DNA of 36,100 nucleotides from a bacterium (GTDB taxonomy: Bacteria > Patescibacteriota > Dojkabacteria > JAKAPS01 > JAJZLI01), in contig JAJYWX010000025.1 in NCBI GenBank assembly GCA_021791275.1, positions 1 to 36,100 of the forward strand. The letters are read 5' to 3'. Of the stretch, positions 1-36,100 are shown one piece after another. The notes under the pieces were generated by a model, which did no database searches, was not told the DNA's origin, and saw nothing but the letters and a program-made list of their open reading frames with translations. Every line of letters starts with the position of its first letter. Within the stretch, counting starts at the first letter, position 1. The translations under genes were made by a program, and so were the position numbers.

Positions 1-2034
1 TATCACAAGAAAAATAGGAAGACCTGTAGCTAAGAAGAATCCGACACCGATACCTAATGAAGGAATACCTAGTCCTGTTAAATATTCTGATTTAAAAATT
101 CCTAATCTAAGCTCACTAACATCCAGAGAAGATAAATCTGCATATGTGCTGAAATTTCTCCCGATAAGGACATTGCTGATAATCCTTGTTACAAAACTTC
201 CCGCAAAGACTCCCCCAACTCCCAGTACAAGAGGAAGTCCTCCAACTCCTAAAAATGATAGAGCTACCAAGGTTACAAATGCTGGACCAAAACTAAACGT
301 TGCAGAATTAAAAAGTAACTCTGGAGTACTCAAAGTTGTGTCTAAAAATGAACTTCCAACCCTTTGTACTATATTTACAACCAAAGGATTTTGAACAGAA
401 AAATAACTTGTAAAATCAAGGGCAAATTTAGATGTAAAAAAAAGTCCACCAATTATTCCCCCAAATAAAGGAGAAGATGTCATTGCACCAATAAGTATAG
501 CCGGTATTGCAGCTTCTATTGAATCTTTTGCTACAATTTTTAAAACCCCAACACCAAACCTAAAACTATCAAGAGATGTCATTAGTTTTCCCGCCAATCC
601 TTCTCCAGATGTATCTCTCATCAGAGAAAATATAGCCCTATCCCGGCCTACAATTTGAACTGCTTCTACAGCGATCCTATCAAGTATATATTTACCTAAA
701 TACACAACTAAAGCTGGTATGAGGGTAATAAAATCAAGTACTTTAAGTGGTCTTCTCTTTTTTCTCCTTGGATGATACTTTGTACTTAATATAGATAAAT
801 TTCCTCTATAGTTTTTTCTCCTTCTTGCCTCGTCTCCCCAGATATTGCTAAATGCAAATCTCACCCTTCTTGTATAATTTCTTAAAAATCCTTCCCCGTT
901 TATATTATTAAATGAAGGTGGCTTATATAACCTGGGATTTCGCAATCTCTCTCCAATAATATTTTGGGCTGATTCGGAAAATTTTTCACCGACATTAAAA
1001 ACATCCCTTATTCTCCTAAAGGAATAATTTTTTGTATCGATGAGTTTTCTATTAACACGAGCTCCACCAAAAAGCCCGGGGCCCAACCTTCCGTCAAAAC
1101 TTCTAGAAATATCTTTTTGATTAGCAAGCTTTGAAATTGTACCAAAAATACTAACACTGTTCTCTTCCACTAGCTTTCTTACAAGAGGGTTCGAATATTG
1201 AGCATTTTGAGCACTCCATCTTGCTCTATTAGACATTCCATCTCTTTGATGAGATGTTGCTAAATATCTCTCCCAATCACCTATTACCTTCCAGGATGAA
1301 GGAAGGGAGAAAAGTTTAGATTTTCTACCCTTCCTTCTAAGACGCTTATTATCCATAATAAGCTGGTACATATCATAAAATTTAAAAGTCCTATCATCAA
1401 GATATGATGTCCTTACATCCCTCGCCTCATGATCATGCAATATTTCTATACGTCCAGCATGAAAAATAGGATCAAGGTTTTCATCTAATGCAGGGACATA
1501 CCCTTTGGTATATAAAGATTCTAAAGATCGTTTTATAGAATTTAATACTTTAGGATTCCTAAGTGCTCTCTGTAATCCTTCATTCCCCTGTATATATTGC
1601 CTTCCTCTTTGGTTTTTAGCCGTAAAAGGAAGTGTTTGAGGATAAAAGTTTTTTGCAATATATGGAGCTAGTGCCTGAGAAAGAAGAGACGCCTCCCTTT
1701 CTTTAAATTTCCTCCTATAGCTAGGGGAAGATGTTTTTACAAACTCTTTCATTAAGTTTTGTGAGACGACAAGCTCTACAAATTTTTGAGCCTTGGTTCC
1801 ACTAAACCTTTGGAAGAGTCTAGAATTTCTACCTGTTAAAGAGTCTGGAAGTACAGGACTACTCTTTCCTGCACTTTGCTCTCTATACTCATCAATATAA
1901 TTCTCCAAATTTATCCTTGAAAAAGTAAGATCCCTGTCTAGATCTAAGTCTGTATAAAATTCATCCGTATAAACTAGGCGTAAATGTTCTCTTAAACGTT
2001 CAACTGTTAGACTAGAATTATTGTTGGTATCCAT
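1..2034 (-). CDS. Large basic protein with hydrophobic Gly-rich C-terminal part, partial at left edge
   Basis: An open reading frame of 678 codons starts with ATG at 2034 and runs off the window without a stop. I do not recognise the family. The first ~480 residues are soluble and rich in Arg, Lys, Asn and Ser. The rest holds several hydrophobic, glycine-rich segments that look like membrane helices, for example around GPAFVTLVALSFLGVGG and GIPSLGIGVGFFLATGLPIF. It starts 2 nt after the stop of the 226-residue gene and so sits in one transcription unit with that gene and the VirB6-like gene upstream. That context suggests an envelope or secretion-related membrane protein, but this is inference. 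The coding call rests on the long open frame and a plausible protein; the C-terminus lies outside the window. Confidence 0.85.
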   Translation of the reverse strand, partial: MDTNNNSSLTVERLREHLRLVYTDEFYTDLDLDRDLTFSRINLENYIDEYREQSAGKSSPVLPDSLTGRNSRLFQRFSGTKAQKFVELVVSQNLMKEFVKTSSPSYRRKFKEREASLLSQALAPYIAKNFYPQTLPFTAKNQRGRQYIQGNEGLQRALRNPKVLNSIKRSLESLYTKGYVPALDENLDPIFHAGRIEILHDHEARDVRTSYLDDRTFKFYDMYQLIMDNKRLRRKGRKSKLFSLPSSWKVIGDWERYLATSHQRDGMSNRARWSAQNAQYSNPLVRKLVEENSVSIFGTISKLANQKDISRSFDGRLGPGLFGGARVNRKLIDTKNYSFRRIRDVFNVGEKFSESAQNIIGERLRNPRLYKPPSFNNINGEGFLRNYTRRVRFAFSNIWGDEARRRKNYRGNLSILSTKYHPRRKKRRPLKVLDFITLIPALVVYLGKYILDRIAVEAVQIVGRDRAIFSLMRDTSGEGLAGKLMTSLDSFRFGVGVLKIVAKDSIEAAIPAILIGAMTSSPLFGGIIGGLFFTSKFALDFTSYFSVQNPLVVNIVQRVGSSFLDTTLSTPELLFNSATFSFGPAFVTLVALSFLGVGGLPLVLGVGGVFAGSFVTRIISNVLIGRNFSTYADLSSLDVSELRLGIFKSEYLTGLGIPSLGIGVGFFLATGLPIFLVI

Positions 2035-2036
2035 TT

Positions 2037-2717
2037 CTATACATTCCAATCATAATCATAATAAAATATGTTTTCATAGTATCTGCTATTTGCAAAAAAA
2101 TTGTTTCTATCATCAGGATTAAATACACCCCTGGTATACATACTAAAAATATCTTCCAAATAGCTTCCATTTTTACAATCATAAAAAGCAGCTCCATTTC
2201 CATCTAAAGATATGAACTTTCTTATCTTGGAAAGTGATATTTCTCTTTTTATATACTCCCCACCTTTCAAATCTAAATATTTGTCTAGATATTTAAAATT
2301 ATCATCATTTGTTATATTTAGATGGAAATTTAAATCATCATAATTCTCCTCTGATAGTGCCACTTCGTTATATATATCAATAGCCACCCCATCAGGAGTA
2401 TATATATTATCATCAAAAAAAAGTTCCTCTCCTTCTTTTCTTAAAAAAAGGTTTAAAAAATCTCTTCCAAAAAAATCATACAAAAAAGAAAAGTTATATT
2501 TAACATCCTCTCCTTTCTGAGAAAAATTCATTAAAGAGTAAAGTAGGTAATCATATAATAAACTGTCCGGATCCTTATAATAGTCAGATTCATATTCCTC
2601 TTTTTTCACAGATATGATCTCTGTTAAAAGATCATATTGCCCAAATGATTTAACAAAATCATAAAAAAGGTAAAAATCTTTGCCAAATTTATTGTTATAA
2701 TAATCTCTTAAAGTCAT
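2037..2717 (-). CDS. Hypothetical acidic Tyr/Asp/Phe-rich protein (226 aa)
   Basis: Unrecognised soluble protein with no evident signal peptide or transmembrane segment. It is strikingly rich in Tyr, Asp, Phe and Asn (for example DFYLFYDFVKSFGQYD near the N-terminus and ENIFYYDYDWNV at the end). Its ATG overlaps the TAA of the VirB6-like gene by one base (TAATG), and the next gene begins 2 nt after its stop. Translational coupling to both neighbours is therefore likely. The acidic, aromatic composition contrasts with the basic N-terminal part of the downstream protein and would fit a partner or chaperone role, but that is only a guess. Confidence 0.8.
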   Translation of the reverse strand: MTLRDYYNNKFGKDFYLFYDFVKSFGQYDLLTEIISVKKEEYESDYYKDPDSLLYDYLLYSLMNFSQKGEDVKYNFSFLYDFFGRDFLNLFLRKEGEELFFDDNIYTPDGVAIDIYNEVALSEENYDDLNFHLNITNDDNFKYLDKYLDLKGGEYIKREISLSKIRKFISLDGNGAAFYDCKNGSYLEDIFSMYTRGVFNPDDRNNFFANSRYYENIFYYDYDWNV

Positions 2718-4321
2718 TACTGACCACCAACTCCGAAAGTTTTCTTTGCACTACCATACCAACCTCTAAGGCTATTTGTAGGTTGCAAGAATCCTCTCTT
2801 TAACTCAGAAACATAAGAAGAAAAGTCATATCCTAATGCTTTTGTAACATCATCAACGAGCTTAGGAATAAGAACAAAAAGAGAGATTGCAATAATAGCT
2901 GCAATTGCAGATGATCCTTTACTGTTTATTGAGCCAACTAATGGTGCCAATCCCAATAAGGGAAGGGAATTTCCATTATAAAACGATTGAGTTGTATTTA
3001 GAAGATAATATATAAGGTTAAAAATTGTATATGTTGTTACAAATATAGCAACAGCTTTTAACATTCCTTTAAAAAATGTGCCTATGTATTTAGACTGTCC
3101 AGGAATAGCACCGATTAAAAAAAGAAAGGGGGATACAACAGGCAGGAAAAGAAATATTATATACCCCTTAAGAAGTTTTATAATTATTTTAAATAAGGTA
3201 AATAAAAGTATAACAGAAACTATAAATACTATTATATCTTGAGATGCACTATTTCCTGTTATAAATTTACCTATGGCAGCAAATATGGTTGCCAGAATAT
3301 GCCCGTTTTGATTTTGTATTTGTGTCAATACCCCGCTTGTACCTTTAAGTGTATCTACGGTTCCTGTGGATGATACATTTCCAAAAACAGAGTATACATA
3401 AGATCTTGAGCTAAAGGCACTAGGAAAGGAGTTAGCCTGGCCATTGCTCAGTGGAGAAAGTTGACCATTTAGAGTTGAGAATGCTGCAAATATAAATCCT
3501 AATATTATATTCATAAGATCTATCATAAAACCTCCAATCGCGTAACTAAAGGTTATCAAGAATATAGCTGCTATAATATTTGGAAGGGCACTCATAAAAG
3601 TAATTGGAACTTGTCCTCCAACTTTTCCTCCTATTATTATAAGAATTCCTGTTACTACTATGATAAGAAGAAGGAATATGTATGCCAAATTCCTCGCAAC
3701 CGCCCAAATTGGATATATTGGAGACAAGAATGAAAATCCATATACAGGACCGGAGTACTGAGGGTTATTTGTTGCTGCATATGTCTTTCCAGCTAGACCT
3801 GATTTGTTATAAAGATATGCAAAATATCCAACACCACTTGCAGTGGGATTTGCATACAAGTCTCCCATAAGAGAAGCTCCAACTCCCATTGCTCCATATC
3901 CACCAGTGTAGTGGAACCCTGTTGTTCCTGCATTTTGGTATTGAGTATAGTTTCCTAAAATTGCAATTGCAGTTGACTGAAAGAGTGCAGGAGTTGATCC
4001 ACAAGATTCCCAAACAGAAATTCCAGAACCATTTTGAGGAGCACACTGATTAAGTGTAGTCTGTGCCCCAGTAGCACTTTGAGCAAACACGGCACCAGTA
4101 AAAAATAACGCAGAAAGAACAACAAAAATACCTAAATATTTAATATTTATTCTACTCCCCCTTCTTAAATCAGACCCTGTTGCGTTTTCAACAAAATCTA
4201 AAGAATTTTCTTTGGAAATTTTTAATCTTTTGGAAACTAATCTCGTTCTTAAAAGAAATATCTTGTATTTAAGTTTTTTTTCTGTATATTTACTATTTAA
4301 GATCTCTAATATTTTTTTCAT
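2717..4321 (-). CDS. VirB6/TrbL-like polytopic membrane protein
   Basis: A 534-residue protein. A basic cytoplasmic stretch (1-60) precedes a hydrophobic segment (62-80) ending in a signal-peptidase-like GAVFAQ site. An extracytoplasmic Gly/Tyr/Asn-rich region (~81-200) with two cysteines (93, 107) follows. The rest is strongly hydrophobic, with helices near 211-232, 244-282, 362-382, 386-407, 419-441 and 471-487. The arrangement resembles VirB6/TrbL-type inner-membrane channel components of type IV secretion systems, which are frequent in CPR genomes. No VirB4 or VirD4 ATPase lies in the window, so secretion function is inferred. A promoter-like pair (TTGTAA, 17 nt, TAGAAT) lies 10 nt upstream of the ATG. 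An alternative is a generic polytopic surface-assembly protein. Confidence 0.65.
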   Translation of the reverse strand: MKKILEILNSKYTEKKLKYKIFLLRTRLVSKRLKISKENSLDFVENATGSDLRRGSRINIKYLGIFVVLSALFFTGAVFAQSATGAQTTLNQCAPQNGSGISVWESCGSTPALFQSTAIAILGNYTQYQNAGTTGFHYTGGYGAMGVGASLMGDLYANPTASGVGYFAYLYNKSGLAGKTYAATNNPQYSGPVYGFSFLSPIYPIWAVARNLAYIFLLLIIVVTGILIIIGGKVGGQVPITFMSALPNIIAAIFLITFSYAIGGFMIDLMNIILGFIFAAFSTLNGQLSPLSNGQANSFPSAFSSRSYVYSVFGNVSSTGTVDTLKGTSGVLTQIQNQNGHILATIFAAIGKFITGNSASQDIIVFIVSVILLFTLFKIIIKLLKGYIIFLFLPVVSPFLFLIGAIPGQSKYIGTFFKGMLKAVAIFVTTYTIFNLIYYLLNTTQSFYNGNSLPLLGLAPLVGSINSKGSSAIAAIIAISLFVLIPKLVDDVTKALGYDFSSYVSELKRGFLQPTNSLRGWYGSAKKTFGVGGQ

Positions 4322-4331
4322 AAAACAGATA

Positions 4332-4360
4332 ATTCTATAAGAATTTATATATTATTACAA
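4332..4360 (-). promoter_or_regulatory. Promoter of the VirB6-like operon
   Basis: On the minus strand TTGTAA (4360-4355) and TAGAAT (4337-4332) are separated by 17 nt. The -10 ends 10 nt before the ATG at 4321, so a transcript would have almost no leader. The -35 overlaps the trmD stop codon. No Shine-Dalgarno motif is present. Sequence match only. Confidence 0.5.
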
Positions 4361-5017
4361 TAGCAAATCCTTTCTATTTTTTCTAGTTTTTTTTAGAGCG
4401 ATTTCATCTCTATATTCTTTTATCTTTTCATGGTTTCCGGATATTAATATTTCAGGAACACTTTTATCTAAAAACTCTAAAGGTTTTGTGTATTGAGGAT
4501 ACTCCAAAATATTACTATTAAAAGACTCTTCTTTAAGAGAATCTTTATTTTGTAAAACTCCATCTATCTGTCTTGCTAGTGAATCAATAATAACTAATGC
4601 CGGGATATCTCCCGATGAAAGTATATAGTCCCCAATTGAAATTTCTTCATCCACAAAATCAACAATCCTCTCATCAAAACCTTCATACTTGGGACATATT
4701 ATTGTTATATTATCTTTTGAAGATAGCTCTTTAGCTTTTTCCTGGTTATATTTTTTCCCAGAAGCAGACATTATAAGAGAGTGTGTCTCTTCTTTTACTG
4801 ACTTTAGAGCATTATATAGAACATCCACCCTAATAATCATTCCTGCTCCACCTCCATAAGGAGTATCATCCACTCTCCCCTTTCCATCAAAGGAAAAATC
4901 TCTTAAATCTATAATATTTATATATAATTTATTTAAGCTTATCGCCTTTTTTATTATACCTAACGAGAAGAAATTTTCATAAAAAGAAGGGAATAGGGTT
5001 ATCAAATTTATTTTCAT
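4355..5017 (-). CDS. trmD: tRNA (guanine-37-N1)-methyltransferase TrmD
   Basis: TrmD uses S-adenosylmethionine to methylate G37 next to the anticodon of tRNAs and so prevents +1 frameshifting. Family motifs are clear: DDTPYGGGAGM (50-60), CPKYEGFDERI (108-118), the knot region EISIGDYILSSGDIPA (125-140), PQYTKP (174-179) and SGNHEKIKEYR (193-203). At 220 residues it is slightly shorter than the usual 240-250, mostly at the C-terminus. It starts 15 nt after the trxA stop, probably in the same unit. The usual rimM, rpsP and rplS neighbours are absent. Confidence 0.95.
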   Translation of the reverse strand: MKINLITLFPSFYENFFSLGIIKKAISLNKLYINIIDLRDFSFDGKGRVDDTPYGGGAGMIIRVDVLYNALKSVKEETHSLIMSASGKKYNQEKAKELSSKDNITIICPKYEGFDERIVDFVDEEISIGDYILSSGDIPALVIIDSLARQIDGVLQNKDSLKEESFNSNILEYPQYTKPLEFLDKSVPEILISGNHEKIKEYRDEIALKKTRKNRKDLLL

Positions 5018-5032
5018 AATATATATAATATA

Positions 5033-5356
5033 TTACGATAAGTTTTCAATTTCTTTTTCAAAATCAGATTTTGGTCTAACACCTATAAGCCTAGAGACTT
5101 CTTTTCCATTCTTAAAAAATACGACATTTGGTATGCTCATAATCTCATATTTTGATGCTATATCTGAATTATTATCTACATCTAATTTACAAACCTTTAC
5201 CTTATCTTTAAATTCTTCAGATATCTCTTCTATCACTGGTGATAACATGTGGCATGGCATACACCAATCTGCCCAAAAATCAACAATTATGATTTTACCA
5301 TCTTCTTCCAAGACTTCTTTTTGAAATGTTTCTGATGTTAAATCTAGATGAGACAT
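5033..5356 (-). CDS. trxA: Thioredoxin with WCMPCH active site
   Basis: A 107-residue single-domain thioredoxin, a cytoplasmic thiol-disulfide reductant. The fold core FWADWCMPC (27-35) and the cis-proline loop SIPNVVFFKNG (74-84, Pro76) are intact. The redox motif is Cys32-Met-Pro-Cys35-His rather than the canonical CGPCK, which may shift the redox potential. The ATG is preceded by a TGT-TATAAT extended -10 (5395-5387) 30 nt upstream, at the edge of the terminator T-run of the pilin gene. trmD follows 15 nt downstream. No Shine-Dalgarno motif is seen. Confidence 0.93.
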   Translation of the reverse strand: MSHLDLTSETFQKEVLEEDGKIIIVDFWADWCMPCHMLSPVIEEISEEFKDKVKVCKLDVDNNSDIASKYEIMSIPNVVFFKNGKEVSRLIGVRPKSDFEKEIENLS

Positions 5357-5401
5357 ATTTTTAATTTTGTTAAATAATTAATTCTATTATAACAAAAAAA
5401 A

Positions 5402-5442
5402 GACGGAATATAAATTCCGTCCTTTAAAAAGCATCTTCATGC
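5402..5442 (-). terminator. Tandem intrinsic terminator after the pilin gene
   Basis: On the minus strand just after the pilin stop there is a short hairpin (5-bp arms AGCAT/ATGCT, 4-nt loop) followed by five T residues. A stronger hairpin follows with 8-bp arms GACGGAAT (5402-5409) and ATTCCGTC (5414-5421), a 4-nt loop and a run of eight T residues (5401-5394). This is the clearest rho-independent terminator in the window, and its position would isolate the pilin transcript from trxA. Confidence 0.85.
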
Positions 5443-5446
5443 TATA

Positions 5447-6028
5447 TTAGCTTCCATACTCATATGCAAGTGGGTATCCTGCAGTATCTGTAGTTGCCCC
5501 TTGTTGCATTCCTGTAGCAAAAACTAAAATTTTATTTCCAGAAGTGTTTTCTCCTACATAATATGTACCTGCTGGTACAGATGTAAGATATGTACTTATT
5601 TCTGAATACAGTGAAGATGATGATGTTAATTGAACACAATCACCTGCGGCAGTTCCTGCTGTAACAGTTACTGTTGCACTAGGTATCGTTCCAGTTCCAG
5701 TAACACAATATGGAGTTCCAACTGTTGCTCCTGTTGCTCCTGTTGCAGAACCAGTTATATTATAACCATAAGCTGATGTTGTTAAAATAACAGAACCTGA
5801 AGATGGAGCAGGAATATTTGCTGGGTAATTACCACCGTGATCTACTGTATATGTTTGAATTGCTTTAAATATTTGTTGAATATTGCTTACTCTAGATGTA
5901 TTATTAGAGTCTGCTATTCTTCCTACTGGATTTAAAGCTATAAAAACAACCAAGGCGAGAATAGCTATAATTACTATAACTATCAAAATTTCGATAAGGG
6001 TAAAACCTTTATTTGCTATTTTTTTCAT
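5447..6028 (-). CDS. Type IV pilin-like protein, candidate major pilin
   Basis: A 193-residue protein with a class III signal: a short basic leader, then KG^FTLIE (cut expected after Gly8, Glu at +5) and a long hydrophobic helix, as in type IV pilins and pseudopilins assembled from the inner membrane. The globular part has a Gly/Ala/Thr-rich segment encoded by three direct copies of a 9-base unit (around 5725-5745), and two cysteines (YCVTG and DCVQL) that could form the pilin disulfide. Expression signals are exceptional: a TTGACA promoter, an 11-base Shine-Dalgarno match and a tandem terminator. One sampled 60-base line (5641-5700) is 52% G+C, far above neighbours. All this suggests an abundant structural subunit. 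The rest of the pilus machinery lies at 28.9-36.1 kb. Confidence 0.9.
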   Translation of the reverse strand: MKKIANKGFTLIEILIVIVIIAILALVVFIALNPVGRIADSNNTSRVSNIQQIFKAIQTYTVDHGGNYPANIPAPSSGSVILTTSAYGYNITGSATGATGATVGTPYCVTGTGTIPSATVTVTAGTAAGDCVQLTSSSSLYSEISTYLTSVPAGTYYVGENTSGNKILVFATGMQQGATTDTAGYPLAYEYGS

Positions 6029-6036
6029 TTTTTATC

Positions 6037-6047
6037 TCACCTCCTTT
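6037..6047 (-). promoter_or_regulatory. Near-perfect Shine-Dalgarno of the pilin gene
   Basis: The minus strand reads AAAGGAGGTGA, of which ten bases (AAGGAGGTGA) pair without interruption with the canonical 16S rRNA 3' end. It ends 8 nt before the ATG at 6028. Other starts inspected (dnaA, dnaN, grpE, dnaK, rnpA, tal, the VirB6-like gene) have nothing comparable, so this site sets the pilin gene apart. Confidence 0.9.
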
Positions 6048-6064
6048 GTTTGTATACATAATAA

Positions 6065-6091
6065 TTTATATTAGTGGTATTTTTTTGTCAA
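6065..6091 (-). promoter_or_regulatory. Promoter of the pilin gene
   Basis: The minus strand carries a consensus -35 TTGACA (6091-6086) and TATAAA (6070-6065) 15 nt later; TAAATT two bases further gives 17-nt spacing. The -35 lies immediately after the TGA of the upstream pilin-like gene, so the pilin can be transcribed independently with a leader of roughly 30 nt that carries the strong ribosome binding site. Confidence 0.65.
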
Positions 6092-6093
6092 CA

Positions 6094-6642
6094 TCACTGT
6101 TTATAAGTAAGAAATGCTACTGCTAAACCTTTAGAATCAACACTTTTACCTGTCCCTAGATTATTAGCAAAAACAACAACTTCATTACCATAAACATTCT
6201 TTGCCACATAAAAACTCCCCTGAGGAAAATTTCCTTTTAAATATTCTTTTATTTGAGAATAAAATATTGACTGTTTTGATACAGATAAACATATATTACT
6301 TTTAGCTCCTGCCTGTATGCAATTTGGGATCCCTTCTTTTTTTGTATTAATATTGAACCCAGCCCCTATACCAGAAGAATTGACATTTCCTATTATAAAA
6401 TTACCAGGTATTGTAGGTATTGAAGGAGGAAACATTCCATGATTATTTATGGAATAAACCTCTATTGCTGATAAAATTTTATTCACCCCTATCTCTCTAT
6501 TAAGATTATATGTATCTGAAACTTGATTTCTGTTATTAAGGCTGAAAAAGATTATAAATGAAAAAAGAGCAATAGTTATCAAGATTAATAAAATCTCAGT
6601 TATACCAAAATTTTTATCTTTACTCTCTTGTGTATCGGACAT
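6094..6642 (-). CDS. Pilin-like protein with degenerate prepilin peptidase site
   Basis: A 182-residue paralogue of the adjacent pilin. Shared features are the helix-to-globule transition with an Asn/Arg-rich turn, AIEVYSINNHGMFPPSIP, two cysteines (NCIQ, NICL), and a matching C-terminal block (FYSQIKEYL then FYVAKN, GNEVVVFA). The signal differs: where the pilin has KGFTLIE this protein has KNFGITE, so the essential Gly before the cleavage site is Asn, although Glu+5 is kept. It may stay uncleaved as a membrane-anchored pilin-like protein. It lies upstream of the pilin and divergent from dnaA. A TATATT hexamer (6655-6650) ends 7 nt before the ATG, consistent with a leaderless mRNA. Confidence 0.8.
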   Translation of the reverse strand: MSDTQESKDKNFGITEILLILITIALFSFIIFFSLNNRNQVSDTYNLNREIGVNKILSAIEVYSINNHGMFPPSIPTIPGNFIIGNVNSSGIGAGFNINTKKEGIPNCIQAGAKSNICLSVSKQSIFYSQIKEYLKGNFPQGSFYVAKNVYGNEVVVFANNLGTGKSVDSKGLAVAFLTYKQ

Positions 6643-6697
6643 TATTTTAAATATAGCATATATATAAAATTTTTAAAATTTATATGAACTTGAAAAG

Positions 6698-6706
6698 TTA
6701 TCCACA
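6698..6706 (+). promoter_or_regulatory. Perfect DnaA box in the dnaA promoter region
   Basis: TTATCCACA is an exact match to the DnaA box consensus TTATNCACA. It sits between the divergent pilin-like gene and dnaA, 19 nt upstream of the predicted dnaA -35, where bound DnaA could autoregulate its own gene. Confidence 0.85.
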
Positions 6707-6724
6707 ATTTGATACTCTCTATAT

Positions 6725-6753
6725 TTACAAATCTGTCCCATATTTTCTAACAT
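6725..6753 (+). promoter_or_regulatory. dnaA promoter, leaderless geometry
   Basis: TTACAA (6725-6730), a 17-nt spacer and TAACAT (6748-6753) resemble a housekeeping promoter. The -10 ends 8 nt before the dnaA ATG, so transcription would start at or one or two bases before the start codon. Confidence 0.5.
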
Positions 6754-6761
6754 TTTAGACT

Positions 6762-8099
6762 ATGAAAGATAACAGTGAAACTATCTGGAAGTTAGCTTCT
6801 TCTCAAATAAAAATAAAAATTACAGAGAAAAATTTTAAAATTTGGTTCTCTAAGGTACAACTGGACTCTATTAAAAATAATGTTGCCACTTTATCTGTAC
6901 AAAATTCATTTACATCAGATTATTTACAAAAAAACTATTTTAATATTACAAAAAATGCACTATCAGAAGTTTATGGAGAAAATCTAGATTTAGTTTTCAA
7001 AATAAGGCAGGAAGATTTAGAAATAGAAGATACCCCTATATTCAATTATACAAAAAATGAGACTACAGAGACTCAAAATTATACTCTTAATCCAAAGTAT
7101 CAGATATCAAATTTTATAGTAGGATCATCTAATAGACTTGCTCATGCTGCAGCAATGGCGATAATATCATCTCCTGGGACAATATATAATCCACTGTTTA
7201 TTTACGGGGGAGTAGGGTTAGGAAAAACTCACCTTATGCAGGCAGTTGGAAATGAACTTTTGAAAAAGAATGACAAACTAAAAATAACTTATATGAGTAG
7301 TGAAACTCTTTTAAATGATTTTATAAACTCAATAGTAAAGGGGAAGAATGAAAATTTTAGAAAAAAATATAGAGAAAATGATGTATTGATAATAGATGAT
7401 ATACAGTTCATATCCGGGAAAAAAGCAATACAGGAAGAATTTTTTCATACTTTTAATACATTGCAACAATCAAATAAACAAATAATATTAGCATCAGATA
7501 GACACCCTAAAGAGATTGAAAATTTAGAAGAAAGGTTAGTATCTAGATTTGAAGGAGGGATGGTTGCAGATATAACAAATCCTGACGAAGAGATGAGGAT
7601 TGCTATACTTAGAAAAAAATGTGAAGAAAAAAATTTAGACATAGACGATGATATCATTTCCCTTATATCAGAGAACATTAAATCAAATATACGAGAATTA
7701 GAGGGAGTTTTAACTAAAATAGATGCAACCGAAAAGATTATGGGGAAAAAGATGTCTAAACAGGAAGTTTCAGATTTAATAGGAATTAATATTAGGAAAA
7801 GGAATAGAATATTAAAACCTAAGGATATAATAATAAATATATGTGATAAATTTGGTGTTTCTCAAAGAGAGATTATTGGAGAGAAAAGAACAAATAGAAT
7901 TGCACTTCCAAGACAGATAGCAATGTATATGTTAAGGAAAGATTTAAATTTACCATTAACAGAAGTTGCAAATATACTAAAGCGTAAAGACCATACTACA
8001 GTTTTGTATGCTGTGGATAAGATAGAAAAATTAATGGATTCAGATGTATATATAAAAGATCAAATTAGCGATATTAGAAGTAATTTGGAAAGATTTTAA
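6762..8099 (+). CDS. dnaA: Chromosomal replication initiator DnaA
   Basis: DnaA binds DnaA boxes, oligomerises with ATP, melts the origin and loads the helicase. The protein has 445 residues. Domain I lies at ~1-80 and a short variable domain II at ~85-110. The AAA+ domain has Walker A GGVGLGKT (149-156) and Walker B LIIDDIQF (209-216), and ERLVSRFEGG near 258-266 precedes the sensor regions. The C-terminal helix-turn-helix keeps the signature KDHTTVLYAV. The start is supported by the promoter 8 nt upstream; no Shine-Dalgarno motif is visible. It is followed by the ~300-nt origin region and dnaN, the classic order. Confidence 0.97.
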   Translation: MKDNSETIWKLASSQIKIKITEKNFKIWFSKVQLDSIKNNVATLSVQNSFTSDYLQKNYFNITKNALSEVYGENLDLVFKIRQEDLEIEDTPIFNYTKNETTETQNYTLNPKYQISNFIVGSSNRLAHAAAMAIISSPGTIYNPLFIYGGVGLGKTHLMQAVGNELLKKNDKLKITYMSSETLLNDFINSIVKGKNENFRKKYRENDVLIIDDIQFISGKKAIQEEFFHTFNTLQQSNKQIILASDRHPKEIENLEERLVSRFEGGMVADITNPDEEMRIAILRKKCEEKNLDIDDDIISLISENIKSNIRELEGVLTKIDATEKIMGKKMSKQEVSDLIGINIRKRNRILKPKDIIINICDKFGVSQREIIGEKRTNRIALPRQIAMYMLRKDLNLPLTEVANILKRKDHTTVLYAVDKIEKLMDSDVYIKDQISDIRSNLERF

Positions 8100-8400
8100 T
8101 CTTGTGTATTTTTTGTGACTTTTATGTGTATATTATGTTTATAAATATAAATTTTTGAGGATATATGTTTATTAATAATTCACATAATAATTTTCAATAT
8201 ATATTTATGAACATCTTAAAAATATTGTAAAATATGTATTGATTAAAAATTAATGTTTTATTTGCAATAAAATTATAAAGATTTTATTATGAACAAGAAG
8301 TACACATTGTTTTTTATTTTATTTAAAGGATTATTTAATATTTTATATAACTTATAAACAGTACTACTGTATACTACTAATTTTATAATATAATAGAGTA
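8100..8400 (+). other. Probable replication origin (oriC) between dnaA and dnaN
   Basis: This 301-nt gap is extremely AT-rich and has no credible ORF. It contains one-mismatch DnaA-box-like sites: TAATTCACA (8176-8184), TTATGAACA twice (8205-8213 and 8287-8295), TTATAAACA (8352-8360) and, on the other strand, ATATACACA (8133-8125). An 8-bp inverted repeat, AATAAAAT/ATTTTATT, lies at 8266-8288. A DnaA-trio-like tract follows the last box. Position beside dnaA and dnaN and these motifs support an origin. None of the boxes in this gap is a perfect consensus match. Confidence 0.8.
8352..8394 (+). promoter_or_regulatory. DnaA box plus DnaA-trio-like unwinding element, overlapping dnaN -10
   Basis: TTATAAACA (8352-8360) is followed one base later by TACTACT, GTA and a second TACTACT (8362-8378), then an A/T-only stretch. 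In Bacillus-type basal unwinding systems a DnaA box next to repeated trinucleotides (3'-GAT-5' on the opened strand) directs DnaA onto single strands beside an AT-rich element; the order here is the same. The tract ends in overlapping TATAAT hexamers (8384-8389, 8389-8394), the second 6 nt before the dnaN ATG, so origin melting and the dnaN promoter overlap. No clear -35 was found. Confidence 0.6.
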
Positions 8401-9537
8401 ATGAATATTAATATACTTAGAGAAAATTTTTTAGAACTTTTAAGCTTCAACGTAAAAACTCAAACATCAAAAGTATCAATACCAATACTTTTAAATGTAT
8501 GTATAGAAGCAAAGGAAGGAAAATTAATACTTAAAAGTACAAATTTGGAAAATAGTGTCATATCTATATCTGGAGTTGAGATAATTAAGGAAGGCAGTAC
8601 TACAGTAAATTTAAAGAATTTATATGAATTTATTTCTAATTTAAAATCAGATGTTATTAATATTAAATTTGAAGAGGGGCTTTTAATAATATCTGATGAT
8701 AAGAATAAAATATCATTAAACACGATTCCTTCAGAAGAATTTCCAAATATTCCAGATAAGGAAGGAGATTTAATATTTAAGATTCCCGCATATGATTTTT
8801 CTATAGGGTTAGATAAAGTAACATTTTCTACATCTAATGATCTTTCTAAGTTAGTACTATCGGGTATATTATTTGAATTCAATAAAGATAAATTAAAGCT
8901 TATTGGAATAAATGGATTTAGATATTCTGGATATGAAGTTAGTGGATTAAAACTAGAGAAAAATAAAAATTTAGAAAATATTATAGTTCCTTCTCAGGCT
9001 TTGGACAGTGTATCTAAAATAATAAATGAACTAAATTTAGATAATGATTTTCTAATATCTGTATATATATTTGGGAAGAATAATCAATTAATATTTGAAA
9101 TGGGAAGTGTTAAATTTGTTATACGTCTTATAGAAGGAAAATATCCTGATTATACAAAGATATTCCCATCAGAATATGAATGTGAATTTGATATATCTAC
9201 AGAAGAATTTAGAGATATAGTTAAACTTTCAAATGTTTTCAGATTTAAAGATCTATCAAGAATCTATTTTGAAATAGATAGTAAAGGAAATATGATTAAA
9301 TGTAGTTCATCTTTAAAAGAGGTAGGAGAAAGTTTCTCTATTATAAAAACAAAAATAAGTGGAATAGATTCTAAGGTTAGTTTTAATTCTAAATACCTTA
9401 TGGATTTTTTAAACCATGTGAATGAAGATACTTTACATATAAGTATAAATTCTTCTTCTTTAAAGAAAGTTTCCAAATTCGAAGAAAAAGGTAATAAAGA
9501 TTATACCTATTTAGTGATGCCTCTACTTGAAAGGTAA
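8401..9537 (+). CDS. dnaN: DNA polymerase III beta sliding clamp
   Basis: The ring-shaped clamp tethers DNA polymerase to DNA. At 378 residues this is the usual length for a three-domain clamp. Recognisable blocks include FNVKTQTSKVSIPILLNV near the N-terminus, LRLIEGKYPDYTKIFP-type sequence at ~237-252 (here VIRLIEGKYPDYTKIFP) and the C-terminal YLVMPLLER, corresponding to the family's ending in VMPM-x-L. It follows the origin with a start 6 nt after a TATAAT, suggesting a leaderless mRNA. Its stop lies 1 nt from the stop of the convergent DciA-like gene. recF does not follow. Confidence 0.95.
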   Translation: MNINILRENFLELLSFNVKTQTSKVSIPILLNVCIEAKEGKLILKSTNLENSVISISGVEIIKEGSTTVNLKNLYEFISNLKSDVINIKFEEGLLIISDDKNKISLNTIPSEEFPNIPDKEGDLIFKIPAYDFSIGLDKVTFSTSNDLSKLVLSGILFEFNKDKLKLIGINGFRYSGYEVSGLKLEKNKNLENIIVPSQALDSVSKIINELNLDNDFLISVYIFGKNNQLIFEMGSVKFVIRLIEGKYPDYTKIFPSEYECEFDISTEEFRDIVKLSNVFRFKDLSRIYFEIDSKGNMIKCSSSLKEVGESFSIIKTKISGIDSKVSFNSKYLMDFLNHVNEDTLHISINSSSLKKVSKFEEKGNKDYTYLVMPLLER

Positions 9538-9538
9538 G

Positions 9539-9814
9539 TCAATTAACCTTTATTTTTAAATCTTTAATATCATTAGAATAATTGTTTTTTATTTTTTCTA
9601 TAATCTCACCTTTTCGAAGAATTATTTCTTGAGCAATGTATTGGTTCTTAGTTTCAATTTTTATTATTCCCTTTTCTATGTAATTTAATTTAATCTCATT
9701 ATCTATATTTATCCCCAATACTTTTTCTATTATTTCTAATACAGTATCTCTTTCTTTAATTTTTTCTTCTATTTTATCTTTGGAAAATCTTTGGTTGTTT
9801 ATTTTTTTAAACAT
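9539..9814 (-). CDS. DciA-like (DUF721) small protein
   Basis: A 91-residue protein resembling the DUF721/DciA fold. A short helical N-terminus is followed by a strand-helix-strand pattern with GIIKIETKNQYIAQEIILRKGEIIEKI and a C-terminal DIKDLKIKV strand, echoing the 'v.v.s..waqeL...k..ll..l' and 'i.dI.vrv' pattern of DciA. DciA loads the replicative helicase DnaB in bacteria lacking DnaC or DnaI, and is often near dnaA, dnaN or recF. Position directly after dnaN supports this. Its ATG overlaps the end of the zinc-ribbon gene by 8 nt. Assignment is by pattern only. Confidence 0.6.
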   Translation of the reverse strand: MFKKINNQRFSKDKIEEKIKERDTVLEIIEKVLGINIDNEIKLNYIEKGIIKIETKNQYIAQEIILRKGEIIEKIKNNYSNDIKDLKIKVN

Positions 9815-10187
9815 TGTTTAAAAGACCAATAAAGCTTTTAGCATCTCTTAGATCTTCTTTTTTCATAAGTTTATATATATTTAGAACATCATCTGTAGAT
9901 ATAGGTTCTTTTTTAGCAAATGATTTTATTTCATCATCTCCTAAATCTACATTTAACCTAAATTTATTGATTACATTGTTAAGTGGATTCAAAACATACA
10001 TTATATTTTTAGATAAACAGTTCTCACATATCATATATATAACAGTGAGATTATCATTTTTTTCTATAACTTCCAGTGTTTTTTTGTCGTGGTATGCGCC
10101 GCATTTATCACAATATGAAGGAATAGATTCTAATATATCATTTATATCACCCTTTTTATTATTTGTTTTCTTATTCTTTTTATCCAT
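9807..10187 (-). CDS. Zinc-ribbon protein, CPR-type hypothetical
   Basis: A 126-residue protein: a basic N-terminus (KKNKKTNNKKGD), a four-cysteine zinc ribbon (CDKC near 26-29 and CENC near 54-57), then an acidic helical tail with the segment EPISTDDVLNIYKLMKK. From memory, CPR genomes commonly encode small proteins with such a ribbon followed by a conserved 'S.DDVL..h..L' tail, of unknown function; I could not confirm this by search. It is followed by the overlapping DciA-like gene, hinting at DNA or RNA contact. A TATAAT (10201-10196) ends 8 nt before the ATG. Confidence 0.75.
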   Translation of the reverse strand: MDKKNKKTNNKKGDINDILESIPSYCDKCGAYHDKKTLEVIEKNDNLTVIYMICENCLSKNIMYVLNPLNNVINKFRLNVDLGDDEIKSFAKKEPISTDDVLNIYKLMKKEDLRDAKSFIGLLNNV

Positions 10188-10195
10188 AGATATTT

Positions 10196-10224
10196 ATTAT
10201 ATAACTTTTGTCAATGTATTTAAA
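10196..10224 (-). promoter_or_regulatory. Promoter of the zinc-ribbon/DciA-like pair
   Basis: The minus strand has TTTAAA (10224-10219), a 17-nt spacer and a perfect TATAAT (10201-10196) ending 8 nt before the ATG at 10187, again with leaderless geometry. A TTGACA occurs inside the spacer but is wrongly spaced for this -10. Confidence 0.5.
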
Positions 10225-10225
10225 T

Positions 10226-11332
10226 TTAATTTAAATTTGCTTTTCTTTTTGATATCTGTGTTATGCTTACGATTATTATAAAGACTATAAGAAGTATTGC
10301 AGCAAGTATTATAGCTTTATGAAATCCTGTTAATATAAGAGCTATTATTCCTATGAACCCAGTAAATATATACTCTATTATTGCTACGTTTTTTTGAGAT
10401 ATCCCTAAAGCTAACAATCTATGATGAAGATGTCTTTTATCATTTATATTAAGAAGAGATAAGATTGATTTTGGTTTTTCTTCTATTATTCTTGATATTA
10501 TAACCCACACAAGGTCTATAACGGGGATAGATAAAACCATTAAAGTCGATGCAAGCTTGGCTCCAGAGTAAATAGACAGTACAGCAATAATAAATCCATA
10601 GACACTTTTTCCAGCAGCACCAGAAAATATTTTAGATGGATAAAAATTATAAAAAAGGAAACCTAACATTAATCCACCAAAAATAAATCCCATATATGCT
10701 GTATCATATGTTTGGAATCGTATAGAAAGTAGAGCTATAATAATTGCAATTATTGAGACATTCCCTTCAGTCAAACCATCTGTCCCTGTCATCCATTTTA
10801 CTGCGTTTATTATAACTAAAATCCAAATGATAGTTAAAAAAACAGAGATAAGGTATAGATGTATTCCAAATAAATCGAAAGGAATTTTATTTAAAGAGAA
10901 TAAACCTCCCAATGGCTTAGATACATAATCTATATCAATCCCAAATAAAACAACAGTCAATGTTGCTATTATTTGTATAACCAATTGATATTTTGCTGAA
11001 ATATCAAAAATATCATCAACTATACCCCCTATTAAAAGTATTAGTATTGCAGACATAAAAACAATTAGATCTAAATTTATATGTATATATATAAGTACCA
11101 ATATTATGAATGGGATAACAACAGATATACCACCAAGTTTTAATTTTCTCGTATCATGTATTCTTCTTTTTGCAGTAGGATCAGATCGTTCAGAAGGGGG
11201 TAAATCATAAATACCAAATTTCTTCGCTATAGTTCCCACTATAGGTGTTAAAAAAAATGATATGAAAAAAGCTTCCACTAGTATTGGAAGAAAATAAAGA
11301 TATTTTAGATAGACAAAAAGGACTGATTTCAT
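10226..11332 (-). CDS. WecA/TagO-like polyprenyl-phosphate sugar-1-phosphate transferase
   Basis: A 368-residue polytopic membrane enzyme of the MraY/WecA family (glycosyltransferase 4), which moves a sugar-1-phosphate from a UDP-sugar onto the lipid carrier to start a surface polymer. Seen are the metal-binding Asp pair GGIVDDIFD (D106, D107), the cytoplasmic loop NAVKWMTGTDGLTEG (176-190) and the HLHHRLLALG motif near residue 300, characteristic of WecA/TagO rather than MraY. In the loop the usual NAxNxxDGxDGLA is altered: the second Asn is Lys179 and the first Asp is Thr182, while Asp185 is kept. It overlaps the upstream gene by 4 nt (ATGA) and sits beside the epimerase-like fusion, consistent with surface glycan assembly. 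Confidence 0.88.
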   Translation of the reverse strand: MKSVLFVYLKYLYFLPILVEAFFISFFLTPIVGTIAKKFGIYDLPPSERSDPTAKRRIHDTRKLKLGGISVVIPFIILVLIYIHINLDLIVFMSAILILLIGGIVDDIFDISAKYQLVIQIIATLTVVLFGIDIDYVSKPLGGLFSLNKIPFDLFGIHLYLISVFLTIIWILVIINAVKWMTGTDGLTEGNVSIIAIIIALLSIRFQTYDTAYMGFIFGGLMLGFLFYNFYPSKIFSGAAGKSVYGFIIAVLSIYSGAKLASTLMVLSIPVIDLVWVIISRIIEEKPKSILSLLNINDKRHLHHRLLALGISQKNVAIIEYIFTGFIGIIALILTGFHKAIILAAILLIVFIIIVSITQISKRKANLN

Positions 11333-11766
11333 AGTGATATTTGAATCAATTTATAAATATCTAAAAAAATTAAGAAATTAACAGATAGGCCTAGAGTATT
11401 TGCCAGGAAGCACAATCCCCTTGTCTTATAATACATCTTGTATGAGATGTAAAGGGTGTTAATTGTTATAAATATTATTATCATAGGGAATAATAAAAGT
11501 AAATATTTTGAATAAAATATAGCGTTATTATTTTGAGATATTAAAAGGATTTTTGAACTAATTCTTGTTAAATTATATGTTATTATAAAAATAGAAAAAA
11601 TTATAAGGAAAGTATTAATAATTATAAATACCCAGTTATATAGGCTTCTCCAAAAAGAAATAAGGCTTAGTTTTTCAATATTTCTTTTAAATATATTACT
11701 GTTATCTTCAATAAAAGAAGGTTTTTTTATATCAAGTGGAATTTGATTAATTTTTCTCTTATCCAT
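11329..11766 (-). CDS. Small polytopic membrane protein, unknown
   Basis: A 145-residue protein of no recognised family. A polar basic N-terminus (~1-40) precedes three hydrophobic segments: roughly 42-68 (NWVFIIINTFLIIFSIFII), 86-106 (YLLLLFPMIIIFITINTLYI) and 117-143. It overlaps the WecA-like gene by 4 nt (ATGA) and lies 19 nt after the epimerase-DUF4012-like gene, so it belongs to the same putative surface-polymer operon. No catalytic motif is visible. Confidence 0.75.
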   Translation of the reverse strand: MDKRKINQIPLDIKKPSFIEDNSNIFKRNIEKLSLISFWRSLYNWVFIIINTFLIIFSIFIITYNLTRISSKILLISQNNNAIFYSKYLLLLFPMIIIFITINTLYISYKMYYKTRGLCFLANTLGLSVNFLIFLDIYKLIQISL

Positions 11767-11785
11767 TAGTCTTTATGAGAGTATA

Positions 11786-13852
11786 TCACAGAGGATTATT
11801 TATTGAAGATAGTTGTCCTGATGTAAAATATATAAATATATTTTTACCTATCTGGCTATTTATCAATTCAAATATTTGAGGTCTGTTTTTAACAGAGAGA
11901 ATGGCTTGAAGTGGAGCATTCTCGGAAGATAGAGATTTAAGTTGGCTATATACACTTTGGTTTATAAAAAGTACCCCATCATTCTTTACATTGAAGGCCT
12001 TGTTAACAAGAGTACTTATCTCAATTGCTTTATTTGTCGGATTTGAAGTACCACTGGTTTGATTTAAATCTCCAGAATTTGTTGAATATATTGTTTTTGT
12101 AATATTTCCTTGATTGATCTCAACAAATTCGTATTGTAATATATCTATATTTCCAGTTTGTATTGTAGGCGAATTATATAAAACTATTGTGTAGGCTTTA
12201 CTTCCGGACAGAGTTTTAATAGCTAAAGAATATTCATTATCTAGATTTTGAGATACAGAAATAAGATTTCTTGTAAGATAAAGAGTGTTAGAATAAAGAC
12301 CATTATTTTCAGCTTGAGATAAATTCAAAATATTGTTCTCGATATTAGATAATTTGGATTTTAGATTAAGATTATATTTATCTGTTAAATTAGATATATT
12401 ATTGTTTAAAGATAAATTATTTTTAAATGAATTTATTGAATCTTGGTTGTTATAATAAGAAGATATGTCTTTTTGCAATTGTATATCCCATACAATTGAC
12501 TCTTCTATCTGGTTGTAAGTAGAGTTAAATTTTAATATAGGTTTTAGGTATTTAAGTGCATTCCCTAGGTTTTGACTTTCTTTAACAATATTATTTTGAG
12601 TCTGAGCAGATATGGTTTTTTGGCTTATTGTAGATGACTCACTTTTTATATTTGAGTTAAGATCATAGTAATTGAGAAGTATGTCTGCTATATAGATGAT
12701 AACTACTATAAAGATTATTGTGATGATATATATAAGAATAAAAAATTTATGACTTTTCCCTTTTTTTATTTTTTTATCTTTTCTTTTATTTTCGAATTTT
12801 AGATCTTCTTGTTTCAGATAATTTTCTTTAAGTTTGTTAAAGTTTGTTATATCAAATTTTCTATCCTCCCTACTCTTTTTAAATTCATTTAACATTTCAT
12901 TATTTTCTTCGTCTGGAATAGTTATATTTTCCAAACTTTTTATTTCTGTATTATTTTTTATTTGGTTAGAAATTTTTGCAAGTATTGTTTTTTTTAATCC
13001 ATCTTCAAATATTGTTTCCGGTTTCCAATCATCGGGCATATTTATTGGATTTTTTATTCTATCTTCTAATTTTCTTTCTCTAGGCTCTGCATTTATAACA
13101 GGGAATCCAGTTATATCGGAGATTCTAAAAGCAAGAGAAATATTGGAAATATCTTCTTTGTTGGACACAGTAAAATCTCCTTCTTTGTTAGAGAAAAGGA
13201 CATTTGCTATTCCAGAAAGTGCATCATCAACATAAACATAATAGAAGAAACTATTTTCGTTGTTTATCTTTATATTCTCTTTGTTTCTTATACTTTCAAC
13301 CGCAGTATTGATTGGATTGTTTATAAACTCATCCAATCTTTCTCCGTAGACATTTGCAATTCGTATAAGTGCACATTTTGACGAGTGAACTTCTTTTAAT
13401 ACTTTTTTCTCTACAGCTTCCTGATACTCATTGAATGCAGATCTTTCACTTTTATTAATATTTATTGTAACGGCAGACTTAGATTCATATTCTTTCACTA
13501 TCTCAAAAAAATCTTCTAACAAGTTAAGATTTTTTTGCATATCTATTTCTTCTTGATATTCAAAATTTGCCATAAAAAGAGCAAAATTTATGTTTGTACA
13601 CTTTCTTAGAACTTCTTTTACATCAAAGGCTGAATTTATATCTATTGTTCTAACCTCTCCTTTAGAAATTTTTTCTTTGTATTCTTTAATTTTTCTTAAA
13701 TTCTCATTATTTTTTTTGCTTATATTGTCAAGCAAGAGTATGTTTCCCCCACTCTCCAAGATATCCTCTACAAATCTTTCCCCTAGGAAATTTAGACCAT
13801 TGAAAATCACTGTTGTGGGTAAGTTTTTTTGAAAAATATTTTTACTAGGCAT
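11786..13852 (-). CDS. Epimerase-like domain fused to membrane-anchored DUF4012-like domain
   Basis: A 688-residue fusion (start chosen at ATG 13852; an open frame continues to a TTG at 13891). Residues ~11-300 resemble an extended SDR/NAD-dependent sugar epimerase: ALIRIANVYGE (161-171), YVYVDDALSG (205-214) and DDWKPETIFEDGLKKTI (274-290) match the conserved late motifs. Catalytic features are degraded: the nucleotide-binding loop reads GLNFLG (19-24), and at the Tyr-x3-Lys site it reads YQEAV (143-147), lacking Lys. A Lys-rich linker leads to a transmembrane helix (370-394). The outer part resembles DUF4012, with KAYTIVLYNSPTIQTGN (552-568) and NDGVLFINQSVYSQL. It may be a sugar-sensing scaffold rather than an enzyme. 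Neighbours are a small membrane protein and the WecA-like transferase. Confidence 0.75.
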   Translation of the reverse strand: MPSKNIFQKNLPTTVIFNGLNFLGERFVEDILESGGNILLLDNISKKNNENLRKIKEYKEKISKGEVRTIDINSAFDVKEVLRKCTNINFALFMANFEYQEEIDMQKNLNLLEDFFEIVKEYESKSAVTININKSERSAFNEYQEAVEKKVLKEVHSSKCALIRIANVYGERLDEFINNPINTAVESIRNKENIKINNENSFFYYVYVDDALSGIANVLFSNKEGDFTVSNKEDISNISLAFRISDITGFPVINAEPRERKLEDRIKNPINMPDDWKPETIFEDGLKKTILAKISNQIKNNTEIKSLENITIPDEENNEMLNEFKKSREDRKFDITNFNKLKENYLKQEDLKFENKRKDKKIKKGKSHKFFILIYIITIIFIVVIIYIADILLNYYDLNSNIKSESSTISQKTISAQTQNNIVKESQNLGNALKYLKPILKFNSTYNQIEESIVWDIQLQKDISSYYNNQDSINSFKNNLSLNNNISNLTDKYNLNLKSKLSNIENNILNLSQAENNGLYSNTLYLTRNLISVSQNLDNEYSLAIKTLSGSKAYTIVLYNSPTIQTGNIDILQYEFVEINQGNITKTIYSTNSGDLNQTSGTSNPTNKAIEISTLVNKAFNVKNDGVLFINQSVYSQLKSLSSENAPLQAILSVKNRPQIFELINSQIGKNIFIYFTSGQLSSINNPL

Positions 13853-13950
13853 TGCTAAAATGGTATCAGTTTTGGTTATATAAGTAAACAATATTGAATC
13901 TAAATTTTTATTACAATATAAACCTTGCTATAACTAAATCTCCTCTTTTG

Positions 13951-13980
13951 TTGACAAACATATGGGCAGAGTGATAATAT
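13951..13980 (+). promoter_or_regulatory. Promoter of the hrcA-grpE-dnaK operon
   Basis: A consensus TTGACA (13951-13956) is followed by GATAAT (13973-13978, 16-nt spacing) or TAATAT (13975-13980, 18-nt spacing). Transcription would start around 13985-13987, inside the first arm of the CIRCE-like operator. Confidence 0.7.
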
Positions 13981-13981
13981 A

Positions 13982-14008
13982 CTAGCAGTTAGTTTATCGG
14001 TTTGCTAA
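13982..14008 (+). promoter_or_regulatory. CIRCE-like HrcA operator
   Basis: CTAGCAGTT (13982-13990), 9 nt, GTTTGCTAA (14000-14008). Compared with the CIRCE consensus TTAGCACTC-N9-GAGTGCTAA, 13 of 18 arm positions agree, the spacing is exact, and the outer TAGCA/TGCTA core is fully symmetric. It covers the predicted transcription start and ends 3 nt before the hrcA ATG, where HrcA binding would repress the heat-shock operon. Confidence 0.7.
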
Positions 14009-14011
14009 AGT

Positions 14012-14734
14012 ATGACACCTAGACAGGCTAAAATATTGGAGTGTGTAATTCTTGAATATATGGAAACTGCTCACCCAGTTGGTTCTGTTTCCATGGCAAA
14101 GAAGTATGGAATTAGAGTCTCTCCGGCTACGGTCAGGAATGAAATGGCAAATCTTATAAAACTAGGGTTCTTGCAAAAAGAGCATTTCTCTTCAGGTAGA
14201 ATTCCTACAGCTGTAGGTTTTAGATATTATCTTGAGAATCTTTTTTCTGAAGATGAACTAAATTACCTTGAAGAGATGTCCATAAAGGAGAAGCTACATG
14301 AAGTAAAGTTTCAAAGGGATAAGATGTTAAGGTCAGCAGTCGAATTATTGGCAGAAAGCCTTAATTATACTGCAATAGCTCTTGTTTCAGACTCTCTTTA
14401 TTATGCTGGTATTTCGAACATTTTGGGTTATTCCGAGTTTGAAGATTTGGATATACTCAGAAATATTATATCTGTAATAGAAAATTATAAAATATTGCAA
14501 GATATATTTGAGAAGGGAAATCAGTATGAAGGAGGGGTAAAAATATTGATAGGTGATGAGACTGGATTTGGTAGTTTTTCTGCTTGCTCTATTGTATACA
14601 AGGGTTTTAGATTACATATGGGAGAGCAAGGTTACCTTGCAGTTGTTGGCCCTTTTAGAATGAACTACAAAAGAGTAATGCCGGTTGTAAGATATACGGC
14701 AGAATCATTAGAGGAGCTCGCTTCGGGCTGGTAA
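14012..14734 (+). CDS. hrcA: Heat-inducible transcription repressor HrcA (short form)
   Basis: HrcA binds CIRCE operators and represses heat-shock genes at normal temperature. The N-terminal winged helix is well conserved: VSPATVRNEMANLIKLGFL (36-54) and SSGRIPTAVGFRYYL (60-74). The C-terminal domain keeps LYYAGISNILGYSEF, KILIGDE and VVGPFRMNYKRVMPVV. At 240 residues it is about 100 shorter than typical HrcA (~340), apparently through shortening of the middle domain and not by truncation at the end. It leads the operon with grpE 10 nt downstream, under a CIRCE-like site. Confidence 0.93.
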   Translation: MTPRQAKILECVILEYMETAHPVGSVSMAKKYGIRVSPATVRNEMANLIKLGFLQKEHFSSGRIPTAVGFRYYLENLFSEDELNYLEEMSIKEKLHEVKFQRDKMLRSAVELLAESLNYTAIALVSDSLYYAGISNILGYSEFEDLDILRNIISVIENYKILQDIFEKGNQYEGGVKILIGDETGFGSFSACSIVYKGFRLHMGEQGYLAVVGPFRMNYKRVMPVVRYTAESLEELASGW

Positions 14735-14744
14735 ATTTTTATAT

Positions 14745-15308
14745 ATGAAAAATATGGAAGATAAAAAGAAAAAAATAAACAAGAAAGACAAAAAATTAAA
14801 AGATACTTCTAAAGATATCGAAAAAGAGGTATTTGCAGAACTTGATAAAAAAGATGCTCAAATAGAGGATTTGAAAGCTCAGGTTCTAGATTTAGAGGGA
14901 AAACTTAAGTCTGCACTCAGCGATTATCAAAATTTTAAAAGAAGAATAGAGAATGACAAAGAAAATGCTAGTAATTTATTAGAAAATTTTCTTTTGAGAG
15001 AAATTATAAATATATCAGATAACATTTATTTGTATATAAAACATTTAGAAAAAGATAAGAAAGATGAGAGTATTTTAACAGGGATAAGGATGATTTATTC
15101 AGATTGTGAGAATGTCATCAAATCTCAAGGAGTAGTTTTAGAAGAGGTAAATGTCGGAGATACATTCTCCCCTATTTTACACGAAGTTGTAGGTACTGTT
15201 GTTGGAGAAGATGAAAACAAGATAGTGGAAGTAGTTAGAGTTGGATATAAAAAGGGAGATCAGGTTATAAGGCCTGCTAGGGTGATTGTACAGAAAAAAG
15301 AGATTTAA
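14745..15308 (+). CDS. grpE: DnaK nucleotide exchange factor GrpE
   Basis: GrpE releases ADP from DnaK to restart its chaperone cycle. The 187-residue protein has a very Lys-rich N-terminus, a long coiled-coil helix (~35-75: KKDAQIEDLKAQVLDLEGKL then DYQNFKRRIENDKE), and the beta domain with GDTFSPILHEVVGTV and the ending GYKKGDQVIRPARVIVQK typical of the family. An alternative start lies three codons in. It lies 10 nt after hrcA and 22 nt before dnaK. No Shine-Dalgarno motif is seen. Confidence 0.94.
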   Translation: MKNMEDKKKKINKKDKKLKDTSKDIEKEVFAELDKKDAQIEDLKAQVLDLEGKLKSALSDYQNFKRRIENDKENASNLLENFLLREIINISDNIYLYIKHLEKDKKDESILTGIRMIYSDCENVIKSQGVVLEEVNVGDTFSPILHEVVGTVVGEDENKIVEVVRVGYKKGDQVIRPARVIVQKKEI

Positions 15309-15330
15309 TTTATTTTAGTTTATTATTATT

Positions 15331-17259
15331 ATGTCAAAAATATTAGGTATAGATTTAGGAACAACTAATTCTGCAATGGCTTTCATGGAAGGAGGGGAGC
15401 CTACCGTAATAACAAATTCGGAAGGTGCAAGAACAACCCCATCAGTGGTTGCTATATTGCAGGATAAGTCTAGAGCAGTTGGGGTTTCTGCTAAAAACCA
15501 AATGGTTTTAAACCCAAAACAGACGTTTTATTCTATCAAAAGGTTAATTGGTAGATCTTGGGAAGATGAGGAAGTCCAAAGAGATATAAAAGTTTTCCCT
15601 TTTGAGCTAAGGAAATCATCTTCTGGAGGTGTTGAGATTAAGGTTGGTGATGAGTGGTTAGCACCAGAAGCTATATCAGCTATGGTACTTTCAAAGCTTA
15701 AAGCTGATGCTGAAAGTTTTCTAGGAGAAAAGATAAAAGAGGCAGTAATTACTGTGCCTGCTTATTTCGATGACTCTCAAAGGCAAGCAACCAAGAATGC
15801 AGGGAAGATTGCAGGTTTAGATGTAAAACGAATTATAAATGAACCTACTGCAGCTGCACTTGCATATGGTTTTGATAAAAAAGGAGATAAGACTATTGTG
15901 GTATATGATCTTGGGGGTGGAACATTTGATGTTTCAGTCCTTGAGCTTGGAGATGGAATATTCGAAGTAATTTCAACTAATGGGGATACTCATTTAGGTG
16001 GAGATGACTTTGATAGAAGGTTAATAGATTATATAGCAGATGATTTTAAAAAGAGTAATGGAATAGATTTAAGGGATGATACTGCAGCACTTCAAAGATT
16101 AAAAGAAGCTGCAGAGAAAGCAAAGATAGAACTTTCATCTACAAATCAGACACAGATAAATATCCCATTCATAACTGCAGACTCTTCTGGCCCAAAGCAT
16201 TTGAATATGACTATAACAAGATCTCAATTAGAAAATCTTGTTAAAGATTTAGTTGAAAAGACTATGGAGCCAGTTAAGAAAGCATTGGATGATGCTAAAA
16301 AGAAGGTTTCAGATATAGATGAAGTGATATTAGTTGGTGGTATGACTAGGATGCCTGCTATTACTGATGCAGTTAAAGATTTCTTTGGAAAAGATCCAAA
16401 TAAGAGTGTTAATCCAGATGAAGTTGTAGCTATAGGAGCTGCAGTTCAAGGGGGAGTTTTAGCTGGAGATGTAAGAGATGTAACACTTTTAGATGTTACT
16501 CCTCTGTCTTTAGGGTTAGAGACGTTAGGTGGAGTATCTACCAGAATTATAGATAGAAATTCAACTATCCCTATTCAAAAGAAACAGGTATTTACAACCG
16601 CTGCAGATAATCAAACTTCTGTAGAAATACACATATTACAAGGAGAAAGAGAGTTCGCAAAAGATAACAAGACTCTAGGTAGGTTTATCTTAGATGGAAT
16701 TGCTCCTGCAAAAAGAGGTATTCCTCAGATAGAAGTGACATTTGATATTGATGCAAATGGTATTTTGAAGGTATCTGCAAAGGATAATGCTACTGGAAAG
16801 GAACAACATATAACAATTACTGCCAATACATCTTTATCAGATAGTGAAGTAGAAAAGCTCATAAAAGATGCTGAAGAACATCAAGCTGAAGATAAAGAAA
16901 GAAAAGAATTAGTAGAGTTAAAAAATTCTGCAGAGACAGTAGCATTTAGTGCTGAAACTTTCTTAACAGAAAATAAAGATAAAATACCAGAAGATAAAAA
17001 GACTCAATTAGAGGATAAAATAAAAGACTTGAAAGACATTGTTGCAAAAGATGATGTAACTAAAGATCAAATTCAAACATCCTTAAATGAGCTTGAATCT
17101 TTGATGCAAGATATAGGTACTACAATGAATGCATCTGCATCTTCGTCTGAACCTGAAAGTAACCCTTCAGACTCAAGCGAATCAGGGGATTCTGACTCAG
17201 ATAAAGGTAAAGATGAGACAGATGAATCTGAGGTTAAAGAAGGTGAAGTTGTAAACTAA
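15331..17259 (+). CDS. dnaK: Hsp70 chaperone DnaK
   Basis: The ATP-driven Hsp70 chaperone, 642 residues. The nucleotide-binding domain shows [13 protein letters not shown] (6-18), [19 protein letters not shown] and [15 protein letters not shown]. The interdomain linker [13 protein letters not shown] precedes the substrate-binding domain ([17 protein letters not shown]) and the helical lid. The tail is Ser/Asp/Glu-rich with a run of Ser-Asp repeats and ends EVKEGEVVN, close to the usual acidic ending. It is the last gene of hrcA-grpE-dnaK; dnaJ is not next to it. A hairpin follows at 17268-17305. Confidence 0.98.
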
Positions 17260-17267
17260 TGTTTCTC

Positions 17268-17305
17268 TGGAGCAATATCTCAAAAATTTTTGGGTTATTG
17301 CTCCA
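17268..17305 (+). terminator. Hairpin after dnaK, possible terminator
   Basis: A perfect 10-bp stem TGGAGCAATA (17268-17277) / TATTGCTCCA (17296-17305) starts 9 nt after the dnaK stop. The 18-nt loop contains the palindrome CAAAAATTTTTG. No T-run follows, so it is not a canonical intrinsic terminator; it could instead protect the dnaK mRNA 3' end or lie in the leader of the next gene. Confidence 0.5.
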
Positions 17306-17332
17306 ATCATATTTGATTTCATAATATTTTAT

Positions 17333-17585
17333 ATGCATACACATGTTATTCACTTGATCCCTCCTGGTTTTTGGGGATACAATTCTCCATTTATGTGGAT
17401 ATTTGGGAGTATTTGCAGTTTTTTTGGATTGCAATTGTAATATATTTATTTTTTTTAGGAGACATCATTGGCGTCACCATAGATTGAAAAAATCATCTTC
17501 TGAAGAATTGTTAAAAGAGAGATTTGTAAAGGGAGAAATAGCTGAGGAGGAGTATAAGAGGATGAAAAAAGTGATTTCGGAGTAA
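17333..17585 (+). pseudogene. SHOCT-domain small membrane protein split by two frameshifts at T runs
   Basis: Three consecutive frames together make one typical short SHOCT membrane protein of about 80 residues. From ATG 17333: HTHVIHLIPPGFWGYNSPF and MWIFGSICSFF. After a -1 shift at a 7-T run (17419-17425) the frame gives WIAIVIYLFF, a transmembrane helix. After another -1 shift at an 8-T run (17449-17456) it gives RRHHWRHHR, then SSEELLKERFVKGEIAEEEY, a clear SHOCT motif ending at 17585. Each frame alone is truncated. A TTG-started ORF at 17403 covers only the last frame. One extra T in each run would restore the gene. The cause may be decay, slippage during transcription, or sequence error. 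SHOCT proteins are often small envelope-associated proteins of unknown function. Confidence 0.75.
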
Positions 17586-17590
17586 TACCT

Positions 17591-17797
17591 TTATTTAAAA
17601 GTTTTCTTTAAAAATCCATTCAATTTTCTTTCTTTTACTTTAGAGAACTTTTTGAAATTTGTTTTTCCTGTAACGAATCTTACTGACAAATCATCTGTTT
17701 GATCTGATATTATTTGCAAATCCTTTATTAATTTCATTTGTTCTTCTTCGGGAAGAATGTCATCTAATTTTAAGTTGTTTATATAACGAAAGTTCAT
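17591..17797 (-). CDS. Hypothetical small protein (68 aa)
   Basis: Unrecognised. The protein is charged and probably helical, with an acidic middle (DILPEEEQMKLIKDLQ) and a Lys-rich C-terminus (KVKERKLNGFLKKTFK), and no membrane segment. It converges on the SHOCT gene with a 5-nt gap. The coding call is supported by a promoter-like pair upstream, TTGATA (17831-17826), 16 nt, TAAAAT (17809-17804), ending 6 nt before the ATG, which is the leaderless geometry seen at several genes here. Confidence 0.6.
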   Translation of the reverse strand: MNFRYINNLKLDDILPEEEQMKLIKDLQIISDQTDDLSVRFVTGKTNFKKFSKVKERKLNGFLKKTFK

Positions 17798-17895
17798 TTA
17801 TTTATTTTAACATCAAATTAACAATTATCAATACTTTATATTTTTTATATTAAAAATACATTATAAAAATAACACTTAATTCAAAAATTTTTTTA

Positions 17896-17924
17896 TTGAA
17901 ATATGATTTTCTTTGATGTACTAT
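17896..17924 (+). promoter_or_regulatory. Promoter of the cyclase-gnd-tal-rpiB-rpe operon
   Basis: TTGAAA (17896-17901), a 17-nt spacer and TACTAT (17919-17924) precede the ATG at 17933 by 8 nt. The predicted start of transcription is within two bases of the start codon. Confidence 0.55.
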
Positions 17925-17932
17925 GAGTTCAT

Positions 17933-18559
17933 ATGAAGATATATGATATTACACACACTCTTAACTCCAGCATGCCTATTTACCCAGGGAATCCAACATT
18001 TTCAATTAAAAAGACAAGCACAATAGAAGATAACGGGTCGAATGTTTCTGAGATCACAATGGGCTCGCATACTGGAACACATATAGATGCTCCATTCCAT
18101 TTTTTAAATGATGGAAAAACCATAGATGAATTGGGCATAGAAAGATTTTTAGGAAAGTGCCAAGTTTTAGATTTTACAAAATCTTCAGATTGTGTAACAG
18201 ATAAGGATTTAAAAGAAAAGGAAATCAATACAGAGATTTTACTCTTAAAAACTAAAAATTCTTTAGTAGGATTTGATAAATTTCACGAGGATTTCATATA
18301 TTTATCAGAAGATGGAGCAAGGTATATAAAAAACTTAGGAGTAAAATTTGTTGGAGTAGATGGACTGTCTGTTAAGAAATTCCATGAGAAGGATTTTGTA
18401 CATAAATTCTTTTTATCTTCAGGGATTCTTATTGCAGAAGGAATTGATTTAGAAGAAGTTTCAGAAGGAGAATATTTTTTTGTAGGTCTTCCTCTGAAAA
18501 TAGCGGGTGCAGATGCATCCCCTGCAAGAATTATTTTAGTAGAGGATAAAGAAAAATAA
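17933..18559 (+). CDS. Cyclase / kynurenine formamidase-like metal hydrolase
   Basis: A 208-residue member of the cyclase family (KynB-type), metal-dependent hydrolases acting on amides or cyclic esters. The signature HTGTHIDAPFHF (46-57) supplies metal ligands, the N-terminal DITHTLNSSMPIYPGNP is typical, and the C-terminal GADASPARIILVE matches the family's '.APARvvl'. The substrate cannot be told. Its TAA overlaps the ATG of the 6-phosphogluconate dehydrogenase gene by one base, so it is cotranscribed with sugar-phosphate genes. A role in kynurenine breakdown is unlikely in such a context. Confidence 0.88.
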   Translation: MKIYDITHTLNSSMPIYPGNPTFSIKKTSTIEDNGSNVSEITMGSHTGTHIDAPFHFLNDGKTIDELGIERFLGKCQVLDFTKSSDCVTDKDLKEKEINTEILLLKTKNSLVGFDKFHEDFIYLSEDGARYIKNLGVKFVGVDGLSVKKFHEKDFVHKFFLSSGILIAEGIDLEEVSEGEYFFVGLPLKIAGADASPARIILVEDKEK

Positions 18560-19488
18560 TGGATAGCAATAAAAAACAAATAGGTATAATAGGATTGGGG
18601 AAAATGGGGCTTAATATTGGATTAAACTTAAAGGATAAGGGGATAGATGTTTTTGGTTATACCGATACAAAAGAAGGGTTTGATTTTGCAAAGAGTCAAG
18701 GGTTTAGTGTTTTTGAAACACTAGATTCTATGTTATCAAATTTTGATGGGGTAAAGGTTATATGGCTTATGGTTCCATCTTTTGCTGTAGATGATGTTTT
18801 ATTTGGTGAGAAAGAAGGTTTATATAATAAACTTGAGAGTGGAGATATAGTTATAGACGGAGGAAACTCTTTTTACAAACAAAGTGTTGAAAGATACAAT
18901 AAATTGAAAGAAAAGGGAATAAACTTTCTTGATTGTGGTACATCTGGAGGGGTAAAAGGTGCAAGAGAAGGAGCTTGTCTTATGGTTGGGGGAGACAAGG
19001 ATGTTTATCAAAAAATCGAATGGGTCTTTTCTTCAGTTGCACAGCCAGATGGATTTGGATACATAGGAGAAGCTGGAGCAGGACATTATGTAAAAATGAT
19101 ACACAACGCTATAGAATACGCCATGTTAGAGGCTATTGGGGAGGGCGTTAGTCTTGTGAAAAATGGGAAATACCCTGGAGTTGACTTAGAAGCACTGCTG
19201 GGGGTCTGGAACCACGGAAGCATTATAGAGTCGTATCTAACTAAGATTTTGCAAAAACAACTTCAAAATTACCCAAATTTGGAAGAAATTGAGGCTATTG
19301 TAGATGACAATGGGGAAGGCGCTTGGACAATATTTGAAGCTATTGAACAGAAAGTTCCGCTTAGTGCGGTTTCCTTGGCTTTATTTGAAAGATATTCCTC
19401 AAAAGGTGGAGATGATTTCTCAAATAAGTTAATATCTCTTATGAGGAATGGTTTCGGTGGCCATGAGATGAAGCTTAAAAAAGTTTAA
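18559..19488 (+). CDS. gnd: 6-phosphogluconate dehydrogenase, short form
   Basis: Decarboxylates 6-phosphogluconate to ribulose 5-phosphate, making NAD(P)H. At 309 residues it belongs to the short 6PGDH class (~300 aa, YqeC-like) rather than the ~470-residue form. Motifs: dinucleotide loop GIIGLGKMG (9-17), VIDGGNSFYK, DCGTSGGVKGAREGACLMVGG for substrate binding, and HYVKMIHNAIEYAMLEAIGEG with the catalytic Lys and the adjacent HN pair. It is translationally coupled to the cyclase gene upstream; the transaldolase-like gene follows after 16 nt. Confidence 0.94.
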   Translation: MDSNKKQIGIIGLGKMGLNIGLNLKDKGIDVFGYTDTKEGFDFAKSQGFSVFETLDSMLSNFDGVKVIWLMVPSFAVDDVLFGEKEGLYNKLESGDIVIDGGNSFYKQSVERYNKLKEKGINFLDCGTSGGVKGAREGACLMVGGDKDVYQKIEWVFSSVAQPDGFGYIGEAGAGHYVKMIHNAIEYAMLEAIGEGVSLVKNGKYPGVDLEALLGVWNHGSIIESYLTKILQKQLQNYPNLEEIEAIVDDNGEGAWTIFEAIEQKVPLSAVSLALFERYSSKGGDDFSNKLISLMRNGFGGHEMKLKKV

Positions 19489-19504
19489 TTTAGTTTTTTT
19501 AATT

Positions 19505-20170
19505 ATGAAATTATTTATAGATAGCGCAAAAATAGAAGAAATACAAAAATTAGAGGATCTTGGAGTTATAGATGGAATAACAACAAATCCAACACTTGCA
19601 TCTGTTACAGGAAAAAAGTTTAAAGATCTTGTTAGTGAAATTTTTGAGACTTTGTCCAAAGATAGAATAATAAATTTAGAAGTTATAGCAACTGATTATG
19701 ATAATATTTTGAAACAGGCAAGGGCTTTAGCTGCTCTAGATAGTAGGGTCGTAGTCAAGATTCCTTGTATTCCCGACGGGCTGAAAGCTTGTAAAAAACT
19801 TTCAGAGGAGGGGATTAGGGTTAATATAACATTAGTATTCTCCCCAATGCAGGCTCTTTTATGTGCAAAGATGGGGGCGTTTTATGTATCTCCTTTTGTG
19901 GGAAGGTTAGATGATATATCTATGGATGGTATGGATGTAATATCTGAGATCGTAAAAATTTATAAAAATTATGAATATAAGACACAGATACTTTTTGCAT
20001 CAGTAAGATCAGTAGAACACATAAGGTTGGCTGCTCTTGCTGGAGTTGATATTGTTACATCCCCATATAATTTTATAATGGAAATGTACAATCATCCACT
20101 TACTGATAAAGGCCTTGCACAATTCTTAGAGGATTGGAAAAACGCAGGAGAAGAATTTATTGCAGTATAA
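19505..20170 (+). CDS. Transaldolase / fructose-6-phosphate aldolase family (TalC/FSA type)
   Basis: A 221-residue small class I aldolase of the transaldolase 3B/FSA subfamily. Seen: FIDSAKIEEI (4-13), GITTNPTLAS, VVVKIPC with the Schiff-base Lys, VNITLVFSPMQALLCAKMGA and YVSPFVGRLDD. The family either transfers dihydroxyacetone units between sugar phosphates or cleaves fructose 6-phosphate; the two cannot be separated by eye. With gnd, rpiB and rpe in the same operon, transaldolase in the non-oxidative pentose phosphate pathway is more likely. The TAA lies 4 nt before the true rpiB ATG. Confidence 0.93.
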   Translation: MKLFIDSAKIEEIQKLEDLGVIDGITTNPTLASVTGKKFKDLVSEIFETLSKDRIINLEVIATDYDNILKQARALAALDSRVVVKIPCIPDGLKACKKLSEEGIRVNITLVFSPMQALLCAKMGAFYVSPFVGRLDDISMDGMDVISEIVKIYKNYEYKTQILFASVRSVEHIRLAALAGVDIVTSPYNFIMEMYNHPLTDKGLAQFLEDWKNAGEEFIAV

Positions 20171-20174
20171 ATAT

Positions 20175-20609
20175 ATGATATATATAGCTTCAGATCACAG
20201 AGGTTTCGATTTAAAAAAAGAAATAGTTGGATATTTGAAATCTTTAAATTTAGATGTAGAAGATTTAGGACCATTTGAATATAACGGGGATGATGATTAC
20301 CCTCTATATGCCATAGATGTTGCTAAAAAAGTTTTAACAGATGAGAATAACTGGGGCATTCTCATTTGTGATACTGGAATAGGAATGGATATAGCTGTAA
20401 ATAAATTCAAAGGCATAAGGGGTGCCTTATGTACAGATAAATTTTTTGCTTATAGGGCTAAACTTCATAATAATGCAAATGTTTTAATTCTTTCTGCAGA
20501 ATATGATAAAAGTGATTATAAAGAGATTGTAAAAACCTTTATAGACACTGATTTTTCATCAGAAGAAAGGCACGAAAGAAGATTAAAGGAAATAGACGAA
20601 ATATCATGA
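20175..20609 (+). CDS. rpiB: Ribose-5-phosphate isomerase B
   Basis: Interconverts ribose 5-phosphate and ribulose 5-phosphate. I place the start at ATG 20175, which gives MIYIASDHRGFDLKKEI, the usual RpiB N-terminus; a TTG at 20160 in frame would overlap the previous gene and has no support. The 144-residue protein keeps ILICDTGIGMDIAVNKFKGI, equivalent to CGTGIGMSIAANK..GI with the catalytic Cys (the following Gly is Asp here), GALC and the phosphate-binding RHERRL near the end. The stop overlaps rpe by 4 nt (ATGA). Confidence 0.93.
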   Translation: MIYIASDHRGFDLKKEIVGYLKSLNLDVEDLGPFEYNGDDDYPLYAIDVAKKVLTDENNWGILICDTGIGMDIAVNKFKGIRGALCTDKFFAYRAKLHNNANVLILSAEYDKSDYKEIVKTFIDTDFSSEERHERRLKEIDEIS

Positions 20610-21205
20610 TAATACCTTCAATTCTAGAGGATAATTTAGAGTCTTTTCAAAAAAGAATAGAGCAGGTAAAAGGGTTTGTTAAAAAGGTGCATATCGATGT
20701 ATTGGATAATACTCTTTCTCCGTTTCAAACTGTTTTAGTTAAAGATATTGCAAATCTTAAAATAGATATAGATTCTGAATTACACCTTATGGTTCAGTCT
20801 CCATCTGGGTATATAGAGGATATAAAAAAAATAAATCCATCTAGAGTAATAATTCACAAAGAAATTGAAAACTTTGAAGAGGAGTCAGAGTTATTTTCAG
20901 ATTTTGAAGTTTATGTTGGAGTCGATCTTCACTCCTCCCTTCCTGATAGTCTAGATAATAAATTTTCAGGAATACTCTTAATGTCAGTAGAGATAGGGAA
21001 ATCTGGGCAAGAATTCGACCCTTTGGTTTTTGGGAAAATAAAAAAAGCTGTAGAATTTAGCCCAAATATAGAAGTAGATGGGGGTATAAATGAGCACAAT
21101 ATAGGGGTGTGTAAATCTTTTGGTGCAAATGATTTTGCAATACATACAGCCATATATGGAAAAGAAAATATAGGGGAGGCTATAAAAAATTTAGATCAAA
21201 TATGA
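20606..21205 (+). CDS. rpe: Ribulose-phosphate 3-epimerase family protein
   Basis: A 199-residue (beta/alpha)8 barrel that interconverts ribulose and xylulose 5-phosphate. Conserved points are IIPSIL (2-7), the metal ligands in HIDVLD (29-34), ELHLMVQSP (58-66), LLMSVEIGKSGQEFDP (in place of MTVNPGFGGQ..I) and the metal and phosphate residues in EVDGGINEHNI. It is about 20 residues shorter than usual and more diverged than the other pathway genes, particularly in the phosphate loop, so substrate change is possible. It is the last gene of the operon and converges on the helical-repeat gene with a 22-nt gap and no evident terminator. Confidence 0.85.
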   Translation: MIIPSILEDNLESFQKRIEQVKGFVKKVHIDVLDNTLSPFQTVLVKDIANLKIDIDSELHLMVQSPSGYIEDIKKINPSRVIIHKEIENFEEESELFSDFEVYVGVDLHSSLPDSLDNKFSGILLMSVEIGKSGQEFDPLVFGKIKKAVEFSPNIEVDGGINEHNIGVCKSFGANDFAIHTAIYGKENIGEAIKNLDQI

Positions 21206-21227
21206 GATATTTTCTGACTTATATATT

Positions 21228-22502
21228 TTAACTTCGTAGTCCTAGTAATGCTTTTGCTACAATCTCAAGTGCTTTATTTCTCTCTTCTCCAGGGGACATT
21301 TCTTCAGCAATTATCACTGCAGCCGCTATATCACCTAACTTAGCTAATGTTTCTACTTGAAATAGAGAGAGTCCATCGTATCTACGTTTAGAGAGATTTC
21401 TCTTGTATTGTTCTAGGTTAACAGATATTCCCATTCCTTCTCTTATCTTTTCTATTAAAACTTTGTATTGACGTTCAGGGATACCCCCAACCTTATTAAT
21501 AGCATTAGCTAATTTTAATAATGTAGATATTGAAAATGTTTCAACGGGTTTTGGGTTTTCAACCCTTTCCTTTTTTCTTAATATTCCGAATGTTCTATTA
21601 GAAGGGGGCTGGGGCCTGTCTGCTGAAGTATCTGAAGTTCTACTATCTCCGCGCAGCATCTTTAATGCTTCAAGTAATGTTTTTTGAGCCAAATAAGGAT
21701 CCCTCTTTGAAAGAACAATTGCCATTTCAGATAAACCTTCAATTTTGAAATCATTCATTGACTCCCCTAAAATCTGAGTTTCTAAAACAACACTTTTGGC
21801 TTGGGCATATTGGCCCTTTTTAGTTAAATGTCTCACGGCCTCTAGTAGAAGTACTTTTTCTGAGTCAGGGATTAGTGATACTTGGATTGCCTCACCAACT
21901 TTACCCTGATTAATTAATCTTCTTACAACCTCTTTTAATCCATCATTTCGATAACCAGGGTCTAAAACATTATTTAATATAAATGTTGCTTTTTCAGTTT
22001 CATTTGCATCTAATTCAAAAAAACATGTAGATATATGTTTTAGTAAAAGGTCTCTCCATTCAGCAGAACCCACTCTATTAGTAATAGGTAATATTGCTAG
22101 TGATAATCTTAAGGCTTTTTCATATTCTCCTCGAGAGATGAATAGTTCTATTGTTTGTAAAGTATTTGAATACAACTCTCCTGATAATCCTTGGGAGATT
22201 GGCTCCTTTGGATTTTCAGCATGAGCAGATTTATTTGCCTGCAAAGAGCTATATAACCTTGTTAAATGGTATTCTTCCCATGGACTTAGTTCACCTAATT
22301 GACCAGCTAATTCAATAGATCTTTCAATTTGGGAATAATCTGCTTCGGTCGGTGTAGTACTAGATACATCTGATTCTGTGTTATCTCCAAGAAATTTATT
22401 GATTGTTGCAATTAACTCTTCTACAGGCTTTACTGCTGGAGGTATTGGTGCTAATTCTAGCACTTGGCCTGTGTAAATTGTTCTTTCGATTTCATTACTC
22501 AT
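21228..22502 (-). CDS. TPR-like helical-repeat protein, atypical composition
   Basis: A 424-residue soluble protein made of repeated amphipathic helix pairs, for example RGEYEKALRLSLAILPI, QGKVGEAIQVSLI and KKGQYAQAKSVVLETQI, with a Ser/Thr/Pro/Asp-rich break around 295-320. This resembles TPR or alpha-solenoid scaffolds; no catalytic motif is seen. The start is ATG 22502 (SNEIERTIYTGQV): an upstream in-frame TTG at 22538 is the promoter -35 itself. Two sampled 60-base lines are 38% and 40% G+C against 27% for a line of adjacent zwf, and Lys/Ile/Asn are less frequent, suggesting acquisition or special expression. It sits between rpe and zwf. Confidence 0.8.
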   Translation of the reverse strand: MSNEIERTIYTGQVLELAPIPPAVKPVEELIATINKFLGDNTESDVSSTTPTEADYSQIERSIELAGQLGELSPWEEYHLTRLYSSLQANKSAHAENPKEPISQGLSGELYSNTLQTIELFISRGEYEKALRLSLAILPITNRVGSAEWRDLLLKHISTCFFELDANETEKATFILNNVLDPGYRNDGLKEVVRRLINQGKVGEAIQVSLIPDSEKVLLLEAVRHLTKKGQYAQAKSVVLETQILGESMNDFKIEGLSEMAIVLSKRDPYLAQKTLLEALKMLRGDSRTSDTSADRPQPPSNRTFGILRKKERVENPKPVETFSISTLLKLANAINKVGGIPERQYKVLIEKIREGMGISVNLEQYKRNLSKRRYDGLSLFQVETLAKLGDIAAAVIIAEEMSPGEERNKALEIVAKALLGLRS

Positions 22503-22508
22503 GATACA

Positions 22509-22538
22509 ATTATACACAATCCCATAGTTTATTGTCAA
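22509..22538 (-). promoter_or_regulatory. Consensus promoter, leaderless, for the helical-repeat gene
   Basis: The minus strand has perfect TTGACA (22538-22533), an 18-nt spacer and perfect TATAAT (22514-22509) with an upstream TG. The -10 ends 6 nt before ATG 22502, so transcription is expected to begin at the A of the start codon. This is the strongest promoter match in the window. Confidence 0.8.
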
Positions 22539-22627
22539 GGGGTGAGTGATTTTTCATTAGATATCGGGGGAAATATTCATAAAATGCTTGGGAAGATTAA
22601 CTTTCTCTGATTTGCAGGTTTTCTTTC

Positions 22628-24025
22628 TCAAACCCAATAAAGAGTATCTTTTTTAAGAAGTGCTATTGTTTCTTTTGGCCCTTTTGAAGATTTGGGATAG
22701 ATTATTGGGGTTTTATCTTTTATTTCTTTTTGTATGCTATCAACTAAGACCCATGCATTTTCAATTTCATCAGAACGAGTGAAGTTTATCTGTTCTCCTT
22801 GTATGCAATCTATGAGTAATTTTTCATATTCAGACTTTAGTTCTCCAAAAAAATTTGAATATTTATACTTCATATCAATATCAGTAACCTCATAATTTGA
22901 AAATGTAGGAACCTTTCCAAGTAGTTTTAACTCTATTCCAAGATCAGGATATATTAGAAATTTTAAAACATTGTTATTGCTATTACCCTTAAATAATTTA
23001 TCCTTATTTTTCTTCATCACAACAGATATCTCAGTCCTTCTTTCATTTAGATATTTTCCTGTTTCAATAAATATTGGGACTTTATCCCATCTTTCATTTG
23101 CTATTTCCAACTTTACCGCAACATATGTCTCCCTTTTAGAATCTGGAGACACTTTATCTTCGGATGTATAACCTTCGTATTGTCCCTTTATGCAATCTTT
23201 AAATACAAGAGACTTTAAAAGAGTATTCTTTTCTTCTCTTATATAGTTTTCCTCAAACTCTTTTGGCTTGTCCATTGTAAGTATCGAAAGCATTTGTAAT
23301 GCATGATTTTGAAATACATCCACTAGTGCTCCTGTAGAATCGTAGAACTCTCCTCTCCCTTCTATTCCCATATCCTCCAAAATCCTTATTTGGATATTAT
23401 CTACATATTTGCAGTCCCATATATTTTCAAAAGTGTTATTTGCAAATCTAAATGAAAATATATTCTGTACAGGCTCTTTTCCAAGGTAGTGGTCGATCCT
23501 ATATATTTGATTTTCTTGAAAACCAGAGAGTATTATTTTATTAAGCTTTTTTGAACTTTCTAAATCTTCACCAAAAGGTTTTTCTAAAATTACTCTTGAA
23601 AAAGTAGAGTGGGTATCACATGTTTTATTAAGTCCAACTGATTCTAGATTTGAAATAACGTCTGGGTAAATTAACGGAGGTATTGCAAGATAAAATATTC
23701 TCGAAGCGCAAGCTGCATCAAGCTTATCTTTTAGTTTTTTAAGCTCATCTATGTTTGTGAAATCACAAGGGAAGTACTCAATTATTTTATAAAAATCATC
23801 TCTTTGTGTAGATTGAGCAATTGTATCATCAAATCTTTTGACAAACTCTTCAGAACTTTGGGGAGATCTTCCTAAAGCTAAAATTTTTATTTTCTCTTTG
23901 AATTTAAAGTCTTTGTAGAGGTTAAAAAGTGATGGAAAAAGTTTTTTGTGTGCTAAATCTCCAGTTGCTCCGAATATTATAAAATCAATTGTAGATTGTG
24001 TCTCTTTTTTGCAATCCTTATTCAT
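22628..24025 (-). CDS. zwf: Glucose-6-phosphate 1-dehydrogenase
   Basis: First oxidative step of the pentose phosphate pathway: glucose 6-phosphate to 6-phosphogluconolactone with NAD(P)+. The 465-residue protein has the dinucleotide motif FGATGDLAHKKLFPSL (18-33), EKPFGEDL (148-155) and the active-site RIDHYLGKEPVQN (176-188), with the C-terminal domain EISVVMKKNKDKLF. Its ATG overlaps the end of pgi by 8 nt. The next step, 6-phosphogluconolactonase, has no gene in the window. Confidence 0.95.
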   Translation of the reverse strand: MNKDCKKETQSTIDFIIFGATGDLAHKKLFPSLFNLYKDFKFKEKIKILALGRSPQSSEEFVKRFDDTIAQSTQRDDFYKIIEYFPCDFTNIDELKKLKDKLDAACASRIFYLAIPPLIYPDVISNLESVGLNKTCDTHSTFSRVILEKPFGEDLESSKKLNKIILSGFQENQIYRIDHYLGKEPVQNIFSFRFANNTFENIWDCKYVDNIQIRILEDMGIEGRGEFYDSTGALVDVFQNHALQMLSILTMDKPKEFEENYIREEKNTLLKSLVFKDCIKGQYEGYTSEDKVSPDSKRETYVAVKLEIANERWDKVPIFIETGKYLNERRTEISVVMKKNKDKLFKGNSNNNVLKFLIYPDLGIELKLLGKVPTFSNYEVTDIDMKYKYSNFFGELKSEYEKLLIDCIQGEQINFTRSDEIENAWVLVDSIQKEIKDKTPIIYPKSSKGPKETIALLKKDTLYWV

Positions 24026-25313
24026 GATTTAAATATTTTTCTAAATATTTTTTTTGTTCTTCAAATCCAGGTTTAGAGAGAAGAGAGTACATGTATTCCT
24101 TACCTTTCTCAACTCCAGGCTGGTTAAATGTGTCGATATTAAACATTTCTCCTAAGTATGATATTGCAAGTTCAAAAAAGTAAAATAGCTCTCCTAAACT
24201 TTCCTCATTTATTTTGTCTATAAATATAGTTCCATTTGCCCTATCATTCTCAGTTAAAGCTATACTTGTTGCTAATCTTTCTGTAGATATGATTTTTTCA
24301 AAACTTACACCATTAAGATAGGACACTGTATCAATATCAGTTTCTATATTTATCTTGCTGTCAAAATCTTTAGGTATTATGAAAGTAATAGTTTTATCGT
24401 TTGGCCCTTCATTATAGAGTTGAATTTGGGAATGCTGGTCAGTAGAACCAAGAGATGCAATAGGTGTTATTCCTGCAAATACTTCTTCTCCCTCTTTTGA
24501 TAATTTTTTACCTATACTCTCTGCTAAAAGCTGTCTATACCAAAATCCAAACCTCTCTAACCTTTTTGAATATGGCATAAGTACAGATATATTCTTTTTG
24601 AAATTTTTAAAATATAGGTATTGAAGTTGAGCAAACATCAAGGCTTCATTCTCTTTTGGGTTCAATGAGTTTGTATTTTTATCTATGTTTTGTGCTCCAG
24701 CTAGGATACTTTTGATGTCACATCCCATTACAGCTGCAGTTAAAAGTCCTATTACAGATAAAACAGAAAATCTATCGCCTACATTTTCAACGCCTTCAAT
24801 TATTCGTATATTTAATCTTTTGCATAAATCTCTTATAGTTGTGTTAGGTGCAGATGTTGTAACTACAATATGAGAAGATACATCTTCTCCTGCAATCTCT
24901 ATTTGCCTTTGTATATATAAAAAGTTTGCAATAATTTCAACTGTTTCTCCTGATTTTGAAATAACATTAAATAAACTCGATTTAATGTCTGTACGTTTAA
25001 AAAACTCTTCTATTTCATCTGGATCAGTATTTGCTCCTATAAAATCAATGTTTGTTCCTGAAATATTTTTTAGTGAGTTCACTATTGTTCTCGATCCCAG
25101 ATCAGATCCCCCAATTCCAACAACTATATAATTTTTATATTTTTCTGAAATTTCCCTTCCTAATTTTTCTATATCCTCTGGATTTTTGAATATTAAATCC
25201 CTAAATGTGAGTGTGCTTTTATCAAATGAATTTAAAGAGTATAAATCTTTTTCAGAAAGAGAAAAGTTTTTTATTTTTGGAGAAAGCATATTAGAGTAAT
25301 CGTATCTTAACAT
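24018..25313 (-). CDS. pgi: Glucose-6-phosphate isomerase
   Basis: Interconverts fructose 6-phosphate and glucose 6-phosphate, feeding zwf directly downstream. The 431-residue protein has the SIS-fold phosphate site VVGIGGSDLGSRTI (62-75), VISKSGETVEI, VGDRFSVLSVIGLL (in place of the GGRFSVLS..G signature), a QLLAESIGKKLSKEGEEVFAG block, and the C-terminal QPGVEKGKEYMYSLL that carries the catalytic Lys. Its ATG lies in an AT-rich leader about 30 nt after a TATAAT; the 3' end overlaps zwf by 8 nt. Confidence 0.95.
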   Translation of the reverse strand: MLRYDYSNMLSPKIKNFSLSEKDLYSLNSFDKSTLTFRDLIFKNPEDIEKLGREISEKYKNYIVVGIGGSDLGSRTIVNSLKNISGTNIDFIGANTDPDEIEEFFKRTDIKSSLFNVISKSGETVEIIANFLYIQRQIEIAGEDVSSHIVVTTSAPNTTIRDLCKRLNIRIIEGVENVGDRFSVLSVIGLLTAAVMGCDIKSILAGAQNIDKNTNSLNPKENEALMFAQLQYLYFKNFKKNISVLMPYSKRLERFGFWYRQLLAESIGKKLSKEGEEVFAGITPIASLGSTDQHSQIQLYNEGPNDKTITFIIPKDFDSKINIETDIDTVSYLNGVSFEKIISTERLATSIALTENDRANGTIFIDKINEESLGELFYFFELAISYLGEMFNIDTFNQPGVEKGKEYMYSLLSKPGFEEQKKYLEKYLNHE

Positions 25314-25343
25314 AGACTTTTTTTCTAAATTAATGGCTTTTTT

Positions 25344-25373
25344 ATTATAACCATATAAACTTTATTTGTTCAA
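25344..25373 (-). promoter_or_regulatory. pgi-zwf promoter
   Basis: TTGAAC (25373-25368), an 18-nt spacer and perfect TATAAT (25349-25344) lie on the minus strand. Transcription would start about 23 nt before the pgi ATG. This is one of the few genes here with a short untranslated leader rather than a leaderless arrangement. The promoter lies in the 70-nt gap after the PQQ-type gene. Confidence 0.6.
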
Positions 25374-25383
25374 GGTCAGAAGA

Positions 25384-26732
25384 TTAAAATAGGTTTAAAA
25401 TGTGGAAGAGTATAACTCCTAGGGTGTTATTATAGAGTTTATCTATTGGGATAAAATAGAGGTATCCTGAATGTGTATCAACCATAATATTGTTATCAAT
25501 AATTACTGTAGTAGTTGCTCCTACACCGCCATCTATCTTTTTTATTCCTATTACATATCCATTACTTGCATTAATAGCGTAGACATTTCCTGAAAAGTCA
25601 GATACATAAAGTGTTGGAATTGGATTATCTAGTATGGCAGGAGCATCCCTTATTTCTGAGTAAAGTTTTGTTTGCCAGATTAATCTTCCTGTATTTTTAT
25701 TGATATCATAAAGTGTGTTTGTCACATCAGATCCTATATAAAGAGAATTTTTATATATGGTAGGAATTCCTGTTTCAAATCCTTTTGGAAAATTTCCGTA
25801 TCCTTCAAAATATGTCCATTTAACTTTTCCAGTTTTTATTGATAATGCATAGATTATATCTCCATACTTTTTAGTTATAGCGTTTTGAGATAAAGATACG
25901 GCGTAAAGAGTTCCGTTAGATAGTGCTATTGGAACATCAGATGTGCCTCCCCAAGCATATGTAATCGTCTTTGACCATTGGATTTTATGGGTATTTATGT
26001 TTATTGCATAAATTTTGTGTGGTGTATCACCTCCAAAAATTATGAGATTTTTATATATTTCTGGAGAGGACATAGATACAAATGATTTTATATTTATATC
26101 CCACTCAATTTTACCATTTGTAGCATTAATGGCATAAAATTCATCATTTCCGTTAGCAACATATAGAATACCTTTATGGTAAAGAAATGTTGGCATATCC
26201 TCTCCTTTTGTAGGGATACTCCATACAAGTTTTCCTGAAGATGCATTTACTGCATAGATGCTATTCTTTCCAGTTCCTCTAATCTCTCCTCCATTATTGT
26301 TAAAATGCTTATTACTTTTTGGAAACTTATTATTTCCTGATCCAAAATATGCAATATTATTTGCTACTACAACTTGGGTCATAACCATATTATCTGCCTT
26401 AAAATTCCACAAAATATGTGCATTTTTAACATTAATTGCAGAGACACCATTGAGTGTTCCAATATATGCTATCCCATTTACTACAGATGGAGCAGATATC
26501 GCCATCTTATATCCTGAAATTATTTTGTTGGTTTCAAGGTTTCCTGATCCAAACACGGTGTTGTGATCTGGTGTTATTCCTCTTCTTTCCAACTTTTAGG
26601 GTAAGTTATCTTTCCTGTAGGAAGAGAGGGGGTATATATTTGAAGTAACACTTTTATTGAAAAAGCTAAAACAATAAGCACTAGTCCCGATAGAAGGAGA
26701 CCTAAAATTATTAATATTTTTTTTATATTCAC
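25384..26732 (-). pseudogene. Membrane-anchored PQQ-type beta-propeller, interrupted by one frameshift
   Basis: Two overlapping frames read as one protein. The N-terminal part starts at GTG 26732, 7 nt after a TATAAT (26745-26740), and has a signal-anchor helix (KKILIILGLLLSGLVLIVLA) then YTPSLPTGKITYPKSWKEEE and a stop at 26574. The next frame, entered by a -1 shift within 26576-26596, has no ATG start but continues as about 400 residues with seven blade-like repeats of the form 'YAIN..tGki.W' (for example IYAVNASSGKLVWS, FYAINATNGKIEWD). PQQ/BamB-like propellers bind cofactors or protein partners outside the membrane. One added base restores a ~450-residue protein. The propeller frame may still be made if slippage or a TTG at 26592 is used. 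Confidence 0.75.
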
Positions 26733-26804
26733 TATAACAATTATATAAAAAAATATATATTTTTGTTTCAAACTAGAAAATTATCTACATTCCTTGATTT
26801 TTGG

Positions 26805-26810
26805 TATAAT
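26805..26810 (+). promoter_or_regulatory. Extended -10 promoter of the 170-aa gene
   Basis: TGG followed by a perfect TATAAT (26805-26810) forms an extended -10 that can work without a good -35, and none is visible. The ATG at 26825 lies 14 nt downstream, giving a leader of about 8 nt. Confidence 0.5.
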
Positions 26811-26824
26811 ACGTCCATATAATT

Positions 26825-27337
26825 ATGGAATCAGAAGAAATTATTCCTGGCATAGAAAGGTTAAATGAGAGTTTCTCTTGTGCAAAAGCGCTTTTTCATG
26901 CCGGGCTATTAATGTCAGCAATTTTGGGAGAGATAAACTTTGGAGTTGATCCTGATACTCTGAAAAAAAAATTTCCTGATTTATATTTCTATATTGAAAA
27001 GGATCCAGATACAGATAAGACAAAAGCATTTTTACTTTGTAAAATAGTGGAAGTAGGTAAATTCACCAGATATAGGGTCACAGTCTCATTCAATTTAAGA
27101 GGACCAAGGATAGTATTGACTAGGTCTAGAATCATGGAGGGAAAAACCCAAGAAGATATACTTAAAGAATTGAGCGAAAGAGAGGTGTACTCTATTAAGG
27201 GGCTATATTTGGGCAAATCTTCAGCGTCGGGAGAAAGTGTAGATTTTGAAGATATGGAGGTTGTTGAGATTATGCTTATACTTAACGATATTAAAAATAC
27301 TCTTGAAACAGTCAAAGGAGGTCTTAGGGAAGGCTAA
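26825..27337 (+). CDS. Hypothetical protein (170 aa)
   Basis: Unrecognised soluble protein. The N-terminal half is helical with a moderately hydrophobic stretch (ALFHAGLLMSAILGEINFG, 22-40). The middle has alternating strands (KAFLLCKIVEV, RYRVTVSFNLRGPRIVLTRSRI), and an acidic C-terminal helix (VVEIMLILNDIKNTLETVKGG) ends the protein. One Cys lies in each half. It is transcribed divergently from the PQQ-type gene and lies upstream of rpmH, with ~120 nt of AT-rich sequence before the rpmH promoter. An extended -10 supports it as a real gene. Confidence 0.7.
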   Translation: MESEEIIPGIERLNESFSCAKALFHAGLLMSAILGEINFGVDPDTLKKKFPDLYFYIEKDPDTDKTKAFLLCKIVEVGKFTRYRVTVSFNLRGPRIVLTRSRIMEGKTQEDILKELSEREVYSIKGLYLGKSSASGESVDFEDMEVVEIMLILNDIKNTLETVKGGLREG

Positions 27338-27453
27338 GCAGTTTGTATGAAATTGTTTCTGAATCTTAATATATTTAATAAAATATCCCTCTATTTTAAT
27401 TAATATGATAATTACTTATACTAACTGGTAATTTTTATTAGTTGTGTGAGTAT

Positions 27454-27482
27454 TTGAAGATATCCTAAGGATAGGGTATAAT
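27454..27482 (+). promoter_or_regulatory. rpmH-rnpA-yidC promoter with palindromic spacer
   Basis: TTGAAG (27454-27459), exactly 17 nt, and perfect TATAAT (27477-27482). The spacer contains the palindrome TATCCTAAGGATA (27461-27473), placed where a regulator would block polymerase. The predicted leader before the rpmH ATG is about 30 nt and has no Shine-Dalgarno motif. Confidence 0.65.
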
Positions 27483-27519
27483 TGTAAATCTTGAAATTTA
27501 TTTCTCGTATTTATAATTT

Positions 27520-27702
27520 ATGAAAAGAACTTATCAGCCAAAAAAATTAAAAGGTCTAAGAAAATTTGGTTATAGAGCTAGATCTTCTTCTCATTCAGGA
27601 TTAAACGTATTAAAAAGAAGGAGACTTAAGGGAAGGGAGAATCTAACACTTTCTGATGTTTTCAGAAAAATAGGAAAAAAACCAAGAAATAGAGTAAGAT
27701 AG
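27520..27702 (+). CDS. rpmH: Ribosomal protein bL34, with C-terminal extension
   Basis: A small, very basic protein of the large ribosomal subunit. MKRTYQPKKLKGLRKFGYRAR and the following GLNVLKRRRLKGR match the universal bL34 pattern. At 60 residues it is about 15 longer than the usual 44-46, with an extra tail SDVFRKIGKKPRNRVR. rnpA follows after 4 nt and yidC overlaps rnpA, the conserved rpmH-rnpA-yidC order, although here the block is about 19 kb from dnaA. Confidence 0.95.
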   Translation: MKRTYQPKKLKGLRKFGYRARSSSHSGLNVLKRRRLKGRENLTLSDVFRKIGKKPRNRVR

Positions 27703-27706
27703 ATTT

Positions 27707-28045
27707 ATGTTACCTTACAAGAATAGGCTTAAATCAGATTTCTCTAAACTCTTTAAAGGAAAAGATAAATTTATAAATCCATATTTTATAATTTTTTATC
27801 AAGAGAATGGGAGAGATTTTTCAAGATTTGGTTTTGTTATTAGAAAGAAACTTGGAAAGGCTGTACTTAGAAATAAAGTTAAAAGACGTTTTAGGTTTGT
27901 AATTAGAGATAATTTAGATAAAATAGAAAGTGGTTTTGATTTTATATTTCTTATAAATCATAATCTTTCAAACTGGAAAGATATCTCATATGAGGATATC
28001 AAGAAAAATATATTAGAAAGCTTGAAAGCTATTAATAAAATATGA
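27707..28045 (+). CDS. rnpA: Ribonuclease P protein component
   Basis: The protein subunit of RNase P, which helps the catalytic RNA trim tRNA 5' leaders. The 112-residue protein shows RFGFVIRKKLGKAVLRNKVKRRFR (the conserved RNR-type motif, here LRNKVKRRFR at ~56-65) and N-terminal LPYKNRLKSDFSKLFK. The TGA overlaps the yidC ATG by 4 nt. Confidence 0.94.
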   Translation: MLPYKNRLKSDFSKLFKGKDKFINPYFIIFYQENGRDFSRFGFVIRKKLGKAVLRNKVKRRFRFVIRDNLDKIESGFDFIFLINHNLSNWKDISYEDIKKNILESLKAINKI

Positions 28046-28929
28046 ATATATTTAGTACAATTTTTGGATTTTTTGTTCTTATTTGGAACAGTATATTGTT
28101 TAATCCAGCGATAAATATTTTTGTTTTCTTTTATAAAATATCAGATTCTAATTTGGGTCTTGCTATTGTTATTTTAACTATTGTCTTAAGGATAGTCCTT
28201 TGGCCACTTTTGAAATCTCAACTTGAATCCACAAAGAATATGCAGAAAGTTCAGCCTAGACTTACTGAGATACAAAAAAAATATGCATCTGATGTTGTAA
28301 AATTAAGAGAAGAACAAATGAAAATATTTAAAGAAGAAGGTGTAAACCCATTGGGTAGCTGTTTTTCTCTAATAATACAAATCCCTATTCTTTATGCTGT
28401 CTATGAGGCTATTGTTGTCTTGTCAGCACATTCAGCTTCCTATGTGAATAAAATAATGTATTTTAAGTTTTTAAACTATCCAGAGAATTATCACTACAAT
28501 CTTAATTTTTTAGGTATTAATGTGGGGAAAGATGCAATAACTGTTGGGATATTTTCTACTGCTGCAATAGGTTATATTATTTTGTCAGTTTTAGTTGCAT
28601 ATTCTCAATATTTGGTAACTAAAGTATCCTTACCTGAAATAAAAAATGAGACCTCTGAGGAAGTAACTAAGATGGAGCTTAAAAATACCAAAGCTCTTAA
28701 GGAGAAGAGTAAAGATGGAAAAGAAGAAAAAGTTATTGATCCTGCAGCATTTGGAAATATGTTTTCAAAACAACTTTTATATTTCATGCCGATACTTCTT
28801 TTTATAATATCTTTGGGTATATTAGGCCCAATACCCGCTGCGTTATCAGTTTATTGGGCAGTACAATCATTTGTGATTTATCTTCAAACTGTTTTCTTAA
28901 TGAAGAAAAACGACATAAAAGTGACCTAA
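28042..28929 (+). CDS. yidC: Membrane protein insertase YidC (Oxa1 family)
   Basis: Inserts and folds inner-membrane proteins with or without SecYEG. The 295-residue protein lacks the large periplasmic domain of proteobacterial YidC and resembles the short Gram-positive form, but has no lipobox. Seen: GLAIVILTIVLRIVLWPL with the hydrophilic-groove Arg, the cytoplasmic coiled-coil hairpin KNMQKVQPRLTEIQKKY, NPLGSCFSLIIQIPILYAVY, a Lys/Glu-rich insert (~205-230) and the late helices GPIPAALSVYWAVQSFVIYLQT. It overlaps rnpA by 4 nt and the convergent rsmA by 4 nt. Confidence 0.95.
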   Translation: MNIFSTIFGFFVLIWNSILFNPAINIFVFFYKISDSNLGLAIVILTIVLRIVLWPLLKSQLESTKNMQKVQPRLTEIQKKYASDVVKLREEQMKIFKEEGVNPLGSCFSLIIQIPILYAVYEAIVVLSAHSASYVNKIMYFKFLNYPENYHYNLNFLGINVGKDAITVGIFSTAAIGYIILSVLVAYSQYLVTKVSLPEIKNETSEEVTKMELKNTKALKEKSKDGKEEKVIDPAAFGNMFSKQLLYFMPILLFIISLGILGPIPAALSVYWAVQSFVIYLQTVFLMKKNDIKVT

Positions 28930-29657
28930 TTTGAAATTTTTATATTTTGTTTATAAAGTCTAACCCAATCCTCAAAACTTAATTCTTGGGCTCTTTTATG
29001 TTCAAATTCACCCCATGAAATTGATTGATTGACATTTCTTAGTTTTTTTCTTGGATTTGAATAATTTCTTTTTATAAATTTTTCAAAAAGTACCTGATTT
29101 TTATCATATTTGTATATATCTTTTATATAAATTATCTTAGAATCCACCTTAGGTTTGGGATAAAATTCTCCTTTTTTTATTATTTCCCCACCTGAAATTT
29201 CTCTTGCATATATTTTAACTGTGTTATTTAAAAGTTCTCCTGAAGATATATATTTCTGTGCTACTTCTTTTTGCAATATTACAGATAAATTATATGGTCT
29301 AATTTCACCTTTTATGAATTTAGAAATTATATCTTTTGAAATATAGTAGGGAAGTGCTCCTACAACTTGAAAGTTTTCATATTCAATCTCTTCTAAATTA
29401 AGATCTAAAACATCCATATTTAGCACAGATATATTAGGGAATCTAGATTTTAAAATATTACAGAGACGTGTATCTTTTTCTATGCAGGTTATATTTGAAG
29501 TTTTTTTCAAAATTTCATTGGTTATAATCCCTTCTCCTGGGCCTATTTCTATTACGTTATCACCTTTCTTGATTAACTTTATTAAGGATTTTGCAGCATC
29601 ATTACTTTTTAAGAAATTTTGACCAAGACTTTTAATTGGTTTTATATCAGAATGCAT
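28926..29657 (-). CDS. rsmA: 16S rRNA dimethyladenosine transferase family (RsmA/KsgA), altered NLPY motif
   Basis: RsmA dimethylates two adjacent adenines in the last 16S rRNA hairpin. I chose ATG 29657 (HSDIKPIKSLGQNFL); an in-frame GTG lies at 29666. Motifs in the 243 residues: KSLGQNFLKS (9-18), SAM-binding VIEIGPGEG (35-43), MDVLDL (81-86) and NPRKKLRN near 205. The catalytic motif IV, normally NLPY, reads VGALPYYIS (99-107), so the Asn is Ala101. That could weaken or change activity. It is the last gene of the pilus operon, overlapping the small membrane protein gene by 11 nt, and converges on yidC. Confidence 0.9.
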   Translation of the reverse strand: MHSDIKPIKSLGQNFLKSNDAAKSLIKLIKKGDNVIEIGPGEGIITNEILKKTSNITCIEKDTRLCNILKSRFPNISVLNMDVLDLNLEEIEYENFQVVGALPYYISKDIISKFIKGEIRPYNLSVILQKEVAQKYISSGELLNNTVKIYAREISGGEIIKKGEFYPKPKVDSKIIYIKDIYKYDKNQVLFEKFIKRNYSNPRKKLRNVNQSISWGEFEHKRAQELSFEDWVRLYKQNIKISN

Positions 29658-29925
29658 TATTGACACTTATTTGTGGAACTACACTTGTTGGTGTATAAAT
29701 ATCTTTTTTAGATATTATTGCGTTCATTTTTTTGAACAGATTAAAATCAATATAGTTTGCCTGTGCAATAGTATTTGATACGGTTGGACTCTTTGATACG
29801 AAAAGATCTATAAATATTATATTAAAAATAAGAAAAAGAATAAGTACTGCAAATTCTATTAGCGTTATAAGATGCTTTTCTAAGAATTTTGAATTTTTTA
29901 CTTTTATCTTTTTATCCCTTTTCAT
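29647..29925 (-). CDS. Small bitopic membrane protein of the pilus operon
   Basis: A 92-residue protein: a basic cytoplasmic N-terminus (KRDKKIKVKNSKFLEKH), one transmembrane helix (~19-44) and a ~45-residue outer tail with IYTPTSVVPQISVNN. It starts 1 nt after the pilO stop, so it occupies the position PilP has in other pilus operons, but it has no lipobox or PilP domain. I infer a pilus inner-membrane accessory role; the family is unknown to me. Confidence 0.75.
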   Translation of the reverse strand: MKRDKKIKVKNSKFLEKHLITLIEFAVLILFLIFNIIFIDLFVSKSPTVSNTIAQANYIDFNLFKKMNAIISKKDIYTPTSVVPQISVNNAF

Positions 29926-29926
29926 T

Positions 29927-30481
29927 TTATTGTAAATATAAATTTAAAGTAATATTACCTACTATCTGAGTTCCGCCTGCAGGAAGAGTCAGATTGATAT
30001 AGCTTACATTAGAAAAAAAGTAAGAGTCCTCCATCATTCTTAGGTATTGTAATATTCCTTCAAAGCTTCCCTTAAGGGTAACACTTACAGGCAATGTATT
30101 TGAGGAGGTACCTCCTGTAGTCTGGGAATTTTCAACTTTTATATTTTTTACAGATACGGTAGCATTTCCAAATGTTATCTGTGATGTAAGTGAAGTTAAT
30201 GCTGCAATTTGATTCTCTTGATTTACCCAATTAGTAATAGATTTTTGTGATATAAGAGTATTGTAAAGGTAGTTTGCTCTTTGGCCATATTTATTTTCCT
30301 CCTGAAGCTGTGTGCTTTTTTCTTCAATTTTAACTTGTAATGTTGCAAGGGTTGTATTCAGGGAGTGTTTTTCAACTTTTGAATGATAGTACATCCCGTA
30401 AGCCATATATGTTACATAAACCAGTATTGCACCGATAATAAGATAAATTATGTAATTTTTATAAGCCATTATGCTATCCAT
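29927..30481 (-). CDS. pilO: Type IV pilus alignment protein PilO-like
   Basis: A 184-residue bitopic protein: a short N-terminus, a transmembrane helix (~10-30, IIYLIIGAILVYVTYMAYGM), a coiled coil (~45-68, ATLQVKIEEKSTQLQEE) and a ferredoxin-like outer domain ending in a repeat of strands (LPVSVTLKGSFEGILQYLRMM; VGNITLNLYLQ). This is the PilO layout, which pairs with PilN to align the pilus machine across the membrane. Its start overlaps the end of the PilM-PilN fusion by 8 nt. Confidence 0.85.
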   Translation of the reverse strand: MDSIMAYKNYIIYLIIGAILVYVTYMAYGMYYHSKVEKHSLNTTLATLQVKIEEKSTQLQEENKYGQRANYLYNTLISQKSITNWVNQENQIAALTSLTSQITFGNATVSVKNIKVENSQTTGGTSSNTLPVSVTLKGSFEGILQYLRMMEDSYFFSNVSYINLTLPAGGTQIVGNITLNLYLQ

Positions 30482-32081
30482 TGTTGTTTTGTGTATAAGT
30501 AAACGTCATTAAAAATCCAGGATTAACTTCTTTCTGAAAATTTGATATAGGCATAGTTAAGTTTGAAAAATCAGATGTAGATACGATTGCCTTCTCTAAT
30601 GCCAATATCTGTGTGGCATTTTGCGCAGTACCTGTTATGCTGACTTGCCATATAAATCGCCCGGATTTTCCAATATTCTCTATTGTTAAATTTGTAAGGT
30701 GTACATTTGGAGGTAATAGATTTGCAATTTGAGATACAACATATGACCACTGGTATTGTCCTGAGTATATTTTTTGCAGTGACGATAAATTCGTATTTAT
30801 TGTATCAATAGTACTTCCAACTCCCTTGTATTTTGGGTTTTTAAGTTGAGATTGGTATATAGAAATCTCAGAATTTATATTCGATATATCTTGGGTGTTT
30901 GTATAATAGAGGAATACAAATACAAATGATAGAAAAATTAAATTAAAAATTAATAATTTCAATGTTGTAAGAGAGAAATTCAGAAAATAATTTCTAATAG
31001 CCTTAGATTTCTCCTTTTGAGGTAAAAGATTTATATATATATTTTTTTCAATTTTGTTTATAAGTTCTGCACCAACAAGAGGTATGTATGGAGATATTTG
31101 TTCATGTTTTTCCCACTGTGGAATAGGATATATTCTAATATTACTCTTAGCTTTTTCTATTGGAACCTTTGTTGATTTTTGTATCTTCTCTAAGACTCCT
31201 TTGACTGTTGCAGTTTCTCCATAAAGATAAATTTTAGATATCTTATCCTCTCCATAAAAATTAATCGCCTTTGTAAGCTCCTGTATTACTTGTTCAAATA
31301 GGCTATCAATATGTTTTTGTAGCTCTTCATCCTTTGTTTCAATACCATCTTTTTGTAAATACTCTTGTATTTCAGCATCATTTATTTTTTTGTATTCCCC
31401 TATTGTTTTTAATATTTGATTTAGTCCGAAATAGAAGGAAGTGGAAAACTGTATAGCATCTTTTTTATTTATAGCTATACTAGTTACACTTTTCTCTATA
31501 TCTAATAGTATATATTCTCCCTCCTCTTTATTTCCAAGAGTAATAGCTCTTAGTGCTGACTGAGCCCTACTTTCAAATGCTAGAGGAACTATTTTTACTT
31601 GTTTTAAGGTTTCAATAAATGAATCTGCACTTTCTTTTATTACTGCAGTTACAACGATATCATACATCTCTCCTTCCTCAGAGAGTATATCGTATGTCCA
31701 ATATATGTCATCCTCCTTCATCGGGATTAAGTTTGGCAGCTGGAATAGCAATGCTTCATATATCTTTTTTTTCTCAACTTTTGGAATACTGACAACTTGA
31801 GAATATATCTGATCATCAGGCATTATTACAACAGCGAAATTTGTCTTTATTTTTTTAGGATTTTTCTTTTCAAGTATTATCTTTAGCTTTTCTACAACCA
31901 CTGCAGGTTGCCTTATTATTCCAGCTATAAATGTTGAGGAAGGTATCTCTTCCTCGCCTATATTTTTAAGCTTATATATATCCTTTTTCTTTTCAAATTC
32001 TAAAACTTTGATAGATCCTGGAGAGATATCTATTGCAAATAGTTTTTTTCTTTGGATTATGTTTTTGAGCAGAACATCCAT
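30474..32081 (-). CDS. pilM: PilM-PilN fusion protein of the type IV pilus
   Basis: A 535-residue fusion. Residues ~12-345 are PilM, an actin/FtsA-like ATP-binding protein: FAIDISPGSIKVLEF (15-29), LLDIEKSVTSIAI (192-204) and YLYGETATVKGV (285-296) are the phosphate and adenosine loops. At 349-358 it reads YINLLPQKEK, the conserved N-terminal motif by which PilN normally docks into PilM, then a transmembrane helix (374-393), a coiled coil and a PilN ferredoxin-like domain with QIANLLPPNVHLTNLTIEN. Fusion ties the cytoplasmic ring to the membrane subunit in one chain. pilO follows with an 8-nt overlap; the pilin-like genes lie upstream. Confidence 0.9.
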   Translation of the reverse strand: MDVLLKNIIQRKKLFAIDISPGSIKVLEFEKKKDIYKLKNIGEEEIPSSTFIAGIIRQPAVVVEKLKIILEKKNPKKIKTNFAVVIMPDDQIYSQVVSIPKVEKKKIYEALLFQLPNLIPMKEDDIYWTYDILSEEGEMYDIVVTAVIKESADSFIETLKQVKIVPLAFESRAQSALRAITLGNKEEGEYILLDIEKSVTSIAINKKDAIQFSTSFYFGLNQILKTIGEYKKINDAEIQEYLQKDGIETKDEELQKHIDSLFEQVIQELTKAINFYGEDKISKIYLYGETATVKGVLEKIQKSTKVPIEKAKSNIRIYPIPQWEKHEQISPYIPLVGAELINKIEKNIYINLLPQKEKSKAIRNYFLNFSLTTLKLLIFNLIFLSFVFVFLYYTNTQDISNINSEISIYQSQLKNPKYKGVGSTIDTINTNLSSLQKIYSGQYQWSYVVSQIANLLPPNVHLTNLTIENIGKSGRFIWQVSITGTAQNATQILALEKAIVSTSDFSNLTMPISNFQKEVNPGFLMTFTYTQNNNG

Positions 32082-32122
32082 ATCTATATCATATTACATT
32101 ATTTTTGATTTTTATTTAATAC

Positions 32123-33544
32123 TTAGTTTATCTCTTGCCATGATATGACGGATGTATCTCCTTGGACTATATTAAATCCTTCTGTATTATCAACCACTGA
32201 TGGGTCTAGTGCTATTTGGGTTCCGCTCACTATATTAGGATCATTATATCCCAAATTGTTTATATTGATTGATCCTCCCGCCCACAAAGCCCCATTTAGA
32301 GTAGTAGTCCCGTTTCCATCATTTGCACTATTGTTGTCTATATCATTATTAAAATATATGTTGCCAGGGGAATAAAGTACTCCTGTAATGTCTATATTTG
32401 CATTTCCTCCATCAGTGCCTATATATATTCCTTGATTCCCAGAGACTATAGCAGGTAAATATTTCCCTGTGCTTGGGTCTGTGTATGGGGAGGTAGCAAT
32501 ATAGCTTGCATTTGTGGAGAATCTATTTTTTGTCATAATTGTTGACCCTGTAAAATTATATACAATAGGATTCCCTCCTGAGTCTGTACTTGGTAAGTTC
32601 GCATTTTGTGCATCTATATAGTAGAGTCCCTTTGGTGGGGCAATTGTATCGACACCGTCATTTATTGTTGAATATCCTTGCAAAAATGATTCAAATGAGG
32701 GCTCACTATCAAAATATGTCCCATTTGTCTGAGCCATCGCTTTCCACACAGAAAGGTCAAATGTCGGAAGATTTAACTTTGTTGGGGAAGAAAGGTTTGC
32801 TTGATTTGCAATTGTAGAGTTTACGATTAAGCAAGAATTTACTCCCCAGTAGGTAATTCCGCAGCCCAGCTCTCCTGCAATATTTGAATCTGTTATTGCG
32901 GATAGAAGGTATTCAGATTGAAGGTTAATAACAGAAGTTGAATTAGTAACATTCACATCATTAAATATATTTCCCGCTCCTCCTCCTATTCCTACTGCGT
33001 TGATATTGTTTGAGTTAAATTGAGTGTCATAAAAAAACAATTCATTATTTGACTGTATGTCCCCGGTATTTTGAAACCACTCTCCAGTTATATAGTTGTT
33101 TGCAAACAGAGAGTAGTTAAGTATCGGATTATTTTGTCCCAAGTCGGCAACAACCTGTATTGTTCTTTGAACGTCGATATTATTGGTGCCTAAAAAATAG
33201 CTTTGTGCCTGAGATGTTATTGTAGCCTCTTCAGGTGTTGTGGACGTGTTATATGTAACAGTAACATTATCAGTAGCATTTATCTGGGAATCTATAGGGG
33301 ATACAAAACTCCCTCCAGTATAACTTGTCCCCTGTTGTCCTATTTGGAGTAGGGCATTCTCTATACCTGATTCAGATAAATATTTTACTTGAGATTCCAA
33401 AATATCATTTTGGGATAACTGATATTCTGAAACGGCAATTGAAAGAATAGTTGTTACAACAGTTAAAAGTATTGCACTCATAACTATAACACCTATTATT
33501 GCAGCTTGTCCTCTATTGTCTTCTTTGAGTTGCGGTTGTTTCAT
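32123..33544 (-). CDS. PilX-like minor pilin with large secreted domain
   Basis: A 473-residue protein with a PilX-type start: a polar leader with NRGQAAIIGVIVMSAILL and a hydrophobic helix (~13-38), then EYQLSQNDILESQVKYLSESGIENAL, the helical stretch of PilX-type tip pilins. The long outer part is rich in Asn, Thr, Ser and Gly, and toward the C-terminus has repeating strands (IDITGVLYSPGNIYFNN, LNGALWAGGSININNLG) that resemble a beta-helical or bactofilin-like repeat domain. It probably sits at the pilus tip as an adhesive or priming subunit. It overlaps the PilW-like gene by 32 nt, the largest overlap in the operon. Confidence 0.8.
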   Translation of the reverse strand: MKQPQLKEDNRGQAAIIGVIVMSAILLTVVTTILSIAVSEYQLSQNDILESQVKYLSESGIENALLQIGQQGTSYTGGSFVSPIDSQINATDNVTVTYNTSTTPEEATITSQAQSYFLGTNNIDVQRTIQVVADLGQNNPILNYSLFANNYITGEWFQNTGDIQSNNELFFYDTQFNSNNINAVGIGGGAGNIFNDVNVTNSTSVINLQSEYLLSAITDSNIAGELGCGITYWGVNSCLIVNSTIANQANLSSPTKLNLPTFDLSVWKAMAQTNGTYFDSEPSFESFLQGYSTINDGVDTIAPPKGLYYIDAQNANLPSTDSGGNPIVYNFTGSTIMTKNRFSTNASYIATSPYTDPSTGKYLPAIVSGNQGIYIGTDGGNANIDITGVLYSPGNIYFNNDIDNNSANDGNGTTTLNGALWAGGSININNLGYNDPNIVSGTQIALDPSVVDNTEGFNIVQGDTSVISWQEIN

Positions 33545-34028
33545 AAGTTTTTGATGTTTTTAATCCTGTTGCTCCAACATTCGTTTCTGTTAGAGTGATA
33601 AAAATAGTTGGAGATAGACCACTATTAGATTCTTCAGTAAAATTAAGGTTATATGTTGATATATTTGAGGATGATATTTGCTCTGGGGAAGAATCATCAT
33701 ACTTAGAATATATCACTCCTCCCGATGAGTAAAATGAAATTGTATCACCTTGGGAATCTGTCTGTATTGTTAGTTCCGAAGAGTTGGTGCTGCTTGATGT
33801 TGGAGATGTAATAGCATATCCTGCCTCAATATTCTGAGTCATTTCTTTCAACACTATTCTTACTGTGTCATTGGCATCTGCAATCGTAGTTACTTTATTT
33901 TGAGTTATAATCATATCTACTAATATTGAAGTAATTAATACAAAAAGTACAGCAACTATTAGTACATAAAGTAATGTTTCTATTAATGTTTGTCCTTTAT
34001 TATTTATCATATCTAATATGCTTGCCAA
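33513..34028 (-). CDS. PilW/GspJ-like minor pilin
   Basis: A 171-residue pilin-like protein. The class III signal is NNKG^QTLIETLLYVLIVAVL: Gly at -1, Gln at +1 and Glu at +5, followed by the hydrophobic helix. The outer part starts with NKVTTIADANDTVRIVLKEMTQNIE, the typical helical continuation, then Ser/Thr-rich strands. Order in the operon (H-, V-, W-, X-type) matches minor-pilin priming complexes. It overlaps the PilV-like gene by 16 nt and the PilX-like gene by 32 nt. Confidence 0.83.
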   Translation of the reverse strand: MASILDMINNKGQTLIETLLYVLIVAVLFVLITSILVDMIITQNKVTTIADANDTVRIVLKEMTQNIEAGYAITSPTSSSTNSSELTIQTDSQGDTISFYSSGGVIYSKYDDSSPEQISSSNISTYNLNFTEESNSGLSPTIFITLTETNVGATGLKTSKTYETTATQRRQ

Positions 34029-34510
34029 TTAGTTAAATATTCAGTCTCAGTATATGAGAAGTTTTCTCCATAGCTTGTAAAACTAACGTTTGCCGTAACT
34101 TCCATAGCATTGGGATCAATTGTATCTGAGGTATTTGTAGTAAAAGTATTTTGATCCTGTCTGTATGCGGGTGCAATTGTTACATAAATTGTATATTCGT
34201 TATATGTCTCTTCTCCAGGAACAAGTTCCCATCCTTGTATTTGTTGCGGTGGATTATTTGTTGGGTTATATTGCAAATAATATTGCCCTGGGATAAAACT
34301 TGACCAAGACTCATTCTGAACTGCATAAAGACTTTCAATTTGTTGTTGTAGCAAATACTTTGCTTCTAATTTTTGCTTTGATATTTCTATATCTTTTGTT
34401 ACTTGCTGTGTTACGATTAATGAAGAACCAAAGATTATAGCTAATATTGTTAAAGCTAATAAAAGTTCAATAAACGCTTGTCCCTTGTTATTTCTAATAT
34501 ACTGCTCCAT
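34013..34510 (-). CDS. PilV/GspI-like minor pilin
   Basis: A 165-residue pilin-like protein with NNKG^QAFIELLLALTILAIIF: Gly at -1, Gln at +1, Glu at +5, and the LLALTILAI pattern common in PilV/GspI. The helical stretch VTKDIEISKQKLEAKYLLQQQIESL leads to Tyr/Gln/Asn-rich strands (PGQYYLQYNPTNNPPQQIQG). It is second in the minor pilin series, overlapping both neighbours by 16-17 nt. Confidence 0.85.
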   Translation of the reverse strand: MEQYIRNNKGQAFIELLLALTILAIIFGSSLIVTQQVTKDIEISKQKLEAKYLLQQQIESLYAVQNESWSSFIPGQYYLQYNPTNNPPQQIQGWELVPGEETYNEYTIYVTIAPAYRQDQNTFTTNTSDTIDPNAMEVTANVSFTSYGENFSYTETEYLTNWQAY

Positions 34511-34949
34511 TGATATTTATATTAACATTTATAGAATAACTAATGTTTCCCAAAACAAAAGAAATTCCGGAATTTGTTAATTGCCCCGTCTGTGAGGCAA
34601 AAACAATCGGGTTATTTGCAGTGGGATTTATATTTGATATGTATACACTTGGAGGAAAATTATACACCTTGTTTGTTGGATCTGTTTGGCTATACGAGCT
34701 TCCTTGAAATAAAGTTACAGAAGTAGAGCTAAAATATACACCATAATTTTGATATCCGTCTAAATTATCTAGGCTATCATCTTGAGCACGTTTTATTATT
34801 GAGTAGATCTCTTGATTTGTAGAATTTACGTTAGTGTGTGTTAGAAATGTTATGTATGCAAATCCTACGACTAACGCCATTATAGAAAGTATTACTATGA
34901 CTATAAGTATCTCGATTAATGTAAATCCTTTTTTGTTGTTATCCTCCAT
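34494..34949 (-). CDS. GspH/FimT-like minor pilin
   Basis: A 151-residue pilin-like protein with a fully canonical KKG^FTLIEILIVIVILSIMALVV signal, an NSTNQEIYSIIKRAQDDSLD helix typical of the GspH/FimT group, then a strand-rich outer domain without cysteines. Its ATG overlaps the pilC stop by 11 nt and its end overlaps the PilV-like gene by 17 nt, so it is first in the minor pilin series. Confidence 0.87.
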   Translation of the reverse strand: MEDNNKKGFTLIEILIVIVILSIMALVVGFAYITFLTHTNVNSTNQEIYSIIKRAQDDSLDNLDGYQNYGVYFSSTSVTLFQGSSYSQTDPTNKVYNFPPSVYISNINPTANNPIVFASQTGQLTNSGISFVLGNISYSINVNININGAVY

Positions 34950-36100
34950 TTGAGCTAGAACCTAAAGCAGATGTTCCAGATGTCTCTCCGATGCTTCCAG
35001 TCATCTGATATATTGGAGCTATAACGGAGAGTGCTATAAGAAGAACTCCTCCTCCCATTACAAATAACATTAGAGGTTCTATGATTGTTGAAAGATTTGA
35101 GAGTGTATCATCAACCTGATTTTGGTAAAATTCTGCAACAGAAAGAAGCATCTCTGAGGTATTTCCAGTTTTATCTCCAACAGCTATCATTCTTGTTGCA
35201 ATTGGAGGAAATAATTTGGGATATTTTTCTAGTGTTATAGAAACTGGATCTCCTTTCTCAACACTTTTTTGTAGTTCTTCAACAATACTTCGGTAGGCTT
35301 CATTTGAAAGAGTATCTCTTACTATACCTATGGATTGATTTATTGGTATACCACTTTGTATAAGGTTTCCCAGAGTTCTTGAAAAATTTGCCACATTTAT
35401 TTTTTTTATTATATCTCCAAATATTGGTATTTTAACTGACAGTTTATTCCAAATTAGTTTGAATTGGGGTGTTCTTAAAAGTATTCTAAAAAGTATTATG
35501 AAAATAATAAGTCCAACTACGACCTCTGGACCATAATTTATTAATATGTTGGATATTCCTATCATTATAACGGTAGGAAGTGGCAAGGATTCTCCCGAAC
35601 CTTTAAACATAGCTGCAAGTTGAGGAAATACAAATATTATAAGCCCGGTACTTACCACTAACATAATACTTACTATTATTGCAGGATAAGTCATGGCATT
35701 GATAACCTTTTTTCTCAAAAGATAACTTTTTTCCACCTGATCCTTTATAAGTATTGTATTTTCTGTTAGTGTTCCAGAGGTTTCTCCTATTTCCATCATC
35801 TTCACTATTAGTGGATTAAAGATTTTTGGGTATTTTTTCATGCTCTCTGAAAGCTTATTTCCTGATTCGACTTCAAATTTTAAATCTTGGATTATTTGTT
35901 TAAATACTTTTGTTTGTGCATCATCAACTAATGCATCAAGTGTGTCAGAAAGTGTTAGTCCTGCAGCTATCATCTTCCCCATATGGTCAAAAAAAAGTAA
36001 CTTTTCAACAAGTTTAATTTTTCCTTTTTGTAAATTTCCAGTTTTTTCCTTTACCTCATCTATTGATACTATAGTTTGTCCGGATGATTTTATAACCTCT
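34939..36100 (-). CDS. pilC: Type IV pilus inner-membrane platform protein PilC, partial at right edge
   Basis: PilC/GspF is the membrane platform on which the pilus ATPases act. The frame stays open to the window edge (upstream residues include GNLQKGKIKLVEKLLFFDH), so the true start lies beyond 36100 and the internal Met at 35982 is not the start. Two GspF repeats are visible: FFDHMGKMIAAGLTLSDTL with MMEIGETSGTL, and NFSRTLGNLIQSGIPI with MIAVGDKTGNTSEML. Transmembrane segments follow each, and the C-terminal tail is Gly/Ser-rich. The ATPases PilB and PilT are not in the window but would be expected upstream. Confidence 0.95.
   Translation of the reverse strand, partial: EVIKSSGQTIVSIDEVKEKTGNLQKGKIKLVEKLLFFDHMGKMIAAGLTLSDTLDALVDDAQTKVFKQIIQDLKFEVESGNKLSESMKKYPKIFNPLIVKMMEIGETSGTLTENTILIKDQVEKSYLLRKKVINAMTYPAIIVSIMLVVSTGLIIFVFPQLAAMFKGSGESLPLPTVIMIGISNILINYGPEVVVGLIIFIILFRILLRTPQFKLIWNKLSVKIPIFGDIIKKINVANFSRTLGNLIQSGIPINQSIGIVRDTLSNEAYRSIVEELQKSVEKGDPVSITLEKYPKLFPPIATRMIAVGDKTGNTSEMLLSVAEFYQNQVDDTLSNLSTIIEPLMLFVMGGGVLLIALSVIAPIYQMTGSIGETSGTSALGSSSNGG

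What the first reader, a model, noticed from the sequence alone, without database searches (positions are those of the whole stretch)
1..4321. VirB6/TrbL-like gene coupled to two unrecognised proteins
Three genes are coupled by a 1-nt overlap and a 2-nt gap: a seven-helix VirB6/TrbL-like protein with a Gly/Asn-rich outer domain, an acidic Tyr/Asp/Phe-rich soluble protein, and a protein of more than 678 residues with a very basic N-terminal part and Gly-rich membrane segments. No ATPase is in view. The acidic and basic pairing suggests a complex. This is the best candidate in the window for an undescribed secretion or envelope system, possibly for DNA uptake or host contact in an episymbiotic cell.
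Basis: partly seen in the sequence, partly recalled or inferred. Interest (0 to 1): 0.55.

Follow-up and report, generated by a model that had tools for sequence, protein, structure and literature searches.

The report
Split-off VirB6 operon of Patescibacteria T4SS
Three coupled genes in a tiny, probably host-dependent bacterium look like one piece of a known type of cell-envelope transfer machine whose parts are scattered over the chromosome; two of the three proteins resemble nothing characterised and may be parts special to this bacterial family.

Summary
A VirB6-like, an acidic and a large basic/Gly-rich membrane protein are encoded by coupled genes, in this order in 8 of 8 genomes of the family. 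The window starts at a contig end. Contig C5 overlaps it by 532 bases at 96.6% and carries the rest of the large gene (about 1,570 residues in all), then five genes for exported or membrane-anchored proteins, one ending in a degenerate M23 domain (NlpC/P60 in four relatives), one lysozyme-like. No sequence profile finds VirB6, but its low-confidence model matches DotA and R388 VirB6 best, and in other classes its relative lies near VirB4 on the same strand in 25 of 29 same-contig cases. VirB4 and a PrgI-like protein are on contig C20, T4SS pilins on C25. So this is a dispersed form of the published Patescibacteria type IV secretion system. New here: VirB6 and VirB4 at least 16 kb apart in all 21 class genomes with both on one contig, and two proteins found only in this family (8 of 85 class genomes). 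Their role is inferred.

The parts
2717..4321 (-). VirB6-like polytopic membrane protein, 534 aa
   Evidence: ORF; model matches DotA and R388 VirB6 entries best; relatives near VirB4 in other classes
2037..2717 (-). Acidic soluble all-helical protein, 226 aa, no known family
   Evidence: ORF; 8 of 8 family genomes, 0 of 77 others of the class; model pLDDT 90.5; no PDB or viral fold match
1..2034 (-). N-terminal part of the large basic/Gly-rich membrane protein; continues on contig C5 (L034:6762-9977, minus strand), about 1,572 aa in all by arithmetic
   Evidence: ORF, overlap with C5, relatives of 1,458-1,647 aa in 5 loci with an unbroken gene
4355..5017 (-). trmD, conserved upstream neighbour (landmark)
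   Evidence: Pfam tRNA_m1G_MT E 3.8e-56; syntenic in family loci
5033..5356 (-). thioredoxin, conserved upstream neighbour (landmark)
   Evidence: Pfam Thioredoxin E 7.9e-31; syntenic
5447..6642 (-). Two type IV prepilin-like genes (5447-6028 and 6094-6642), conserved upstream neighbours; membership of the same transcript not shown
   Evidence: N_methyl E 1e-7 for the first, no Pfam match for the second; related to each other and syntenic
6762..8099 (+). dnaA, divergent (landmark near the replication origin)
   Evidence: Bac_DnaA E 1.2e-67

Best explanation
The three genes head a 'VirB6 operon' of the Patescibacteria type IV secretion system (T4SS) that is separated from the VirB4 locus. Shown by sequence: gene order VirB6-like, acidic protein, about 1,570-aa membrane protein, then (on C5) proteins of 284, 761 (wall-hydrolase-like C-terminal domain), 133, 259 (lysozyme-like) and 131 residues, each with one N-terminal hydrophobic segment; PrgI-like protein and VirB4 on another contig; T4SS pilins on a third. 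Inferred: VirB6 is the central stalk or protochannel; the giant Gly-rich protein is a membrane ring or sheath around or below it, with a cytoplasmic basic N-terminal domain; the acidic protein binds that basic domain as cytosolic adaptor, assembly chaperone or gate; the hydrolase-like proteins open or sense the wall, as VirB1/PrgK do; VirB4 supplies energy. Direction and cargo remain open.
For: VirB6: Foldseek rows 1-8 are all chains of R388 T4SS stalk entries (VirB5/VirB6), E 4.9e-3 to 0.57; re-alignment ranks the DotA-IcmX entry first (Z 10.3, rmsd 5.2, 226 aligned) and three R388 stalk entries next (Z 8.0, 8.0, 7.1; rmsd 6.0-6.3; 221-235 aligned), next row Z 6.0. Linkage: 40 of 40 chosen genomes of other classes with a VirB6-like match have VirB4; of 29 with both on one contig, 25 have them within 25 kb on the same strand. 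Own genome: VirB4 (92.8 bits), PrgI domain (24.7 bits, cut-off 27), T4SS pilins. Hydrolase-like genes follow in the operon. Family-wide gene order 8 of 8.
Against: No curated sequence profile recognises the VirB6-like protein and a profile search of PDB sequences finds nothing. The VirB6 model is weak (mean pLDDT 56.7, pTM 0.47), no Foldseek match reaches E 0.001, and the tool warns that Z below about 13 can be a common arrangement for helical proteins. VirB6 is 45-58 kb from VirB4 on the opposite strand in the 6 family genomes where this can be seen, so joint action is not shown. pI 4.3 is not rare: 4 of 36 window ORFs of 100 aa or more have pI 4.5 or less. The acidic and large families are absent from the other 77 class genomes, so they are not core T4SS parts.
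Confidence: 0.65

Rival explanations
1. The acidic and large proteins are cargo and partner, not machine parts: the giant Gly-rich protein is a T4SS-delivered effector or pore for the host cell, and the acidic protein is its secretion chaperone or protector.
For: Both are restricted to one family (8 of 85 class genomes); 10-15 weakly hydrophobic, Gly-rich segments in the 5 unbroken relatives; adjacency of a small acidic and a large protein.
Against: Present in 8 of 8 family genomes in a fixed place between VirB6 and the hydrolase-like genes, more like a structural part; basic residues ahead of the first segment suggest a membrane-inserted protein with cytoplasmic N-terminus; no known effector or toxin match.
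Confidence: 0.15
2. The operon belongs to a second, lineage-specific T4SS driven by the second VirB4-like ATPase on C20 (537 aa, with a TcpE-like neighbour), not by the standard VirB4.
For: A second VirB4-like match is in 8 of 8 family genomes and, as partial matches, 2 of 2 of the sister family; a weak TcpE (VirB3-type) match lies two genes from it (E 0.005, below cut-off).
Against: Only one VirB6-like gene per family genome was found, and relatives of the same VirB6 group are linked to the standard PrgI-228aa-VirB4 set in other classes. In 3 of the 8 family genomes the second ATPase frame shows a stop inside.
Confidence: 0.12
3. An envelope or wall-remodelling operon unrelated to secretion that happens to contain a VirB6-like membrane protein.
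For: Wall-hydrolase-like domains, no ATPase in the locus, housekeeping neighbours trmD and thioredoxin, no sequence-profile match to VirB6.
Against: Structural matches to VirB6/DotA and linkage to VirB4 in other classes.
Confidence: 0.08

Closest known systems
Patescibacteria T4SS of MPF_FATA descent (PMC12102498; Southlakia epibionticum SEML1_0006-0019, PMC10633639)
   Same: VirB4, PrgI/VirB3-like, VirB6-like, VirB2-type pilin array, peptidase and lysozyme-like genes; near dnaA
   Different: Here in at least three places (C13/C5, C20, C25); VirB6 operon carries two family-restricted proteins. Note that PMC12102498 already reports VirB6 homologues not near virB4 (304 of 480 were near).
R388 TrwI/VirB6 and Legionella DotA
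   Same: Best structural matches of the VirB6 model; both are VirB6 proteins in the review PMC12857230 (passages)
   Different: 11-16% identity in the alignments; an N-terminal extension and a Gly/Ala/Thr-rich domain of about 110 residues before the core; no VirB5 recognised
PrgK/VirB1 of pCF10 (PMC12857230, section 10)
   Same: Membrane-anchored extracellular wall enzymes, including a LytM-type domain with a regulatory rather than catalytic role
   Different: Separate proteins here; the C-terminal domain is degenerate M23 in 3 loci and NlpC/P60 in 4, on one conserved scaffold of about 600 residues

Membership tests
VirB6 | Polytopic inner-membrane protein with a sizeable extracytoplasmic part | tested here: met
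   6 hydrophobic segments and about 110 residues between the first two; predicted only
VirB6 | VirB6 fold of the core (TrwI/DotA) | tested here: met
   Top rows are R388 stalk entries and DotA-IcmX; model weak, E not below 0.001, so met with caution
VirB6 | Recognised by curated sequence profiles (supporting, not defining) | tested here: inconclusive
   0 of 17 members in Pfam, 0 in NCBIfam for the window protein; CONJScan profiles not on hand; PMC12102498 reports strong VirB6 divergence
VirB6 | Genetic link to VirB3/VirB4 | tested here: met
   Relatives in other classes: 25 of 29 same-contig cases within 25 kb, same strand. Not so in the window's own class (21 of 21 at 16 kb or more)
VirB6 | Pentameric channel/stalk | not testable with these tools
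   no complex modelling left
Patescibacteria T4SS | VirB4 ATPase | tested here: met
   C20, 805 aa, P-loop_TraG E 5.9e-26 and CagE_TrbE_VirB over its cut-off; 55 of 57 near genomes
Patescibacteria T4SS | PrgI/VirB3 homologue beside VirB4 | tested here: met
   PrgI domain E 3.4e-5, 24.7 bits, just below the cut-off of 27, in a 578-aa protein two genes from VirB4
Patescibacteria T4SS | TrsD homologue | tested here: inconclusive
   228-aa protein between PrgI-like and VirB4; only TraC_F_IV E 0.09; conserved in all 14 fetched loci of other classes
Patescibacteria T4SS | VirB2-like pilin array | tested here: met
   8 T4SS_pilin matches in the own genome, at least 6 in one run on C25
Patescibacteria T4SS | VirB8, coupling protein, relaxase | not tested
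Active M23 peptidase (761-aa protein on C5) | His ligand ahead of the conserved Asp and a C-terminal HxH (motif recalled) | tested here: not met
   No His there and no HxH in the 3 M23-type family members; five comparison domains, chosen because they show HLH/HVH, align to the same region. Not filed as an active peptidase

The most novel reading that the evidence does not exclude
The acidic protein and the about 1,570-aa Gly-rich membrane protein form a new kind of T4SS membrane subcomplex, special to one Patescibacteria family: a soluble acidic clamp that holds or gates the basic cytoplasmic domain of a giant ring or sheath around VirB6, doing work that VirB8/VirB10-type or other lineage-specific giant proteins do elsewhere.
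Probability: 0.3. Interest if true: 0.65.

Novelty: new variant of a known kind. Interest (0 to 1): 0.45.

Why it matters
The Patescibacteria T4SS is essential for epibiotic growth in the one species tested (PMC10633639, PMC12102498), and its cargo is unknown (PMC11665869). The published survey focused mainly on genes within 20 positions of virB4; here, in 21 of 21 class genomes with both genes on one contig, VirB6 lies 16 kb or more away (median 45 kb), and no curated profile recognises it. If right, part of the machine in this class has been out of sight. The operon names candidate subunits, one with a confident model and no PDB match, that can be tested directly.

Tried and rejected
Curated families: no Pfam or NCBIfam match up to E 1 for the three target proteins; no PHROGs match at E 0.01 for these and three C5 proteins. 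PDB sequences: VirB6 profile 0 hits up to E 1; acidic profile 5 weak unrelated rows, best E 0.081; large profile 3, best E 0.039; the 761-aa profile matched only gp41 constructs over 55 positions (E 0.0013), taken as spurious.

Fold of the acidic protein: Foldseek PDB best E 2.4; second look best Z 3.0; viral library best E 0.85. This shows no known relative, not that the fold is new; residues 1-101 were barely tested by the aligner.

Are long proteins beside VirB6 in other families the same as the large protein? Seven family profiles against 13 groups of neighbours: best match 33 columns, probability 83.5, E 8.3e-6, to a 2,414-aa protein of the sister family; Gly-rich composition can explain it, so left open. 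Five profiles against 13 groups, mostly from other classes: best probability 26.7. Of 10 such long proteins in the class only the 2,414-aa one has 8 or more hydrophobic segments.

Acidity: 4 of 36 window ORFs of 100 aa or more have pI 4.5 or less and 10 of 36 pI 5 or less, so it is weak evidence for a complex.

Class identity: ribosomal L9 matched in 8 of 57 near genomes; I hoped to name the class from this and a paper search and could not. The phylum rests on a record title ('Patescibacteria group bacterium', L030) of a contig whose length equals that of family genome G003:C30.

Literature searches. PMC12102498: parts 1-4 of 7 of the text. PMC10633639, PMC11665869, PMC10849945: passages. PMC12857230: passages and section 10. 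Other listed papers: listing only. I saw no text on the acidic or giant protein in what I read; supplements were not open to me. PMC10849945 shows, in a figure legend that I saw, unnamed novel membrane families near virB6 in Patescibacteria, which could include such genes.
Full report
Observation. Three minus-strand genes end at the left edge of the window: 2717-4321, 2037-2717 and 1-2034. The window is contig C13 from base 1 of a draft genome of 887,797 bases in 37 contigs, so the third gene is cut by the assembly.

What lies to the left. In relatives the large gene has 1,458 to 1,647 residues (5 loci with an unbroken gene: L025-L028, L035; L029 ends inside it and L030 has it as two ORFs) and is followed by more genes on the same strand. 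Searching the own genome with the large protein of L026 found the missing part on contig C5, and with the 759-aa protein of L026 the continuation of the operon. C5 is 9,978 bases long; its last 532 bases match window bases 1-532 at 96.6%. The 18 differences fall 2/2/14 on the three codon positions, change 5 of 177 residues and make no stop. I read this as strain variants at a contig break. The large protein is then about 1,572 residues. On C5 follow genes of 284, 761, 133, 259 and 131 residues on the same strand, after which two genes stand on the other strand. Each of the five has one N-terminal hydrophobic segment, so they are probably exported or membrane-anchored.

Conservation. Eight family genomes are held (G000-G007); loci L025-L030 are the same contigs as six or so of them (equal contig lengths or ranges), so the sample is eight genomes, not more. 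All 8 carry VirB6-like, acidic and large genes in this order, and 8 of 8 the 761-aa type. Across the class the acidic, large and 761-aa families are each found in 8 of 85 genomes, all of this family. The VirB6-like protein is much wider: 51 of 57 near genomes, the own one included, and, with an alignment of 17 relatives, 129 of 285 genomes drawn from the phylum. Upstream, trmD, thioredoxin, pilin-like genes and divergent dnaA/dnaN recur in family loci; L028 begins inside this stretch and L030 has two extra genes in it.

Is the first protein VirB6? No Pfam or NCBIfam model recognises it, nor any of 17 relatives in Pfam. Its AlphaFold2 model is weak (mean pLDDT 56.7, pTM 0.47; core helices mostly 70-85). 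Even so, the first 8 PDB rows are all chains of R388 T4SS stalk entries (E 4.9e-3 to 0.57; none below 0.001), and re-alignment puts the DotA-IcmX entry (Z 10.3) and three R388 stalk entries (Z 8.0, 8.0, 7.1) above the other rows (6.0 and less). That the chains are DotA and VirB6, rather than their partners, is my reading of chain length and entry title. The review PMC12857230 (passages) treats DotA as the VirB6 of Dot/Icm. The tool warns that such Z values can be a common arrangement in helical proteins; what persuades me is that T4SS proteins of one kind from two systems head the list.

Neighbourhood is the second line. From the 129 genomes I chose 40 by hand, all of other classes, the stronger matches and some weak ones. 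A VirB4 search found VirB4 in 40 of 40. In 25 the best VirB6-like match lies within 25 kb of VirB4 on the same strand (median 8.1 kb); in 10 the two are on different contigs; 4 are 68-105 kb apart, all of one family (f47); for 1 the coordinate was not printed. I then fetched 14 loci, 13 of the close kind and G110 whose order differs. Of these 14, 13 show a VirB6-like match (two in L062, none in L061), 13 a PrgI-like one (weak in L062), 14 the 228-aa type, 14 VirB4 and 10 dnaN and/or dnaA. An HLH motif like that of M23 peptidases is in 4 of 9 long proteins beside VirB4 there (pattern match only).

In the window's class the arrangement differs. In 21 genomes with both genes on one contig they are 16 to 304 kb apart, median 45 kb; the other class genomes with both have them on different contigs. 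In the six family genomes among the 21 the distance is 44.6 to 58.5 kb and the strands are opposite. In G000 VirB4 is on contig C20 beside a 228-aa protein and a 578-aa protein with a PrgI domain; further along lies a second VirB4-like ATPase with a weak TcpE-like neighbour. Seven pilin-sized ORFs, at least six of them T4SS_pilin matches, are on C25 next to groESL and a UvrD-type gene. The machine is thus spread over at least three places.

Hydrolase-like proteins. The 761-aa protein has a conserved scaffold of about 600 residues. Its C-terminal domain is M23-like in this genome, L026 and L030 (E 0.0006 to 0.005, below the Pfam cut-off) and NlpC/P60 in L025, L027, L028 and L035 (E 2e-8 to 3e-6, over the cut-off). 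The three M23-like domains have no His ahead of the conserved Asp and no HxH (ligand pattern recalled). The 259-aa family, as a mixed profile of seven, matches goose-type lysozyme at E 0.0054; SLT_2 matches are weak in two relatives (E 0.011 and 0.22) and absent in the window's own protein. PrgK of pCF10 also combines a LytM-type domain of regulatory role with a muramidase (PMC12857230 section 10).

The two unrecognised proteins. The acidic protein has pI 4.34-4.79 in 8 of 8, no hydrophobic segment in the four examined, and a confident all-helical model (mean pLDDT 90.5, pTM 0.88) with no significant PDB or viral match. The large protein has a basic N-terminal part of about 380-525 residues, a Gly-rich hydrophobic cluster, a soluble middle part (acidic in L026) and a second Gly-rich cluster, with a conserved C-terminal tail. 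Arg/Lys runs just ahead of the first segment suggest that the N-terminal domain is cytoplasmic (inference). A cytosolic acidic partner for that basic domain is the simplest reading and is untested.

Mechanism. I propose that VirB6 is the central stalk or protochannel, the giant protein a family-specific membrane scaffold around it, the acidic protein its cytosolic partner, and the hydrolase-like proteins wall openers or sensors; VirB4 powers the machine. The roles of VirB6, hydrolases and VirB4 follow from homology; those of the giant and acidic proteins are inference. Cargo and direction are open: the literature speaks of DNA or protein delivery and of nucleotide acquisition (PMC10633639, PMC11665869, passages).

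Novelty. The system is a variant of the described Patescibacteria T4SS. PMC12102498 had already found part of its VirB6 homologues away from virB4 (304 of 480 near it), so dispersal as such is not new. New here, as far as the searches named go, are the class-wide separation, the VirB6-headed operon with exchangeable wall-hydrolase-like domains, and the two family-restricted proteins.

Noticed in passing
L004:1515-3128 (-) and L004:3646-3933 (-), contig C20: A second VirB4-like ATPase (537 aa) and, two genes off, a 95-aa protein with a weak TcpE (VirB3-type) match, close to the standard VirB4; a second VirB4-like match is in 8 of 8 family genomes and 2 of 2 of the sister family.
   Followed up: partly
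L034:3667-5952 (-) versus L025, L027, L028, L035: The C-terminal domain of one wall protein is degenerate M23 in three loci and NlpC/P60 in four, on the same scaffold: a domain swap within one bacterial family.
   Followed up: partly
L056, L057, L058, L063, L064, between VirB6 and PrgI: A long ORF of 600-2,100 residues on the opposite strand sits inside the T4SS cluster of other classes.
   Followed up: no
L042:3270-10514 (-): In the sister family VirB6 is followed directly by a 2,414-aa protein with 8 hydrophobic segments in place of the acidic and large genes.
   Followed up: partly
L030:12174-14900 and 14931-16613: The large gene reads as two adjacent ORFs (908 and 560 aa) in one family genome: a real split or an assembly error.
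   Followed up: no
window 5447-6642: Two prepilin-like genes and a thioredoxin stand directly upstream of trmD and the VirB6 operon in the family; type IV pilin-like, not T4SS_pilin.
   Followed up: no
window 1-532 and L034:9447-9978: Contig break with 3.4% strain divergence, mostly at third codon positions, inside the large gene.
   Followed up: yes
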